Source: Flavobacterium sp. (GTDB taxonomy: Bacteria; Bacteroidota; Bacteroidia; Flavobacteriales; Flavobacteriaceae). From it: a stretch of 64,000 nt of DNA. A program made the translations under genes and the position numbers. The stretch's first letter is position 1, and each line of letters opens with the position of its first letter. Shown piece after piece: positions 1 through 64,000 of this stretch. The stretch spans positions 42,332 to 106,331 of the forward strand of contig NZ_SEBS01000024.1 in NCBI RefSeq assembly GCF_004211145.1, read 5' to 3'. The notes under the pieces are model-generated. The model worked only from the letters and a program-made list of their open reading frames with translations. It searched no databases and was not told where the DNA came from.

Positions 1-27
1 CCTAAACGGCCGCAGGCCAACACATGA
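1..27 (+). CDS. 3' end of an upstream ORF, probably ATP-dependent DNA ligase (partial)
   Basis: Frame 1 is open from the window edge and reads PKRPQANT then TGA at 25-27. Its stop overlaps the ATG of the helicase in an ATGA arrangement, which implies translational coupling. In Bacteroidota the helicase and PdeM below normally follow an ATP-dependent DNA ligase and an MBL-fold exonuclease, so this tail is plausibly that ligase. Only eight residues are visible, so the identity is inferred from gene order alone. Confidence 0.35.
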   Translation, partial: PKRPQANT

Positions 28-2486
28 ACAGAAACGATCTCTTCAACATAGCGCAAAACTGGTTCACAGATCAGAACTGGCAACCATTCCCATTCCAAAA
101 AGACACCTGGACCGCATTCCTGCAAGGCAAACACGGCCTGTTGAACGCGCCCACGGGAAGTGGAAAAACCTATGCGCTCTGGGTTCCCGTGATCTTGGAT
201 TATATGAAAAAAAATCCTGATTTGTCAAAACACAAGCCCGGTTTGAAAGCCATTTGGATCACGCCGTTGCGCGCGTTGTCGGTTGAAATAAAGCAAGCCG
301 CCGAAAGACTCGTCGAAGGTTTAGGTGTTCCTTTCGAAGTCGCGATCCGATCGGGCGATACGTCGGCGGCCGAACGCGCCAAACAAGCACGAAAAATGCC
401 CGATTTACTGATCACGACGCCCGAAAGTTTGCAGCTTTTATTGGCATCAAAAGATTATCCGACGACGTTTAAAAACTGTTCCGCGATCATCGTCGACGAA
501 TGGCACGAACTGCTCGGCACGAAACGCGGCGTGCAAATGGAACTCGGATTGTCACGGCTAAAAGCGGTCGCTCCGAATCTGCGCATCTGGGGAATTTCGG
601 CCACGATCGGAAACCTCGAACAAGCGCGTCAGGTGTTGCTCGGTCCCGATTCGGAAGCACTTGAAAATTCGGTGTTGATCAAAGCCGTTTTGTACAAAAA
701 AATAAACGTCGTTTCGATCATTCCGACGAAGATGGAAAGTTATCCATGGCGCGGTCATATGGGGTTTCACCTGATCGACGACGTCGCGCGTATCATCAAG
801 GAAAGCCGCACGACTTTGGTTTTCACGAACGTACGATCGGCATGCGAACTTTGGTACCAACGACTACTCGACCGTTATCCCGAATTCGCAGGAGAAATCG
901 CGATGCACCACGGAAGCATCGACCGTGACGTGAGAATTTGGGTCGAGAATGCGATCCGCGACGAACAATTGAAAGCAGTCGTCTGTACGTCGAGTCTCGA
1001 TTTGGGCGTCGACTTCGCGCCCGTCGAAACCATCATCCAGATCGGCGGACCGAAAGGCGTCGCGCGCTTCATGCAACGTGCCGGACGATCGAATCACCGG
1101 CCCGGAAAGGAAAGTTTGATTTACTTCTTGGCGACGCACGCGATCGAACTCGTCGAAGCGTCGGCGTTGAAAAAAGCGGTCGAGAATGGTGTCGTCGAAG
1201 ATCGTATCCCGTATTTGAACTCGTGGGACGTGCTCGTGCAATATTTGAATACGCTCGCGATTTCGGACGGATTTTTCCCCGACGAGATTTTCGCCGAAGT
1301 CAAATCGACGTTCTGCTACCAAGCTATGTCGCGCGAGGATTTTCAATGGATCCTGAATTTCATCGTCCACGGAAGCCAGTCGCTGCAAGCCTACGACGAA
1401 TATAAAAAAGTAGAAATCCAGGAAAACGGGTTGTACAAAATCACGAAACGCTCGATCGCGACCCAACATCGGATGTCGATCGGAACCATCGTGAGCGACG
1501 CCGTCATGCAGGTCAAATTCATGAGCGGCGGTTTCATCGGATCGATCGAAGAATGGTTCATCTCAAAATTAAAACCCGGCGACGTTTTCCAATTCGCGGG
1601 CAAACAACTCGAGTTGTATCGCGTCAAAAATATGCAGGTATTGGTTCGGAAAGCGACGCGGAAACCCACGAGATTCGCTTCGTGGATGGGCGGACGTTTG
1701 GCGTTGTCGGCACAAATGAGCGAATTGCTGCGTCAGGAATTATATGCCGCGAACCACGAAAAAATGTCGCCAGAACTCAAGGCGATGGCGCCCGTTTTCA
1801 AACGCCAAAGACGCGAATCGATCGTGCCCGACGCAAATGAATTTTTGATTGAAACCTTCAAGACGCGCGAAGGTTTCCATGCGATTTTCTACCCGTTTGA
1901 GGGCCGTTTCGTGCACGAGGCCATGGCGTCGCTGCTCGCCTACCGCATCAGTCTGCTCGAGCCGATCACTTTTTCATTGGCGTACAACGATTACGGTTTC
2001 GAGTTGTTGAGCGACAAGGAAATCGACATGCAATCGGTGATCGACAACAACCTTTTCACACCCGAATACCTGCACCAGGATTTGCAGACGAGTTTGAATT
2101 CGACCGAAATGGCGAGACGTAAATTCCGCGACATCGCCGTGATCGCAGGAATGGTTTTCACAGGTTATCCGGGCAAGATCGTCAAGGCCAAACACTTGCA
2201 AAGTTCCACGCAACTTTTGTTCGAAGTATTTCGCGATTACGAACCCGATAACTTACTTTTGCAGCAAGCATATCGCGAAACGTTCGAGCACCAACTCGAG
2301 GAAGGCCGATTGATACAGGCGATGGAACGCATAAACGCACAGGAAATCGTATGGAAAATCTGCGAAAAACCAACGCCGTTCAGCTTTCCGATCATCACCG
2401 ACCGACTGCGCGAAAAACTCTCGAGCGAGACGCTGGCCGACCGCATCGCGAAAATGACGGCCTCTTACATGAAAGGGATAGAATGA
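24..2486 (+). CDS. Ligase-associated DNA damage response DEXH-box helicase (Lhr-like)
   Basis: An 820-residue superfamily 2 helicase of the Lhr type, the form found in ligase-associated repair operons and expected to translocate on DNA during damage repair. Visible motifs are Walker A APTGSGKT (about residue 42), the DEXH box DEWHE (about 157), motif III SAT (about 194) and motif VI QRAGRSNH (about 351). The C-terminal half has the extra Lhr-specific region. The ATG at 24 overlaps the preceding stop, and the gene's own stop overlaps the start of pdeM (ATGA at 2483), so the three ORFs form one tight operon. The length fits this helicase subfamily, which is much shorter than the roughly 1500-residue enterobacterial Lhr. 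Confidence 0.93.
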   Translation: MNRNDLFNIAQNWFTDQNWQPFPFQKDTWTAFLQGKHGLLNAPTGSGKTYALWVPVILDYMKKNPDLSKHKPGLKAIWITPLRALSVEIKQAAERLVEGLGVPFEVAIRSGDTSAAERAKQARKMPDLLITTPESLQLLLASKDYPTTFKNCSAIIVDEWHELLGTKRGVQMELGLSRLKAVAPNLRIWGISATIGNLEQARQVLLGPDSEALENSVLIKAVLYKKINVVSIIPTKMESYPWRGHMGFHLIDDVARIIKESRTTLVFTNVRSACELWYQRLLDRYPEFAGEIAMHHGSIDRDVRIWVENAIRDEQLKAVVCTSSLDLGVDFAPVETIIQIGGPKGVARFMQRAGRSNHRPGKESLIYFLATHAIELVEASALKKAVENGVVEDRIPYLNSWDVLVQYLNTLAISDGFFPDEIFAEVKSTFCYQAMSREDFQWILNFIVHGSQSLQAYDEYKKVEIQENGLYKITKRSIATQHRMSIGTIVSDAVMQVKFMSGGFIGSIEEWFISKLKPGDVFQFAGKQLELYRVKNMQVLVRKATRKPTRFASWMGGRLALSAQMSELLRQELYAANHEKMSPELKAMAPVFKRQRRESIVPDANEFLIETFKTREGFHAIFYPFEGRFVHEAMASLLAYRISLLEPITFSLAYNDYGFELLSDKEIDMQSVIDNNLFTPEYLHQDLQTSLNSTEMARRKFRDIAVIAGMVFTGYPGKIVKAKHLQSSTQLLFEVFRDYEPDNLLLQQAYRETFEHQLEEGRLIQAMERINAQEIVWKICEKPTPFSFPIITDRLREKLSSETLADRIAKMTASYMKGIE

Positions 2487-3136
2487 CTTTAGAGATTAAG
2501 ATTCACGACAATACGTTTGTTTTGCATTGTTCGGGCGCGGTTTTTTGGAAGGACCGAAGTATGCTGTTGATTTCAGACGTGCATTTGGGTAAGATTTCCC
2601 ACTTCCGAAGACATGGCATCGCGCTTCCCAAACAAGCCTTTTCAGGTAATTTTGACCGATTGACGAAAATCGCCGACTTTTTCAACGCCCAAGTCATCTG
2701 CTTTCTGGGCGATCTTTTCCACAGCAAGATCAACAAGGAATGGGATATTTTCGCCGATTGGATCAACGCGCGAAGTGAGAAATTCGTACTCGTTATCGGA
2801 AACCATGACATTTTGAAACCTGAGAAATACGAATCGGTCGGCATGGCGATCGCCTCGGAACTCAAAGTCGCGGAATTTTTGTTCACGCACGAACCTGAAG
2901 AACGCGACGGTTACTTTACGTTTTGCGGACACATTCATCCGGGCGTGCATTTGAGAGGAAAAGGAAGGCAGTCGATGGATTTGCCTTGTTTTTTTCGGAC
3001 GAAGAACCAGATGATTTTGCCGGCTTTCGGGGAATTTACGGGGAAGTATATTTTGGAACCGAGTGAGGATGATTTGATTTATGTGATTGCGGATAATCAG
3101 GTGATGCGGGTTAATTTAAGGGCACGGAAAATTTGA
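2483..3136 (+). CDS. pdeM: Ligase-associated DNA damage response endonuclease PdeM (metallophosphoesterase)
   Basis: A 217-residue calcineurin-like phosphoesterase. The metal-binding motifs appear in order: DVHLGK (about 32), GDLFH (about 75), GNHD (about 106) and GHIHPG (about 149). The family accompanies the Lhr-like helicase and ATP-dependent ligase in repair operons and is predicted to be a DNA nuclease. The ORF track starts at 2351, but the true start is the ATG at 2483. It overlaps the helicase stop by 4 bp and removes an N-terminal stretch that is only out-of-frame helicase sequence. The last 60 or so bases of the gene (LIYVIADNQVMRVNL) are echoed in the tandem repeats that follow. Confidence 0.9.
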   Translation: MTLEIKIHDNTFVLHCSGAVFWKDRSMLLISDVHLGKISHFRRHGIALPKQAFSGNFDRLTKIADFFNAQVICFLGDLFHSKINKEWDIFADWINARSEKFVLVIGNHDILKPEKYESVGMAIASELKVAEFLFTHEPEERDGYFTFCGHIHPGVHLRGKGRQSMDLPCFFRTKNQMILPAFGEFTGKYILEPSEDDLIYVIADNQVMRVNLRARKI

Positions 3137-3575
3137 TTGTTTTTTGCCACGAAAATGTAAAGGCACGAAGGTTAAAAGCTTTTACTTTGATTTATGCGAT
3201 TGCGATGATCAGGTTATGCGGACTAATTAGGGCACGGAAATTTGATTGTTTTTGGCCACAAAGGCACGAAGACACGAAGGTTAAATGTTTTTACTTTGAT
3301 TTACGTGATTGCGATGATCAGGTTATGCGGACTGAGCACGGAAAATTTGATTGTTTTGGGCCACGAAGGCACGAAGACACGAAGGTTAAAAGCTTTTACT
3401 TTGATTTATGTGATTGCGATGATCAGGTTGTGCGGACTAATTAGGGCACGGAAAATTTGATTGTTTTGGGCCATAAAGGCACGAAGACACGAAGGTTAAA
3501 AGCTTTTACCTGATTTACGGCTTGCAATACTATCGGATTTCTTTCTTCGTGTCTTCGAGCCTTCGTGGCAAAAGA
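3074..3575 (+). repeat. Tandem repeats derived from the pdeM 3' end, closed by an inverted copy
   Basis: Four successive units begin TTGATTT(A/C) at about 3074, 3187, 3296 and 3401, and a truncated fifth at about 3511. Spacings are roughly 113, 109, 105 and 110 bp. Each unit contains GCGATGATCAGGTTATGCGG-like sequence, GGGCACGGAAA and CACGAAGACACGAAGG. The first unit lies within pdeM codons. At 3544-3575 the CACGAAG motif occurs in reverse complement (CTTCGTGTCTTCGAGCCTTC), giving a potential hairpin with the last unit. ORFs 3133-3444 and 3242-3460 are translations of these repeats, not genes. The repeats fill the whole gap up to the HipA-like gene. Confidence 0.85.
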
Positions 3576-3621
3576 AAAAATAAAATAAACTAACTTCGTG
3601 TCTTCACTGCAACTAAAAAAA

Positions 3622-4401
3622 ATGCAACTACGAACCATAAACGTCACACGCTACATTCTCCCACTACGCGAAGGCGGCTCCTTGCCAGCGCTGGCCGAAG
3701 GAAACGACGACTTTAAATACGTCCTCAAATTCCGAGGCGCCGGACACGGTGTGAAAGCCCTGATCGCCGAACTCATCGGTGGCGAAGTCGCGCGCGCACT
3801 CAATTTACGAACACCCGAACTCGTATTCGCGAACCTCGACGAAGCGTTCGGACAAAGCGAAGCCGATGAGGAAATCCAGGATTTGCTGAAATTCTCACAA
3901 GGATTGAACTTGGCGATGCATTACCTCTCGGGCGCGATCACGTTCGATCCCGTCGTGACCGAAGTCGATGCGAAATTATCCTCCCAAATCGTCTGGCTCG
4001 ACGCATTTCTGACCAACGTCGACCGCACGTTCCGAAACACGAACATGTTGATCTGGCACAAAGAATTGTGGTTAATCGATCACGGCGCGTCCTTGTATTT
4101 CCATCACGCGTTCACCGATCCGATCGGGCATGCTAAAGTGGCATTCGCGATGATAAAAGATCACGTCCTGATAAAAAACGCGTCGGAACTCGAAACCGTG
4201 GACGCCGAATTCAAAGCGATTTTGACCGACGAACTGCTATCTGAAATTGTCGGTTTGATTCCCGACGATTGGTTGCATTGGGAAGAATCGGAACTCAAAC
4301 CGAATGAAATCCGCGCGATCTACCTCGAATTTTTAAAAGTCCGACGCGACAATTCCTCCATTTTCATCAAACAGGCCAACGATGCAAGAGCAGCTTTATG
4401 A
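3622..4401 (+). CDS. HipA-family kinase (HipA/PI3K-like fold), paired with DUF3037
   Basis: A 259-residue single-domain protein resembling the HipA C-terminal kinase fold. A lysine-containing VLKFRGAG segment (about residue 35), NVDRTFRNTN (about 132) and IDHG (about 152) look like the catalytic Asp/Asn loop and the metal-binding Asp. No HipA N-terminal subdomain or HipB-type antitoxin is visible. I chose the ATG at 3622; the GTG at 3598 in the track would add eight residues lying in repeat-derived sequence. The gene overlaps the DUF3037 gene by 20 bp, a pairing that recurs widely. Substrate and role are unknown. Close relatives are often mislabelled as aminotransferases. Confidence 0.75.
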   Translation: MQLRTINVTRYILPLREGGSLPALAEGNDDFKYVLKFRGAGHGVKALIAELIGGEVARALNLRTPELVFANLDEAFGQSEADEEIQDLLKFSQGLNLAMHYLSGAITFDPVVTEVDAKLSSQIVWLDAFLTNVDRTFRNTNMLIWHKELWLIDHGASLYFHHAFTDPIGHAKVAFAMIKDHVLIKNASELETVDAEFKAILTDELLSEIVGLIPDDWLHWEESELKPNEIRAIYLEFLKVRRDNSSIFIKQANDARAAL

Positions 4402-4762
4402 ATTTGCGGTGATCCGCGTCGTGCCCAAAATCGAACGCGAGGAATTCCTGAACGCGGGCGTAATCTTATTCTGCAAACGACACAAATTCCTCAAGGCGAT
4501 CTGTGCGCTCGACGAATCGAAATTGCGCGCATTCTGCAACGAAACCGATTCGGAACAAGTCATGGCGAATTTGAAATCGCTTGAAAAGATAGCTGTGGGC
4601 GCGAGAGATTCGGGACCGATCGGACAAATGGAAACCGCCGAACGTTTCCGCTGGCTCACGGCAATCCGAAGTACTGTAATCCAAACGTCGCGTCCGCATC
4701 CGGGCTTTACGTCAGACCCTCAACTGACGCTTCAACGCCTGTTGTCGGAACTGGTTTTATAA
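4382..4762 (+). CDS. DUF3037 domain-containing protein
   Basis: A 126-residue soluble protein that starts EFAVIRVVPKIEREEFLNAG, which matches the DUF3037 family. There is no signal peptide or membrane segment. The start codon lies inside the 3' end of the HipA-like kinase gene, so the two are translationally coupled and probably act together. The biochemical function of DUF3037 is not established. A role as partner or regulator of the kinase is an inference from the conserved pairing. Confidence 0.8.
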   Translation: MQEQLYEFAVIRVVPKIEREEFLNAGVILFCKRHKFLKAICALDESKLRAFCNETDSEQVMANLKSLEKIAVGARDSGPIGQMETAERFRWLTAIRSTVIQTSRPHPGFTSDPQLTLQRLLSELVL

Positions 4763-4796
4763 CTTTTCTTTAAGAAAAACGACTTTTGTAAAAAGT

Positions 4797-4804
4797 TATA
4801 TTTG
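4797..4804 (+). promoter_or_regulatory. Bacteroidota -7 box (TATATTTG) upstream of the PAS histidine kinase
   Basis: TATATTTG exactly matches the Bacteroidota -7 consensus TAnnTTTG and lies 29 bp before the kinase ATG. No well-placed -33 TTTG was found; one at 4785 is too close. The call is by pattern only. Confidence 0.4.
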
Positions 4805-4833
4805 TTTAAAACCCCGTTTCACTCAATAAACGA

Positions 4834-6300
4834 ATGACCAAGATCGATCGCTCCGAAAGGAAAGATATAGACGACCATTTCAGGATGATTGCCGACACGG
4901 CGCCCGTGTTGATATGGATGTCGAATGCCCGGAAACAATGCGAGTTCGTCAACAAAGGCTGGCTCGATTTTACGGGCGAGACGCTCGAGAAAATACTGGG
5001 CGACGGCTGGATCCATTGCATTCACCCCGACGATGTCGCTCGCGTAGCGGCAAACTACGATGCGAATTTTGAGAAGCAGATTGGTTTCGAACAGGAAATG
5101 CGATTGAAGCGTCACGATGGCGAATACCGCTGGATGCTCGACAAAGGCGTATCGCGTTTTGATACCGATGGAACTTTCATCGGCTACATCGGCAGCGTGA
5201 CCGACATCCACGACACCAAACTTTTGAACGACATCTTAGAAGAAAAAGTCCACGCGAGAACGTCTGAAATCCTTCGTCAGGCGCAGGAATTAAAGGACAA
5301 TAGGGATTTTTCGGATACGGTTTTCAACGCCTCGGTCGACGTCATGCTCGTGTACGGAAAAGACTTGGAATTCCTGGCCGTGAATGATGCGGCCAAACGC
5401 ATGTACGGTTTGAAGGACGAAGTTATCGGCAGGAAATTGACCGACGTTTATCCACAATCAAAAGGAACTTCAGGTTACGAAGATCTATTGCGCGCCTTGA
5501 AGGGCGAAACGATCCATAATCCGGTCTATAAATCGGTGATCAAAAACATTTACTACGAGGATTTCATGATTCCGCTAAAGAAGGACGACGAAATCTACGC
5601 CGTGCTCGTGATCGCTCGCGACATTACCGAACGCATCAATTCGGAACTCGAGCTCAAGCAGCTCAACGACAGGCTCGTTTCCCAAAACCACGAATTGCAG
5701 TCGACGAACGAGGATTTGGAATCCTTCAATTATATCGCATCCCACGATCTGCAGGAACCGTTGCGCAAGGTCAACATGTTCGCGGGACGGATTTTGGATG
5801 TCGACGGATCGAAACTTTCGGCCCAATCGTCGGAGTATTTCGAACGCATGACGTCGGCCATCAACCGCATGCAGAAACTTATCCAATCATTGCTCGAGTA
5901 TTCAAGTACGAATGCCGAAAATGTCAAATTCGTCAAAACGAACCTCAATAAAATCATCAAGGAAGTCAAGACGAGTCTTGAAGAAGTGATTTCGGGCAAA
6001 AATGCGACCGTATTTTCAGATGAATTGCCGTCGATTTCAGTTATTCCGATACAATTCCAGCAATTGCTGCACAACTTGATTTCGAATGCGCTCAAATACA
6101 GCAAACCCGATAGAGCGCCGATCGTAAAAATAAGTGCCGAAATCGTAGCGGTTGAGGAACGGGCGAACAAGGAATTCTGGAAAATTTCAGTTTCCGACAA
6201 CGGAATCGGCTTCGATCCCGTTTACAAGCAAAAGATATTCGAACTTTTCCAGCGCTTGCACGGAAAGCAGGAATACGAGGGAACCGGCATTGGACGATGA
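4834..6300 (+). CDS. PAS-domain sensor histidine kinase, C-terminally truncated
   Basis: Two PAS domains (roughly residues 10-135 and 160-275) precede a HisKA domain with the phospho-acceptor in ASHDLQEPLRK (about 304) and a HATPase domain. The latter has N box NALKYS (about 419), G1 box DNGIGFD (about 455), F box FELFQR and the start of the G2 box GTGIG. The ORF then stops at once (GTGIGR-stop), missing the LALCKKIVENHHG-like end that the related kinase core at 14.8 kb still has, about 33 residues. The next bases are already response-regulator sequence in another frame. An ATPase lacking the end of the G2 region and the last helix and strands is probably inactive. There is no signal peptide or membrane segment, so sensing would be cytoplasmic. 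Confidence 0.85.
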   Translation: MTKIDRSERKDIDDHFRMIADTAPVLIWMSNARKQCEFVNKGWLDFTGETLEKILGDGWIHCIHPDDVARVAANYDANFEKQIGFEQEMRLKRHDGEYRWMLDKGVSRFDTDGTFIGYIGSVTDIHDTKLLNDILEEKVHARTSEILRQAQELKDNRDFSDTVFNASVDVMLVYGKDLEFLAVNDAAKRMYGLKDEVIGRKLTDVYPQSKGTSGYEDLLRALKGETIHNPVYKSVIKNIYYEDFMIPLKKDDEIYAVLVIARDITERINSELELKQLNDRLVSQNHELQSTNEDLESFNYIASHDLQEPLRKVNMFAGRILDVDGSKLSAQSSEYFERMTSAINRMQKLIQSLLEYSSTNAENVKFVKTNLNKIIKEVKTSLEEVISGKNATVFSDELPSISVIPIQFQQLLHNLISNALKYSKPDRAPIVKISAEIVAVEERANKEFWKISVSDNGIGFDPVYKQKIFELFQRLHGKQEYEGTGIGR

Positions 6301-6706
6301 CCAGGATGACAGAAGCATTTTCAATGACGCGCTAAGCGAACTTAAGATGGAAACCAGCCTTACGATGCTCGAAGACGGGCGCGATTTGGTAGGTTATCTC
6401 GAAGATCCAAAAAACAAACGCCCTGATATTCTTTTCCTGGATTTGAATATGCCGTACAAATCGGGCGTGGAATGTTTGAAGGAAATCCGGGCGATTCAAA
6501 AGTTCAAGGATTTGTCGGTGGCGATCTACTCGACTTCGAATTCTGAAAAGGATATGGAAGACACGTTCATCAATGGCGCGAACATTTATATTCGCAAACC
6601 GAACGATTTCACGCAACTCAAGAAAGTGTTGACGGAAGTGCTCAGCATCAACTGGCAGTTCCATACCTCGGCGCTGAACAAAGAGACGTTCCTGCTTAAT
6701 ATCTAG
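6290..6706 (+). pseudogene. Response regulator receiver domain lacking its N-terminal strand
   Basis: This frame reads LDDDQDDRSIF directly after the kinase G2 box. It retains the acidic pocket, the phospho-acceptor Asp in ILFLDLNMP, the Ser/Thr in IYSTSNS and the Lys in YIRKP. The starting Met and first beta strand (about 8-10 residues, compare FFIDDDADDQD in the regulator at 19369) are missing. The frame differs from that of the kinase. The longer track ORF 6152-6706 is kinase sequence read out of frame upstream of 6290. A TTG at 6290 could in principle initiate. The likeliest history is a single deletion joining a kinase gene and its downstream regulator gene; an assembly error is the alternative. 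Confidence 0.7.
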
Positions 6707-6726
6707 TAAGATTTAAAATATTTTCG

Positions 6727-6768
6727 GCCGCGAATTCGCGAATGTGACTGCATTTGTGAATTCGCGGC
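6727..6768 (+). repeat. 18-bp-arm hairpin after the regulator remnant
   Basis: GCCGCGAATTCGCGAATG pairs with CATTTGTGAATTCGCGGC across a six-base loop, with two G-T type mismatches. There is no T-run after it, so it is not a standard terminator. Similar words recur at 6884-6927 and between tamB and the tamL-like gene. Confidence 0.75.
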
Positions 6769-6791
6769 TAACTATTTTATATTCGTGGCAC

Positions 6792-7110
6792 ATTTTTGCT
6801 ACGGATACACGGATTTTCAGGGATTACATTTGAAATACCTGAATCGATAATCATAGGAACCTATTTCTATTCACAATGCTTTCGCCGCAGATTCGCGAAT
6901 TTCAAACCGCATTCGTGAATTCGTGGCTCACGTATTGATGATTTCAAAACAATCCGTGAAAATCCGTGTATCCGTGGCGAAAAATGGCAATGCGCATACA
7001 AATCCGGTGTTAGCGCGGATCCAAATTTCAATACTTTCAAATCGGACAAATCCGTATAAGTCCGCATATCCAAAGCAAAATCCATGTAAATATCCGCAGC
7101 AAAGTTTCAA
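6792..7110. repeat. Nested inverted repeats in a 551-bp gap
   Basis: The gap 6707-7257 has no supportable gene. A roughly 34-bp arm (TTTTTGCTACGGATACACGG... from 6794) is repeated inverted at 6951-6984 (...CCGTGTATCCGTGGCGAAAAA). It encloses a second palindrome at 6884-6927 (GCCGCAGATTCGCGAATTTC against CATTCGTGAATTCGTGGC). Further TCCG(C/T)-rich words such as AAATCCG and ATCCGCAGC continue to about 7110. Track ORFs 6867-7085, 6923-7117 and 6928-7125 are translations of these repeats. Confidence 0.75.
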
Positions 7111-7257
7111 ATGGTAATTATACAAAATCTGCGATACACTCTATAATTCGCAAAACGTCAAAAAATTCCACTTTTGTAAGCAAATTCATTTTAAAATTTT
7201 CTAATCTCCGATTGGAAAACCACGCGGTTGGCTTACCTTTAAAAAAAGCAGCGGGAG

Positions 7258-10200
7258 TTGAACAAATATGTACGCAAAAGCCTCAAAATATCAGCCTGGA
7301 CGGTGGGAATCGTCATCGGGCTTTTTTTGCTTATCGTACTTTTAATCCAGGTTCCGGCGGTTCAGAACTACATAAAAGACAAAGCGGTAACGTATCTCGA
7401 AGGTAAGATCAAAACACCTGTCCGAATCGATCGCATCGAAATCGGACTGCCCAAAAAAGTCATCGTCGAAGGCGTTTTCCTGCGCGACCAGAAAGGCGAC
7501 ACGTTGATTTTGGCCGAAAAAATCGCTGTCGACATCGACCTGTTCAAACTCATGAGCAACACGGTCGAGATCAACTCCATCGACCTCAAAGGAATCAACG
7601 CGAACGTCACGCGCAGCCGCGATTCCATTTTCAATTTCGATTATATCTTGAAAGCGTTCGATTCGGGCGAACCCAAGGATCCGAATGCCAAACCGATGAA
7701 ATTCTCGATCAAAAAAGTAAACCTCGACCGCATAAAAGTCAGGTTCGACGACGCGATCACCAAAAACGATTTGACCGTCGCACTCCATCATTTCGATACC
7801 AAAATCAAGAAATTCGACCTCGACAAATCCGATTTCGACGTGCCCAAAATCACGATGGACGGCTTGAAACTGAGCTTGAAACAGGGCGAACTCATTCGCG
7901 AGATCGGGCAAAATACGGCTGAAGTCGCCGATTCCCTGGCTAAAAATCCATCGTTCAAAATCAAGCTCGGCGAAATAGATTTCAAACGCATCTCGATCGG
8001 TTACGACAACGCCGGAACGCGCTTAAACTCAGGTTTATCGCTGGACAAATTGCGAATGAAGTTTGACAAGACCGACATCCAGAAGCAGACGCTCGCGATC
8101 AGCGCAATGGAAATGAAAGGTTTGAAAGGCGGTTTTACGATAGGCAAAATCAAGCAAGTCAAGATGAATCGCGAGATACAACTCGAATCGAAAGCCGCGA
8201 ACACAGGCTGGAACGTAAAACTCGACCAGGCCGATATATCGGATGTGAACTTCAGGTTCGACGATGAAAATTCGGCTCCCGTCGCGAAAGGCATCGACTA
8301 CAAACACCTCGAACTTTCAAAATTCAAACTCAAGGCGACACAACTGAGCTATACGACGAGCGTGATTTCAGGAAACGTGCGCGAATTCGCTATGCGCGAC
8401 AAAAGCGGCGTCGAGATCGAGGAATTACGCACGGATTTCTTCTACGGCCAGACACGCGCGCACTTGAAAAACCTGTATCTCAAAACGCCTAATACTTTGG
8501 TGCGCGATCACGTCGTCGTAACGTATCCGTCGCTTGAATCGATCAAGGAAAATCCGGGCGAACTCGGCGTGAACGCGTCTTTCGACGACAGTCATTTGGC
8601 ATTCTCAGATATTTTGCAATTCGTTCCGACGCTCGCTGACACGAATCCGTTCAAGGATAATCCCAACGCGATCGTGTTCCTCAACGGGTCGGTAAGCGGC
8701 AAATTGCGCGACCTTACGATCCCGAACATCGAGATCAGCGGCATCGGGAATACGCGTTTGGCGGCGAGCGGTCGCATCATCGGTCTGCCCGACGCGAAGA
8801 ATGCATACTTCGACCTGAACATCCGCGAAGTCAACACGACCGCGAAAGACATAAACGGTTTCGTGCCGCCGGGAACGATTCCGAACAATATCCAATTACC
8901 CACAAACATTTTACTGTCGGGAACATTTAAGGGAAAAGCGAACAATCTGAATGCAAATTTGAACCTCAAAAGCAGTTTCGGCAATGCCAAAGTCAAAGCC
9001 ACGTTTGACGCGCGAACCAAAAACCGGGAGAAATACAACGCCGACGTCGCGCTCGACAACTTCGATCTGGGCAAATTGCTGAAGAACGATTCCATCGGCA
9101 AGATCAGTTTGAAAACCAAAGTGATCGGAACAGGACTCGATCCGAAAACCGCCACCGCCAAACTCGACGGAAGATTGATCAAGGCCGATTTCAACGGTTA
9201 CACGTACAAAAACCTCGATTTGAAAGGCGATATCAAAAATGGGAAATTCAACGCGACGGCCTCGATGGACGATCCGAATTTGACGTTCGACATGGTTTCA
9301 AGCGGGAATTTCCGCGACAAATATCCGGCCGTGAAACTCGACCTGAACATCGACATGGCCGACCTCGACAAACTCAATCTGCACGCGGGCCCGATGAAGC
9401 TCAAAGGAAAAGTCGTCGCCGACATGGATTCGACAAATCCCGACATGTTGAACGGAACCGTAAACGCCTACCATTTCGTGATCGCGAACGAGAAGGAACA
9501 ATTCCAACTCGATTCACTCACGGCGACCGCAGTCTCAACCGCCGATTCGACCAAACTCGCACTCAAATCGCAATTCCTGCGCGCCGAGATGAACGGGAAA
9601 TACAAACTCACCAAAGTCGGGACGGCGCTGTCGAACACCATCGCCAAATATTATTCGACCAAGCCAAAATCCGAAGCGCGCAAGGAAGACGTCGGCAATC
9701 AGGAATTCGAATTCTCGGCCGATGTGAACAACGATCCCGTCTTGCTCAAACTCGTTCCCGAACTCACGCGCCTCGAACCGATCCATATCGAAGGCGGCTA
9801 CAAATCGTCGATCGACAGTCTGGCGGTAAAAGGAACGATCCCGCGTTTGGTGTACGCCGACAACACGATTTCGGGCGGCGTGATCGATATCCATACCGAA
9901 CAGGATTCGCTCGTCTACAACATCAACATCGACCAGATCGAGAACAAGCAGTTCCAGCTGCCCGACACGAACCTGAACGGAACCGTGAAAGACAATGTCG
10001 TGACCTACACGTTGCGAGTGCGCGATTTGTCGGGGAAAGAACATTATCGGATCGCAGGCGACATGAAGGCCATCGAACAGATCACCCAGATCCATTTGAA
10101 TCCCGACGGGCTCGTGCTCAACTACGACCCGTGGACGATCGCGACCGACAATAAGATTTCACTTGGAAGCGGCGGCGTGAATGCACAGGATTTCGAGATG

Positions 10201-12372
10201 ACGAATGAAGGCAGCAGCATCAAGCTCCAATCGCAATCCACAGCAATGGACGCGCCACTCGAAGCGACGTTCACTGACTTTAAGCTCGAGACGATTACCG
10301 AAATCATCGCCAAGGACAGCAAGGAAGGTTTGTCAATAGGCGGAAGCCTGAACGGAAACGTATTGCTCAAAAACCTTGCGACGAATCCGGTTTTCACATC
10401 CGACCTGACGATCGAGCAACTCACGGTGAGCAAGGACACGGTCGGGAACGTGAACATCAAGGTCGACAATATCGTTGCCAATACGTATCGCGCCGACGTG
10501 GTGATTTCAGGCAACGACAACCAGGTAAATCTCAACGGAAACTACCGCGCCGACACCAAGACTTTTGACCTTGATCTCGACATGCAGCGTTTGCAGATGA
10601 TGAGCGTTCAGGCGTTCAGTATGGGCCAATTGTCAAAAAGCAGCGGCTTCCTCTCGGGCAAACTCAAGGTCACGGGAACGGCCGACAATCCGAACATCGA
10701 CGGAGACATCGCGTTCAACGATTCGAAATTCACGATCACGCAACTCAATTCGGAATTGCGCGTTTCAGACGAACGAATCACGTTCAACAACGAAGGAATC
10801 AACTTCGATAAGTTCGAATTCGTGGATTCCGACAACAATAAACTAAGCCTCGACGGACGCGTGCTCACTCAGAATTACCGCGACTTCGGGTTCGACTTGA
10901 AAATCCGCGCCGACAATTTCAAGGCCGTGAATTCGACCGAAAAAGACAGCGACCTGTTCTACGGGAAACTGTTTATCGACACGAATCTGAATGTCGCCGG
11001 AGATTTGAACAAACCTGTCGTGACGGGCTCGCTCAAGGTGAACAAAGACACGAAATTCACCGTCGTGTTGCCGCAACAGGATCCGGGAATCGCCGACCGC
11101 GAAGGAATCGTTGAATTCATCGACGTCGACAATCCCGAACTCACTGAAAAATTGATGACTGAAAAGGATTCGCTGAGCACGTCGAAGTTCAAGGGAATGG
11201 ACATCGACGTAAACATCGAGATCAATAAAGAAGCGACGCTTTCACTCGTAATCGACAAAGGAAACGGCGATTATCTGGAACTCAAGGGCGAGGCGCGGCT
11301 CAACGGCGGCATCGATCCATCGGGAAAAACGAGTCTGACGGGACGTTACGAACTCAAGGAAGGTTTCTACCAAATGTCGTTCAACTTGATCAAACGCAAG
11401 TTCGAGATCGCCGACGGCAGTTACATTTTATGGACGGGCGAACCGACGTCGGCCAACATCAACATTACGGCCGTTTATACCGCGAACACCGCGCCTATCG
11501 ATTTGATCGGGAACCAATTAACGGGAACCGATTCTGAAAAGAACATCTACAAACAACGGCTTCCGTTCCAGGCGCAACTCAAGATGCAGGGCGAATTGTT
11601 GAAACCCGAAATCACGTTTGACATTGTCTTGCCCGACAAGAACTACGGCGTTTCAAGCGATGTCGTCGATGCATCGAGGACCAAACTCGAAGAATTGAGA
11701 CGCGATCCCGCCGAATTGAACAAACAGGTTTTCGCGCTTCTTTTGTTGAACCGATTCATAGGCGAAAATCCATTCTCGAGCGAAGCCGGCGGTTTGTCGG
11801 GCGAGACGTTCGCACGCCAGTCGGTAAGCAAAATCCTGTCGCAACAACTCAACAACCTCGCGACCGAACTGGTAAAAGGCGTCGAATTCAACTTCGATCT
11901 CGAATCGAGCGATGACTACACGACGGGCTCGCGCGAAAACCGCACCGACTTGAATGTCGCGGTTTCGAAACGCTTGCTCAACGACCGACTCAACGTCACG
12001 GTCGGCAGCAGCTTCGGGCTCGAAGGTCCGCAGCAGGCGAATGAGGAAACGAACAACATCGCCGGAGATTTGTCGGCCGAATACCAACTCACGCGTGACG
12101 GTCGCTATGCCGTGCGCGCCTATCGCAAAAACGAATACCAAATGGCGTTGCAAGGCCAAGTAATCGAAACGGGCGTCGCGTTCATCATCACGATGGATTA
12201 CAACAAATTCAACGAACTGTTCCATCGCAGCCCCGAGGAAAAGCGAATGATACGCGAAGACCGCAAGCGCAAGAAAGAGAAAAAGGAAGCCGATGCGAAG
12301 AAAAAAGCCGAGAACGACGCCAAATTAAAAGAACTTGAACAAACTGAACCGGAAGATGGAAGCCAGGATTAA
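7258..12372 (+). CDS. tamB: TamB-family translocation and assembly module protein (DUF490)
   Basis: A 1704-residue protein with a single N-terminal membrane anchor (about residues 10-30, WTVGIVIGLFLLIVLLIQV). A long repetitive beta-rich body follows, ending in the conserved TamB domain (LDGRV, ALLLLNRFIG, DLNVAVSKRLLNDRLNV) and a charged lysine-rich tail. TamB proteins bridge the periplasm as an open beta groove, and work with an Omp85 partner in outer-membrane assembly or lipid transport. That partner is the next gene. The start is a TTG: an in-frame TAA at 7240 excludes anything further upstream, and the next in-frame ATG lies beyond the anchor. A GGGAG directly abuts the TTG. Confidence 0.92.
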   Translation: MNKYVRKSLKISAWTVGIVIGLFLLIVLLIQVPAVQNYIKDKAVTYLEGKIKTPVRIDRIEIGLPKKVIVEGVFLRDQKGDTLILAEKIAVDIDLFKLMSNTVEINSIDLKGINANVTRSRDSIFNFDYILKAFDSGEPKDPNAKPMKFSIKKVNLDRIKVRFDDAITKNDLTVALHHFDTKIKKFDLDKSDFDVPKITMDGLKLSLKQGELIREIGQNTAEVADSLAKNPSFKIKLGEIDFKRISIGYDNAGTRLNSGLSLDKLRMKFDKTDIQKQTLAISAMEMKGLKGGFTIGKIKQVKMNREIQLESKAANTGWNVKLDQADISDVNFRFDDENSAPVAKGIDYKHLELSKFKLKATQLSYTTSVISGNVREFAMRDKSGVEIEELRTDFFYGQTRAHLKNLYLKTPNTLVRDHVVVTYPSLESIKENPGELGVNASFDDSHLAFSDILQFVPTLADTNPFKDNPNAIVFLNGSVSGKLRDLTIPNIEISGIGNTRLAASGRIIGLPDAKNAYFDLNIREVNTTAKDINGFVPPGTIPNNIQLPTNILLSGTFKGKANNLNANLNLKSSFGNAKVKATFDARTKNREKYNADVALDNFDLGKLLKNDSIGKISLKTKVIGTGLDPKTATAKLDGRLIKADFNGYTYKNLDLKGDIKNGKFNATASMDDPNLTFDMVSSGNFRDKYPAVKLDLNIDMADLDKLNLHAGPMKLKGKVVADMDSTNPDMLNGTVNAYHFVIANEKEQFQLDSLTATAVSTADSTKLALKSQFLRAEMNGKYKLTKVGTALSNTIAKYYSTKPKSEARKEDVGNQEFEFSADVNNDPVLLKLVPELTRLEPIHIEGGYKSSIDSLAVKGTIPRLVYADNTISGGVIDIHTEQDSLVYNINIDQIENKQFQLPDTNLNGTVKDNVVTYTLRVRDLSGKEHYRIAGDMKAIEQITQIHLNPDGLVLNYDPWTIATDNKISLGSGGVNAQDFEMTNEGSSIKLQSQSTAMDAPLEATFTDFKLETITEIIAKDSKEGLSIGGSLNGNVLLKNLATNPVFTSDLTIEQLTVSKDTVGNVNIKVDNIVANTYRADVVISGNDNQVNLNGNYRADTKTFDLDLDMQRLQMMSVQAFSMGQLSKSSGFLSGKLKVTGTADNPNIDGDIAFNDSKFTITQLNSELRVSDERITFNNEGINFDKFEFVDSDNNKLSLDGRVLTQNYRDFGFDLKIRADNFKAVNSTEKDSDLFYGKLFIDTNLNVAGDLNKPVVTGSLKVNKDTKFTVVLPQQDPGIADREGIVEFIDVDNPELTEKLMTEKDSLSTSKFKGMDIDVNIEINKEATLSLVIDKGNGDYLELKGEARLNGGIDPSGKTSLTGRYELKEGFYQMSFNLIKRKFEIADGSYILWTGEPTSANINITAVYTANTAPIDLIGNQLTGTDSEKNIYKQRLPFQAQLKMQGELLKPEITFDIVLPDKNYGVSSDVVDASRTKLEELRRDPAELNKQVFALLLLNRFIGENPFSSEAGGLSGETFARQSVSKILSQQLNNLATELVKGVEFNFDLESSDDYTTGSRENRTDLNVAVSKRLLNDRLNVTVGSSFGLEGPQQANEETNNIAGDLSAEYQLTRDGRYAVRAYRKNEYQMALQGQVIETGVAFIITMDYNKFNELFHRSPEEKRMIREDRKRKKEKKEADAKKKAENDAKLKELEQTEPEDGSQD

Positions 12373-12387
12373 ACATTACTTTTATCT

Positions 12388-12465
12388 TTTTTGCAGCAGA
12401 TTCGCGGATTTTGCTAAGCATTTTTCCACGCAACAATCCGTATTGAAATCTGCGGATCCGCGACT
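12388..12465 (+). repeat. Repeat related to the 6.9-kb palindromes, between tamB and the Omp85 gene
   Basis: GCAGATTCGCGGATTTTGC and the inverted AAATCTGCGGATCCGCGAC lie about 45 bp apart and share words with the palindromes at 6727-6768 and 6884-6927. In the ORF-track version of the Omp85 gene, this sequence would be translated as an N-terminal extension. Confidence 0.6.
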
Positions 12466-14773
12466 AAAAAAAATTCTCGGCCTACTAATTTGCGCGCTGA
12501 TCGCAGCCTGCAGCAACACGCGTTTCCTTCCCGAAGGCGAACTTCTGTACACGGGAACCGAAGTCACCGTCAAAGATTCGGTCATGAAGAAAAAAGACCG
12601 CAAAGCACTCGAAAAAGAATTAAAAGGATTGGTGCGCCCGATTCCGAACAAATCCATTCTGGGTCTGCGTCCGAAATTATACATCTACAACATCGCGGGC
12701 GAACCCAAGAAAGAAAAGGGTTTCCGACACTGGTTGCGCAACAAAGTCGGTGAAGCGCCCGTGCTTTTCAGCAAAGTCGATCTCGATTACAACGCCGATA
12801 TATTGCAGAATTACGCTGAAAACAAAGGTTACTTCAAAACCAAGGTCTCGGCCGATTCCACACGCAGCGGCAAGCGCGCAAAATCAGAATTTACGGTCAC
12901 GCCGGGCCCGAGATATACCATCAAGAGCGTCACGTTCCCGAAGGACACGCTAGATTCGACTGATCTCGACAGCACGATCGCCAGGACGCAACGGCGCAGC
13001 CTGCTGAAGGTCGGGGACGGTTATGACCTTGATATCATCAAGGACGAACGCGAGCGCATCGACAATCGGCTCAAGCAGAAAGGGTATTTCTTTTTCAACG
13101 CCGATTATCTGAAAGTGCAGATCGACAGTACGATCGGCGAACACAAGGTCGATTTGTTCGTGAAGGTAAAATCGGACACGCCCGAGGACGCGAAAAAAGT
13201 TTACCGAATTAACGACATTTTCATCTATCCGAACTACACGCGCCAACGCGATACGGTCGGCGTGGATTCGACCGACGTCACGTATTACAATGACTTCACG
13301 ATCATCGATAAGAAAAACTTGTTCAAACCAAGGATTTTCGACCGCACGATGTACTTCAAGAAAGGCGACGTCTACAGCCGCACGAACCATAATTTAACAT
13401 TGAACCGACTCACGAACCTGGGTGTTTTCAAGTTCGTCAAAAACGATTTTAAAGTGGTCGACGATGAAGAAGGAACCAACCTCGATGCGTTTTATTATTT
13501 GACGCCGCTTCCGAAGAAATCGATCCGCGTGGAAGTCGTCGGAAAAACGAATTCGGCGAATTATACGGGAACCGAACTCAACGTGAACTGGAGCAACCGA
13601 AACACGTTCAAAGGCGCCGAATTGCTGCAGATTACGGCTTTCGGCGGGCTCGAAGTCCAGGTTTCGGGACAAAACAAAGGCTTCAACGTGTACCGCGTCG
13701 GTGGCGAAGCGAATCTGGTCTGGCCGCGTTTCATTTCGCCTTTCAAGTTCGAATCGGCAAGCGGTTTCATGCCGAAGACCAAAGCAACGTTGGGTTACGA
13801 GTATCAGATGCGCGAACAATTGTACTCGCTCAACTCGTTCAAGGGTTCGTTCAGTTATTTGTGGAAGGAAAACGTGCGCAAGGAACACGAGTTAAAAGTC
13901 ACCGAAGTCACGTACGTAAATCCGGGAAACATCACCGATTTGTACCGACAACGCATTCTAGAAGATGAAACCGGAACGCTCGAAAAAGTAATCCAGCAGC
14001 AATTGATTTTCGGACCCGTGTATTCATACACATATACGAACACGATGCGCCAGCGACTCAAAAACACGATCTATTTCAAAGGGACTTTGGACGTTGCGGG
14101 AACGATCGCCGGATTCGCGACGGGCGCAAATGTCCAAAAAGGCGACACGACGAAGGTTTTTGGCGTGCCGTTCAGCCAGTATGTGAAGATCGAGGCCGAG
14201 TTCCGACACTATCACAAGTTTAATCCGAACACACAATTGGCGAGCCGCGTAATCTTCGGGTATGGATATTCGTATGGGAATTCGGGCGAATTGCCGTTCA
14301 TCAAACAATTTTTCATCGGAGGAACGAATAGTATCCGAGCGTTCAGGGCGCGCTCGATCGGGCCTGGAACATTCTACGAGGACGTACCCGACGACGATTT
14401 CCTACCCGATCAATCGGGAGACGTAAAACTCGAAATGAACACTGAAGTCCGACAAAAACTATTTAGTGTCGTGCACGGAGCGGCTTTCATCGACGCCGGA
14501 AACATCTGGCTTCGCAACAACGGAACGGCCGAAAATCCAAAACCCGGAGCGAAGTTCACGGGCAAATTCATGAACGAACTCGCCGTGGGAACCGGATTGG
14601 GATTGCGTTTCGACCTGTCGTTCCTCGTGCTCAGAACCGACTTGGCGTTTCCGCTTCGCAAACCGTATTTACCTGAAGGCGACCGTTGGGTTCTCGATCA
14701 GATCGATTTCGGAAGCGGCGCTTGGAGGAAAGAGAATTTGGTGTTTAATTTGGCGATTGGATATCCGTTTTAG
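12443..14773 (+). CDS. TamL-like Omp85/BamA-superfamily outer-membrane lipoprotein
   Basis: POTRA-like repeats (about residues 30-360) are followed by a C-terminal 16-strand-type barrel with the family signature FFIGGTNSIRAFRARSIGPG and the terminal strand NLVFNLAIGYPF. The N terminus has a lipobox, ILGLLICALIAAC, which is typical of the Bacteroidota TamA equivalent (TamL). Its position directly after tamB supports the pairing. The start is uncertain. The track start at 12335 and an ATG at 12356 would place more than 50 residues of repeat-derived sequence before the lipobox. The TTG at 12443 places the lipobox cysteine at residue 23, a normal signal-peptide length. Confidence 0.88.
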   Translation: MKSADPRLKKILGLLICALIAACSNTRFLPEGELLYTGTEVTVKDSVMKKKDRKALEKELKGLVRPIPNKSILGLRPKLYIYNIAGEPKKEKGFRHWLRNKVGEAPVLFSKVDLDYNADILQNYAENKGYFKTKVSADSTRSGKRAKSEFTVTPGPRYTIKSVTFPKDTLDSTDLDSTIARTQRRSLLKVGDGYDLDIIKDERERIDNRLKQKGYFFFNADYLKVQIDSTIGEHKVDLFVKVKSDTPEDAKKVYRINDIFIYPNYTRQRDTVGVDSTDVTYYNDFTIIDKKNLFKPRIFDRTMYFKKGDVYSRTNHNLTLNRLTNLGVFKFVKNDFKVVDDEEGTNLDAFYYLTPLPKKSIRVEVVGKTNSANYTGTELNVNWSNRNTFKGAELLQITAFGGLEVQVSGQNKGFNVYRVGGEANLVWPRFISPFKFESASGFMPKTKATLGYEYQMREQLYSLNSFKGSFSYLWKENVRKEHELKVTEVTYVNPGNITDLYRQRILEDETGTLEKVIQQQLIFGPVYSYTYTNTMRQRLKNTIYFKGTLDVAGTIAGFATGANVQKGDTTKVFGVPFSQYVKIEAEFRHYHKFNPNTQLASRVIFGYGYSYGNSGELPFIKQFFIGGTNSIRAFRARSIGPGTFYEDVPDDDFLPDQSGDVKLEMNTEVRQKLFSVVHGAAFIDAGNIWLRNNGTAENPKPGAKFTGKFMNELAVGTGLGLRFDLSFLVLRTDLAFPLRKPYLPEGDRWVLDQIDFGSGAWRKENLVFNLAIGYPF

Positions 14774-14826
14774 GTTAATTAGTAAATCAGTGAATGGACG
14801 TTTTGGCTAATTAAACGCTTAACGAA

Positions 14827-17800
14827 TTAAACCCCAACGGGCAAATACACATAAAACGACGCGCCCTCGCCCGCCTGGCTTCTTGCCGTAATGAATCCAT
14901 GGTGGTTTTCGACGATTTTCTTACACAAAGCGAGTCCGATACCGGTTCCTGAAAATGAGGTTCGTTGATTCAATCGTTGGAAGATCGTGAAGATTTGCGC
15001 CGCGTATTTCTGGTCGAACCCGATGCCGTTGTCTGAGAAAATCAACTCCAAAAATGAAACGTCGTTGGGTAATTTCGTCTCGAACGGAATGTCCTGATTC
15101 CTGACCACACGACATTTTATAGTGAGCACGGGCGATACTTCGGTGAACTTCAACGCATTTCCGATCAGGTTCGAAAACAATTGGTTCAACTGCAACGGGA
15201 TCGCCTTGATCGAAGGCAACTCATCGACGAGCACGACCGCGCCTTTTTCCTCGATGAGCAATTCGTAATCGGTGAGCACGTTTTGTAGGACCGCATTGAT
15301 GTCGACGGTTACAAAATGGTCTTCGGTTTTTGACAATCGGCTGTAATTGAGAACCGCGCGAATCAGGTCGGACATTCTTTCAGCCGACGAATTTATCTTC
15401 TCGAAGTATCGGTTCACGGCTTCAGGATCGCCCATGCTACGTTCGAGCATTCCCGTAAACATCTGGATCTTGCGCAACGGTTCCTGCAAATCGTGTGACG
15501 CGATGTACGCGAATTGCTCGAGCTCGCGGTTCTGGAATTCGAGTTCGGCGTTGTATTTCTTCATGCGATCCTCTGACAATTTTCGCTCGGTAAGATCGCG
15601 CGTCACTTTTGAAAAGCCGATCACGTTGTTTTCGCTGTCGTGAAGCGCCGTGATCGAAATACTTCCCCAAAAAACGGTGCCGTCTTTCCTGACGCGATAA
15701 CCTTCGTCAGTGGCGCGGCCGTTCAATGCGGCTTCGGCGATCAGGCGTTGCGGCAAACGGGTTTGTTGGTCTTCAGGCAAATAAAATATCGTGAAACTCC
15801 TGCCGACGATGTCGTTTTCGTTGTAACCTTTAATGTTTTCGGCACCTCGATTCCAGTTGAGGATCGTGCCGTCGGTATCGAGTAAGATGATCGCGTAATC
15901 CTGGACTTCCTCGGTCATGCGCTGGAAACGTTCCTCGCTCACACGGAGTTCCTTGTCTTTCTCTTTGAGACTTTGCGTCCGGTCGATGACTTTTTGCTGC
16001 AATTTCGATGTCCGAAGTTTCTCATTCGTGATATCGAGCACGGTTCCGAACATTTTTGCGGGTTCGCCCGTCGCGTCGTTCTCGATTTTTCCGTTGAGCC
16101 GAATCCAATGCACCGAACCGTCGTCCCAAATGATCCGCGCCTCATAAAACAACAACCCGGTTTGCATGGCCTCGTTCACGGCTGCGTTTCTCGTGACGAG
16201 ATCGTCGGGGTGGATTTTATCGACAAAGTCGGAATGGTGAAACGATGTCGCGGCCGCATATCCAAAAATCTCGGCCAAACGATTCGAGTAGATGAACGAA
16301 TCTTCGTGGAAAACCCATTCGAAACTTCCCATCCGAGCGGCTTCTACCGCCAGTTTATGACGAATTTCGCTCGCTTGGATCGCGTTGCGCGTCGTTACGC
16401 TTTCAGTTATATCGTCGGCGACGACCATGATACCCGACACCGTTCCGTCTTCTTCGTAAAACGGTTCGTACACGAATTTGATGTAGATCTTCTCGGCGGT
16501 TCCGTTCCGAAGCACTTCGAGCGGCATTTCTTCAGCGATATACGTTTCGCCGCTGTTGTAAACTTGGGTTAGCAAATCGCGGTAACCTTGGCGCGCGACT
16601 TCGGGGATGCCTTCGAAAACAGGGCGATTGAGCATCGTTTCGGCGTCTTTCCCCCAAATATCGAGAATGCGTTGGTTCGCGGTTTCCACGATAAAATCCG
16701 AACCGCGAAGCAAACAGATCGCGACCGGAGCCTGCATGAAAACATTATGTAGCTGGCGGTCGATGTGTTCACGTGTCTTGGCCATCCTGAGCTGCGAATG
16801 GATGCGCGCGAGCAGTTCCTTGGCAGAGAACGGCTTGACCAGATAATCGTCGGCACCCAATTCGTAGCCTTCGATTTTGGCCTCTTCACCTGCGCGTGCC
16901 GATAATAAAAGTACGGGGATATGTTTCGTGACCGGATCCGATTTCACGTGTTGCAACATCTCGATCCCGTCCATCACGGGCATCATGATATCGCTCACGA
17001 TCAGATCAGGGCTGAATTCGGCGACTTTTTCGAGTGCCTGTTTTCCATTTTCGGCCAGAATGACATTGTAGTGTTTTTCGAGCAGTTTGACTATATAATC
17101 CCGCATGTCGGCATTGTCGTCGGCCACAAGGATTTTGTATTGTTGGCCGTTCGATTTGGGTTCGGCGACAGGATCAGTTTCGGGAACATTATGCAACACT
17201 TCTTCGCTGTAACGCGTCGGGACGATCTTGTCGGGCAATTCGTCGGTGGCGATTTCCTCGTCGTGCAGATGTTTGCGTCCGATAGGCATTTGAATCGAGA
17301 ATACCGTGCCTTCGCCTTCGACGCTCTGCACTGAAATCGTGCCGTGGTTCAACTGTACGAGTTCCTTCACGAGCGACAATCCGATTCCCGAACCTTCGTA
17401 ACTGCGGCCTGCGGCGTTCTTCACACGATGGAAACGCTCAAAAAGATGCGGCATCTCCGATTCCGGAATTCCGGTTCCCGTGTCTGAAACGGTTAAAGTC
17501 ACATGACTTTCGCTTTCGATGACGCTGACGGTAATTTTGCCCGAAAGCGTGTATTTGTAAGCGTTCGAAAGTAAGTTGAGTACGATTTTTTCCCACATGT
17601 CGGTGTCGACGAAAACCGCGGATTTTACGTCGGTCCGAATTTCGAAGTCCAAACCGACTTTGTCGAACAGCGATTGGAACGAACTCGCGAGATCGGCCGT
17701 GTATTGTCCGAGACAGATCCCACGGAACTTTACCTTGACGCGTCCGGCCTCGATTCGGCTGAAATCCAGCAACGAATTCACCAATCGCAGCAATCGCATC

Positions 17801-18984
17801 GCGTTCCTGTGCGTGATTTCGAGGTTTCCCTTGTCTTGGGTCGTGAAATTTTCGGCCGACGAGTTCAGCATTTCCTCGATCGGGCCGAGCATCAACGTGA
17901 GCGGCGTCCGGAACTCGTGGCTGATATTGCTGAAGAAAATCGTCTTCGCCTGATCGATCTCGGCGAGCGCCTCTGCCCTTTTCTGTTCGCGTTTGAGTGC
18001 GTAAGCGTTGTTGAGCGCCGTCGAAATCTGGTCGGCTATCAAATTGAAAAAGTCGATATAGTCGTCGTCGAGCAGTCGATGCGGATTGAGCCCGACCGAT
18101 AACAACGCGAACGGGAATTCATGATCGGGCTGTAAAATCGGGAGCAATAAGACGTCGTTCGGAGATTCTTCCCAAAACGGACTGTTCATGCTTCCGAAAC
18201 GTTCGATCACATTCGAAACGGTCTGGATTTTACCGGTTTGGATGACCTGCCATAACTCGGGATATACTTCTTTTTGTGCTTCGATATAAATGACCTCGGG
18301 CGCGAGTGATTTCGGGAGTTCGTAGAGATCGCCCACAAGTTTCATCTGCGTGCCATCGTTCGATATCTCATAAAGCGCCACCGATGGAAAATCCTGCGGG
18401 TTCGCCTCAAGCGCCTGCAACGATTTTTGATAAATCTCGTGATTCGTCTTTACGCCCGAGATATTCTTGGAAATCTCACGCAACGTGCGCAACTGGCGTT
18501 CGCCCATGATGCGTCTGGTGTCGTCGGTGTTGGCGCAGATAATGCCTTGGGTCGTGCCGTCGTCTCCGGGAACCGGGCTGTATGAAAATGTGTAATAGGT
18601 TTCTTCGACATAGCCGTTTCGGTCCATGAGCAGTAAAAGTGCCTCGTCGTACGTCCCGGTGTTTTCCTCCATTACGGTCTTGGCGCGCGGCTCGACTTCG
18701 TTCCAGATTTCCTTCCAGACGACAGACGCGGGTTGCCCGAGCGCCTCGGGATGTTTGCCTCCGACGATCGATTTGTAGGCGTCATTGTAGATGTTGATGA
18801 GCTCGCTTCCCCACCAAACGAACATAGGTTGGCGCGAGGTCAGGATAATCCGGATCGATGTGCGCAGACTTTGCGGCCACGTCGACGGATCACCTAAAGG
18901 TGTGTCGCTCCAGTCTTTTTCGCGTATGAGTTGTCCGAGTTCGCCTCCGCCATCAAGAAATGATTTTGCCGAAACTACAGTCAT
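14827..18984 (-). CDS. Hybrid sensor histidine kinase with two kinase cores and an internal receiver
   Basis: A 1385-residue cytoplasmic protein. Order of domains: a PAS-like N terminus (PMFVWWG, about 50), a GAF-like region (170-335), HisKA with SHEFRTPL (about 350), HATPase with GSGIGLSLVKELV (about 545), a receiver (ILVADDNADMRD, phospho-acceptor in IVSDIMMP, about 620-735), three further PAS domains (about 745-1140), a second HisKA with ASHDLQEPLRK (about 1170), and a second complete HATPase ending GTGIGLALCKKIVENHH. It starts one base after the stop of the response regulator on the same strand, so the pair is an operon. No membrane segment is seen. Which core feeds the internal receiver and which the separate regulator cannot be told from sequence. 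Confidence 0.9.
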   Translation of the reverse strand: MTVVSAKSFLDGGGELGQLIREKDWSDTPLGDPSTWPQSLRTSIRIILTSRQPMFVWWGSELINIYNDAYKSIVGGKHPEALGQPASVVWKEIWNEVEPRAKTVMEENTGTYDEALLLLMDRNGYVEETYYTFSYSPVPGDDGTTQGIICANTDDTRRIMGERQLRTLREISKNISGVKTNHEIYQKSLQALEANPQDFPSVALYEISNDGTQMKLVGDLYELPKSLAPEVIYIEAQKEVYPELWQVIQTGKIQTVSNVIERFGSMNSPFWEESPNDVLLLPILQPDHEFPFALLSVGLNPHRLLDDDYIDFFNLIADQISTALNNAYALKREQKRAEALAEIDQAKTIFFSNISHEFRTPLTLMLGPIEEMLNSSAENFTTQDKGNLEITHRNAMRLLRLVNSLLDFSRIEAGRVKVKFRGICLGQYTADLASSFQSLFDKVGLDFEIRTDVKSAVFVDTDMWEKIVLNLLSNAYKYTLSGKITVSVIESESHVTLTVSDTGTGIPESEMPHLFERFHRVKNAAGRSYEGSGIGLSLVKELVQLNHGTISVQSVEGEGTVFSIQMPIGRKHLHDEEIATDELPDKIVPTRYSEEVLHNVPETDPVAEPKSNGQQYKILVADDNADMRDYIVKLLEKHYNVILAENGKQALEKVAEFSPDLIVSDIMMPVMDGIEMLQHVKSDPVTKHIPVLLLSARAGEEAKIEGYELGADDYLVKPFSAKELLARIHSQLRMAKTREHIDRQLHNVFMQAPVAICLLRGSDFIVETANQRILDIWGKDAETMLNRPVFEGIPEVARQGYRDLLTQVYNSGETYIAEEMPLEVLRNGTAEKIYIKFVYEPFYEEDGTVSGIMVVADDITESVTTRNAIQASEIRHKLAVEAARMGSFEWVFHEDSFIYSNRLAEIFGYAAATSFHHSDFVDKIHPDDLVTRNAAVNEAMQTGLLFYEARIIWDDGSVHWIRLNGKIENDATGEPAKMFGTVLDITNEKLRTSKLQQKVIDRTQSLKEKDKELRVSEERFQRMTEEVQDYAIILLDTDGTILNWNRGAENIKGYNENDIVGRSFTIFYLPEDQQTRLPQRLIAEAALNGRATDEGYRVRKDGTVFWGSISITALHDSENNVIGFSKVTRDLTERKLSEDRMKKYNAELEFQNRELEQFAYIASHDLQEPLRKIQMFTGMLERSMGDPEAVNRYFEKINSSAERMSDLIRAVLNYSRLSKTEDHFVTVDINAVLQNVLTDYELLIEEKGAVVLVDELPSIKAIPLQLNQLFSNLIGNALKFTEVSPVLTIKCRVVRNQDIPFETKLPNDVSFLELIFSDNGIGFDQKYAAQIFTIFQRLNQRTSFSGTGIGLALCKKIVENHHGFITARSQAGEGASFYVYLPVGV

Positions 18985-18985
18985 T

Positions 18986-19369
18986 TCATTTTAGGATTTT
19001 TTCGAGCAATTGTTGCAAGTCAGTCATATTCGATGGTTTGGTCAAAAATTCGGTTGCACCAAGCGCGAGCATTTCCTCGGCGACATTGGGCGCAACGCCT
19101 GTCGAATATACGTAAATTGCGGTTTTATTCAAACGATTTATTTTGCGGATTTCTTCAAGTGTTTCGCGTCCGCCCATCATGGGCATGTTCATGTCGATGA
19201 AAATCACGTCGGGCGAGAAATTTTCATCCGATAATCTGGACATCGCCTCTATGCCATTATTGGCGAAAGTACATTGTATGGTGGAATCGATCGTATGGGC
19301 GGCGTCGCAGAAAAAATCCTGGTCATCTGCATCGTCATCAATAAAAAAACACTGCTTTGGGGAAGCCAT
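18986..19369 (-). CDS. Single-domain response regulator
   Basis: A 127-residue receiver-only protein. Acidic pocket IDDDADDQD (about 10-18), phospho-acceptor in IFIDMNMP (about 60), Ser/Thr in YVYSTG and Lys in LTKP. No output domain, so it probably acts by protein contact, as the DDDxDD class of Bacteroidota regulators does. It precedes the hybrid kinase with a one-base gap and is presumably transcribed from the 19370-19720 gap. Confidence 0.9.
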   Translation of the reverse strand: MASPKQCFFIDDDADDQDFFCDAAHTIDSTIQCTFANNGIEAMSRLSDENFSPDVIFIDMNMPMMGGRETLEEIRKINRLNKTAIYVYSTGVAPNVAEEMLALGATEFLTKPSNMTDLQQLLEKILK

Positions 19370-19720
19370 GATCGTAATAGGATAAATTGAGTGGTACTGA
19401 TTTTCGCGTCGGAATGGACGTATTTAACTTTTCATCATTCCGGAAGCCGCAAAACGCATACGCCAAAAACTGATTCGGGTTTGCAACCAAAGTTTTGACG
19501 TGACTGATTTTATGGGGTTGTTCGCATTCATGACATAATCTTTAACGGTTGCATACAAAAGTCGGTATCGCATAACGAATTATCTTACAGCATTACCATT
19601 CGCACCTTGTACGGTTACAATACTTGTGTGTCAAAGATGTAAGCTTTGCAACTGATTTTATAAGGCAAATTTCTGCCAGAAAACAAATCTTTGTGTGAAC
19701 GTTGCAAAATCGCAAAAAAC
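19370..19720. other. 351-bp divergent intergenic region
   Basis: Separates the minus-strand response regulator from the plus-strand ku gene, so it must hold promoters for both. AATCTTTG at 19686 is near the -7 consensus for ku, but no convincing -33/-7 pair was found. No gene or strong repeat is visible. Confidence 0.4.
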
Positions 19721-20509
19721 ATGAAAGCACTTTGGAAAGGCGGCATCAGCTTCGGGCTCGTGAACATTCCCGTGAAATTATACAGTGGTTCCCAGACACA
19801 TCGCATCGATCTGGACATGATCCGAAAAAAAGACCAATGCCGAATCGAATACGTGCGCGTCTGTAAAAAAGATGGGAAAGAAGTGCCGTGGGATGAGATT
19901 GCGAAAGGCTATAAAAAGGAGAACGGTGATTACGTGATTCTCGACAAGGCCGACATCGCGCGCGCCATGCCCGAGAAAACCCAGTCGATCGACATCTTCG
20001 AATTCGTAAAGGAAGACGAAATCGCATCCAAATACCTCGAAAAACCATATCTCGTGGAACCCGATAAAATCGCCGCAAAAACCTATGCGTTGTTGCGGGA
20101 CGCGCTTAAAAAATCGGGTAAAGTCGGATTGTGTAAATTCATTATCCGACAGTCGGAACACCTTGGCATCCTGAAGGAGGAAGACGGCGCGATCCTATTG
20201 ATCCAAATCCGATTCGACCAGGATCTTCGCGATCCTCACGAACTAAACCTGCCCGCAAAAAACATCACGATCAGCAAGAAAGAACTCGATATGGCGATGA
20301 ACATCATCGACCAGCTTACCGATAAGTTCGAACCCGAAAAATACAAAGACACGTACAAAGACGAATTGCTCAAAGTCATCAAGAAAAAAGCCGCGGCGAA
20401 AGGCAAAAAAGTAGTCGAGGACGAAGAACCGAAGAAGAAAAAAGAACGCCATCCGGCCGATGATTTGTTGGATCAGTTGCGGGCGAGTTTGGAAGCGATT
20501 AAGAATTGA
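19721..20509 (+). CDS. ku: Ku protein (non-homologous end joining)
   Basis: A 262-residue bacterial Ku core starting MKALWKGGISFGLVNIPVKL, the family hallmark, and ending in a lysine-rich C-terminal tail (KKKKERHPADDLLDQL). Bacterial Ku forms a homodimeric ring that binds double-strand ends and recruits LigD, encoded next. The track start (TTG at 19691) adds ten residues before the canonical start, so I use the ATG at 19721. The intervening 16-bp repeat array does not break the ku-ligD order. Confidence 0.95.
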   Translation: MKALWKGGISFGLVNIPVKLYSGSQTHRIDLDMIRKKDQCRIEYVRVCKKDGKEVPWDEIAKGYKKENGDYVILDKADIARAMPEKTQSIDIFEFVKEDEIASKYLEKPYLVEPDKIAAKTYALLRDALKKSGKVGLCKFIIRQSEHLGILKEEDGAILLIQIRFDQDLRDPHELNLPAKNITISKKELDMAMNIIDQLTDKFEPEKYKDTYKDELLKVIKKKAAAKGKKVVEDEEPKKKKERHPADDLLDQLRASLEAIKN

Positions 20510-20576
20510 CGCACCCTGCGGGCTTTGGACATCAGGGACGCGTCGAAAAAATCTGGCAACAACGATTGAGTCCTAA

Positions 20577-20807
20577 TGTCCAAAGCGAAGCGTGTCCAAA
20601 GCGAAGCGTGTCCAAAGCGAAGCGTGTCCAAAGCGAAGCGTGTCCAAAGCGAAGCGTGTCCAAAACGCAGCGTGTCCAAAGCGCAGCGTGTCCAAAGCGA
20701 AGCGTGTCCAAAGCGAAGCGTGTCCAAAGCGAAGCGTGTCCAAAGCGAAGCGTGTCCAAAGCGCAGCGTGTCCAAAACGCAGCGTGTCCAAAGCGCAGCG
20801 TGTCTAA
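20577..20807 (+). repeat. 16-bp tandem array between ku and ligD
   Basis: Fourteen complete units of TGTCCAAAGCG(A/C)AGCG begin every 16 bases from 20577 to 20785, and a degenerate fifteenth starts at 20801. Variation is nearly confined to A/C at one position and an occasional AACGC. The unit has no stop codon in any frame and is not a multiple of three, so long spurious ORFs appear on both strands (20473-21142 region). The array ends 12 bases before the ligD ATG, so it occupies the leader of ligD. The rest of the gap (20510-20576) shows nothing else. Confidence 0.95.
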
Positions 20808-20819
20808 AATCAAAAAATT

Positions 20820-23486
20820 ATGGATCTCAACACCTACAACGACAAGCGAAATTTCCAAAAAACCTCCGAACCAAAAGGCGTCAAAAAACCGTCCAAAGGC
20901 GAATTGCGTTTCGCAGTCCAAAAACATGCAGCGTCGCATCTGCACTACGATTTCCGATTGGAGATCGATGGCGTTTTAGTGAGTTGGGCGGTTCCGAAAG
21001 GCCCGTCGGGAAATCCTCAGGACAAGCGCTTGGCGATGCATGTCGAAGACCATCCGATGGATTACATCGACTTCGAAGGCACGATCCCCAAAGGCGAATA
21101 TGGAGGCGGAACCGTCATGGTCTGGGACATCGGAACCTATGAACCTGAAGGCGAAATCCCGCTTGCCAAGCAGAACGCCGAAATGAAAAAGCAGCACAAA
21201 TCGGGTTCGATAAAAATCGTGTTGCACGGCGAAAAACTTAAAGGTTCGTGGGCGCTCGTCGAAATGCACGGACGAGGTGAAAACCAATGGTTACTCATCA
21301 AGCATAAAGACGAATTCTCGGGCAAGGACATCGAATACAATCCCTACTCCATCCTGACCAAACGCGATTTCGACGCGATCGCGAAAGGAGACGATGTCTG
21401 GAGTTCGGATAGAAAAAATGACGGCACGAAAAAAACCGCGACCGAACAGAAAGCCTCGCTCAAAAAAGCGATCTCAAGTAAAAAGAAAACCGCGAAAGAA
21501 GAATTTTCGCCCGAAGATCTATCCGAAGCCGAACGCCTCGACGAATTCCCGAAAGACTGGAGCCCGCAATTGGCGACACTTGCCGACGAAGCGTTTGACA
21601 ACGACGATTGGTTGTTCGAAACCAAGTTCGACGGGTATCGCGCGCTTGCTGAAATCGAAGACAAGAAATGCCGACTGGTTTCTCGAAACGGAATCTCATT
21701 CAACAAGAAATATCCTGAAATCGTCGCACTCCTCGAAGGTGTTTCGCCGAACATGATCCTCGACGGCGAAATCGTGATCGAGGACGACAAAGGCAAAAGC
21801 CGTTTCCAATGGCTGCAGAACCACGACGAAAATCCCGATCGCGGCACGATGAAATTCTACGTGTTCGACATCCTGTATTTCGGGAATTACGATTTGCGGT
21901 CGCTCGATTTGCTGCAGCGCAAGAAAATCCTCAAGGCGATCCTGCCCAAAAAGAAGAACATCATCTTCTCCGACCACATTGTCGGCGATGGGATAAAAGC
22001 ATTCAAAAAAGCTGAAAAGGAAGACGGCGAAGGCATCATCGCCAAGAAAATCGCCTCGAAATACACGAACGGAAAACGCTCGAAAGATTGGCTCAAGATC
22101 AAGACCGAGAAACAGCAGGAAATGGTAATAGGCGGATTCACCGAGCCGAGCGGCAGTCGCAAAGGCCTGGGCGCGTTGCTGTTCGGATATTACGACAAAG
22201 GCGAATTCATGTATTCGGGCAAAGTCGGAAGCGGATATACTGAAGAAATCCTGAACGATCTGCGCACAAAACTCGACAAACTCGAACGCAAGACGCCCGC
22301 ATTCAAAAATCCGCCAAAAGAAAAAAACGTGCATTGGGTCACGCCAAAACTCGTCGCGAACGTAAAGTTCTCGGAATTCACTGAGACGAATTCGATGCGG
22401 CATCCGGTCTACCTCGGTCTTCGCCCTGACAAAAAAGCACAGGACGTAATCCTCGAATTTCCAAAAATCGAAACCGAAACCATAAACGAAATGGATACCA
22501 AAAGCAGCCCCGATAGCAAGTCTGGCATTCCAAAGCGCAACGTGTCCAAAGCGCAGCGTGTCCAACGCGCAGCGAGTCCCAAAAAAACGTCGGTGAAAGA
22601 CATTCCGCAATTGTCAAAAAAAGTCGAATTCTCCAACCTCGACAAAGTATTCTGGCCCAAGGAAAAGATCACCAAAGGCGACGTTATCGCGTATTATAAT
22701 TCAATTTCCGACTACATCCTGCCCTATCTCAAGGATCGACCGCAATCCATGAGGCGCACGCCCGACGGTATAAAATCCGAAGGTTTCTTCCAGAAAAACG
22801 TCGCCGACACCGCTCCGAAATGGGCGAAAACCATCGAAATCCAATCCGATTCCAAAACCGAGCCCGTAACCTGGCTGTTGTGCAACGACAAGGATACGTT
22901 GTTGTACATGGCGAACATCGGATGCATCGAAATCAATCCCTGGAGCAGCCGCATCAAAACGCTCGACCATCCCGATTATATCATCTTCGACCTCGACCCG
23001 AAAGGCGCGCCGTTGAAAAACATCGTAAAGACGGCGCAAAAAGTTAAGGAAATCCTGGACAGCCTGAACGTTCCCGCATACATCAAAACGTCGGGCGGAA
23101 ACGGACTGCACGTGTTCATCCCCGTAAAACCGAAATATTCGTATGAGCAGACACGCGACTTTTCGCACCTCATCAGCCAAATGGTCCACAGGGATTTGCC
23201 CACGATCACGAGCCTCGAGCGGATGCCGTCCAAACGACAGGGCAAAGTCTACCTCGACTTCCTGCAAAACGGAAAAGGCAAAACCATGGCGAGCATCTAT
23301 TCGTTGCGACCGCGTGAAGGCGCCGGAGTGAGCACGCCTCTCGAGTGGGACGAGATCAACGACGACCTCGATCTAAAGGCGTTCAACATCAACACCTTGC
23401 CCGAACGGCTCGAGAAAAAAGGCGATTTGTGGGAGAATTTCTTCAACGATGCGATAGACTTGAAACTGCTATTGAAAAGCATGTGA
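20820..23486 (+). CDS. ligD: Multifunctional DNA ligase D (phosphoesterase-ligase-polymerase)
   Basis: An 888-residue three-domain LigD. The N-terminal 3'-phosphoesterase (about 30-150) shows HYDFRLEIDG, HVEDHP and GEYGGG. The central ATP-dependent ligase (about 225-540) has the adenylation site KFDGYR (Lys about 269) and DGEIV. The C-terminal AEP polymerase (about 605-880) starts at VFWPKEKITKGD and has the catalytic FDLDPKG (about 723). With Ku it makes a complete two-gene NHEJ system for end cleaning, fill-in and sealing. The linker between ligase and polymerase (about 569-586) contains three copies of the 16-bp repeat found upstream, kept in frame. The start follows the array directly, with no Shine-Dalgarno. 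Confidence 0.96.
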   Translation: MDLNTYNDKRNFQKTSEPKGVKKPSKGELRFAVQKHAASHLHYDFRLEIDGVLVSWAVPKGPSGNPQDKRLAMHVEDHPMDYIDFEGTIPKGEYGGGTVMVWDIGTYEPEGEIPLAKQNAEMKKQHKSGSIKIVLHGEKLKGSWALVEMHGRGENQWLLIKHKDEFSGKDIEYNPYSILTKRDFDAIAKGDDVWSSDRKNDGTKKTATEQKASLKKAISSKKKTAKEEFSPEDLSEAERLDEFPKDWSPQLATLADEAFDNDDWLFETKFDGYRALAEIEDKKCRLVSRNGISFNKKYPEIVALLEGVSPNMILDGEIVIEDDKGKSRFQWLQNHDENPDRGTMKFYVFDILYFGNYDLRSLDLLQRKKILKAILPKKKNIIFSDHIVGDGIKAFKKAEKEDGEGIIAKKIASKYTNGKRSKDWLKIKTEKQQEMVIGGFTEPSGSRKGLGALLFGYYDKGEFMYSGKVGSGYTEEILNDLRTKLDKLERKTPAFKNPPKEKNVHWVTPKLVANVKFSEFTETNSMRHPVYLGLRPDKKAQDVILEFPKIETETINEMDTKSSPDSKSGIPKRNVSKAQRVQRAASPKKTSVKDIPQLSKKVEFSNLDKVFWPKEKITKGDVIAYYNSISDYILPYLKDRPQSMRRTPDGIKSEGFFQKNVADTAPKWAKTIEIQSDSKTEPVTWLLCNDKDTLLYMANIGCIEINPWSSRIKTLDHPDYIIFDLDPKGAPLKNIVKTAQKVKEILDSLNVPAYIKTSGGNGLHVFIPVKPKYSYEQTRDFSHLISQMVHRDLPTITSLERMPSKRQGKVYLDFLQNGKGKTMASIYSLRPREGAGVSTPLEWDEINDDLDLKAFNINTLPERLEKKGDLWENFFNDAIDLKLLLKSM
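22527..22574 (+). repeat. Three in-frame 16-bp repeat units inside ligD
   Basis: Units begin at 22527, 22543 and 22559, with a decayed fourth at 22575, in the same 16-bp phase and with the same CCAAAGCGCAGCGTGT word as the array before ligD. Three units are 48 bp, so the reading frame is preserved; they encode a basic linker (SKRNVSKAQRVQRAAS). Confidence 0.9.
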
Positions 23487-23493
23487 TTTTTTT

Positions 23494-23614
23494 GGGCGTG
23501 CCGGCGGCTGTCAATTTCGTCCGTTGCGCAGGTTATTACAAAGCCGCCGTCGGGCTGACCCGCTGCAATCTTTTGCTTTCCAGGCAAAAGGATTTCCGCT
23601 CGCATCCCTCACGC
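23494..23614 (+). repeat. Dispersed 121-bp intergenic element, copy 1
   Basis: Starts GGGCGTGCCGGCGGCTG 7 bases after the ligD stop. Its core is GCCGCCGTCGGGCTGACCCG, CGCTGCAATCTTTT and AAAAGGATTTCCGCTCGCA, and it ends ATCCCTCACGC. Copies 2 and 3 (40138-40262 and 49234-49358, both inverted) share the order of these blocks and the length. It codes for nothing supportable. Confidence 0.8.
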
Positions 23615-23645
23615 AAAAACATCGCTGACGTGACACCACAAAATC

Positions 23646-23682
23646 AAAAAGTCGGATCCTTTCGAACCCGACTTCTTTTTCA
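23646..23682 (+). terminator. Bidirectional rho-independent terminator between ligD and the T9SS gene
   Basis: AAGTCGG and CCGACTT form the stem around a 12-base loop, with an A-run before and CTTCTTTTT after. The two flanking genes converge here, and either strand can use it. Confidence 0.8.
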
Positions 23683-23722
23683 ATTATCCTATAAAACTGA
23701 GCGAATCTTCTAAACGATTTCG

Positions 23723-23758
23723 CGTCAGGCACTCAGGTACTCAGTCACTCAGGCACTA
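23723..23758. repeat. CTCAGGCACT-type short repeat
   Basis: CAGGCACTCAGGTACTCAGTCACTCAGGCACT runs into the last codons of the T9SS gene. The same 7-8-base words recur at 41586-41720 (inverse) and 41818-41851. Confidence 0.7.
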
Positions 23759-26700
23759 CCTTTTAACCATTCGAAGCGTTTTCGCGAAAGTTCCCTGTGT
23801 TACGATCACGTTATAAACACCTGAAGGATAACGATTACCGAACGCCTGCATCTCGATTTGATCTGCAGCGAATTCACGGTCGTCAACCAACTTGCCCAAC
23901 ATGTCGTACACTCTTACTTTTACGTTTTCTTCACTTGATGTGTCCATGTCCAAAGCGAATGTCTCGGCGTATGGATTCGGATAACCAACGGCTCGGAAAG
24001 CGACGGTAGGCAGTGCTTCTTCCTCAAAATTACCACGCGCAGCTCCAGGTGCGGTTACCAATTCGGCTTCCCCGAAAGGAGACCAGACGCCTGAGGTCAT
24101 CACGGCAACCTGAACGGCATATTGACCGCCCGGAACATATCCCGGAACGTTGCCGAAACTGAAATAATGCGCCGTACGGTCGACGATAATCGTCGTAAAC
24201 GGAGCGACCATCAATGACAATTGGAATCGGTATGACGTCGCGCGGTTCAAACTTGTCGTATAAAACAACGATGTCGCCGTTGCCGCAGTTCCAGGATTCG
24301 TGATCACGGGAACTACAGGAGTCGATACCGAACAAGGCGCGCCGTAACCTGAATAGGTCGTGCTGCTGCCCGTTTTCACGGCTACCTCAATCGTGTAAGT
24401 AGTTCCGTAAACGTATGTGGCCAACATCGGTAAAGAGAACCAATGCGTCGTGCGGTCAAGTGTCTGTACTTGATTTGGCGCCGTGATGTCGGTCGTGTTC
24501 GTGATCCTGAAACGATATCCCGTAACGCCCTGCAAACTTGTAGTGGCGATCAACGTATTGATATTGGTCAAAACGATACCGCATTGTGAAGGCGTAACCG
24601 ATGCCGCGCCTCCAGGTCCCAAAATAGCAGGAGTCGAAACCAAACAGCTATCTCCATAATAGTTGAGCCATATGCCGTTGCGGCGCAATTGAACCGAAAT
24701 TGAATACGTCGTCGCGTAATCGTACGTAGCAAGTTGCGTCAATTGGAAGTTCGGCGATGTACGATCGATCGTCTGAACGGCGCTGGTTGTCGTGTTCACG
24801 ACGCGGAATCGGTAGCCATCAACAGGCGCTCCGAAGCTGACCGCCCCAATAAGGGAATTGATCGTTGCCAAAGTGGTTCCGCATTGCGAAGCCAAAACTT
24901 TAGAAAACAATTGACTGCCTTCGTCTATCGTGCCATCGCAATCGTCGTCGACCCCGTTGAAGGCGACTTCAGTAGCTCCAGGATTTACGGCAGCAAGTCC
25001 ATCGTCGCAATCGGTATTGTCGAGGATATATCCGACAGGTTGATTACAAGCCGACTGGCTGACTTCAGCATCGCCATAGCCATCACCGTCAGCATCGGCA
25101 TACCAAACAAGCGGCGTACAAACCGTCACGTTAAGAGAATAGTCTTCAGACTGTCCGTATTGTCCGCCCGTACATGGATTGGTCAGGACGCCAGCATCGG
25201 CACTGTATAATTTTTTAATTCTCATTCGCGTGGTTCCGCCGAGTGCAGTTGCAGGCACCAGAATCGAAAATTGTGATTGGACGGCGTCAATACCTGTTGA
25301 GTTGAGCACCGACCCGCCGTTGTATATTTCATCGACATCGGCAAAATCACCATCTTGGTTCCAGTCGACGAAAACCCTGAAGTTTGTCGTGAAGTTTCCA
25401 CCTGTATTTCCCTTCAAGGTCATTTGGTACGAGGTTTCGGTAGTCACATTACCTGAAATGGCAATAAAATTTTCAAGTGACGGCGTTCCGTCAATCGTAT
25501 TACTCGTCGTATTATTTATGCCTGCAAAATTAACCAGCGTGATCGGTTCTACATCGACCGAATACGCGACGGTTGAACAATACGGCAGGAACGGGTCGAC
25601 TTGAGTCGTAAAACTCCATTCCGCACAACCTGTCGCATCGCCTCCGGCTGTTGATTTCGGCACCACTCTCCAATAGAATGTCGTCGAATAGCCCGTTACA
25701 TTGAAATTGGCGGTCGTCCCGGGGACATTCGCCACAAATGTCAAAGATCCCGATGTGGTTCCCGCGTAAACATCGTATGATGTCGGTGCAGGGCCGCTCG
25801 TTGGGGCCGTCCAAGAAAATGCCACCGTTCCGGCAGTCACGCCGGTCGCTCCGTTGGCAGGTGAAATAGCCGAACCTGAGCATTGCGTCGGATTAGGACT
25901 TACCGTGAGCACACCGCTGTTAAACGTCGTGCCATTCCAGAAATTGCCATTGGTACCATCGGTTCCTCCGTATACGAACGGACCGCCTGAAAGACTGAAT
26001 CGCGTCGCATAATAATAAGTTCCGGGAACTAATGAAGCACCAATGTTCGCTTGATATTCATCGTTATTGCTTACGTGGCCGGCATTGTGCGTAGCGAGTG
26101 TCCAGTTCGTCCATGTATTTGGATTTGTGTTCGACCCAATCGGACTTACGCCGACCCATGCCTGGATTCCCGCCGCTTGACCCGAATAACCCGGTTCGAC
26201 GTCGGTTAATCCGCCTTCATAGACCTGACCGTAAACAGTTGCTGTATTTCCGGCCAGGATAGTGGCGGTGGCAGGGAATTGTAGATTTACATAATCTGGC
26301 AGCACAGGCGCCGTAATATTGACAATGTAGTCCTCGGTCTCGCCATAAACATATGATGTAGTAGCATAATTAGTCGTGCCTGCCGTCGCCTCTATATTGA
26401 CGACACGCATCCCGGTAATACCTAATGTTGCGGCCGCAGGAACCGTAAACGATCCTGTCACGGTATGCCCGGCAGACGTAACACTTGTACCTTGACTGTA
26501 TACTTGTTCACCCGCATCGGCGAAATCTCCGTCTTTGTTGTAATCGATATAGATCTGGAAAAAATTTCCAAAAGCATTCGTCGAGCACGAAGTCATCGTC
26601 AGCGAGAAACTTACGCTACTGCTTTGCTGAAGGTTCGGCGCTGCAACAGTGGTGCTGTAATTACTGTATCGTCCTGCTATCGAACCGGAACCCGGCGCGG

Positions 26701-28009
26701 CGTTGACACAGTTATTCGATGTATTGTTCAATGTTCCGACGGTAACATTCGAAATATCTTCATCGGCGGGATTCGTCGCACTTACTATCGGATAACAATT
26801 GGCCGATGTGCTCAAACTGATCGCAACAGGGTTAGATGTTCCCGTGTTTCCTGAACACGTAACCAAAGCGCGATACCAAGTAGTAGCAGTTACTACCGGC
26901 GAGGCCGTCGAAGTCGTGAACGCGATGTTCGTCCACGGGCCGCTGGAAGAAGTTCCGGATTGCCATTGGTATGTCACGCCTGAACCGGCCGTCATATTTT
27001 GTAGTGATAAGTTCACGGTTCGTCCTGAGCACGCCTGATTATCGGACGCGATCGTATTTCCCGGTGTCGGAGTTCCTACGCAAGGTACGGGAGGCGTAAA
27101 TGTATACGTCAATCCTGAAGCCGGAGCGATAAGGTTGCTGTATGTTATCGCGTCGGCATTTGTAGCCCCGGCCGTGGTTGCACTCCAACTCGTGGCCGAT
27201 GTCCTGTTATAGAAATCCGCAGCCGAAGCGCCTTTTAACCCAACTTGCGGTGCGATTGTGCCCGAGGCGTTAGGCGTTGCATGGTTGTAGATTATCTCTA
27301 CCAAATTCGAAGTTTCTGACAGCACAATCTGAAAATCGATCTTGTCTCCAGTCGAAGCATTGGTGATGTAACGCGACCAACCCGTCCATTGTACTGTCAA
27401 TTTCCGGTTTGGTGCTGAACCCGTGGTTTCATACCGTATTCCTGACGTACCGTCCCAAGCACGCAATTGGCTTCCGGTTCCGGCTGACGTGACGTTCGCC
27501 GACATCGTGATCGTAGTCGCGGTCTTAGAAACTACAGTTGTACCCGTAGTAATTCCAGTTCCCGACAGCGTCGAACCGATCGCCAGGTTGTTCGTGTTTC
27601 CCGCCGTAACGGTGAGAACAGGGCTTGAAGCCGTGCGATTGACCATAAAATGTTGTCTCCCGATGATATCGACACCAAATCCCGATACGATATTAATTGT
27701 CGGAGATGTCGATAAAGGCGTATACGGATTAGTTGTCGAAGGCGCCGCGGAACCCAATGATATCCAACCGTTCGAATTGATGCCGAACTGTGTGTAAGCG
27801 GTTCCGTTGTAGGTAAAACTGAACCCGATGGGCGCCGCAGTCGTAACACCGTCATCGGAACCCGCAGCAGCGGTTGATGGAATATTTACACCTCCCGTAA
27901 TCGGCGTGTACGTCCCCGAACTTTGCGAAAAAGTGTACGATGACACCAGTTGCGCATTTCCCTGCCAAACGAAAAAAATCGCCAGCAGCAATAAATAAAG
28001 TTTTTTCAT
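23756..28009 (-). CDS. Large secreted T9SS type A sorting-domain protein with GEVED and MopE-like modules
   Basis: A 1417-residue exported protein. It has a signal peptide (MKKLYLLLLAIFFVWQGNAQ), an N-terminal beta-rich region, Ig/FN3-like modules, and two GEVED domains (YIDYNKDGDFADAGEQ about 490 and VFVDWNQDGDFADVDE about 890). A MopE-like putative metal-binding motif follows (DADGDGYGD...NTDCDDGLAAVNPGATE, about 990-1040). Next come three related about-90-residue modules (QCG..L..I..L, YRFR.TNTT, DRT) and a C-terminal sorting domain (YPNPYAETFAL...MLGKLVDDRE...TLRMVKR). The C-terminal domain directs export and surface attachment by the type IX system. Likely a surface adhesin or matrix protein; no catalytic domain was recognised. 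Confidence 0.9.
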   Translation of the reverse strand: MKKLYLLLLAIFFVWQGNAQLVSSYTFSQSSGTYTPITGGVNIPSTAAAGSDDGVTTAAPIGFSFTYNGTAYTQFGINSNGWISLGSAAPSTTNPYTPLSTSPTINIVSGFGVDIIGRQHFMVNRTASSPVLTVTAGNTNNLAIGSTLSGTGITTGTTVVSKTATTITMSANVTSAGTGSQLRAWDGTSGIRYETTGSAPNRKLTVQWTGWSRYITNASTGDKIDFQIVLSETSNLVEIIYNHATPNASGTIAPQVGLKGASAADFYNRTSATSWSATTAGATNADAITYSNLIAPASGLTYTFTPPVPCVGTPTPGNTIASDNQACSGRTVNLSLQNMTAGSGVTYQWQSGTSSSGPWTNIAFTTSTASPVVTATTWYRALVTCSGNTGTSNPVAISLSTSANCYPIVSATNPADEDISNVTVGTLNNTSNNCVNAAPGSGSIAGRYSNYSTTVAAPNLQQSSSVSFSLTMTSCSTNAFGNFFQIYIDYNKDGDFADAGEQVYSQGTSVTSAGHTVTGSFTVPAAATLGITGMRVVNIEATAGTTNYATTSYVYGETEDYIVNITAPVLPDYVNLQFPATATILAGNTATVYGQVYEGGLTDVEPGYSGQAAGIQAWVGVSPIGSNTNPNTWTNWTLATHNAGHVSNNDEYQANIGASLVPGTYYYATRFSLSGGPFVYGGTDGTNGNFWNGTTFNSGVLTVSPNPTQCSGSAISPANGATGVTAGTVAFSWTAPTSGPAPTSYDVYAGTTSGSLTFVANVPGTTANFNVTGYSTTFYWRVVPKSTAGGDATGCAEWSFTTQVDPFLPYCSTVAYSVDVEPITLVNFAGINNTTSNTIDGTPSLENFIAISGNVTTETSYQMTLKGNTGGNFTTNFRVFVDWNQDGDFADVDEIYNGGSVLNSTGIDAVQSQFSILVPATALGGTTRMRIKKLYSADAGVLTNPCTGGQYGQSEDYSLNVTVCTPLVWYADADGDGYGDAEVSQSACNQPVGYILDNTDCDDGLAAVNPGATEVAFNGVDDDCDGTIDEGSQLFSKVLASQCGTTLATINSLIGAVSFGAPVDGYRFRVVNTTTSAVQTIDRTSPNFQLTQLATYDYATTYSISVQLRRNGIWLNYYGDSCLVSTPAILGPGGAASVTPSQCGIVLTNINTLIATTSLQGVTGYRFRITNTTDITAPNQVQTLDRTTHWFSLPMLATYVYGTTYTIEVAVKTGSSTTYSGYGAPCSVSTPVVPVITNPGTAATATSLFYTTSLNRATSYRFQLSLMVAPFTTIIVDRTAHYFSFGNVPGYVPGGQYAVQVAVMTSGVWSPFGEAELVTAPGAARGNFEEEALPTVAFRAVGYPNPYAETFALDMDTSSEENVKVRVYDMLGKLVDDREFAADQIEMQAFGNRYPSGVYNVIVTQGTFAKTLRMVKR

Positions 28010-28734
28010 AAATAAAGTATTGATTAAAGAATGATGTTGTTGATTTCTGCCTAAGTATTTGTAAAGCAGGCAGCTAACTAATGTACAAAGTATAAGTTGA
28101 CTACGTTTTATTTTTTCTTAAAAGTTTTAACGATTTCTTAAATTTTAAGAACAAAATCGACAAACCTACTTTTTTTGCCGTCAAAAAACATCGATTATTA
28201 ATTTTGCGTCCTTTTTTATGAGCGAAAAACTGACTTAAATTAAAAAAACCGTCCAGTTTATTTGGGCGGGTGCAGAAACTCAAAAACTAAATTGGTAAAA
28301 GATTACAGATCAATACATATCGCGTCGGGTCTGTTGCGATACGATTTCAGGCGTCTTCATCGGCTCCACCGCGCTCCAGGTCAACATAATCGCGTTCACA
28401 TTTCGTTTGGCAAGCATTTTCTGCGTCCGACGAGTCTCAAAGACATCTCGGAAATCAGGAAAATAACCTCCGACCAAAACCTCAAGGTCTACGAATTCAA
28501 GTCCTCAATCCTGAAATCGTTTACGAATTCGGACGCAAAAACCCCGAAAATAAATGCCAACAAAAAACCCGAAGCCAAGTTCGGGTTGATTGCCATGCGT
28601 GAAGACAGTTTATCGGTAAAGAATCTGTTTCCGAACAGTAAAAATTTGAGTTCGCTGAATCTCGACACCTCGGGAAGTGCAAAAAGAAAACGCAGATCCG
28701 CCTGTGTCGCGACTTTTTTATCGTCTGGAATTGA
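28010..28734. other. 725-bp region without a confident gene; possible coding remnant
   Basis: Lies downstream of the minus-strand transpeptidase and upstream of the T9SS gene. The plus-strand ORF 28262-28738 is not supported: it overlaps the transpeptidase stop and contains a minus-strand terminator. On the minus strand an open stretch 28504-28310 reads GGYFPDFRDVFETRRTQKM and TWSAVEPMKTPEI before a stop. A second frame just upstream reads EFVNDFRIEDL. Together they could be a frameshifted gene relic, not identified. The AT-rich part at 28010-28260 shows no gene and probably holds the T9SS gene promoter. Confidence 0.35.
28562..28588 (-). terminator. Rho-independent terminator of the L,D-transpeptidase gene
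   Basis: On the minus strand AACCCGAA and TTCGGGTT form an 8-bp stem with a six-base loop, followed by TTTTG. It is about 150 bp past the transpeptidase stop. Confidence 0.65.
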
Positions 28735-30294
28735 TTAGTTGTACAGCAGACGCGCCAAACGTTCGTCGCGGTTATAAATGTCGTCGAAGAAAGCGACGTT
28801 TCCGTCGGCATCGGCCATCGCCGTGAAATACGCGATGTAAACCGGGATTTTCCTGTTGAGCCCGTATTGTTTTTCCTCGCCCGAATGCATGGCTTCGTCG
28901 ATTTTTCGTGCGTTCCAGTTCTTATCGTCGGCCAGGATCAAATTCGCCAATTCCTTCGCTTTCTGGACGCGCACGCAACCGTGGCTGAACGCGCGATCTT
29001 CTTTGTTGAACAGGCTTTTCGCGGGCGAATCGTGCAGGTAAATATTGTTCGTGTTCGGGAACATGAATTTCACGAGCCCGAGCGAATTGTCGTTTCCGGG
29101 ACGTTGGCGGATATTCTTGCCATTGTTGTAATATTCCATGTCGTGTTTTTCGAGGTAATCCTTGTCAGACGCGATGCCGGGTTCGATTTCCTTTTTCACG
29201 ATGCTTTTCGGTATGTTCCAGTACGGGCTGAAAACCAAATACGACATCTTGCCGCTGAACACGACGGTCTTGTTGAGTTCCTTACCGACGACGACGTTCG
29301 ATTCGAGCGCGGTTTTACTGTCTTTCACATAACGCAGACGATACGACGGAATGTTCACTGCAACGTATTCCGGCGCTTTTTCTATATCGCTTGAAATCCA
29401 CCGGCAGCGTTCCATGTTCACGATGATCGTCTTGATGCGTTGGGCGACGGGAACGTTCAGTTGCGCGACGAGTTCCGACGTGATGTTTTTGTTTTCGGAA
29501 TTCTGGCGTTTCGAAAACTTTTCAATCGCCGATTCGAGTTCGCCATCAAAAGTCGAGCTTCCAGAATCTTTACCCAAATCGCCCGAAACGAATAAGCGTT
29601 TACGAACCTGCGCGACCGCGGGATCAGAATCTCCGGGCTTCAAATCTTTTTTACCTTTCGGGAAAGTGATCGTTCCCCAGCCGCCTTTCTTCTCGATATC
29701 GCGGTATTTTTTCAGTCCTTTTCGCAGGTTGTCGTATTGGGAAAAATTCGACATCATTTTATCGTCGAGGAGGTCAGGATCTTTGATCAGACTGTCGAGA
29801 TAAGAAACATACGACACTTTTTCCCGTGGTAAAAACCAGCCCATTTTTTGGCTTTGTTTGGCGTCAAGGCCCGCGTAGACCTTATTCACATAAAAGAAAT
29901 ATAGCGAACTGATGAGCAATTCGTCTTCAGCCGACGGTTTCTTAGTGTCGCGTTCTGAAAATAAATCTTCATATTCATCCGTATAAGGCAATTTCTCGAT
30001 CACGCCTTCCTTTTCGATCTGCGCGGCTTTGTCGTACAAGACTTCGGCGAAATCGACGCGTCCGTCCTTGTCATACCAAATCATCTTGTTCTCGTGCTTG
30101 GCGTACAGTTTTCCGATGTCGGACTTGAAAGGTTTGAAATCTGGGTGTTTCGAAAAGAACTCGTCGGACTTCGCCATGTCGAGCGCGTATCTGTCTTTCG
30201 GGTCTTCCGAAAGTTTTCCGTCGTTTTTTTTACAAGAAGAAACGAGCAAAAAAACGGCGATTAAGGTTGTGATTAGGGGCAATTTGAATTTCAT
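28735..30294 (-). CDS. L,D-transpeptidase (YkuD/YcbB-type) lipoprotein
   Basis: A 519-residue envelope enzyme with a lipoprotein signal (VFLLVSSC, Cys about 21). A peptidoglycan-binding-like region (LKPGDSDPAVAQVRKRL, about 220) is followed by a YkuD catalytic domain ending in the active-site motif SHGCVRVQ (about 437). Such enzymes make 3-3 cross-links in peptidoglycan or attach proteins to it. The long N-terminal domain and the order of domains match the YcbB/LdtD group. The start is a clear ATG before the lipobox. It is read alone and has a terminator downstream. Confidence 0.9.
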   Translation of the reverse strand: MKFKLPLITTLIAVFLLVSSCKKNDGKLSEDPKDRYALDMAKSDEFFSKHPDFKPFKSDIGKLYAKHENKMIWYDKDGRVDFAEVLYDKAAQIEKEGVIEKLPYTDEYEDLFSERDTKKPSAEDELLISSLYFFYVNKVYAGLDAKQSQKMGWFLPREKVSYVSYLDSLIKDPDLLDDKMMSNFSQYDNLRKGLKKYRDIEKKGGWGTITFPKGKKDLKPGDSDPAVAQVRKRLFVSGDLGKDSGSSTFDGELESAIEKFSKRQNSENKNITSELVAQLNVPVAQRIKTIIVNMERCRWISSDIEKAPEYVAVNIPSYRLRYVKDSKTALESNVVVGKELNKTVVFSGKMSYLVFSPYWNIPKSIVKKEIEPGIASDKDYLEKHDMEYYNNGKNIRQRPGNDNSLGLVKFMFPNTNNIYLHDSPAKSLFNKEDRAFSHGCVRVQKAKELANLILADDKNWNARKIDEAMHSGEEKQYGLNRKIPVYIAYFTAMADADGNVAFFDDIYNRDERLARLLYN

Positions 30295-30381
30295 AACTGT
30301 AATGATTTTCTGCTAATTTACAGTTCGGAAATGCGGCAGGCAAGCGCGTGTAAGAGAATATGGGAAAGATGTAATTAGCGA

Positions 30382-30987
30382 TCACGTGTCGAAACCCTTT
30401 TTCCTAAATATTAATTTCCGTTTATAATCCTGAACTTTTTTGTGGTTCGGATAATGACGCTTATCGGTCAAATTATTGAAAATCAAAGCGGTTATAAGCA
30501 AGATAATCGCGCCCGAAAGTACAGGCGACAATACATACCAAAATCCCAAATTCCGGATTTCGGTCGAACCCGTAACCGCAATCAACGCCGTAGCGCCACC
30601 GGGCGGATGCAATGTCTTCGTGACCTGCATGAATACGATCGAGAGCGAGACGGCTAACGGAGCCGAAATCCACATCAGATCAGGAAAGATTTTCGCAATA
30701 GAAACGCCGACGACGGCCGACACCAGGTGCCCGCCAAGCAGATTCCTAGGTTGCGCAAGCGGACTTTGGATCACGCCGTACACCAAAACGCAAGACGCAC
30801 CGAATGACCCGATGAGGAAAACAAAATCGTCTTTTGGAAATGCTTTGTACTGCAAGTAGGCGATCGTTCCCATTCCGATAAACGATCCGACAAACGCCCA
30901 GAAATGCTCTCTGAAATCAACGAGCGTTTCGCGATATAGTCCGTATTTCGTTTTTCTATAAGTGCGTTTTATTTTTCGGATCGGCAT
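30382..30987 (-). CDS. HPP family integral membrane protein
   Basis: A 201-residue protein with a basic N terminus, at least four hydrophobic segments (about 28-48, 53-75, 85-130 and 150-175) and the defining motif TLHPPGGATALIA. It belongs to the HPP transmembrane family; some plant and cyanobacterial members are proposed to transport nitrite. The substrate here is not known. It lies 43 bp downstream of the patatin gene on the same strand and may be cotranscribed with it. Confidence 0.88.
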   Translation of the reverse strand: MPIRKIKRTYRKTKYGLYRETLVDFREHFWAFVGSFIGMGTIAYLQYKAFPKDDFVFLIGSFGASCVLVYGVIQSPLAQPRNLLGGHLVSAVVGVSIAKIFPDLMWISAPLAVSLSIVFMQVTKTLHPPGGATALIAVTGSTEIRNLGFWYVLSPVLSGAIILLITALIFNNLTDKRHYPNHKKVQDYKRKLIFRKKGFDT

Positions 30988-31030
30988 GTTATGGATTGAG
31001 GATGCAAAAATAGGAAAAGGATTCGGGTTC

Positions 31031-32740
31031 CTATTGCAGCAACTTCCAATCGCTCAAACTCGACTTGATCGCCCCGATCACTTTGCCCGCCAAAACGCGG
31101 TTGAGCACCACCTTCGCTCCTACCCAGATCAGGCTTGTCGTAAGCCAGTTGAATTCGGCGGCGTTGAGAATGATCGCGTTCACGCGTTGCTTTATTGGTT
31201 TCTCGAAACGGTCGATTTCTTTCTCGGAAATAGTCGGCCAATTCGTCTTGCTTGAGAATTCGGGCATCTTGAACGTTCCGGGTTGTGGACGTTCCGAAAA
31301 TATCGGTATGATCTGGTAGCGCAAATCCCCGGCGGCCATCGTCGAGAATCTGGACTTGTCGGCGGTTTTGTAACCTTGCGCGAAAATCGGGTTGAGTTCG
31401 AGTGCTTCGGCCGTCAAGGTGAAATAATCGCGCAGGAAAACCTCGCAGTTGTATCGACCCAGATAATAATCGTGGATCCGGAATTCCTTACTCAGGAAAC
31501 CGCCGAAACCTGAAAGCGTGCCACATGCGATCGCCTTTTCGCCGAACAATTCATCGACGATATTTCCCTGCTCGTCACGGATTTGGCGCGAAGGCGAAAC
31601 GATGAACTTGCTCGCGTCGGTCATGAACATCACCGACCGGTAATCGATTGGTTTGGCGCGCATCTGGGCCGTCATGGCCGACAGTGTTTTCCCGATGACT
31701 GAAAAGATGCCTTGCTTGTAATTGAATTCCTCGGCGTCCTTGCTCGGAAACGGGTCGATCATCAAAACGGTATTTTCGAACGTGTTGAAATTCGAATTCA
31801 CCGAACTCAATGTTTCCTGTTTCTGTTCTAACGAAACCGACTGCAAACCTCGGCTCTCGACCGTATATTCGTCCAACAAATCGCGTACTTTTTCATACGG
31901 CTCATTATTGATCATGCCGCCGTCGACGTTGAGCGTCTTCACGGTTTCGCCTTTAAGCGGACTGTTCGCAAACACGTCGCGCAACCACGGAATATCCTGC
32001 ACGTATTTCGTTTCGCGCTCCAATATCCTGGATTGCAAGCCAAGCGGGAACGCTCCCGTAGCCATTGCCGCGTCTCGAGCCGCCTTGAGTGATGTACCGT
32101 TTTTGAAGTCGAGCGGAATCCAGCCGGGACTTGTGGGAATCGTGCCGTCGGTAACCTCAAAACACGCGTAATCGTTATGGACCGACATGTTGTATTTTTC
32201 CTTGCGTCGGCCAGCGATGAAATCGACGTTGTAATGGAATCCCGCGAGATTCGAAAGTGTCGTGAAAACTTTAACGGGCGATTCGAAATACGGTGGCGTC
32301 GGCTGCCATTTGTCGACGTTCGCTTGCAACATCTTATTGGCGACCTCATCGATGAACTTCGAATTGAGTAGCGAGACAATGTTTCCTTTGCTGATGTCGG
32401 ACGTGTCGAGCATTTTCGGGAACATGTCGCGATGCGTCAGATCGACCCAACTGTGGTAGAGTTTATTTTCAGGATGTTCGTCGAGCAGTCTTGAAGGTTC
32501 GGGCAAACCGACGGGCGCGATCTCATTGTTGATCGTACTCGCGGCGAGCATTGCGGTCATTCCTCCGGCCGACGCGCCGCCCATGATCGGGATCGTGACC
32601 TGATGCGTCGGAACGCCGGGTTGTCCGCGTTGCTTTTCCCATTCGGCCAAGGCTTCGAGCAGATAATCCATGACGCCGGCCGTGTAGGCTCCGGCTGAGA
32701 CGGCTCCGGCCATGCAGAGGCCGATTCGGAATGGTTTCAT
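31031..32740 (-). CDS. Patatin-like phospholipase family protein
   Basis: A 569-residue protein. It starts MKPFRIGLCMAGAVSAGAY, an oxyanion-hole-like glycine-rich region, followed by the nucleophile elbow GGASAGG (Ser about 55) and the dyad aspartate in VDGGMINNEP (about 273). Patatin-like enzymes are Ser-Asp lipid acyl hydrolases. The protein is larger than single-domain bacterial patatins, with an uncharacterised C-terminal half. The track start at 32791 adds 17 residues translated from a CAATGGA microsatellite, so the ATG at 32740 is used. No signal peptide is evident, so the location is uncertain. Confidence 0.85.
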   Translation of the reverse strand: MKPFRIGLCMAGAVSAGAYTAGVMDYLLEALAEWEKQRGQPGVPTHQVTIPIMGGASAGGMTAMLAASTINNEIAPVGLPEPSRLLDEHPENKLYHSWVDLTHRDMFPKMLDTSDISKGNIVSLLNSKFIDEVANKMLQANVDKWQPTPPYFESPVKVFTTLSNLAGFHYNVDFIAGRRKEKYNMSVHNDYACFEVTDGTIPTSPGWIPLDFKNGTSLKAARDAAMATGAFPLGLQSRILERETKYVQDIPWLRDVFANSPLKGETVKTLNVDGGMINNEPYEKVRDLLDEYTVESRGLQSVSLEQKQETLSSVNSNFNTFENTVLMIDPFPSKDAEEFNYKQGIFSVIGKTLSAMTAQMRAKPIDYRSVMFMTDASKFIVSPSRQIRDEQGNIVDELFGEKAIACGTLSGFGGFLSKEFRIHDYYLGRYNCEVFLRDYFTLTAEALELNPIFAQGYKTADKSRFSTMAAGDLRYQIIPIFSERPQPGTFKMPEFSSKTNWPTISEKEIDRFEKPIKQRVNAIILNAAEFNWLTTSLIWVGAKVVLNRVLAGKVIGAIKSSLSDWKLLQ

Positions 32741-32745
32741 ATAGT

Positions 32746-32815
32746 AAAATTGACAATGGACAATGGACGATGGACAATGGACAATGGACAATGGATAATT
32801 GACAATTGGATTTAT
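32746..32815. repeat. CAATGGA tandem array, left partner of an inverted pair
   Basis: AATTGACAATGGACAATGGACGATGG-type words run for about 70 bp, ending GGATAATTGACAATT. The reverse complement occurs at 32976-33013. Confidence 0.85.
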
Positions 32816-32925
32816 CGTAATTTGAAAAATCCGTTCAAAATTGGGATACTAGGGAGAGATTGTTTCGGAAAATTAAATGTAACAAATTATTTCGCCGAAT
32901 GTGATCTCGGAAATGTTATAAAAAC

Positions 32926-32955
32926 AAAAAAGTTCCCGTTTAACGAGAACTTTTC
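32926..32955 (-). terminator. Rho-independent terminator of the HNH-like gene
   Basis: AAGTTCCCGTTTAACGAGAACTT is a near-perfect hairpin flanked by A-runs on one side and T-runs on the other. It lies just past the end of the minus-strand gene at 33010. Confidence 0.75.
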
Positions 32956-32975
32956 TTATATCATATCAAACGAAT

Positions 32976-33013
32976 CGTCAATTATCCATTGTTAATTGTC
33001 AATTGTCAATTAA
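32976..33013. repeat. AATTGTCAATT array, right partner of the inverted pair
   Basis: GTCAATTATCCATTGTTAATTGTCAATTGTC is the inverse of the words at 32746-32815 and runs into the last codons of the HNH-like gene. Related TCAATTATCCATTA words recur at 44470-44520. Confidence 0.75.
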
Positions 33014-33588
33014 ACCTGGATATGTCCCCAATTCTCACCGCGCTTAATCCTATACAATTGCATTTCACTAACGCCAAAGCGCTTTGCAAGTATTTTCATT
33101 CGGGTTTTGCGATTTGGGTTTGCAAGTTCTTTCTTGAGGCGCATGACCTGCGTGATCGTCAGCTTGTGGCCGTCTGACTTCATGCGTTGCGCCATTCCCT
33201 TGATTTTCCCGGCTTTCACGCGCGGACTGTTTTTGTAGAACTCGAGGAACTCGTCTTTGGTAACCCATTTTAGGTTTTTGACGTTGTCGTTGTCGGTCGT
33301 TCGGTCGAGGTGGATCAAGTGGACCTGATCTTCGGTCGGCGGCGGCAGGAAAAGCTCCCCAACTAGTTTGTAGATAAAAATGATCTTGTTTTTGATTTTT
33401 CCGTCAACGTTCATCTTATACGGGAGAATTCGGTAACCGTTGCTTTGGCCGCCCTTCAACAGGGTGCCTTTTTCAATCGATTCGGTAAAACTCATTAATC
33501 TTCCGTAATTCGAAATCGCATAACGCATACGTAAAGGTGCGTCAATAGTGATTTCTTTAAACGTTTCAGATGCATAAAGGCGCAGCAT
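33010..33588 (-). CDS. NUMOD4/HNH-like protein with C-terminal helix-turn-helix
   Basis: A 192-residue protein. The N-terminal part (ISNYGRLMSFTE) resembles NUMOD4. The middle resembles an HNH core (VHLIHLDRTTDNDNVKNLKWVT), but the first His pair is altered. The C terminus contains a helix-turn-helix-like segment (LAKRFGVSEMQLYRIKRGENW). Homing-endonuclease-like genes of this type occur as single chromosomal genes in flavobacteria. Whether this one cuts DNA or acts as a regulator is not clear. The last residues derive from the AATTGTC repeat region. Confidence 0.65.
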   Translation of the reverse strand: MLRLYASETFKEITIDAPLRMRYAISNYGRLMSFTESIEKGTLLKGGQSNGYRILPYKMNVDGKIKNKIIFIYKLVGELFLPPPTEDQVHLIHLDRTTDNDNVKNLKWVTKDEFLEFYKNSPRVKAGKIKGMAQRMKSDGHKLTITQVMRLKKELANPNRKTRMKILAKRFGVSEMQLYRIKRGENWGHIQV

Positions 33589-33712
33589 AGTCGTTTAGGT
33601 TTTAGGTTATAATCGGTTTTGGAATCACAAAGTTAACATTAGCGACGTATTCGAAGCGGTTTTAAGATTTTTTTTGGAAATTTTTAGGTGATTTCGCATA
33701 CCGCGACCAATT

Positions 33713-33733
33713 TTGTAGGGGTTACCTCTACAA
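33713..33733. promoter_or_regulatory. Imperfect palindrome in the divergent 33.6-33.8 kb region
   Basis: TTGTAGGGG-TTA-CCTCTACAA has 9-base arms with one mismatch. It lies between two divergent genes and could be an operator. Direct repeats TGTAAGGCAA occur at about 33769 and 33803. Confidence 0.35.
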
Positions 33734-33795
33734 TACGACATAAACAATGCAACAAAACCCCATTATCCTGTAAGGCAATATGACGATTGCGGGAA

Positions 33796-33803
33796 TAACT
33801 TTG
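33796..33803 (+). promoter_or_regulatory. -7 box (TAACTTTG) for the SRPBCC gene
   Basis: Matches TAnnTTTG and sits 25 bp before the ATG at 33828. No clear -33 element. Confidence 0.45.
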
Positions 33804-33827
33804 TAAGGCAAGCTAAAAACAACCATT

Positions 33828-34631
33828 ATGAAAACCGCAACCGCAACTACTGAAAAACGAAATTTCTCAAAAATCGATCAATCGGGAACCGACCCGAACC
33901 GATACGCGAGCATCTCGAATCCTGAAGAAGCTTCTTACTATACTGACGAGAACGGAAACGAACAAAAAAGCCTGATTCCCGGACTCAAAGTAAACGTGAG
34001 CACCGTGGAACGCATCGCAATGGTCGCCGCCGGATCGTATTTGCTTTACAAGGCGCTTTCCGGAAAAAAGAAAAGCATTCCGCAAAGTATCGCAGGCGGA
34101 ACGATGTTGATGCGCGGCATCAGCGGCTATTGCCCAATTTACGATGCCGTGGACAAAACGGGCAAACTCTCGGGAACCAACGTGAATATCCGGACTTCCA
34201 TATCGGTGAACAGACCGGTCGATGAAGTGTACAAATTCTGGAGAAACCTGGAAAATCTTCCGTTGTTCATGAAACATTTGTCGAGCGTAAACGAAATCGA
34301 CAACCTCAAATCAGAATGGACGGCGACAGGCCCGAAAGGCATCGGAAAACTATCGTGGAAAGCTGAGATATTAATGGACGAGCCAGGTAAAAAACTGAGC
34401 TGGCACTCGCTTCCGGGATCGACAGTCGATAATGCAGGGAAAGTGGTATTCAGCGAAACCGGCACCAACAAAACGGACCTCGACATTACGATCTCCTATC
34501 ACGCGCCACTCGGAATCGCAGGTGAGGCGGCCGCTAAATTGCTGAATCCATTATTCGAAAAAATGTTGAAGAACGACATCGAAAACTTTAAGAACCACAT
34601 CGAAGTCGAGCACTATCAAATCGCTAATTAA
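33828..34631 (+). CDS. DUF2892 plus SRPBCC (polyketide cyclase-like) protein
   Basis: A 267-residue protein. Residues about 60-105 carry two hydrophobic segments in the DUF2892 style (VERIAMVAAGSYLLYKAL...GISGYCPIYDAV). Residues about 120-265 form a SRPBCC/START-like lipid-binding domain (SISVNRPVDEVYKFWRNLENLPLFM). Proteins of this architecture are common in flavobacteria and are often near stress genes, but no ligand is known. It is followed by a terminator, so the BrkB gene behind it is at least partly separate. Confidence 0.8.
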   Translation: MKTATATTEKRNFSKIDQSGTDPNRYASISNPEEASYYTDENGNEQKSLIPGLKVNVSTVERIAMVAAGSYLLYKALSGKKKSIPQSIAGGTMLMRGISGYCPIYDAVDKTGKLSGTNVNIRTSISVNRPVDEVYKFWRNLENLPLFMKHLSSVNEIDNLKSEWTATGPKGIGKLSWKAEILMDEPGKKLSWHSLPGSTVDNAGKVVFSETGTNKTDLDITISYHAPLGIAGEAAAKLLNPLFEKMLKNDIENFKNHIEVEHYQIAN

Positions 34632-34653
34632 GCCATAATACAACACAACTTGG

Positions 34654-34690
34654 AAAAGCACCGGATCGAAAATTCGGTGTTTTTCTTTTC
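34654..34690 (+). terminator. Rho-independent terminator after the SRPBCC gene
   Basis: CACCG...CGGTG stem flanked by AAAA and TTTTTCTTTT. It overlaps the spurious TTG start (34650) that the track gives the next gene. Confidence 0.7.
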
Positions 34691-34706
34691 AATTAAAAAC
34701 ACAAAT

Positions 34707-35681
34707 ATGCTCAAATATTTCAGGAAACAGACATTGCACGATATCTGGACATTGCTCAGGAACACGTTCAACGGTTTCATAAACGACCGCGCGCTAAAGT
34801 TGAGCGCTTCGTTGTCGTACTACACCGTGTTCTCGATGGCGCCCTTGTTGCTGCTCATGATTTCACTTGCGGGATTATTTCTGGGACGGGATGCGATCAA
34901 TGGCCATGTGTTCCGTGAAATAAACGGATTGATCGGGGCCGAAGCCGCGCTGCAGATACAGGACGTGATCCGAAACATGGAATTGTCGGGCAAAACCACG
35001 ACCGCGCTCATCATCGGTATCGTAACGCTGATAATTGGTGCTACGACCGTATTCGGCGAAATACAGGATTCGATCAATATCATTTGGAAAGTTAAGGCGA
35101 AACCAAAACGCGGCTGGGTAAAATTATTGAAGGACAGGCTTCTGTCTTCCTCGCTCATCATCGGTTTAGGATTCTTGCTCATCGTCTCGCTGATGGTGAA
35201 CGGAGCGCTCGTCGCCATGAATGATTGGCTTAAAAGTTTTTTCCCTGAAATCACGCTGCTGTTATTCAACAGTATAAATGTCATCGTGAGTTTCAGTGTC
35301 ATAACAATACTCTTCGCCACGATCTTTAAAGTGTTGCCAGACGCATACATCGATTGGAAACACGTACGGATTGGGGCGTTTTTCACCGCGTGTTTGTTTA
35401 TGATCGGGCGTTATCTGATTGGCATTTATGTCGAAACAACCAGCACGGGAACCGCGTATGGAGCCGCCGGATCGCTGATTATCATTTTGGTTTGGGTCTA
35501 TTACACGGCCGCGATTCTGTATTTCGGTGCCGAATTTACGCGCGCTTACGCCGAATTCACGGGCGCAAGGATTCGTCCCGCCGAGTACGCGGTCTATGTC
35601 GAAGAACACGAACTCGAACGCACGATAAGCGTAATTCCGACGCGAAAACAAGAAGAGAAGAAAAAAAAGGAAAAAATATAA
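34707..35681 (+). CDS. YihY/BrkB (UPF0761)-family membrane protein
   Basis: A 324-residue protein with six hydrophobic segments and the family features LSASLSYYTVFSMAPLLLL, the FGEIQDSINIIWKVK region and GAAGSLIIILVWVYYTAAILYFGAEFT. It ends in a charged tail. The family is annotated variously as ribonuclease BN (a historical error) or virulence factor BrkB. Its function is unknown, with an envelope role likely. The ATG at 34707 is used because the track start lies inside a terminator hairpin. Confidence 0.88.
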   Translation: MLKYFRKQTLHDIWTLLRNTFNGFINDRALKLSASLSYYTVFSMAPLLLLMISLAGLFLGRDAINGHVFREINGLIGAEAALQIQDVIRNMELSGKTTTALIIGIVTLIIGATTVFGEIQDSINIIWKVKAKPKRGWVKLLKDRLLSSSLIIGLGFLLIVSLMVNGALVAMNDWLKSFFPEITLLLFNSINVIVSFSVITILFATIFKVLPDAYIDWKHVRIGAFFTACLFMIGRYLIGIYVETTSTGTAYGAAGSLIIILVWVYYTAAILYFGAEFTRAYAEFTGARIRPAEYAVYVEEHELERTISVIPTRKQEEKKKKEKI

Positions 35682-35697
35682 TTCAAAAGTTAAGATC

Positions 35698-35988
35698 ATG
35701 GACACGCAACACAACCACAAGTTTGACGGAAAGGAAGACCGCAATTATCATCAGAAACCATTCGATGATGTAACCGACAACTTGCCGCAGATCGACGAAA
35801 CATCGGCAAAACTAGCCGACAAGACGCCGCAAAAGGAAACCTCCGCCGAGGATGAAGATTCCGATCGGGATAAAGCCGAAGACGCCGCGGGATACGTAAG
35901 CGAAATCAACGACACCGACGTGCGCGACCAAGGCGACAGCACAAAAGACTGGGATGCCGAGAACAGTCGTACCGGGCGAAACAAGTAA
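35698..35988 (+). CDS. Small acidic hydrophilic hypothetical protein
   Basis: 96 residues, almost all polar and rich in Asp and Glu, with no hydrophobic core, signal peptide or recognised domain; probably disordered. It begins 16 bp after the BrkB gene and is likely cotranscribed with it. Composition is like that of small stress or desiccation-related proteins, but that is only an impression. Confidence 0.65.
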   Translation: MDTQHNHKFDGKEDRNYHQKPFDDVTDNLPQIDETSAKLADKTPQKETSAEDEDSDRDKAEDAAGYVSEINDTDVRDQGDSTKDWDAENSRTGRNK

Positions 35989-36134
35989 TTCCAATTGTGG
36001 CACGATTTTCACAATGCGGTATGGCGGAAAACTGATTTGGACATATTTCCAATGGGTCGCGAAGGTTAAATTTTGAGCAAGCGCAACCAAGTGATTCCAA
36101 AAAATGTATCTTTAATTTCCATAAATACCCCATT

Positions 36135-36410
36135 ATGAAAAAGACAGTGTTACTTTTGATCGCGTTTTTAGGCTTCTCGGTCGCTGCATCGGCCCAGGAA
36201 AAGCCTAAGAAACAAACAAGACCGGTGACGCAGAAAGAAACGTCGCAACCCGCCCAATCCAAGGCCGAACCTACAGCCGAAGGACAACGCAACAAACAAA
36301 AAACCGAAGAGGAAATCAAAAAACGCCGTGCCGAAAACCGCGCCAAGATGGAGCAGGCCAAAAAAGGCATACGCAACAAGATCGCTTCAGACACTGTAGC
36401 CACAAAATAA
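36135..36410 (+). CDS. Small exported, charged hypothetical protein
   Basis: 91 residues with a clear signal peptide (MKKTVLLLIAFLGFSVAASAQ) and a mature part made of Lys, Glu, Gln and Arg, probably a disordered or coiled helix. It is separated by one base from the dienelactone hydrolase gene, so the two form an operon. No function can be assigned. Confidence 0.7.
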   Translation: MKKTVLLLIAFLGFSVAASAQEKPKKQTRPVTQKETSQPAQSKAEPTAEGQRNKQKTEEEIKKRRAENRAKMEQAKKGIRNKIASDTVATK

Positions 36411-36411
36411 T

Positions 36412-37179
36412 ATGAAACAACTCTTATTCGCTTTCGCGCTTTGCATTTCGGCAATGACGCAGGCACAACTCAAATCCGTCGCATATAAGGACGGTGCGCA
36501 AAAACTAAACGGACTGGCTTCGGCCCCCGCAAAACCATCGGCTGCAAAACCAGGTGTGTTGATTCTTCCTGCCTGGATGGGAATTACCGACCACGAAAAG
36601 GAAGTCGCACAGGAATTGACGAAATTGGGTTATTACGTTTTCATCGCCGACATTTACGGAGAAGGCAATTACCCGAAGAATCCCGGTGAAGCCGGTAAAA
36701 ATGCCGGATATTACAAGGATAATTATAAGGATTATCAGCGTCGCATACAACTTGCGTTCGATGAACTTATAAAGTTCGGAGCTGCAAAAAACAACGTTGC
36801 CGCGATAGGATATTGCTTCGGCGGAACGGGCGTACTTGAAATGGCGCGCTCCGGAATGCCTGTAAACGGAGTGGTTTCGTTCCACGGCGGTCTCGGCAAA
36901 GACAAGTCGCGACAAAACGATGCGATTTCAACGAAGGTCTTGATCTGCCACGGCGCCGACGATCCCTTTGTCCCGAAAGAAGACGTGATCGCGTGCCAGC
37001 AGGAAATGCGCGATGGAAAAGCCGATTGGCAAATGATCTACTACGCGAACGCCGTCCATGCGTTTACTGAAAAAGGAGCCGGTTCCGACAATTCAAAAGG
37101 AGCCGCTTATAACGAAAAAGCCGACAAACGCTCCTGGAAAGCGCTGCAGCAATTTCTCGACGAAACGCTCAAAAAATAA
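36412..37179 (+). CDS. Dienelactone hydrolase family alpha/beta-hydrolase, exported
   Basis: A 255-residue protein with a signal peptide (MKQLLFAFALCISAMTQAQ). It has the DLH triad: Cys in GYCFGG (about 135), Asp in HGADDPF (about 185) and His in NAVHAFT (about 216). A cysteine nucleophile and export to the periplasm suggest a broad ester or lactone hydrolase rather than a chloroaromatic pathway enzyme. It is followed by a strong terminator. Confidence 0.9.
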   Translation: MKQLLFAFALCISAMTQAQLKSVAYKDGAQKLNGLASAPAKPSAAKPGVLILPAWMGITDHEKEVAQELTKLGYYVFIADIYGEGNYPKNPGEAGKNAGYYKDNYKDYQRRIQLAFDELIKFGAAKNNVAAIGYCFGGTGVLEMARSGMPVNGVVSFHGGLGKDKSRQNDAISTKVLICHGADDPFVPKEDVIACQQEMRDGKADWQMIYYANAVHAFTEKGAGSDNSKGAAYNEKADKRSWKALQQFLDETLKK

Positions 37180-37200
37180 TTCCCTTGATTCTTTACATGA

Positions 37201-37232
37201 TCCGCGACATTCATAGTGTCGCGGATTTTTTT
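37201..37232 (+). terminator. Rho-independent terminator after the DLH gene
   Basis: TCCGCGACA and TGTCGCGGA form a perfect 9-bp stem with a seven-base loop, followed by a run of T. Confidence 0.9.
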
Positions 37233-37244
37233 TACGGCGCACGC

Positions 37245-37285
37245 AAATCTTTCAATCTTTTAATCTTTCAATCTTTTAATCTTTG
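37245..37285 (+). repeat. AATCTTTC/AATCTTTT tandem repeat in the DUF3667 promoter region
   Basis: Five AATCTTT words in a row spaced 8-9 bases. It occupies the -33 region in front of the TATTTTTG -7 box. Confidence 0.75.
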
Positions 37286-37286
37286 T

Positions 37287-37294
37287 TATTTTTG
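37287..37294 (+). promoter_or_regulatory. -7 box (TATTTTTG) of the DUF3667 gene
   Basis: Exact TAnnTTTG match 20 bp before the ATG at 37315, directly after the AATCTTT repeat. Confidence 0.45.
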
Positions 37295-37314
37295 AAAACA
37301 CCAATCAACAAAAC

Positions 37315-38358
37315 ATGTCGGGACACAATCCGTTACGCCAGGATAAGACTTGCCTCAATTGCCGCCACGTAGTCGAAAAGCGCTATTGCCCGAATTGCGG
37401 ACAGGAAAACACCGACTCGCGCAAAACCTTCCACCATCTTTTCATTCACTTTTTCGAGGATTTGACGCATTACGAAAATGCGTTCTGGAAAACGATCCGC
37501 CACTTGCTTTTCAAGCCGGGAAGATTGACCAAGGAATATTTGTCGGGGAAACGGTTGTCGTATCTGGCGCCAGTCCGATTGTACATCTTCATCAGTTTCG
37601 TCACATTTTTCCTGTTAGGCGTCTTGCCTTCCAAAGACGAAGACAACACGACCTCGAAAATCAAAAAAGAAATCGCAGCCAATCCGGCAACGGCCGACAC
37701 GTTAGTATCCCTGAAACCGGGTGGAATCGGTGACTTTTCCATAAGCCGACCTCCCGAAGAAAAAGAAGATGACAAGAGCAAGAACCGTGACATCGACGAT
37801 TTCGGTGATTTTGATAACGTAAGGGAATTCGACTCGATACAGAATTCATTGCCTGAAAGCAAAAAATTGCATGGATTTCGTTATATGTTGGAGCACAAAC
37901 TTGCCGAAATCCAGGAAAAGACCGATGACAAGGATTTCGCCGACAAGCTTACCGACGGCTTCGTGCACAACGTACCCAAGGCCTTGTTTCTTTACATGCC
38001 GCTCTTCGCGTTTTGGTTGTGGGTTTTCCACGGCAAAAAACGTTGGTATTATTTCGACCATGGAATTTTTACGTTGCACTATTTCTCGTTCCTATTATTG
38101 ACGATGATGGTCATGAACTGCCTCGCGACCGCGGCGGAATTTTTCGAATTCATGCCTTTCTCGGTGCTCGTCGGCCTCATGTGGTTTTGCCTTTGCGGAT
38201 GGTGGTTCTTTTATTTCTTCAGGTCGCACAGCAATTTCTATGGCGAACGCAAAGCGATTTCGAGACTCAAAAGCCTTGCGCTTTACATCATCAACATGGT
38301 GCTGATCTCGATTTTTGCCGTCGGATTATTAACCTACACGATTCTTTACATGCATTGA
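37315..38358 (+). CDS. DUF3667 domain-containing membrane protein with zinc ribbon
   Basis: A 347-residue protein. A CxxC-x10-CxxC zinc ribbon (CLNCRHVVEKRYCPNCGQ, about 13-31) is followed by the DUF3667 core (LFKPGRLTKEYLSGKR) and a first membrane segment (about 88-108). A long acidic soluble region comes next, then three or four C-terminal membrane segments. The family is common in Bacteroidota and of unknown function. It precedes the M28 peptidase gene by 49 bp. Confidence 0.88.
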   Translation: MSGHNPLRQDKTCLNCRHVVEKRYCPNCGQENTDSRKTFHHLFIHFFEDLTHYENAFWKTIRHLLFKPGRLTKEYLSGKRLSYLAPVRLYIFISFVTFFLLGVLPSKDEDNTTSKIKKEIAANPATADTLVSLKPGGIGDFSISRPPEEKEDDKSKNRDIDDFGDFDNVREFDSIQNSLPESKKLHGFRYMLEHKLAEIQEKTDDKDFADKLTDGFVHNVPKALFLYMPLFAFWLWVFHGKKRWYYFDHGIFTLHYFSFLLLTMMVMNCLATAAEFFEFMPFSVLVGLMWFCLCGWWFFYFFRSHSNFYGERKAISRLKSLALYIINMVLISIFAVGLLTYTILYMH

Positions 38359-38407
38359 TGTAACAATTCCATCGGCGTGACAACAAATATGAACTAAATC
38401 AAGACTT

Positions 38408-39427
38408 ATGAAAAAATACCTGATATTCGGTGCCGCGTTGCTCGTCATCTCGTGTAAAAGCACCAAAAATGATATAAATGCCGAAGTGACCGTGAACAAA
38501 TACATGAACACGATTACGCAGGACGAACTTAAAAAACACCTTACGATCATCGCAGCCGACGACATGGAAGGACGCGAAACGGGTTCCGCAGGGCAAAAGA
38601 AGGCCGGCCGCTACATGATCGACCAATACAAATCGGACAAAATCGCATTCCCGACAGGCGCGACCGACTATTATCAAAAGGTTCCCGCAGCTTTCCTGAA
38701 TGCGAAGCGCAATGAAAACCTGCCGGATTCCGAAAATATTTGGGCCTTTATCGAAGGCTCTGAAAAACCTGACGAAATCGTGGTCATCTCAGCGCATTAC
38801 GACCACGTCGGAACAAAAGACGGAGTCGTTTACAATGGAGCCGACGATGACGGAACGGGAACGGTCGCGTTGATGGAAATCGCACAAGCGTTCCAAAAAG
38901 CCAAGAAAGACGGTTACGGGCCGAAACGTTCTATCCTGATTCTTCACGTAACGGGCGAGGAACACGGTTTGCACGGCTCGCGTTATTATTCAGAGAATCC
39001 ATTGTTTCCGATCGCGAAAACGGTTGCCGACATCAACATCGACATGATCGGACGACGCGACGAACCGCACACCGCGACAAACAATTACATTTACGTGATC
39101 GGCGCAGACCGACTCTCCAGCGACCTCGATAAGATCGTGCGCGACCAGAACTCGAAGTTTACCAAGATCGATCTCGATTTTAAATTCAACGACCGAAACG
39201 ACCCGAACCGTTTCTACAATAGATCGGATCACTACAATTTCGCGAAGAACGGAATTCCATCGGTTTTCTTTTTTAGCGGCGTTCACCCTGATTATCACAA
39301 ACCCGGCGACGATGTCGAAAAGATCGAATTCGACGCGATGTTGAGCCGTACGAGATTGGCGTTCGTGACGGCTTGGGAGATAGCGAACAGGAAGGATAAA
39401 CTTGTTGTCGATAAGGACGGAAAGTAG
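38408..39427 (+). CDS. M28-family zinc metallopeptidase, lipoprotein
   Basis: A 339-residue protein with a lipoprotein signal (ALLVISC, Cys about 16). It has the M28 zinc and catalytic residues in SAHYDHVG, GADDDGTGT, GEEHGLHG, NIDMIGR and FSGVHPDYHKPGD. These enzymes are di-zinc aminopeptidases, and this one would act at the cell envelope. The mature region is preceded by a short linker. The next gap is filled by GGTTCAGGG-type repeats. Confidence 0.92.
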   Translation: MKKYLIFGAALLVISCKSTKNDINAEVTVNKYMNTITQDELKKHLTIIAADDMEGRETGSAGQKKAGRYMIDQYKSDKIAFPTGATDYYQKVPAAFLNAKRNENLPDSENIWAFIEGSEKPDEIVVISAHYDHVGTKDGVVYNGADDDGTGTVALMEIAQAFQKAKKDGYGPKRSILILHVTGEEHGLHGSRYYSENPLFPIAKTVADINIDMIGRRDEPHTATNNYIYVIGADRLSSDLDKIVRDQNSKFTKIDLDFKFNDRNDPNRFYNRSDHYNFAKNGIPSVFFFSGVHPDYHKPGDDVEKIEFDAMLSRTRLAFVTAWEIANRKDKLVVDKDGK

Positions 39428-39430
39428 GTT

Positions 39431-39616
39431 TGGGTACAGGGTTCAGGGTGCAAGGTGCAGGGTTTTGGATAACCGGAAGTTTTTTTGTTAGAACGTATAA
39501 TCGTCCGTCAAAGACATAACTGCGTGGATCTTGCACCTTGAACCTTGAACCTTGCACCCTGAACCTTGCACCCTGCACCTTGCACCCTAAACCTTGCACC
39601 CTGAACCCTGAACCCC
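39431..39616. repeat. GGGTTCAGGGTGCAAGG arrays in inverted orientation
   Basis: Left arm 39431-39468 contains GGGTTCAGGGTGCAAGGTGC. The right array 39529-39616 is a run of CCTTGAACCTTGCACCCTG words, the inverse of the left arm. The two could form a large hairpin between the M28 gene and the minus-strand gene at 39711. Track ORF 39273-39653 is a translation of this array. Confidence 0.85.
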
Positions 39617-39710
39617 AAAAAAAAACCATCACGGTCAAATAAGGAACCGACAAGGATTGGATGTCGGTGCGCTAAATGAGCGTAATGGCCTGAAACCGAA
39701 AAGACGAGCT

Positions 39711-39965
39711 TTAAAACTTCTCGTTCTTGACGATCTGAACTTTTCCGATTGGGACGGTATCGGTTGAATCCTGTGTGATCAAAACACCCAGGAGTTTTAA
39801 TGGAATGTCGGGAATCTCGTCAGACGAGGCTTTGATGTCGTGAAACAAATGCTCGAAATCCTGTGGATTCAAAACCAAAGTGTCGCCTTGGTCAATGCGA
39901 TGCGTGATGATATAATCGCGAATGCTCGCAACATTTATCTTTTGGATGAAAGTGAATTGTGACAT
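39711..39965 (-). CDS. Small hypothetical protein
   Basis: 84 residues starting MSQFTFIQKINVASIRDYI. It is soluble, with no signal peptide and no recognised domain. Size, lack of frame breaks and neighbour-like codon use suggest it is real. The track start at 40028 is rejected because its extra 21 residues derive from TCAACGAATCAAC-type repeat sequence. Confidence 0.6.
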   Translation of the reverse strand: MSQFTFIQKINVASIRDYIITHRIDQGDTLVLNPQDFEHLFHDIKASSDEIPDIPLKLLGVLITQDSTDTVPIGKVQIVKNEKF

Positions 39966-40137
39966 TGGTTTTAGTTTTATTATTGGTTTCAGGTTTGGCG
40001 TTGTCCGGAAGACATCGAATCGAATCAACGAATCAACTCATCAACTCATCAACAACCTAAAGTTACATCTTTGACACAACGCCCTGATTCCATTTAAGTT
40101 TTCCTTAAGAACGGATGTGGGAATCTTACAAGCATCG
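39966..40137. other. Intergenic, with ATCAACGAATCAACTC repeat
   Basis: 40014-40061 is a run of AATCAACGAATCAACTCATC words, the inverse of the TTGATTCGTTG words at 44.1-44.4 kb. CTTAAG near 40110 is part of a small palindrome. No gene. Confidence 0.6.
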
Positions 40138-40262
40138 GCGTGAAGGATAGAAGCGGCATCCTTTTTTGAGGAACGAGAAAAAGATATAGCGGATAGCCTG
40201 ACAGCGGCGTTGCCAGAATTTTAAACGGGAGACAAGCCACATCCAAAGCCGGTGGCACGCCC
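40138..40262 (-). repeat. Dispersed 125-bp intergenic element, copy 2
   Basis: Read on the minus strand it begins GGGCGTGCCACCGGCTTTGG 11 bases after the stop of the gene at 40274. It continues GCCGCTGTCAGGCTATCCGC, ATATCTTTTT, AAAAAAGGATGCCGCTTCT and ends ATCCTTCACGC. Block order and length match copies 1 and 3. The 61-aa track ORF here (40126-40311) is rejected. Confidence 0.75.
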
Positions 40263-40273
40263 AAAAGATCAAA

Positions 40274-40759
40274 TCAACCTTTGTAGTCGTAGCGTTTTTT
40301 GTATTCGGCAAGCAGCGAATCGGTGAAGAAAAGCGAGTTGTAGGCGTCGCGGTTCGTCTTGTCGTTCTTGTCGTAATCGCTGAGTTTGTCGCGGTATTTC
40401 TGGAGTTGCTCGGGCGTGAGCAATTTCCTGAAATCGTCTTCCTGCCGGATCAACGTAAGGATGAACTTGCGCGTATCGTTCTCGTCCTGGCTCACGATCA
40501 TTTTGTTGTAGATGGGCAACAATTCCTGGTATTGCTTGATGAAAAGTTCCTTGAACTGCGGATTTTGCAGCTCGGTGTAGTTGACGATGAAGTACGTGAC
40601 CTTGCCCTTCGTCTGCCAGAACGACTCCTCGCCTTTTTCAGCCTTGTGCACGAACGTTTGGATCATCATGACCTTTTTCTCGATCGTTTCGGCCATGTAA
40701 TCCTTTTGGGAAATCGCGGTCAACGGCAGAAGCAACAACAGGAACAACAGGTTTTTCAT
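40274..40759 (-). CDS. Exported hypothetical protein
   Basis: 161 residues with a signal peptide (MKNLLFLLLLLPLTAIS) and a mostly helical, charged mature part. No domain is recognised. It lies behind the terminator of the outer-membrane-protein gene on the same strand, so it probably has its own promoter. It ends 11 bases before element copy 2. Confidence 0.7.
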   Translation of the reverse strand: MKNLLFLLLLLPLTAISQKDYMAETIEKKVMMIQTFVHKAEKGEESFWQTKGKVTYFIVNYTELQNPQFKELFIKQYQELLPIYNKMIVSQDENDTRKFILTLIRQEDDFRKLLTPEQLQKYRDKLSDYDKNDKTNRDAYNSLFFTDSLLAEYKKRYDYKG

Positions 40760-40779
40760 CGCGTGATTTTTTACAAAAA

Positions 40780-40814
40780 TAAAAAAGCTCCGGTTTCCCA
40801 GAGCGTTTTCTTAT
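40780..40814 (-). terminator. Rho-independent terminator of the beta-barrel gene
   Basis: On the minus strand GCTCTGGGAAACCGGAGC forms a hairpin followed by a T-run; 17 bp past the stop at 40831. Confidence 0.85.
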
Positions 40815-40830
40815 TTATTAACGAATATTT

Positions 40831-41469
40831 TTAGAATTGGTAGCCGATTTTGAGTCCGACGCGTGGCGTCCATTCATCGACGTTGCGGTTGTCAACAAAC
40901 CCTTTTCCTTTGATTTCTAGTTTCCACATTATTCCCGCAAAAGGATCGATGGCTAGATTTCCGAGTTTGATTTTATATCCGAGTTCAGGGCTGAATAGTG
41001 AAAAATAGGAATATGTTCCGTCAAAATTTTCACCACCAAAATCTTCGTCAAACTTAATATTTCCGTATGAAAGATAGTTGCCAAGATATGGTCCACTGTT
41101 TTTACCCATGAAATACGTGCGTTGGCCGATTTCTACGACAAAACCATTTCCGTCGAGATCGTCCCCCGGAACTTCATATTTCATCATACCGTATGTGATG
41201 TTCACGATTTTCGACGAATAATAACTAAACTTTTTGTCTTTCATCGTCTTTGTTTGGTTGTTTCCAAGGAATTCGATGCTGAGCCCGACTTGATTCAGTT
41301 CAGGAAACGATCCGATTGCCGAAACCGTCACTGCTTTATCGTATACGCTCGTCATGCTCGCAGTTTTTGTTTCTCCATTGTCGGTCGTGGTCGTAGTCGT
41401 AACCGTTGTGGTTTGTGCATAATTGGCCGTAAATGCAAAAAGTGCGATGGCCAGAAGTGATCTTTTCAT
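40831..41469 (-). CDS. Predicted outer-membrane beta-barrel protein, hypothetical
   Basis: 212 residues with signal peptide MKRSLLAIALFAFTANYAQ, then a Thr-rich stretch (TTTVTTTTTTDNGE). Alternating aromatic and polar strands end GLKIGYQF, a typical C-terminal barrel strand. The track start at 41589 adds 40 residues encoded by the adjacent repeat region, so the ATG at 41469 is used. The function is unknown. Confidence 0.75.
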   Translation of the reverse strand: MKRSLLAIALFAFTANYAQTTTVTTTTTTDNGETKTASMTSVYDKAVTVSAIGSFPELNQVGLSIEFLGNNQTKTMKDKKFSYYSSKIVNITYGMMKYEVPGDDLDGNGFVVEIGQRTYFMGKNSGPYLGNYLSYGNIKFDEDFGGENFDGTYSYFSLFSPELGYKIKLGNLAIDPFAGIMWKLEIKGKGFVDNRNVDEWTPRVGLKIGYQF

Positions 41470-41585
41470 TATCAGGTGTTTTAGGTTAGTGGGTGTGAAA
41501 TTACTAAAGCCTGATTTTCGAAATGTTAAAAAATCTTTAAAAGAGGTGCTGATGTTGGAATGATGCAAGGTTTTGGGGGGAAAGT

Positions 41586-41720
41586 GCAAAGTGAGTGCTT
41601 GAGTGCCTGAGTGCCTGAGTGCCTGAGTGCCTGAGTGCTGAGTGCTGAGTGCTGAGTGCTGAGTGCTGAGTGCTGAGTGCTGAGTGCTGAGTGCCTGAGT
41701 GCCTGAGTGCCTGAGTGCAA
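41586..41720. repeat. GAGTGCCTGAGTGC array (mixed 7- and 8-bp units)
   Basis: Runs of GTGCCTGA (8 bp) flank a central block of GTGCTGA (7 bp) units, about eight of them, so the array has an ABA structure. The inverse words CTCAGGCACT lie at 41818-41851, giving a hairpin-prone pair, and also at 23723-23758. Confidence 0.9.
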
Positions 41721-41817
41721 ATTTCGAACATACGAAACAATATTCTTAGCGCTAAATAACAATTCTGTGTGACTTTTTTCACCTTTAGAAAACGGAGTTG
41801 ATTTTTACAGAATCGAA

Positions 41818-41851
41818 ACTCAGGCACTCAGGCACCTAGCACTCAGGCACT
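41818..41851. repeat. CTCAGGCACT repeat, inverted partner of the 41.6-kb array
   Basis: ACTCAGGCACTCAGGCACCT then AGCACTCAGGCACTC, immediately before the end of the response-regulator gene. Confidence 0.8.
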
Positions 41852-41855
41852 CTCT

Positions 41856-42275
41856 TCACGGAATCTCAAAATACACAAAACTCCTATCATCAGGCTCAAA
41901 AGTCCTAAAGTCGATTCCCAGCGCGTAATCGATGGACGTTTTGAGTCGCGAGAAATCGGTGGCTTTTACGATATACAGTTTCGCGCCGACGTTTCGGCAA
42001 TTCGTGATGGTGACCTCGCTGATCGATGTCGAAAGGATCACGACGGGAACGTTTTTCCAGAGTTCCGACGATTTTATCATCGACAACACTTCCTCGCCTG
42101 TTCGGATCGGCATGTTCAAATCGAGGAAGACGAGCGTGTCTTCGCCGGGCGGTTGGTTGAGCAGTGAAAGAAATTCGTCGCTTCGGCCAAAGACCAACAT
42201 TTCTTTCCCGTACGAGGAAACGATTTCCTGAAACAACATTTGATCGTCACGATCGTCGTCGACGTAAATTACCAT
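41856..42275 (-). CDS. Single-domain response regulator
   Basis: 139 residues, receiver only. The acidic pocket is VDDDRDDQM (about 5), the phospho-acceptor is in LVFLDLNMP (about 53), Ser/Thr in ILSTS and Lys in IVKAT. The same DDDxDD class as the other two regulators in the window. No kinase gene is adjacent, so it is an orphan. Confidence 0.88.
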   Translation of the reverse strand: MVIYVDDDRDDQMLFQEIVSSYGKEMLVFGRSDEFLSLLNQPPGEDTLVFLDLNMPIRTGEEVLSMIKSSELWKNVPVVILSTSISEVTITNCRNVGAKLYIVKATDFSRLKTSIDYALGIDFRTFEPDDRSFVYFEIP

Positions 42276-42358
42276 AACCCGAATTTTGAAATCCTAATTT
42301 ACGTTACTCAATTGAAACTGAGTTACACAATTTCGACTTTTTGAGGAAATTGAATTTT

Positions 42359-43150
42359 TTATTTGTTGTAGAAATCGTCGGTCAGGATTCCGAGCATCGC
42401 ATCGTAGCCTTCCAAAAATACTTCGGCCATCGTCAATCCCATGCCATGGAATAGATTTTCGCTGAACTCACTTTGCAATTTTTCATCCTTGAGCGGAATG
42501 CATACGAATCGTTTCTTGTCGTTTTTGTCTTTGGAAACTATGGCGAACAGCGCCTTGATTTCGTTCGACTCGTCAAGAATGAACTTATAAAATGTAGCGG
42601 TTGCGTCCATCCTGTTGTAGGCGAAGTATTTTTCAAGACGATAGCCGGGCTTTTTGAGATTTCCGTCGGCGTCGAATGGCTTTTCGATCCCGTCGGTCAA
42701 AAAATCGAGTTCCTCAGCAGTCGTCCCTGATGTCGAGTTACAGATGATATTCAAATATCGCAGCGTCGAGAACGTCGCTTTCCTGTTGAACTTTCCCGAC
42801 TCGTCTCTGATTTGAAACGATGTGGAACCTTTCGGGCCGATGTCGATCGCCGTGTAATGGATGCGGCCTTTCGAGACGAAGTGCGCAATGACCGAGACGC
42901 CTTTGGTCTTTCCTGTCTTTTTTTCGACGAGTCGTCGGTAGAAGAACCGTTTGTCGCCGTAGTCGAAGATATCGATCATCAGGAAATCGTAACCTTCTTT
43001 CCCGATGTCGGCGCCGCTTCCTAATTGTTCACGATAGCCGCTTATAAGATAAACGAGTTCATCGGGCGTTGTCGTAACCGTCGTCGTTCGTTGCTGGGCC
43101 GAAATTCCCGACGAAATCAAAAGTAGCAGCAGTCGTAAAACCGTCTTCAT
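42359..43150 (-). CDS. Exported hypothetical protein
   Basis: 263 residues with a signal peptide (MKTVLRLLLLLISSGISAQ), then TTTVTTTPDELVYL and a mixed alpha/beta body without recognised motifs. The short TTTVTTT stretch recalls the barrel protein at 40831, but there is no wider similarity by eye. The track start at 43339 is wrong: its first 63 residues come from the tRNA-His gene and its terminator. Confidence 0.75.
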   Translation of the reverse strand: MKTVLRLLLLLISSGISAQQRTTTVTTTPDELVYLISGYREQLGSGADIGKEGYDFLMIDIFDYGDKRFFYRRLVEKKTGKTKGVSVIAHFVSKGRIHYTAIDIGPKGSTSFQIRDESGKFNRKATFSTLRYLNIICNSTSGTTAEELDFLTDGIEKPFDADGNLKKPGYRLEKYFAYNRMDATATFYKFILDESNEIKALFAIVSKDKNDKKRFVCIPLKDEKLQSEFSENLFHGMGLTMAEVFLEGYDAMLGILTDDFYNK

Positions 43151-43192
43151 ATCGCGCATTTGCCTCAGAATAAGAATCGAATATGCAGTAAA

Positions 43193-43226
43193 ACAAAAAA
43201 AGGCCCCGATCTCTCGAAGCCTTTCC
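43193..43226 (-). terminator. Rho-independent terminator after tRNA-His
   Basis: On the minus strand AAAGGC...GCCTTT is followed by a T-run, 10 bases past the tRNA 3' end. Confidence 0.7.
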
Positions 43227-43235
43227 AAATCTAAG

Positions 43236-43310
43236 GGTGGATGACGGGGGTCGAACCCGCGACCTTCGGCACCACAAACCGACGCTCTAACCAACTGAGC
43301 TACAACCACC
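43236..43310 (-). tRNA. tRNA-His (anticodon GTG)
   Basis: The minus strand reads GGTGGTTGTAGCTCAGTTGG..., with anticodon loop TTTGTGGT and T-arm GCGGGTTCGACCCCCGT. An extra 5' G (G-1) faces discriminator C73, the His identity pair. The acceptor stem has a U5-U68 mismatch (GTGGTTG against CATCCAC). CCA is not encoded. Confidence 0.95.
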
Positions 43311-43372
43311 ATGTTTTTGCGAGGGCAAAGATAAGCCAATAACTATCTTTTACAAACAAAAATGAAAAAAAA

Positions 43373-44089
43373 TTATATCAAATCTGCTAAACTATTGACT
43401 GCCACATAACGTTCGGCCGTAAAACCTTCGGCCAAATCCACACCGATCAAACGTCCCAAATCCTGGGCGCGGTAATCCAGGCTCTCCAAAAAGTTCTTGG
43501 TAGCGATCGGCGTCACGGGATCTTTGCTGTTCGCGTCGTAAAATTGCGATTTATACGCCATGATCGCCTCTACCCTTTTCGCATTGTAATTTGTAATGTC
43601 GACGACGAAATCAGGTGTGATGTTTTTCCATTGGATGTAATGATAGACGACTTTGGGGCGCCACGCCTGCTGAGTTTGTCCGTCGTATTCGGTTTCGATT
43701 TTGCGAAGCCCCGACAAAAAACAGGCGTCCGACACCAATTTACTTCCTTTTCCATGGTCGATGTGACGGTCGTCGATCGCGTTGCACAACACGATTTCAG
43801 GCTGGTATTTTCGGATCATGCGGATCACGGCGAGTTGGTGTTCCTCGTCGTTCACGAAAAAACCGTCGCGCATATTTAAGTTCTCGCGCACCGAAACGCC
43901 GAGTATTTTCGCCGCATCGGCCGCTTCCTGGTCGCGTATCGCCGCCGTTCCGCGCGTACCGAGTTCGCCTCTGGTCAAATCGATGATGCCTACGGTTTTC
44001 CCGAGTGCGATTTCTTTTGCGATCGTGCCGCCGCAGCCGAGTTCGACATCATCGGGATGGGAACCGAAGGCGAGTATGTTTAGTTTCAT
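43373..44089 (-). CDS. bshB1: Bacillithiol biosynthesis deacetylase BshB1
   Basis: A 238-residue LmbE/PIG-L-family zinc deacetylase. It has AFGSHPDDVELGCGGT at the N terminus (zinc-binding HPDD), DLTRGELGTRG, and DDRHIDHGKGS carrying the catalytic and metal-binding histidines. BshB1 removes acetate from GlcNAc-malate in bacillithiol synthesis, and the match over the full length is close to the family as I know it in flavobacteria. It lies upstream of tRNA-His on the same strand. Confidence 0.93.
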   Translation of the reverse strand: MKLNILAFGSHPDDVELGCGGTIAKEIALGKTVGIIDLTRGELGTRGTAAIRDQEAADAAKILGVSVRENLNMRDGFFVNDEEHQLAVIRMIRKYQPEIVLCNAIDDRHIDHGKGSKLVSDACFLSGLRKIETEYDGQTQQAWRPKVVYHYIQWKNITPDFVVDITNYNAKRVEAIMAYKSQFYDANSKDPVTPIATKNFLESLDYRAQDLGRLIGVDLAEGFTAERYVAVNSLADLI

Positions 44090-44092
44090 TGT

Positions 44093-44520
44093 TGATTTGT
44101 TGATTTGTTGATTTGTTGATTTGAATCATTGCCTTCCGTTGGGCTTATAGTTCAAAATTCGTGATTCGTTGATTCGTTGATTCGTTGATTCGTTGATTTG
44201 TTGATTTGTTGATTTGTTGATTTGAATCGTTGCCTTCCGTTGGGCTTATAGTTCAAAATTCGTTATTCGTTATTCGTTGATTCGTTGATTTGTTGATTTG
44301 TTGATTCGTTGATTTGAATCATTGTCTTCCGTTGGGCTTATAGTCCAAAATTCGTTATTCGGGATTCGTTGATTCGTTGATTCGTTATTCGTTGATTCGT
44401 AGATTTGTAGATTCGTTATCGATTATCCATTTTTCGTTATTCGTTATTCGTTATTCGTTATTCATTATTCATTATCAATTATCCATTATCAATTATCCAT
44501 TATCAATTACCCATTATCCA
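44093..44520. repeat. Higher-order TTGATTCGTTGATTTG repeats with three copies of a 43-bp core
   Basis: This fills the 509-bp gap between bshB1 and menF. The core TTTGAATC(A/G)TTG(C/T)CTTCCGT...CAAAATTCG(T) starts at 44121, 44221 and 44313 (spacings 100 and 92). Variable numbers of GTTGATT(T/C) 8-mers separate the copies. The right part decays into ATTCGTT (7-bp) units and then TCAATTATCCATTA words. No gene. Confidence 0.9.
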
Positions 44521-44598
44521 TTTAAAATTTAATGTTTTCAAATTTCCAACCCATTATCAACGAATTTCGAATTTCGAAGTTTTTGAATTCCTGAACCA

Positions 44599-45636
44599 TT
44601 AAAGGCACTTCTTCACAGTCAACGCCTTATTCACCGTCTCAAAAAATTCCTTCTCCGCGACGCTGTCTTTCGTGATTCCGCAGCCCATGAATAATTGCGC
44701 TTGATCGTCGATGATTTTCATGCAACGCAGGTTCACGTACAGATCGGTTCCGGTTTCGAGATTCAACTCGCCTACGAATCCCGAATAGAATTCGCGGTCG
44801 TAACCCTCGTTGGCTAAAATGAATTCACGCGCCGCTTGCTTCGGTAGGCCGCAGACCGCCGGTGTCGGGTGCAACGTGAAAATCACGTCGGGTAAATGAT
44901 TGTTCGAAGCCAATTGTCCTTTAATGTCGGTTCGGATGTGCAGCAGATTGCCGGCTTGGTACGTATACGGTTCGCTCAATTCGATTTCCGAAACCAGGCC
45001 TTCGAGGCTGTTCCAGATGAAATCCGTCACGAAACGCTGTTCCTCCCGCTCTTTTCTTGGCCATTCGACATTCGCGTCTCCCTGGAATTTCTGGGTTCCC
45101 GCGAGCGCCATCGTTTCGAACGAATTTCCGTTTGCCTTGAGTAATTTCTCGGGCGTCGCGGCCATCCAGATATTCGTTTCGGGATGGAACCACAAATACA
45201 CGAACGCTTTGGGGTACGCCCAGGCGAGTTTTTTGAAGGCTTCAAAAATGTCGAAATCCTCGAGTGCGACCTTTTCAGTGCGCGACAGGACGACCTTGTC
45301 GAACGTTCCTTCCTTGATTTCGGCGACGGCTTTATTGACAAGCGCTTCAAAATCCTTTTTGGCGATTTCGTCTATTTCAAGTTCGGGCGCATTCAACGTC
45401 ACATCTTTCGGCAAAAACGCAACGCTTTCAATATCCGATTCCAATTCGGGCAAATACAGCATGTCGTCACCTGCGAAAGGCGCGAACACGAAACCCGAAA
45501 CGTCGCATTTGTTACAGCCGTGCGATACGCGATCGCGTTGAAACATTCCCGAAACCGTGGTTTCGTCGGGCTTTCGGAATAGTACGAACGGTTTCCCGTC
45601 GCTGAGACAACTTTGTGCTTTCTCGAAAAATTCCAT
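44599..45636 (-). CDS. menF: Isochorismate synthase / chorismate-binding enzyme (MenF type)
   Basis: A 345-residue chorismate-utilising enzyme. It contains VVLSRTEKV, the LAGTQKF segment, HIRTDIKG, LHPTPAVCGLPKQAA and YSGFVGEL with CMKI and GCGITKDS near the C terminus. These fit isochorismate synthases of menaquinone synthesis better than anthranilate synthase. The preceding thioesterase overlaps by one base (TGATG), so the two are coupled. The length is shorter than E. coli MenF because the N-terminal part is reduced, as is usual in Bacteroidota. Confidence 0.9.
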   Translation of the reverse strand: MEFFEKAQSCLSDGKPFVLFRKPDETTVSGMFQRDRVSHGCNKCDVSGFVFAPFAGDDMLYLPELESDIESVAFLPKDVTLNAPELEIDEIAKKDFEALVNKAVAEIKEGTFDKVVLSRTEKVALEDFDIFEAFKKLAWAYPKAFVYLWFHPETNIWMAATPEKLLKANGNSFETMALAGTQKFQGDANVEWPRKEREEQRFVTDFIWNSLEGLVSEIELSEPYTYQAGNLLHIRTDIKGQLASNNHLPDVIFTLHPTPAVCGLPKQAAREFILANEGYDREFYSGFVGELNLETGTDLYVNLRCMKIIDDQAQLFMGCGITKDSVAEKEFFETVNKALTVKKCL

Positions 45637-46061
45637 CAGCGTTTCCTTGGTAAGACCATGTTCGTGAGCTTACACAATGAGATCAGGTTGTCGTTCTCGT
45701 CGGTAATCTTTATTTCCCACAAATGGATCGTTCCGCCTTTGTGGATGATGCGCGCCGTTCCGTAAACCGTGCCTTCGCGTTTCGCCTTGACGTGGTTTGC
45801 CGAAATTTCGATGCCACGCACTTCGCGTTCGGCCGTATCGATGAACATGAGCGATGCCGCACTCCCAACCGATTCGGCAAGTGCGACCGATGCGCCTCCA
45901 TGCAACAATCCCATCGGCTGGTGCACTTTTGGCGTAACGGGCATTTTGGCTTTCAGGAAATCGGGGCCGGCGTCGATGAATTCCATCTCGAGCGTGGCCA
46001 TCAAAGTGTTTTCTTTTGAAAATGCGTTGCACATCGCAAGCACTTTTTCTTTGTCGAACAT
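45636..46061 (-). CDS. PaaI-family hotdog thioesterase, probable DHNA-CoA thioesterase
   Basis: A 141-residue single hotdog domain with the active-site helix region PMGLLHGGASVALAES and the GIEISANHVK strand. Coupled to menF, it probably hydrolyses 1,4-dihydroxy-2-naphthoyl-CoA (the MenI step). This is inferred from neighbourhood, since hotdog proteins of this type also act on other acyl-CoAs. Confidence 0.87.
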   Translation of the reverse strand: MFDKEKVLAMCNAFSKENTLMATLEMEFIDAGPDFLKAKMPVTPKVHQPMGLLHGGASVALAESVGSAASLMFIDTAEREVRGIEISANHVKAKREGTVYGTARIIHKGGTIHLWEIKITDENDNLISLCKLTNMVLPRKR

Positions 46062-46156
46062 AGTGTTGTATTTCGCGTAAAATTACGAAAAGGAATCGGT
46101 ATGCCCGAATGGATTTTAGAGCGAAATCCGTTATATTTATCGGCAAAAAAGCACAC

Positions 46157-47683
46157 GTGAAAAAACTTTACGCCTTACTTTTCATGACTTCGGCCGTTCT
46201 CGCCCAGGCGCCCGCGATCGACTGGCAACGTACGATCGGCAGTAACGGCCAGGACGGCATCTCGACGATCGCACAAACTCCAGACGGCGGTTATCTCGTC
46301 GGCGCAAATTCCCAGGCGTCCGACATTTCAGGCGAGAAGACTGAAGCGGGCCGCGGCCAAACCGATTACTGGGTCCTGAAAACCGACAGCATCGGAAACA
46401 TCCAGTGGCAGCGAACCATCGGCGGAAACGACACCGACATTCCCACGAAATACATCGTTTTGCCCGACGGAAGCAGCGTCATTCTAGGCTATTCATACTC
46501 CAACGCAAATTTCGAAAAGACACAAAATTCAAAGGGTTTCAGCGATTTTTGGATCGTAAAATTGTCGGCAACGGGTCAGATAATCTGGCAACATACTTAC
46601 GGCGCGAACATGTTCGAAATGACGGGCGATATAATCGCGACGACCGACGGCGGCTTCCTCATCGGCGGCACATCGACTTCAGGCATCGACGGCGACAAGA
46701 CCGAAGCCTCGCGCGGCCAAACCGATTATTGGATATTGAAACTGGATTCGTCGGGCAACATCCAATGGCAAAAAACGTTGGGCGGAAGTTCCTATGACAC
46801 GCTTACATCGGTCGTACAAACCAATGACGGGAACTTCATTTGCGCCGGCTATTCGATGTCAGGAATTTCAGGCGACAGGACGCTCGCAAATCCGTGGCTC
46901 GACGATTCCTGGGTCGTAAAATTAAGCGCTACGGGAACGATTTTGTGGCAACGCGCCTACAATTTTTCAGAAGTATCGTCGGTGATCGAATTGTCTGACG
47001 GAAATATACTTTTGGGCGGAACCAGAGCGATTTCAGGGCCTGTCGGACGCAGCGCGCTTTCGTATCTGTTCAAGTCGGTAGTCGTAAAAACAAATGCGTC
47101 GGGACAAGTGATCTGGACCTACGAGGAACAACCGATAACGGGCGAATGTCGCGTTTCAGAACTTCTCGAATTTCCCGATGGCGGAATTTACTTCACATCC
47201 TACGCGACCGAACCGACATTCCGCGGCATGCTAACCAAGCTCAACGCGAGCGGAACCTTGGCCTGGAACCGCATTTTCGCGAACGACCAAAGTACGTTCG
47301 CTATGTCGCTGTGCAAGGCTTCGAACAATTCGATCATCGTCGGGCTGAGTTCGAACGCGGGAATCTTCGGAGACAAAACCGAGGAATCGCGCGGCATGAG
47401 CGACGTTTGGATCGTAAAGTTCAGCCCCGAACAATTGTCGGTCGCACAAATCGAAACAGAGGCGTTTTCAGTCTATCCGAACCCTGTAAAATCCCAACTC
47501 AACGTCAAAAGCGTCGCCAATGCCAAGGTCACGGTGCGCAACGCTTTGGGCCAGCGACTTATCTCAATAATTTCAGCAACTGAAACCGCCGCGATCGATT
47601 TCCCGTTTGGGCCGGGAACGTATTTGGTGACGATCGAGAACGAAAATTCGCAAGCGACCAAAACCGTCAAAGTCATAAAATAA
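46157..47683 (+). CDS. Secreted T9SS type A sorting-domain protein with tandem repeats
   Basis: About 508 residues. Signal peptide from the GTG at 46157 (MKKLYALLFMTSAVLAQ). About seven 55-residue repeats follow, of the form W(Q/A)RT(I/L)GG...TDDGGYLVGG..S..G.K.....G..DYWV(L/V)K, likely a beta-propeller. The C-terminal sorting domain reads YPNPVKSQLNV...LGQRL...KTVKVIK. The track start (46109) adds 16 residues in front of the signal peptide, so the GTG is preferred. An upstream TTATATTTA resembles a -7 box. Surface or secreted; ligand unknown. Confidence 0.85.
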   Translation: MKKLYALLFMTSAVLAQAPAIDWQRTIGSNGQDGISTIAQTPDGGYLVGANSQASDISGEKTEAGRGQTDYWVLKTDSIGNIQWQRTIGGNDTDIPTKYIVLPDGSSVILGYSYSNANFEKTQNSKGFSDFWIVKLSATGQIIWQHTYGANMFEMTGDIIATTDGGFLIGGTSTSGIDGDKTEASRGQTDYWILKLDSSGNIQWQKTLGGSSYDTLTSVVQTNDGNFICAGYSMSGISGDRTLANPWLDDSWVVKLSATGTILWQRAYNFSEVSSVIELSDGNILLGGTRAISGPVGRSALSYLFKSVVVKTNASGQVIWTYEEQPITGECRVSELLEFPDGGIYFTSYATEPTFRGMLTKLNASGTLAWNRIFANDQSTFAMSLCKASNNSIIVGLSSNAGIFGDKTEESRGMSDVWIVKFSPEQLSVAQIETEAFSVYPNPVKSQLNVKSVANAKVTVRNALGQRLISIISATETAAIDFPFGPGTYLVTIENENSQATKTVKVIK

Positions 47684-47730
47684 CATACTTTTACAAACCG
47701 AAACACGTTACATAGTACAAACCGAACCAC

Positions 47731-49224
47731 ATGCGTAATTTTATTCTGCTTTTTTCCATAGGATTTTTGATTTGCCTTTCGTCTTGCCGCAGCGATTTCG
47801 AGTTCCAACACAGCGTTGGCGGATTGCGTTTCTCTCGCGATACGGTGTATCTCGACACGGTTTTCGCGAACATCGGCTCGAGCACGTACACGCTCAAAGT
47901 ATACAACCGAAGCGACAAAGACATCAGCATCCCGACGATCCAACTCGGAAAAGGGCTCGATTCCAAATACCGCATCACGGTCGACGGCATGACGGGCGAA
48001 AACAACCGCGTTTTCCACAACGTCGAAATGCTCGCAAAAGACAGCATGTACATTTTCATCGAGACGACTACGGGCGTGGCCGACGCCGATCCAACAACGT
48101 TTTTATACACCGACCAAATCCTGTTCGGGGAAACCGGAAACTTCCAGGACGTCGATTTGGTGACGCTTGTCCAGGACGCATATTTTTTATATCCGAAACG
48201 CGATGAGGACGGGAATTTCCTCGAATACCTGCAGATCGGAGAAGATCTTGTCGAAGGTTTCGTACTCGACCACGCCGATCCCGTGAACGGCGACGAATTT
48301 GTTTTCGGGAACGATAAACCGTACGTGATCTACGGATTGGCCGCGGTTCCGGCGAACGAAACGCTCACGATCCAACCCGGGGCGCGCGTGCATTTCCATG
48401 ATCTCTCAGGAATTATTTTAGCCGACGGAGCGACCATAAACGCTTTGGGCGCGCCATCTACAGCCGATACGCAAGACAACCAGATCATTTTTGAAGGCGA
48501 CCGCCTCGAACCCGATTTCTCGGATATTCCGGGGCAATGGTTCGGTATCTGGCTCACGGGTAACAGTACCGGAAATTTTGCATACGCTACATTAAAGAAC
48601 GGCATCGCTCCTATTTACGCCCAGAATGCGACGGTCAACCTCGATAAAGTACAGATTTACGACAATTCCCAATACGGTATTTACGGACAGACATCGACGA
48701 TTACGGCAACGAACGTCGTGGTGAACTCGGCGGGAACGGCGACCGTTGCGTGCTTGTTCGGCGGAACGTATAATTTTACGCATTGCACAATCAACAACAA
48801 TTTCGTGAGCTCACAGCAAACGGCCGTTTGGCTGAATAATTATGCCGAAGTGGACCAGGCAGTCGTCACCGAGCCGCTTTTGGCAGCAAACTTCACGAAC
48901 TGCATCATCTTCGGGTCAAACCAACGCGAACTTTTGCTCGATAAGAACGACGACGATACGTTCAATTTCAACTTCACGAAATGCCAGATCAAGTACGGAC
49001 AGGTCGGAAACGAATTGTACAACTTCCTCGATGACGAAACGAACATCGTGAAAGGTGGAAATCCGCGATTCAGGAATATTAACGAGAATGAGTTGATGAT
49101 AGGCGAAAATTCGGATGCGCGCGGTTTTGGTATCGATACCGATGTCGACGTCGATATTCTCGAAAACCCGAGGATTGATCCGTTCGATCTGGGCGCGTAC
49201 AACTGGACGACTTTCGAGGATTGA
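47731..49224 (+). CDS. Right-handed beta-helix lipoprotein, hypothetical
   Basis: 497 residues with a lipoprotein signal (FLICLSSC, Cys about 19). An N-terminal beta-sandwich-like domain (LRFSRDTVYLDTVFANIGSS) is followed by parallel beta-helix repeats with Asn-rich turns (GIAPIYAQNATVNLDKVQI, YGIYGQTS). It ends DPFDLGAYNW. Proteins of this build are common flavobacterial envelope lipoproteins; no active-site residues are evident. It follows the T9SS repeat protein by 47 bp and may share its transcript. Confidence 0.8.
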   Translation: MRNFILLFSIGFLICLSSCRSDFEFQHSVGGLRFSRDTVYLDTVFANIGSSTYTLKVYNRSDKDISIPTIQLGKGLDSKYRITVDGMTGENNRVFHNVEMLAKDSMYIFIETTTGVADADPTTFLYTDQILFGETGNFQDVDLVTLVQDAYFLYPKRDEDGNFLEYLQIGEDLVEGFVLDHADPVNGDEFVFGNDKPYVIYGLAAVPANETLTIQPGARVHFHDLSGIILADGATINALGAPSTADTQDNQIIFEGDRLEPDFSDIPGQWFGIWLTGNSTGNFAYATLKNGIAPIYAQNATVNLDKVQIYDNSQYGIYGQTSTITATNVVVNSAGTATVACLFGGTYNFTHCTINNNFVSSQQTAVWLNNYAEVDQAVVTEPLLAANFTNCIIFGSNQRELLLDKNDDDTFNFNFTKCQIKYGQVGNELYNFLDDETNIVKGGNPRFRNINENELMIGENSDARGFGIDTDVDVDILENPRIDPFDLGAYNWTTFED

Positions 49225-49233
49225 TCATCGCCC

Positions 49234-49358
49234 GCGTTAGGGATGCGAGTGGAAAGCCCGCAGTGCGACGCAGGAGCGCGAGGACTTGGAACGGGCAGCC
49301 CGGCGGCGGCTCATTGACTTTTGACTTTACCCAAAACCTTACAGCCGGCGCAACGCCC
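49234..49358 (-). repeat. Dispersed 125-bp intergenic element, copy 3
   Basis: Read on the minus strand it begins GGGCGTTGCGCCGGCTG, then GCCGCCGCCGGGCTGCCCGT, a diverged centre, GGGCTTTCCACTCGCATCCC and TAACGC. It lies 9 bases past the stop of the beta-helix lipoprotein gene, pointing back at it, in the gap before purL. Confidence 0.75.
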
Positions 49359-49444
49359 AAAAAATTATTTTAAAAGTTGAATTTTAAATTTTGGATGTGG
49401 CGATACAATTCATAATTTATAATCCAAAATTAAAAATAACGCAG

Positions 49445-49452
49445 TAAATTTG
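49445..49452 (+). promoter_or_regulatory. -7 box (TAAATTTG) of purL
   Basis: Matches TAnnTTTG 27 bp before the purL ATG. No purine riboswitch was recognised in the gap. Confidence 0.45.
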
Positions 49453-49478
49453 CACGCGTAAACACAACTCATCTTACC

Positions 49479-52400
49479 ATGATCCATTTCTTCGGAAACG
49501 AAAGCGATGTCGTCTTTGCAGTACAAACGCAAGGCCCGATATCGGACGAAAACGTATCAAAATTAAACTGGTTATTCGCCAACGCGCACCAAATACAGAA
49601 ATCCGTCCTCACGGATTTTTTTGTTGGACCACGTGCCGCAATGGTCACGCCCTGGAGCACGAATGCCGTCGAAATTACCCAGAACATGGGCATCGAAGGA
49701 ATTATCCGAATCGAGGAATTCCTGAAGGTCGACGAACCTTTCACGGGTTTCGACCCGATGTTGTCGCAGAAATATCCCGAATTGAACCAGGATATCTTCA
49801 CGATCAACATCACGCCCGAACCAATCCTCGAAATTTCGGACATCGCCGCGTACAACAAACAGGAAGGTTTGGCGCTCAACGACGAGGAAGTCGAGTATTT
49901 GAATAATCTGTCTGAAAAACTCGGGCGCAAATTGACCGACTCTGAAGTATTCGGATTTTCGCAAGTCAACTCGGAACACTGCCGACACAAGATCTTCAAC
50001 GGAACTTTTGTGATCGACGGAGAAGAAAAACCGACGTCGCTTTTCAAACTCATCAAAAAAACGTCGGCCGAATTTCCCGGAGAAATCGTATCGGCCTACA
50101 AAGATAACGTCGCATTCATCAAAGGACCGAAAGTCACGCAGTTCGCACCAAAAACGGCTGACAAACCTGATTTCTATTCTGAAAAAGAATTCGAATCGGT
50201 GATCTCATTGAAAGCCGAAACACATAATTTCCCGACGACGGTCGAGCCGTTCAACGGAGCCGCGACGGGTTCGGGCGGAGAAATCCGCGACCGTTTGGCC
50301 GGTGGACAAGGTTCGTTGCCACTCGCCGGAACCGCCGTTTATATGACGTCGTACTCGCGTCTCGAAAATGATCGAAACTGGGAAAACGGAATGCCGGAGC
50401 GCAAATGGTTATACCAAACGCCGATGGACATTTTGATCAAGGCGTCTAACGGAGCGTCGGATTTCGGGAATAAATTCGGACAACCGCTGATCACGGGTTC
50501 GATCCTGACGTTCGAGCACGAAGAAAACGACCGACGCCTCGCCTTTGACAAAGTCATCATGCAAGCGGGCGGAATCGGTTATGGAAAGGCCGACCAATCG
50601 ATCAAGAAAAAACCGCAACAAGGTGACAAAGTCGTCATTTTGGGCGGTGAAAACTATAGGATCGGAATGGGCGGAGCTGCGGTTTCGAGTGCCGATACGG
50701 GCGCTTTCGGTTCAGGAATCGAACTCAATGCAATCCAACGCTCAAATCCTGAAATGCAAAAACGCGCCGCAAACGCGATCCGCGGCCTCGTCGAAAGCGA
50801 CAACAACCCAATCGTCTCGATCCACGATCACGGCGCCGGCGGACACTTGAACTGTTTGAGCGAACTCGTTGAGGAAACGGGCGGAAAGATAAACCTCGAC
50901 GCGCTTCCTGTGGGCGATCCGACATTGTCGGCCAAGGAAATCATCGGGAATGAATCACAGGAACGAATGGGATTGGTCATCGGCCAGGACGATATCGAAT
51001 TCCTGCACAAGGTTGCCGAGAGAGAACGTTCCCCGATGTACGAGGTCGGTGATATCTTGAACAACCACCGATTCACGTTCGAATCAGAAACCACGGGCGC
51101 AAAACCAATGGATTTCGCGATCGAAGACATGTTCGGTTCGTCGCCGAAAACGATAATGAACGACGTTTCGATACACCGCGACTACAAAAACCTGAACTAT
51201 TCCCAAGCCGATTTCCAGACATATCTCGAGGCGGTTCTGCAACTCGAAGCCGTCGCGTGCAAGGATTGGCTCACGAACAAAGTCGACCGTTGCGTGGGCG
51301 GACGCGTGGCAAAACAACAATGTGCAGGTCCGTTGCAATTGCCGATGAACAATGTCGGCGTGATGGCGTTGGATTTCAACGGGAAAGAAGGGATCGCGAC
51401 CTCGATCGGCCACTCGCCTATCGCCGCGATCATCGATGCGAAAGCCGGAAGCCGGAATGCGATCGCCGAATCACTTTCAAACTTGATCTGGGCACCGATA
51501 AAATCAGGACTCTCAGGCGTTTCGCTGTCGGCGAACTGGATGTGGCCGTGCAAGAACGAAGGCGAAGATGCGCGTTTGTATGAAGCAGTCGAAGCGTGTT
51601 CAGACTTCGCGATCGCTTTGGGAATCAACATCCCGACGGGAAAAGATTCGCTTTCAATGAAACAGCGTTATCCTGACGGAGACGTGATTTCCCCGGGAAC
51701 CGTGATCATTTCGGCGGCCGGAAATTGCACCGACATCACGAAAGTCGTCGAACCTGTATTGAAAAAGAACGGCGGCAATATCTACTACATCAACCTTTCA
51801 CAGGATTCGCACAAATTGGGCGGATCGTCGTTTGCGCAAATCCTCAACAAGATCGGAAATGAAGCTCCGGACGTTACCGACGCCGCGAGCTTTAAGAAGA
51901 CATTCGACGTTTTGCAACAATTGATTTCGAATGGAAAAATCGCAGCCGGACACGACATCGGAAGCGGTGGTTTGATCACGACCTTGCTTGAAATGTGTTT
52001 CGCTGACGTGAACCTCGGCGCCCAATTCGACTTGACGAAAATCAATGAGAATGACACGATCAAACTGTTGTTCTCGGAGAATATCGGGATCGTTTTCCAG
52101 GCCGATGCTTCGGTTGAAAAGACATTGAAATCAAATGATATCGAGTTTTTCAACATCGGGAAAGTCGTCGAAGGAAATACGGTAACGATCGCAAACGCCG
52201 ACGACAACATCAGCCTGAACGTAGCTGAAATGCGCGATGTTTGGTACAAGACATCGTATTTGCTCGACACGAAACAATCGGGCGAGAAGAAAGCGAAAGA
52301 ACGCTTCGACAATTATAAGAACCAACCTTTGAGGTTTGAGCTTCCGACACATTTCGACGGAAAGAAACCGCAGATCGATTCCTCGAAACCGAAGCCGAAG

Positions 52401-53141
52401 GCCGCGATCATCCGTGAAAAAGGTTCGAATTCGGAACGCGAAATGGCAAATGCCATGTATCTCGCGGGCTTCGATGTGAAAGACGTGCACATGACCGATT
52501 TGATTTCAGGTCGCGAAACGTTGGAAGACATCCAATTCATTGGCGCGGTCGGCGGATTCTCGAATTCGGACGTACTCGGTTCGGCCAAAGGCTGGGCGGG
52601 CGCATTCCTTTATAATGAGAAAGCGAAAACGGCTTTGGAGAATTTCTTCAGACGCGAAGACACGCTTTCAGTTGGAATCTGCAACGGTTGCCAGTTGTTC
52701 ATCGAACTTGGGTTGATCAATCCGGGACACAATGTGAAACCGAGAATGTTGCATAACGATTCAGCCAAACACGAATCCGGATTTACGTCGGTGAAAGTAC
52801 AGGAAAACAATTCGATAATGCTGTCGACGTTGGCGGGAACGACTCTGGGCGTTTGGATTTCACACGGAGAAGGAAAGTTCGAGTTGCCGATGAGCGAAGA
52901 CAATTACGAAGTCGTAGCCAAATACGGTTACGAAGGTTATCCCGCAAACCCGAACGGTTCGCATTATGACGTCGCGATGTTGTGCGACGTTACGGGCCGA
53001 CACCTGGTTACGATGCCGCACATAGAACGGTCGGTTTTCCAATGGAACTGGGCGAATTATCCTGATGGCCGACAGGACGAGGTCACGCCTTGGGTGGAAG
53101 CGTTCGTGAATGCGCGTAAATGGTTGGAAAAGGTTGATTAA
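49479..53141 (+). CDS. purL: Phosphoribosylformylglycinamidine synthase (single-chain PurL)
   Basis: A 1220-residue full-length FGAM synthase, catalysing the fourth step of purine synthesis. It contains FSQVNSEHCRHKIFNG (about 165), ETHNFPTTVEPFNGAATGSGG (about 247), the two AIRS-like halves (GIGYGKADQ; NIPTGKDSLSMKQRYPDG), and a C-terminal glutaminase domain. The latter has Cys in VGICNGCQLF (about 1068) and SHGEGKFELP. This is the large single-polypeptide form of Bacteroidota and Proteobacteria, so separate PurQ and PurS are not needed. It stands alone, followed by a large hairpin. Confidence 0.97.
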   Translation: MIHFFGNESDVVFAVQTQGPISDENVSKLNWLFANAHQIQKSVLTDFFVGPRAAMVTPWSTNAVEITQNMGIEGIIRIEEFLKVDEPFTGFDPMLSQKYPELNQDIFTINITPEPILEISDIAAYNKQEGLALNDEEVEYLNNLSEKLGRKLTDSEVFGFSQVNSEHCRHKIFNGTFVIDGEEKPTSLFKLIKKTSAEFPGEIVSAYKDNVAFIKGPKVTQFAPKTADKPDFYSEKEFESVISLKAETHNFPTTVEPFNGAATGSGGEIRDRLAGGQGSLPLAGTAVYMTSYSRLENDRNWENGMPERKWLYQTPMDILIKASNGASDFGNKFGQPLITGSILTFEHEENDRRLAFDKVIMQAGGIGYGKADQSIKKKPQQGDKVVILGGENYRIGMGGAAVSSADTGAFGSGIELNAIQRSNPEMQKRAANAIRGLVESDNNPIVSIHDHGAGGHLNCLSELVEETGGKINLDALPVGDPTLSAKEIIGNESQERMGLVIGQDDIEFLHKVAERERSPMYEVGDILNNHRFTFESETTGAKPMDFAIEDMFGSSPKTIMNDVSIHRDYKNLNYSQADFQTYLEAVLQLEAVACKDWLTNKVDRCVGGRVAKQQCAGPLQLPMNNVGVMALDFNGKEGIATSIGHSPIAAIIDAKAGSRNAIAESLSNLIWAPIKSGLSGVSLSANWMWPCKNEGEDARLYEAVEACSDFAIALGINIPTGKDSLSMKQRYPDGDVISPGTVIISAAGNCTDITKVVEPVLKKNGGNIYYINLSQDSHKLGGSSFAQILNKIGNEAPDVTDAASFKKTFDVLQQLISNGKIAAGHDIGSGGLITTLLEMCFADVNLGAQFDLTKINENDTIKLLFSENIGIVFQADASVEKTLKSNDIEFFNIGKVVEGNTVTIANADDNISLNVAEMRDVWYKTSYLLDTKQSGEKKAKERFDNYKNQPLRFELPTHFDGKKPQIDSSKPKPKAAIIREKGSNSEREMANAMYLAGFDVKDVHMTDLISGRETLEDIQFIGAVGGFSNSDVLGSAKGWAGAFLYNEKAKTALENFFRREDTLSVGICNGCQLFIELGLINPGHNVKPRMLHNDSAKHESGFTSVKVQENNSIMLSTLAGTTLGVWISHGEGKFELPMSEDNYEVVAKYGYEGYPANPNGSHYDVAMLCDVTGRHLVTMPHIERSVFQWNWANYPDGRQDEVTPWVEAFVNARKWLEKVD

Positions 53142-53216
53142 TTGGTTAGCCGACGTTTTAGGAAATTACAGTATCACTGACCAGTTAAGGGATTAATCGG
53201 TATTCAAATATTTTTT

Positions 53217-53282
53217 ACCATTAAGAAGTTAAGTTTAGTTAAGGCAAACCATAATCTTAACTGCTCTTAACTTCTTAATGGT
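53217..53282 (+). repeat. 66-bp CCATTAAGAA inverted-repeat element after purL
   Basis: ACCATTAAGAAGTTAAG pairs perfectly with CTTAACTTCTTAATGGT (17 bp). An inner AGTTAAG/CTTAACT pair adds to the stem. Flanking T and A runs could make it a terminator. It is a shorter relative of the elements at 57879 and 58132. The rest of the 53142-53455 gap shows only weak ATTAATG/AATGGTT words. Confidence 0.85.
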
Positions 53283-53455
53283 TTTGAAAACAACGCGGAG
53301 AATCTTAATGTTATTAATGAGCTAATGGTTTAGAAAAAATCCGCGTAGCAAATCTGTCTGGTTCATGCTTCGCGCCAAAAAAAATCCACAGTACAAATTC
53401 ATAGCAAAAAAAGTCCACGGTGACACGTTTTTGCCAATTCGGGTCCGATACCAAA

Positions 53456-54211
53456 ATGAAAGATAAGCTCCAAAAACTCCATCAAACCTGGGACGCCGAC
53501 CCGAACCGGGGCATTCCCGGAACCGAACGCAACGTGACGTTCAACGAACTCGCGAGTTCAATCGTAAGTCTCGGGCCGTTCTATTATTATGTGGTGGATT
53601 TCTCCGATGGGTCGATTTCGAATACAAGCAATTCGTTTCAGGAAATGCTCGGACTTAATCCTACATCGTTGAAATTCAGCGAGATCATTTCCAGTTTCCA
53701 CCCTGATGACATGGACCTGATCATGCGGCTCGAAGCCGGCGTGGCGCAATTTTTCTTCAAGAATGTCACGCCCGAAAAACTCATGCGGTACAAAAGCAGT
53801 TTCAATTTCAGGATCAGGTTGGCGAATGGTGACTATGCGCTGTTCAACCATCAGGCGATGATGCTTACGCTCGGTCCCAACGGCGGTTACGGCAAAGCGA
53901 TCAACATCCACACGCGCATCGACCATTTGACCGAGGTCAACAACGAGCGTTTCTCGATCATCGGATTGGATGGCGAACCGTCGTTCTTGAACATCCCGCT
54001 CGACGATTCCCAAAGTTCGTTTTCTTTTTCGGCCAAGGAAATCCAGGTCATAAAAGATCTGAGCGACGGGCTCGACAGCGAGGAAATCGCGACCAAACTC
54101 TTCATAAGTCCGCACACGGTCAAGACGCATCGCAAGAACATCCTGCAGAAATCGGGTTGCAAAAACGTCGCGCAGCTAATCAAGATGTGCGTGTTGCAAG
54201 GTTTGATTTGA
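53456..54211 (+). CDS. PAS-LuxR family transcriptional regulator
   Basis: 251 residues. A PAS-like sensory domain (about 45-170; YYYVVDFSDGSISNTS, FHPDDMDLI) and a C-terminal LuxR-type helix-turn-helix (about 185-250; FSAKEIQVIKDLSDGLDSEEIA, SPHTVKTHRKNIL). No receiver domain, so it senses a ligand or partner directly. The ATG at 53456 is preferred over the GTG at 53420, whose extra 12 residues look non-coding. Target genes are unknown; the acyl-CoA ligase gene follows 117 bp downstream. Confidence 0.88.
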   Translation: MKDKLQKLHQTWDADPNRGIPGTERNVTFNELASSIVSLGPFYYYVVDFSDGSISNTSNSFQEMLGLNPTSLKFSEIISSFHPDDMDLIMRLEAGVAQFFFKNVTPEKLMRYKSSFNFRIRLANGDYALFNHQAMMLTLGPNGGYGKAINIHTRIDHLTEVNNERFSIIGLDGEPSFLNIPLDDSQSSFSFSAKEIQVIKDLSDGLDSEEIATKLFISPHTVKTHRKNILQKSGCKNVAQLIKMCVLQGLI

Positions 54212-54328
54212 TTATTTTAAGCGGATTCAAGCCCAAAAGATTCTCAAAAATTTAGATGGCATTTTAAACTTCCATTCGCAATTCCGCATCGCTTTTTTTA
54301 ATAATTTGCACAAAATAAAATCCCAATA

Positions 54329-56107
54329 ATGGCCAGCATCACACGCCTGTTCGATTTCCCATATCATCAGCAGAAAAACTATAACATCCCTGACGCTTTA
54401 GTCACCAAGCACGACGGCAAATGGATCAAGACTTCGACCGACGAATATCTTGCGCAAGCCAACACAGTATCGCGCGCACTACTGCGGATGGGCGTGCAGA
54501 AAGACGACAAGATCGCAGTGATTTCGTCGGCCAACCGCACCGAATGGCACATTCTCGACATCGGGATTTTGCAGACGGGCGCACAAAACGTTCCCGTGTA
54601 TCCGACGATCACCGAAGAAGAATACGAATACATTTTGAACCATTGCGAAGCGAGCTATTGTTTCGTGTCGGATGAAACCGTTCTCCAAAAAGTGAACTCG
54701 GTGAGGAAAAACCTTCCCAAACTCAAGGAAGTGTATTGTCTCGACGAGATTTCAGGTTGCGAGAACTGGTCGAAAATCCTCGAATCAGGGAAGGACGAAA
54801 GCAATCAGGCCGAAGTCGAGGCGCGCAAAGACAGCATTACGACCAAAGATCTCGCGACTATAATCTATACGTCAGGAACGACGGGACGCCCGAAAGGTGT
54901 TATGTTGTCGCATGAGAACATCGTGTCGAACGTACTCGGAAGCGAAAAAAGAATCCCGTTCGACGCAGGCAGGACGCGTGCGATGAGTTTCCTGCCGATC
55001 TGCCACATCTTCGAGCGCATGGTCGTTTATTTGTACCAATATTACGGTGTCGGCATCTATTTCGCCGAATCCATCGACAAGATCAGCGAGAACATCCAGG
55101 AAGTCAAGCCCAACGTGATGACCGTCGTACCGCGACTTCTCGAAAAAGTATATGAAAAAATCCACGCCAAAGGCAGCGAGCTCACGGGAATAAAATACAA
55201 GTTGTTCTTCTGGGCGATCGGGCTCGGCGAACGCTACCAACCTTATGGACAAAACGGCTGGTGGTACGAATTCCAGCTGAAATGGGCGCGCAAGATCATC
55301 TTCAGCAAATGGCGTGACGCGCTCGGCGGAAATCTAAACATGATGGTTTCGGGAAGCGCTGCGTTGCAACCGCGTTTGGCGAGAATGTTCGCCGCGGCCG
55401 ATATCGCCGTCATGGAAGGCTATGGTCTTACCGAAACGTCGCCCGTAATCGCCGTGAACGACATGCGCAACCACAACTTCAAGATAGGAACCGTCGGGAA
55501 ACCGATAGAAAACGTCGAAGTCAAGATCGCCCAGGACGGAGAAATCCTGTGCAAAGGCCCGAACATCATGATGGGTTATTTCAAAGACGATGCGAAAACG
55601 GCCGAAGTCATCACCGAAGGTTATTTCCACACGGGCGACATAGGCGAAATCGACAGCGAAGGTTTCCTCAAGATCACCGACCGCAAAAAGGAAATGTTCA
55701 AGACGTCGGGCGGGAAATATATCGCTCCCCAATTGCTCGAGAACGCCATGAAACAATCGCGTTTCATAGAACAGGTAATGGTTATCGGCGAAGGCGAGAA
55801 AATGCCTGCCGCGTTCATCCAACCGAATTTTGGGTTCGTGAAAGATTGGGCGCGCATCCACAAACTGGAGATCGGCGAAGAACCTCAGGATATCGTGTGC
55901 AACGAAGCCGTCAAAACCCGCATCTCAGAAGAAATCGAAAAGATAAACGACAAATTCGGGAATTGGGAAAAAGTCAAGAAGTTCGAACTCACGCCGCAAA
56001 TCTGGTCGATCGACGGTGGCGAATTGACTCCGACGCTAAAACTCAAACGCAAAAACATCCTCGAAAAATACAAAGACCTGTACCAGAAAATTTACGGTCA
56101 ACGATAA
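54329..56107 (+). CDS. Long-chain fatty acid-CoA ligase (AMP-forming)
   Basis: A 592-residue ANL-superfamily enzyme. It has the P-loop IIYTSGTTGRPKGVMLSHEN (about 178), the A5 motif YGLTETSP (about 365), YFHTGDIGEIDSEGFLKITDRKK (about 430) and the C-terminal lysine region LKLKRKNIL. It activates fatty acids as acyl-CoA for beta-oxidation or lipid synthesis, which fits the fad genes 4.5 kb downstream. It ends in a strong terminator. Confidence 0.94.
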   Translation: MASITRLFDFPYHQQKNYNIPDALVTKHDGKWIKTSTDEYLAQANTVSRALLRMGVQKDDKIAVISSANRTEWHILDIGILQTGAQNVPVYPTITEEEYEYILNHCEASYCFVSDETVLQKVNSVRKNLPKLKEVYCLDEISGCENWSKILESGKDESNQAEVEARKDSITTKDLATIIYTSGTTGRPKGVMLSHENIVSNVLGSEKRIPFDAGRTRAMSFLPICHIFERMVVYLYQYYGVGIYFAESIDKISENIQEVKPNVMTVVPRLLEKVYEKIHAKGSELTGIKYKLFFWAIGLGERYQPYGQNGWWYEFQLKWARKIIFSKWRDALGGNLNMMVSGSAALQPRLARMFAAADIAVMEGYGLTETSPVIAVNDMRNHNFKIGTVGKPIENVEVKIAQDGEILCKGPNIMMGYFKDDAKTAEVITEGYFHTGDIGEIDSEGFLKITDRKKEMFKTSGGKYIAPQLLENAMKQSRFIEQVMVIGEGEKMPAAFIQPNFGFVKDWARIHKLEIGEEPQDIVCNEAVKTRISEEIEKINDKFGNWEKVKKFELTPQIWSIDGGELTPTLKLKRKNILEKYKDLYQKIYGQR

Positions 56108-56138
56108 AAACGCTCCCTTAATCGGGAGTTTTTTTTTG
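56106..56138 (+). terminator. Rho-independent terminator of the acyl-CoA ligase gene
   Basis: CTCCC-TTAATC-GGGAG followed by nine T, overlapping the stop codon region. Confidence 0.9.
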
Positions 56139-56215
56139 TCTCAAAAATTGTCAGGGAAAACGTTTGCGGTTACGATTAATCGTCTAATTTTACGCCCCGA
56201 AACAAAAAATTTAAA

Positions 56216-57754
56216 ATGAAAAAATTCTACTCAATTGGCTTACTATTAGCCGGTATGGCATCATTTGCACAAGCCGGAAGCCTCGACGCCACTTTTGGGA
56301 CTGGCGGTCAGGTAATCACATCAATCAACACAGGCGCCGACAAAGCGTTCGGAGTTGCGTTGCAGGCCGACGGGAAAATCGTCGTTGCCGGAATGACAAC
56401 AAACGCGACGACGGGTAAAGACTTCGCCGTGGTTCGTTACAACTGGAACGGGTCGCTCGACACGACTTTCGGAACAGGCGGAATCGTCACGACCGACGTA
56501 CAACTTGGCAGCGAAGACGAAGCGAATTCGATCGCGATCCAAGCCGACGGAAAAATCGTCCTTGCCGGTTATTCTGACGACGGAAGCCAGAAAAAAGGCG
56601 CGCTCGTGCGTTACAACACCGACGGTTCACTCGACACATCGTTCAACACGACAGGAAAAGTGGTGACGTCTTTTGAAGGAACGACACAGGCTTGTAATAT
56701 CAGCGTCGTGAAAATCCACGCACTTACAGGAAACATCATCGTCGGTGGAAACACGATGACGACGACTACGAAGGCAAAACCGGTCGTGGCTCGTTACACG
56801 TCGGCCGGAGTGCTTGACACGACATTCAATACGACAGGAATTCGTTTGATGTGGCTCAACAACCTCGACCAACAATATTTGATGAACGTCGAAGATTTGA
56901 CGGTTCAGACAAATGGAAAAATCACGGCCGTGGGCTGGAGAGATTTCCCGTCACAACCTTGGTCGAACAACGGTTGGGCCGGACGCATCAACGCGAACGG
57001 AACGATGGACACGACCTTCGACACTGACGGAGCGAACGACTTCAACGGTTCTTTCAACGGAAACGACAAGATCTTTTCAATGTTCCTGAAATCCGACAAC
57101 ACGATCGTTGCGGCAGGAAGCAGCGACATCTCGGCACAGAACTACGCGTTTACCATTTTCGAGATCGCGTCGACCGGAGCGCTTGGAGCTTCGGCAAACC
57201 AGGAAGCGGTTTCATTCAACGCGTTGCACACATCAATGGCGTACCGCGTACAGCAGGACGTCAGCGGTCGTTTCGTAATGGCGGGTTCGACTGGAAACAC
57301 GACGACGCGTTCATTCGCGTTGAGCCGCATCAATGCAGATTACACGATCGACAATACATTTGATGCCGATGGAAAAGTAACGACGAACTTTAGCGCAAAC
57401 GCAATGAGCGAAGCTTTTGACATGACGATCCAAACCGACAACCGAATCCTTGCAGTCGGTTACACAGGAAACGACTTTGCTTTGGCGCGTTACCTTTCAG
57501 GAAACGATTTGGCCGCTCAACAAGTCAAGACTTCGAAAATTGCACTTTACCCGAATCCTGCGAACAGCGTGATTTCTTTCAACGATGTCGACGCGAAATT
57601 GGCGGGAAGCACTTTTGCAATCTATAATACGGTTGGACAAAAAGTACTTTCAGGCGCTTTCAACGGTTCGATCGCGGTAAGCGAATTGGGTCAAGGCGTT
57701 TATTACGTGAAATTTGACAACGTTGCGGAAACATTCAACTTCGTGAAAAAATAA
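56216..57754 (+). CDS. Secreted delta-60 repeat protein with T9SS type A sorting domain
   Basis: 512 residues with signal peptide MKKFYSIGLLLAGMASFAQ. About eight delta-60 repeats follow (GSLDATFGTGG..., IAIQADGKIVLAGYS, FAVVRYN), which form a beta-propeller-like body. The C-terminal sorting domain reads YPNPANSVISF...FAIYNTVGQKV...FNFVKK. It is exported by the type IX system and probably surface bound. The function is unknown; it is typical of highly expressed surface proteins. Confidence 0.92.
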   Translation: MKKFYSIGLLLAGMASFAQAGSLDATFGTGGQVITSINTGADKAFGVALQADGKIVVAGMTTNATTGKDFAVVRYNWNGSLDTTFGTGGIVTTDVQLGSEDEANSIAIQADGKIVLAGYSDDGSQKKGALVRYNTDGSLDTSFNTTGKVVTSFEGTTQACNISVVKIHALTGNIIVGGNTMTTTTKAKPVVARYTSAGVLDTTFNTTGIRLMWLNNLDQQYLMNVEDLTVQTNGKITAVGWRDFPSQPWSNNGWAGRINANGTMDTTFDTDGANDFNGSFNGNDKIFSMFLKSDNTIVAAGSSDISAQNYAFTIFEIASTGALGASANQEAVSFNALHTSMAYRVQQDVSGRFVMAGSTGNTTTRSFALSRINADYTIDNTFDADGKVTTNFSANAMSEAFDMTIQTDNRILAVGYTGNDFALARYLSGNDLAAQQVKTSKIALYPNPANSVISFNDVDAKLAGSTFAIYNTVGQKVLSGAFNGSIAVSELGQGVYYVKFDNVAETFNFVKK

Positions 57755-57776
57755 TTTGTTTAGAACAAATTTGATG

Positions 57777-57810
57777 AAAGGCCTTCGATTGTTCGAAGGC
57801 TTTTTTTTTA
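57777..57810 (+). terminator. Rho-independent terminator of the delta-60 gene
   Basis: GCCTTCGA-TTGT-TCGAAGGC, a perfect 8-bp stem, followed by nine T. Confidence 0.92.
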
Positions 57811-57878
57811 TACATATAAGTTCAGGTAGCTTAATCGAACGCAAGTTGATCGAGTTTTACGACAATTGAGATCTTTGA

Positions 57879-57985
57879 ACCATTAAGAACATTAAATACA
57901 TTAAGCTAACAAAAACCTACTACGACAATTCTGAAAACTCCAAGAGTCAAGTCATAAACTTAATGCTCTTAATGTTCTTAATGGT
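57879..57985 (+). repeat. 107-bp inverted-repeat element, copy A
   Basis: Ends ACCATTAAGAACATTAA and TTAATGTTCTTAATGGT are perfect 17-bp inverted repeats, and an inner CATTAAG/CTTAATG pair is also present. The interior (CTAACAAAAACCTACTACGA...) is shared with copy B at 58132. It lies in the 518-bp gap 57755-58273, which has no gene. Confidence 0.92.
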
Positions 57986-57989
57986 AAAA

Positions 57990-58024
57990 AAAAGCCTTCG
58001 ATTCAATTCGGAGGCTTTTTTTTG
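57990..58024 (+). terminator. Second terminator-like hairpin after element A
   Basis: GCCTTCGATTCAATTCGGAGGC followed by eight T. Related in its GCCTTCGA word to the terminator at 57777. Confidence 0.7.
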
Positions 58025-58131
58025 TGTCAAATTTCAATGCGAAATGTTATGTAAGTTATTTTATCCGCGACTTTTAAAATGAGGGTATGAGATTAGTCGA
58101 AGAAATATGCTGCAGAAGATAATTTTTTTGA

Positions 58132-58239
58132 ACCATTAAGAACATTAAATACATTAAGCTAACAAAAACCTACTACGACAATTCTGAAAACTCCAAAGAG
58201 TCAAGTCATAATATTAATGCCCTTAATGTTCTTAATGGT
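58132..58239 (+). repeat. 108-bp inverted-repeat element, copy B
   Basis: Near-identical to copy A: the same 17-bp ends and the same interior, with one inserted A and a few changes near the right end. Starts 253 bp after copy A, in the same orientation, next to the 3' end of the GH43 gene. Confidence 0.92.
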
Positions 58240-58273
58240 AAAAAATTTCTCCGCAACCCTAAACCCCAAACCT

Positions 58274-60013
58274 CTACTCCACTCTCAAAACATCCGTTTT
58301 CTCCGAAACCCCATTCTCATTCACCGCCTCAATCCTAAAATAATACGCCTTCTTCAAATCCATCGCCTTGAACCAATATTCGTTGAAATCGTGGATCATG
58401 ATGCAACTGTACAATTTGTCGGGCGCGGTTCCGTAATATAAGTTGTATGCGAACGCGTTGTCGACGGGCTGCCATTTTATGTAGGCGCTGCGTTTGTCCT
58501 TGTCGGTGCGAAGTACGATGAGTTGCCCGACCTTGTTCGGTTTTTCTCCATTTCCATTTCCGAAGACGCGCAACCCGCTGATCGCGAATTTTCCCGTCGG
58601 AACATGAATATTTTCGAGCCTGATAAACCGAGTATTTACTGGCTTTTCAAGTTCGATGTAATCGTGCGGAACGTCGCTCGTGTTTTTGCTTTTGTCTACG
58701 AGAAGCGTCCATTTCTTTCCATCGTTTGACATCAAAATCCTGTACTGATGAAATATTCCCGATTGCTTGCCCATGAGTTCCGCGTCCTGATCGGCGTAAT
58801 TGATCTGTATCGCGTTCACCGTCGAAATGTTTCCCAAGTCGGTCTGAATCCATTCGCCTTTGTTTCCCGACTTTGCGCTCCAATAGGTCTTGATATTTTC
58901 ATCGACCGCATTGTTCGCGAAATAACTTCCCAACGTCGACGAAACTTCGACCGGCTTTTTATAATTCAAAAGCATCCAACCTGAAAATGTATTTTCGCCT
59001 TTTCGCGCCGACGGCAAAAACTGCGGATAGTCGCCGAAAGCCGTGTTGCACCACATCACGTCGTCCTTATCGAATCCCGACGGCCAGATTCCCATGCGCC
59101 GTTCCCAAGTATTTTTAACGCAAACGACGCTCGTGGCAACGTGCCAGTATTTCCCCGAATTGTCCTGGAATGTCGCGCCGTGGCCCGCGCCTCTCGAAAA
59201 CCCGCCGGGCTTGAAACTCAACGGATCCGATTGGGCGACGGTCGGTTCAAGATCGAAAAGCGGCTTCTCCCCGACGACGACGCCATCGGCATAACCGCTG
59301 AATTCGGTTCCCGGCGATCCGTACTGGAAATAATATTTTCCGTTGTGTCTGGTCATCCACGCGCCCTCGATGAACGGATCGAGAAACGTATTGTCCATGT
59401 GTTCACCGAAACGCTGCCATCCGTAACGCCAATCCTCGACGAAATACATCGGTCGCCTCGCGCCTATCGGTTCGAACGTCTTGCGATCGAGCTCGACGCC
59501 CATCACGGGATGTTTGTTGGAACTGCCGTTGTACATGTAGAATTTTCCGTCATCGTCGGTGAAAAAAGCGGGATCCCAGCCGCCGGGCGCGAATTTGTCC
59601 TTTATCGGAAACCACTCGTTTCCTTTCGGGTTCGTACTGCCCCAAAGCGTGAAATCCTGCGTATACGTACTTCCGAACACGACCATCGTATCGCCGACTA
59701 CGCCAACTGCAGGCGCACAGATTTCCTCTCCGTTTACATTCCATGGCCGCAAAAATCTCTTCTCGTGGAACTTCCAGTTGAGCATGTCCGAACTGTGCCA
59801 ATATCCCGCCTGATTCGTGCTGAAAAGATACAGGTCGCCCTTGTAATTCACGATTACGGGATCGGCCGACGCGCGATGTTTTCCCCATTTTACATGCTCC
59901 GGATTAGGTTGATAACCGTAGTCGACATTGATCGGGTTGCAAAACGTCTTTTGTTGCGCACACATTACAAGCACGTTAAAAAAGACAAAACAACGCAAAA
60001 GAAATTTGGACAT
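58274..60013 (-). CDS. Family 43-like glycoside hydrolase with discoidin and FN3-like domains
   Basis: 579 residues with a signal peptide (MSKFLLRCFVFFNVLVMCAQ). The five-bladed propeller shows candidate GH43 catalytic acids: Asp in RASADPVIV, Asp in GGWDPAFFTDDDGKFY and Glu in FIEGAWMTRHNGKYYF. An F5/8 type C (discoidin) domain covers about 380-500 (NAVDENIKTYWSAKSGNKGEWIQTDLG). A fibronectin III-like end (AYIKWQPVDNAFAYNLYYG) completes it. Such enzymes cleave arabinan, xylan or galactan side chains; the substrate cannot be told here. The track start at 60076 precedes the signal peptide and is rejected. No SusC/D genes are adjacent, so this is not a classic PUL. Confidence 0.88.
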   Translation of the reverse strand: MSKFLLRCFVFFNVLVMCAQQKTFCNPINVDYGYQPNPEHVKWGKHRASADPVIVNYKGDLYLFSTNQAGYWHSSDMLNWKFHEKRFLRPWNVNGEEICAPAVGVVGDTMVVFGSTYTQDFTLWGSTNPKGNEWFPIKDKFAPGGWDPAFFTDDDGKFYMYNGSSNKHPVMGVELDRKTFEPIGARRPMYFVEDWRYGWQRFGEHMDNTFLDPFIEGAWMTRHNGKYYFQYGSPGTEFSGYADGVVVGEKPLFDLEPTVAQSDPLSFKPGGFSRGAGHGATFQDNSGKYWHVATSVVCVKNTWERRMGIWPSGFDKDDVMWCNTAFGDYPQFLPSARKGENTFSGWMLLNYKKPVEVSSTLGSYFANNAVDENIKTYWSAKSGNKGEWIQTDLGNISTVNAIQINYADQDAELMGKQSGIFHQYRILMSNDGKKWTLLVDKSKNTSDVPHDYIELEKPVNTRFIRLENIHVPTGKFAISGLRVFGNGNGEKPNKVGQLIVLRTDKDKRSAYIKWQPVDNAFAYNLYYGTAPDKLYSCIMIHDFNEYWFKAMDLKKAYYFRIEAVNENGVSEKTDVLRVE

Positions 60014-60111
60014 ATTGGGATTTTTTGGTTCCGATTTCCTAAAGTTAGCAAACCCGATTGGCATGGCAATACGCAATTTGGAAGTTATCCAAACATTAAT
60101 TTTTTCGATTT

Positions 60112-60127
60112 ACTATGCGTGCATAGT
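60112..60127. promoter_or_regulatory. Palindromic operator upstream of the marR-fad operon
   Basis: ACTATGC-GT-GCATAGT has perfect 7-base arms and lies in the -33 region of the promoter whose -7 box is at 60138. MarR proteins bind such palindromes, so autorepression is likely. Confidence 0.65.
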
Positions 60128-60137
60128 ATTTTTTTAT

Positions 60138-60145
60138 TATATTTG
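60138..60145 (+). promoter_or_regulatory. -7 box (TATATTTG) of the marR-fad operon
   Basis: Exact TAnnTTTG match, 19 bp before the MarR ATG and 11 bp after the palindrome. Confidence 0.55.
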
Positions 60146-60163
60146 AAAACGATTGCGTAAAAT

Positions 60164-60622
60164 ATGAAAGACAAAACCATAGATTACATCCTTCGCGCGA
60201 CCTGGCAGGCAGTCGCGCGAATGTATAATGAGGAAGCCGCGAAATACGGTGCGACGATGTCGACGGGATTCGCATTGTTGAGCATTGATCGCGAAGAAGG
60301 AACGCCATCGACCGCGCTCGGCCCAAAAATGGGAATGGAAGCCACAAGCCTCACGCGCACATTGAAGTCGATGGAAGACAAAGGTCTCATCGAACGCCGA
60401 CCAAATCCTGAAGACGGACGGGGCGTGTTGATTTACCTGACCGATTTCGGGCGCGAAAAAAGAGAACTCTCGCGAAACACCGTGCTCAAGTTCAACGAGA
60501 TTGTGAAGGACAACATCACCGAGGAGAAATTGCGCCACTTTATCGAAGTCGCCGAAACCATAAACGAGCTCATCGCAGAAAAAAACATATTCAACTCAAC
60601 TACAAATGAACAGAAGCATTAA
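60164..60622 (+). CDS. MarR-family transcriptional regulator of the fad operon
   Basis: A 152-residue winged-helix protein. The recognition helix region reads LGPKMGMEATSLTRTLKSMEDKGLIERR and the wing reads NPEDGRGVLIYLT. Its end overlaps the fad gene by 17 bp, so it is the first gene of the beta-oxidation operon. It probably represses the operon through the palindrome at 60112 and responds to acyl-CoA or fatty acid; the ligand is inferred from the genes it precedes. Confidence 0.92.
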   Translation: MKDKTIDYILRATWQAVARMYNEEAAKYGATMSTGFALLSIDREEGTPSTALGPKMGMEATSLTRTLKSMEDKGLIERRPNPEDGRGVLIYLTDFGREKRELSRNTVLKFNEIVKDNITEEKLRHFIEVAETINELIAEKNIFNSTTNEQKH

Positions 60623-62996
60623 AAAAGTTGCCGTAGTCGGTTCGGGCATCATGGGCTCGGGAATTGCGTGCCACTTTGCCAATATCGGCGTCGAAGTCCT
60701 GTTGCTCGACATCGCGCCAAAGGAATTGAATGAGGCCGAAATAAAAAAAGGCCTGACACTTGAAAGCAAGATCGTTCGCAACCGAATAGTCAACGAACAC
60801 TTGCAGAACGCCTTGAAATCGAAGCCGTCTCCCATTTACCATCAAAAATTCGCGAATCGCATCACGACGGGAAACACGACCGATGACATGGCGAAACTCT
60901 CTGAAGCCGACTGGATCATCGAAGTCGTGGTCGAAAGGCTGGACATCAAAAAATTGGTGTTCGACCAGATCGAAAAATTCCGTAAGCCGGGAACTTTGGT
61001 GACGTCGAACACGTCGGGAATCCCGATCCATTTCATGAGCGAAGGCCGAAGCGAGGAATTCCAGCAGCACTTTTGCGGCACGCATTTCTTCAATCCGCCG
61101 CGTTATTTGAAATTGTTCGAGATCATTCCGGGCCCAAAAACATCGCCCGAAGTATTGTCGTTCCTCGAGAATTACGGAGAGAAATTCCTCGGAAAAACAT
61201 CGGTCGTCGCAAAAGACACGCCCGCATTCATCGGTAACCGAATCGGGATTTACGGCATCCAATCGCTTTTCCATCTCGTAAAGGAAATGGGATTGACGAT
61301 CGAGGAAGTCGATAAATTGACAGGGCCGGTAATCGGACGTCCGAAGTCGGCAACTTTCCGAACCGTTGACGTCGTCGGGCTTGATACGTTGGTGCATGTC
61401 GCAAACGGATTGTACGAAGGCGTCCCATCGGACGAAGCGCACGAACTGTTCAAACTGCCCGATTTCATCTCCAAAATGATGGAAAACAAATGGCTCGGAA
61501 GCAAGACAGGACAAGGTTTTTACAAGAAAGTCGACAAGGATATTTTGTCGCTCGACCTCGATACGTTGGAATACCGCGCGGCAAAAAAGGCATCGTTCGC
61601 GACTTTGGAACTCACGAAAACCATCGACAAACCGATCGACCGATTTAAAGTTTTAATTACCGGAAAAGACAAGGCAGGAGAATTCTACCGCAAGAATTTC
61701 GCGGGCATGTTCGCTTATGTCTCGAATAGAATTCCTGAAATCACCGACGATTTATACAAGATCGACGACGCGATGAAAGCCGGTTTCGGATGGGAAAACG
61801 GCCCGTTCGAGATTTGGGACGCGATCGGTGTCGAAAAAGGAATCGAACTCATCAAAGCCGCGAATTTGAATTACGCTTCCTGGGTTGACGACATGCTCGC
61901 TTCGGGCAACAAAACATTCTACTCGATCAAGGAAGGCGCGACGTTCGCTTACGATATCCCTACTAAATCCCAGAAGAAAATCCCGGGACAGGATTCGTTC
62001 ATCATACTCAACAACATCCGCGAATCCAAAAAAGTCTGGAGCAACGCGGGTGCGACGATCCAAGATTTGGGCGACGGAATCCTGAACCTCGAATTCCACT
62101 CGAAGATGAATACCATCGGAGGCGAAGTGATCGAAGGCATCACGAAAGCCATCGATTTGGCCGAAAAGGATTTTCAGGGATTGGTCATCGGGAATCAGGG
62201 CGCTAATTTTTCGGTCGGCGCGAACATCGGGATGATTTTCATGATGGCCGTCGAACAGGAATACGACGAACTCAATTTCGCGATCAAGCAATTTCAGGAT
62301 ACGATGATGCGCGTGCGTTATTCGTCGATCCCGGTCGTTGCGGCGCCTCACGGCATGACGTTGGGCGGTGGTTGCGAATTGACGCTGCATTCCGATAAAG
62401 TCGTTGCAGCTGCAGAAACCTACATCGGACTCGTCGAATTCGGCGTCGGAGTAATTCCGGGCGGTGGCGGATCGAAGGAAATGGCCTTGCGCGCTTCGGA
62501 TCAATTCCATAAAAACGATGTCGAACTCAACGTACTTCAGGAATATTTCCTCGCCGTTGCGATGGCGAAAGTCTCGACCTCGGCCTATGAAGCGTTCGAC
62601 ACTGGAATCTTGCAAAAGGGAAAAGACGTGATCGTCGTGAACCGCGACCGTCAAATCGCCGAAGCCAAAAAACACGCCTTGATTTTGGCCGAAGCCGGAT
62701 ATACGCAACCCATCCGTCGCAAAGACGTGAAAGTTCTTGGAAAACAAGCGCTCGGCATGTTCTACGTCGGGACAGACAGCATGGAAGCCGGGCATTACAT
62801 CTCAGAACACGATAAGAAAATCGCGAACAAACTGGCTTATGTTATGGCCGGTGGAGATTTATCCGAAGCGACTTTGGTCACCGAACAATATCTTTTGGAC
62901 TTGGAGCGCGAAGCATTTTTGTCGCTTTGTACGGAAAGAAAAACGCTGGAAAGGATACAGTTTATGCTCACAAAAGGCAAACCGCTTAGAAATTAA
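60606..62996 (+). CDS. 3-hydroxyacyl-CoA dehydrogenase / enoyl-CoA hydratase (FadN-type)
   Basis: 796 residues. The N-terminal Rossmann domain begins VAVVGSGIMGSGIACHF; the dehydrogenase C-terminal domain contains KDTPAFIGNRIG. The crotonase domain comes second (about 500-720; FSVGANIGM, GMTLGGGCELTLHSDK, GVGVIPGGGGSKEM). This dehydrogenase-first order matches Bacillus FadN and is the reverse of E. coli FadB. It performs the two middle steps of beta-oxidation and is followed by a thiolase, as in fadNA operons. Confidence 0.94.
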   Translation: MNRSIKKVAVVGSGIMGSGIACHFANIGVEVLLLDIAPKELNEAEIKKGLTLESKIVRNRIVNEHLQNALKSKPSPIYHQKFANRITTGNTTDDMAKLSEADWIIEVVVERLDIKKLVFDQIEKFRKPGTLVTSNTSGIPIHFMSEGRSEEFQQHFCGTHFFNPPRYLKLFEIIPGPKTSPEVLSFLENYGEKFLGKTSVVAKDTPAFIGNRIGIYGIQSLFHLVKEMGLTIEEVDKLTGPVIGRPKSATFRTVDVVGLDTLVHVANGLYEGVPSDEAHELFKLPDFISKMMENKWLGSKTGQGFYKKVDKDILSLDLDTLEYRAAKKASFATLELTKTIDKPIDRFKVLITGKDKAGEFYRKNFAGMFAYVSNRIPEITDDLYKIDDAMKAGFGWENGPFEIWDAIGVEKGIELIKAANLNYASWVDDMLASGNKTFYSIKEGATFAYDIPTKSQKKIPGQDSFIILNNIRESKKVWSNAGATIQDLGDGILNLEFHSKMNTIGGEVIEGITKAIDLAEKDFQGLVIGNQGANFSVGANIGMIFMMAVEQEYDELNFAIKQFQDTMMRVRYSSIPVVAAPHGMTLGGGCELTLHSDKVVAAAETYIGLVEFGVGVIPGGGGSKEMALRASDQFHKNDVELNVLQEYFLAVAMAKVSTSAYEAFDTGILQKGKDVIVVNRDRQIAEAKKHALILAEAGYTQPIRRKDVKVLGKQALGMFYVGTDSMEAGHYISEHDKKIANKLAYVMAGGDLSEATLVTEQYLLDLEREAFLSLCTERKTLERIQFMLTKGKPLRN

Positions 62997-63094
62997 AAAG
63001 ACTTGAGATAATAGACGGATAGATAATAGACCGTGCAGCGACAGAATCGTCTATCATCTTGCCGTCTATCATCTATCATCTTAAAGACAAAAAA
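62997..63094. repeat. Inverted GATAATAGACGG repeats between the fad genes
   Basis: AGATAATAGACGGATAGATA and, inverted, CCGTCTATCATCTATCATCT fill the 98-bp gap inside the operon. A hairpin here could affect expression of the downstream thiolase. Confidence 0.75.
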
Positions 63095-64000
63095 ATGAAA
63101 ACAGCATACATAGTAAAAGCATACCGAACCGCCGTCGGCAAAGCCCCGAAAGGTTTATTCCGTTTCAAACGCCCCGATGAATTGGCCGCTGAAACGATCC
63201 AATACATGATGAACGAATTGCCCGACTTCGACAAGAAGCGCATCGACGACGTCATGGTCGGGAACGCGATGCCTGAAGCCGAACAAGGGTTGAACGTCGC
63301 GCGATTGATCTCACTGATGGGATTGAAAGTCGATGACGTTCCAGGAGTAACCGTGAACCGATATTGCGCGTCAGGACTCGAAACCGTTGCGATGGCAACC
63401 GCAAAAATCCAGTCGGGAATGGCCGATTGCATCATCGCCGGAGGAGCCGAAAGCATGAGTTTTATCCCGATGGGCGGCTACAAACCCGTACCCGATTACG
63501 CCGTCGCGAAAGAAGGCCACGAGGATTATTATTGGGGAATGGGATTGACCGCCGAAGCCGTAGCCAAACAATTCAACGTGTCGCGCGAAGACCAGGACGA
63601 ATTCGCATTCCAGTCGCACCAAAAAGCGTTGAAAGCGCAAGCCGAAGGGAAATTCGACAAGCAAATCGTACCGATTACGATCGAAGAAACCTACGTCGAC
63701 GCGAACGGCAAGAAAGCCACGCGTTCGTACGTCGTCAATAAAGACGAAGGACCGAGAGCCGACACATCGCGTGAAGCGCTCGCCAAATTGAAACCCGTTT
63801 TCGCCGCCGACGGATCGGTTACGGCCGGATCGTCGTCCCAAATGAGCGACGGAGCCGCGTTCGTGCTGATCATGAGCGAGGAAATGGTAAAAGAACTCAA
63901 CCTCGAACCGATTGCGCGTTTGGTGAGTTTCGCCGCCGCCGGGGTCGAGCCAAGAATCATGGGAATCGGTCCCGTAAAAGCAATTCCGAAAGCGCTCAAA
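63095..64000 (+). CDS. Acetyl-CoA C-acyltransferase (thiolase), 3' end beyond the window
   Basis: 302 codons are present, without a stop, which is why it is absent from the ORF track. It starts MKTAYIVKAYRTAVGKAPKG and has the nucleophilic cysteine in NRYCASGLE (about 91), AGGAESMS and GVEPRIMGIGP, all thiolase signatures. It carries out the last step of beta-oxidation. Full-length family members have about 390 residues, so the final quarter, with the GHP and CGG motifs, is missing. Confidence 0.95.
   Translation, partial: MKTAYIVKAYRTAVGKAPKGLFRFKRPDELAAETIQYMMNELPDFDKKRIDDVMVGNAMPEAEQGLNVARLISLMGLKVDDVPGVTVNRYCASGLETVAMATAKIQSGMADCIIAGGAESMSFIPMGGYKPVPDYAVAKEGHEDYYWGMGLTAEAVAKQFNVSREDQDEFAFQSHQKALKAQAEGKFDKQIVPITIEETYVDANGKKATRSYVVNKDEGPRADTSREALAKLKPVFAADGSVTAGSSSQMSDGAAFVLIMSEEMVKELNLEPIARLVSFAAAGVEPRIMGIGPVKAIPKALK

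Follow-up and report, generated by a model that had tools for sequence, protein, structure and literature searches.

A possible folded-DNA role for Flavo-1, a dispersed intergenic element of Flavobacterium

In this study, we analysed an intergenic element that occurs three times in a 64,000-nucleotide stretch of Flavobacterium DNA, here called the window. We show that the three copies are members of the dispersed Flavo-1 family; the element is real and widespread and, being part of this family, is already catalogued and not new. What is new is that the full element extends beyond the Rfam model and consists of an outer stem closing two hairpins, with strong compensatory change. Also new are a folding preference for the strand chosen by Rfam, a rarity of wobble pairs in comparison with tRNAs, and ortholog sites that keep the same orientation while the inner hairpins switch, together with the lack of a bias to gene orientation or replication direction and the lack of target duplication. 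The role of Flavo-1 may be that of a folded DNA and not that of an RNA. No description of this fuller anatomy and evolutionary pattern was found in the literature searched, which took in the 2010 paper without its supplementary notes. With the full anatomy, the folding strand, inheritance at fixed sites and module switching, an 'unknown sRNA' becomes a choice between testable alternatives, namely folded single-stranded DNA or RNA, and the full-length anatomy offers a better search model for the annotation of Flavo-1.

Flavo-1 originates from the work of Weinberg et al. (2010), in which it is marked 'RNA? y, cis-regulatory n' (PMC2864571). It is filed in Rfam (RF01705) as an sRNA gene with function unassigned, no function was identified for it in the transcriptome study of Guerin et al. 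(PMC9723704), and a 2022 review counted it with the abundant bacterial sRNA families (PMC9029176). With bounds that include the TTTT preceding GGGCGT, the window copies are 125–129 bp long and lie at 23490..23614 on the + strand (copy 1) and at 40138..40266 and 49234..49362 on the − strand (copies 2 and 3). They score 109.4, 94.6 and 101.1 bits (E-values 3e-28 to 4e-24) with R1, a covariance model that spans the full element and was trained on 20 copies of this genome, including these three. The Rfam model matches copy 2 at 40127..40207 on the + strand with 48.2 bits (gathering cut-off 42 bits), antisense to the orientation in which the element was originally read, referred to below as the finder's strand. 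Copies 1 and 3 score below this cut-off, yet the R1 model clearly identifies them as the same element. As a Flavobacterium, the host belongs to the Bacteroidota, the phylum in which RF01705 is found, and the conserved second-hairpin structure with compensatory change is present in helices 3–6 of the covariation analysis. Core hairpin, host phylum and intergenic location are thus shared; the Rfam model differs in that its 76 positions cover the second hairpin only and include neither the outer stem nor the first hairpin nor the alternative forms of the second, and the present evidence does not favour its class of sRNA gene. The original prediction of one intergenic element in three copies, with the named sequence blocks common to all and in the same order, divergent centres and conserved ends, was borne out, the three copies being alignable from end to end; it had rightly called the sequence known and without described function, but had not recognised it as Rfam Flavo-1.

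Further copies are plentiful. The 5' end pattern has 59 matches in the 4.03-Mb host genome and six in a reversed control, and R1 finds 88 matches at E<=1e-4, which excludes chance; the Rfam model has 66 matches in the same genome. The host is close to F. agri and to the metagenome-assembled genome PMG_227 (G370), in which R1 finds 80 matches at the same threshold. Among relatives in the genus the Rfam model gives 4 to 101 matches per genome; most of the Flavobacterium genomes tested contain tens of copies of Flavo-1. In a phylum sample searched with strict filters, the counts being capped at 11, it is present in 58/396 genomes, including 24/24 of Flavobacterium, and is patchy outside this genus. 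The scatter over two complete chromosomes is even. BLAST searches of phages and plasmids gave no match to the element, and two pattern matches in IMG/VR, which lie in GC-rich phage-like sequence and have no model match, were judged to be due to chance.

On the finder's strand the element reads TTT, GGGCGnn, first hairpin (CGGCGGCT...AGCCGCCG), GGGCT, second hairpin, ATCCC and nnCGC, where the nn of GGGCGnn pairs with the nn of nnCGC and closes the element. In copy 1 (+ strand), the 5' arm of the outer stem, GCGTG at 23496..23500, pairs with the 3' arm, CACGC at 23610..23614, both arms being supported by covariation. The first hairpin (23502..23549; helix 2, also with covariation) contains a variable insert between CGGCGGCT and AGCCGCCG, and the second (23552..23608), GGG...CCC with CCGCT, ATCTTTTG / CAAAAGGAT and CCGCT, is the core that the Rfam model describes on the opposite strand. 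The second hairpin is mostly of type A (CCGYT, ATCTTTTG...CAAAAGGAT, CCRCT), as in copy 1 and, as a variant, in copy 3, or of type B (GGCACTCGCTTTTTG...GAGCTYARACAATGCC) with the same ends. In low-GC flavobacteria the same second hairpin is found inside another frame, GGAGCTATTCCCGCT...ATCGGGGCTA, whose variable pair is Watson–Crick in 31/31 copies. A sister form with this second hairpin but not the usual frame (GGAGCT...TCCCGCT...ATCGGGGCTA; L031–L040, and in the host itself L237:5326 and L238:17554) dominates the best Flavo-1 matches of low-GC flavobacteria. The insert of the first hairpin is sometimes itself a small hairpin, AAAAGCTGNTCGCATTT, which was seen in many copies (L003, L025, L011, L012, L018, L021 and others), apparently nested in some, and may be a separate mobile module. 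At L322 (host contig C18, ~19.2–19.6 kb) the element is ~370 nt long and its second hairpin consists of ~8 tandem units of the ~35-bp GAATCTTTTTGAATTTGTCTCCACTGCGTTTCGCC.

Single-sequence folding energies of the window copies are no better than those of shuffles, and the structural case therefore rests on covariation. Across 80 host-genome copies, 181 cells show two-sided changes that stay paired, compared with 41 +/- 4.7 after shuffling and at most 25 with slid partners, in an alignment fitted to the model with the arms lying within nearly gap-free end blocks. All four Watson–Crick pairs occur at the two variable positions of the outer stem, and two-sided changes are found in 6/7 pairs of the first hairpin. 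This agrees with the earlier proposal of a structured element.

Judged by the 15 consensus pairs, the Rfam strand folds better than its complement: with DNA parameters the pair probability is 0.86 vs 0.63, the Rfam strand being ahead in 101/105 copies, and with RNA parameters it is 0.75 vs 0.44, with the Rfam strand ahead in 93/105. This preference emerges although the model was built on the opposite strand. Deviating cells, counted over 168 copies in the outer, first-hairpin, GGG and CCGYT pairs, comprise 326 two-sided Watson–Crick changes and, as read on the finder's strand, 9 G-T and 15 A-C cells, the latter being G-U on the Rfam strand; 15 tRNA sequences from the same DNA gave 106 two-sided Watson–Crick changes and 19 G-U. 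Relative to two-sided changes, wobble is 3–5 times rarer in the element than in the tRNAs (Fisher p 2e-4 for the Rfam strand and 4e-6 for the opposite strand), the tRNAs being one small control and the element copies being related to one another. We regard this rarity as leaning towards DNA, short of proof. Short GC-rich RNA helices can avoid G-U too. In the stems of the second hairpin, single mismatches are 9 A-C and 0 G-T on the finder's strand, a skew that once more indicates the Rfam strand.

Called intergenic gaps contain 114/128 copies, and the numbers of copies in tandem, divergent and convergent gaps (67, 27 and 20) are proportional to the numbers of such gaps (353, 155 and 101). Within tandem gaps 39 copies face one way and 28 the opposite way, so that orientation to genes is random. 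In the window, copy 1 lies 3 bp after the stop codon of a ligD-type gene, copy 2 is separated by 7 bp from the stop of the unknown 161-aa gene that it follows, and copy 3 lies between a 497-aa gene (stop at 49224, 9 bp away) and purL. The link to stop codons that had been noted there holds in the genome as a tendency and not as a rule: of the copies with a stop codon on the 5' side, 24/59 are within 20 bp of it, and of those with a start codon on that side, 3/55; the proposed placement downstream of genes and codirectional with them is likewise a tendency only. The flanks are T-rich on the 5' side, with a weak RRA at the 3' edge. An intrinsic terminator was rejected because the T run is on the wrong side, preceding the element when this is read on the finder's strand, with no T enrichment 3' of it. 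No replication-strand bias was detected on the two complete chromosomes, with the origin taken at dnaA (25/55 and 35/74 copies), and direct repeats at the flanks equal those of shuffled flanks, giving no sign of a target-site duplication. On the G053 chromosome, 50/74 Flavo-1 copies are on one strand throughout (p 0.003, uncorrected), a skew not accounted for by replication direction from dnaA.

Comparison of ~1.1 Mb of the host genome with 0.77 Mb of PMG_227, whose ligD is 77% identical, indicates how the copies are inherited. Where syntenic flanks made a copy testable, 15/21 have a partner in PMG_227, in the same orientation in all 15, some of the syntenic intervals there being wide (2–5 kb). 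Three further sites are clearly empty, including that of window copy 2, the orthologous interval of which (151 bp) is without the element, and three hold variants that are poorly read by the model. The 60-bp flanks of shared copies are slightly more similar than random (0.19 vs 0.12), and the outer-stem bases agree in 10/15 ortholog pairs, where 3.3 are expected (p 5e-5). Three sites (ligD, purL and L279) show a joint change of both bases in one pair of the outer stem, T-A being exchanged for C-G; in copy 1 this alters TG/CA to CG/CG in its ortholog (L201:8090-8245), and the ortholog of copy 3 is at L202:12633-12807. The second-hairpin type, read by eye from the sequences, is unlike in 8/15 pairs, among them copy 1, which is type A in the host and type B in PMG_227. 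Overall the host has 55 A and 11 B, and PMG_227 21 A and 24 B (p 6.5e-5); the types of the first and second hairpins are independent of each other (p 0.68). Since the outer stems are locus-specific while the inner hairpin types are switched, it is the frames that are inherited and the inner modules that are replaced. An element is found upstream of purL in 0/29 relatives, and downstream of ligD only in PMG_227 among ~20 flavobacteria searched, from which it follows that sites turn over within the genus. The suggestion that the element is mobile thus held in part: copy number varies in the genus and a relative lacks the element at some sites, but the majority of sites are common by descent, without target duplication and without a gene-bearing copy having been found.

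Our preferred reading, to which we give somewhat less than an even chance, is that Flavo-1 is a non-autonomous, modular dispersed repeat and that a putative protein recognises its Rfam strand in the form of folded single-stranded DNA. The Rfam strand folds into the outer stem (GCGnn...nnCGC) closing two hairpins; this fold would act as single-stranded DNA, and the putative protein binding it would once have spread the repeat. Copies would afterwards have stayed at their sites through descent without losing their integrity, and inner hairpins would have been exchanged between them. The anatomy, covariation, rarity of wobble, folding strand, copy number, positional inheritance, module switching and lack of orientation bias all speak for this. 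Against it, target duplication and replication-strand bias are absent, the latter being frequent in single-strand DNA transposons, and no mobilising enzyme was found. RAYT (Y1) transposases are the usual suspects for such repeats, but were rejected as the driver since Y1 genes do not track copy number: G004, G011, G012 and G013 have 12–101 copies (101 in G004) and no Y1 match, and G018 has three Y1 genes and no copies. Adjacency is weak, an element lying within ~1.5 kb of 4/30 Y1 loci where ~2 are expected by an estimate from copy density. The only Y1-transposase-like gene of the host (185 aa; L052, contig C91, ~21.4–23.2 kb) is ~1.3 kb from an element copy. Among the inspected 5'-end matches without a model match there was no gene-bearing (autonomous) copy; these were coding-like sequence or an element with tandem units in the second hairpin.

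Known repeat systems resemble the element in part. REP/REPIN sequences with RAYT are likewise high-copy, intergenic, built of Watson–Crick hairpins and without target duplication, but they are tagged palindromes of 20–40 bp, whereas the element here has a three-part fold of 65–370 nt and RAYT presence does not track its copies. MITEs are also short, non-coding and dispersed; Flavo-1 differs in lacking target duplication, in having complementary ends of only 5 bp, and in that a parent transposon was not found. By analogy only, integron attC sites are similar in that one strand folds, structure is kept more than sequence, and there are a bulged base and a variable terminal hairpin. An attC identity was rejected because the RYYYAAC...GTTRRRY boxes are absent; the element ends in GGGCGnn / nnCGC, and pairs at the corresponding outer positions are free to vary, all four types occurring at nn.

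The main rival to a DNA reading, possible but on balance unlikely, is an RNA function in which the Rfam strand is transcribed, either within mRNA ends or in the form of a small RNA, and the RNA fold serves as a protein-binding site or influences decay or termination. In its favour are the better folding of the strand chosen by Rfam, the modest excess of G-U over A-C there (15 vs 9 in core pairs, 9 vs 0 in second-hairpin stems) and Rfam's class of sRNA, and several 5' transcribed regions of F. psychrophilum hold Flavo-1 matches (PMC9723704). The same study, however, found matches sense or antisense alike, many of them outside transcribed regions, and consistent sense transcription was not reported there (PMC9723704); random orientation to genes, the turnover of the purL and ligD associations and the rarity of wobble also argue against RNA.

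A bolder form of the single-stranded DNA reading, which takes Flavo-1 for a strand-specific single-stranded-DNA recombination module instead of an RNA gene, seems to us distinctly improbable; if true, the outer stem would stay with its locus while inner hairpins were exchanged, amounting to scattered cassette exchange by a putative recombinase. We put slightly less faith still in a double-stranded DNA landmark, such as a cruciform or a protein site serving chromosome topology, in which neither strand would have a function of its own: the strict Watson–Crick pairing and the even scatter over intergenic gaps and complete chromosomes would suit it, but the clearly better folding of one strand would be needless for a symmetric duplex site. 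Least probable are neutral relics of palindromic repeats, their pairing kept by template switching in replication and not by selection, since, for all the highly variable hairpin loops, the copy filled with tandem units and the decayed copies (L297:2683), unpaired blocks and a distant 5-bp outer stem are kept while the flanking DNA is nearly unalignable between species.

Several observations concern the surroundings of the copies. The ligD-type gene before copy 1 (window 20820–23486) has 3'-phosphoesterase, ATP ligase and primase–polymerase domains, which suggests bacterial end joining. Short degenerate intergenic repeats (cactcaggcact, gagtgcctgagtgcctga, gttcagggttcaggg) adjoin several copies (window 23720–23760; L026, L013 and the L202:949 region). 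Finally, L007:143-575 and L029:1502-1933 are near-identical 432-bp stretches (97%), in each of which the element is followed by a sequence resembling an rRNA operon leader with TAnnTTTG-type promoters, and their homology ends exactly at the 5' edge of the element.
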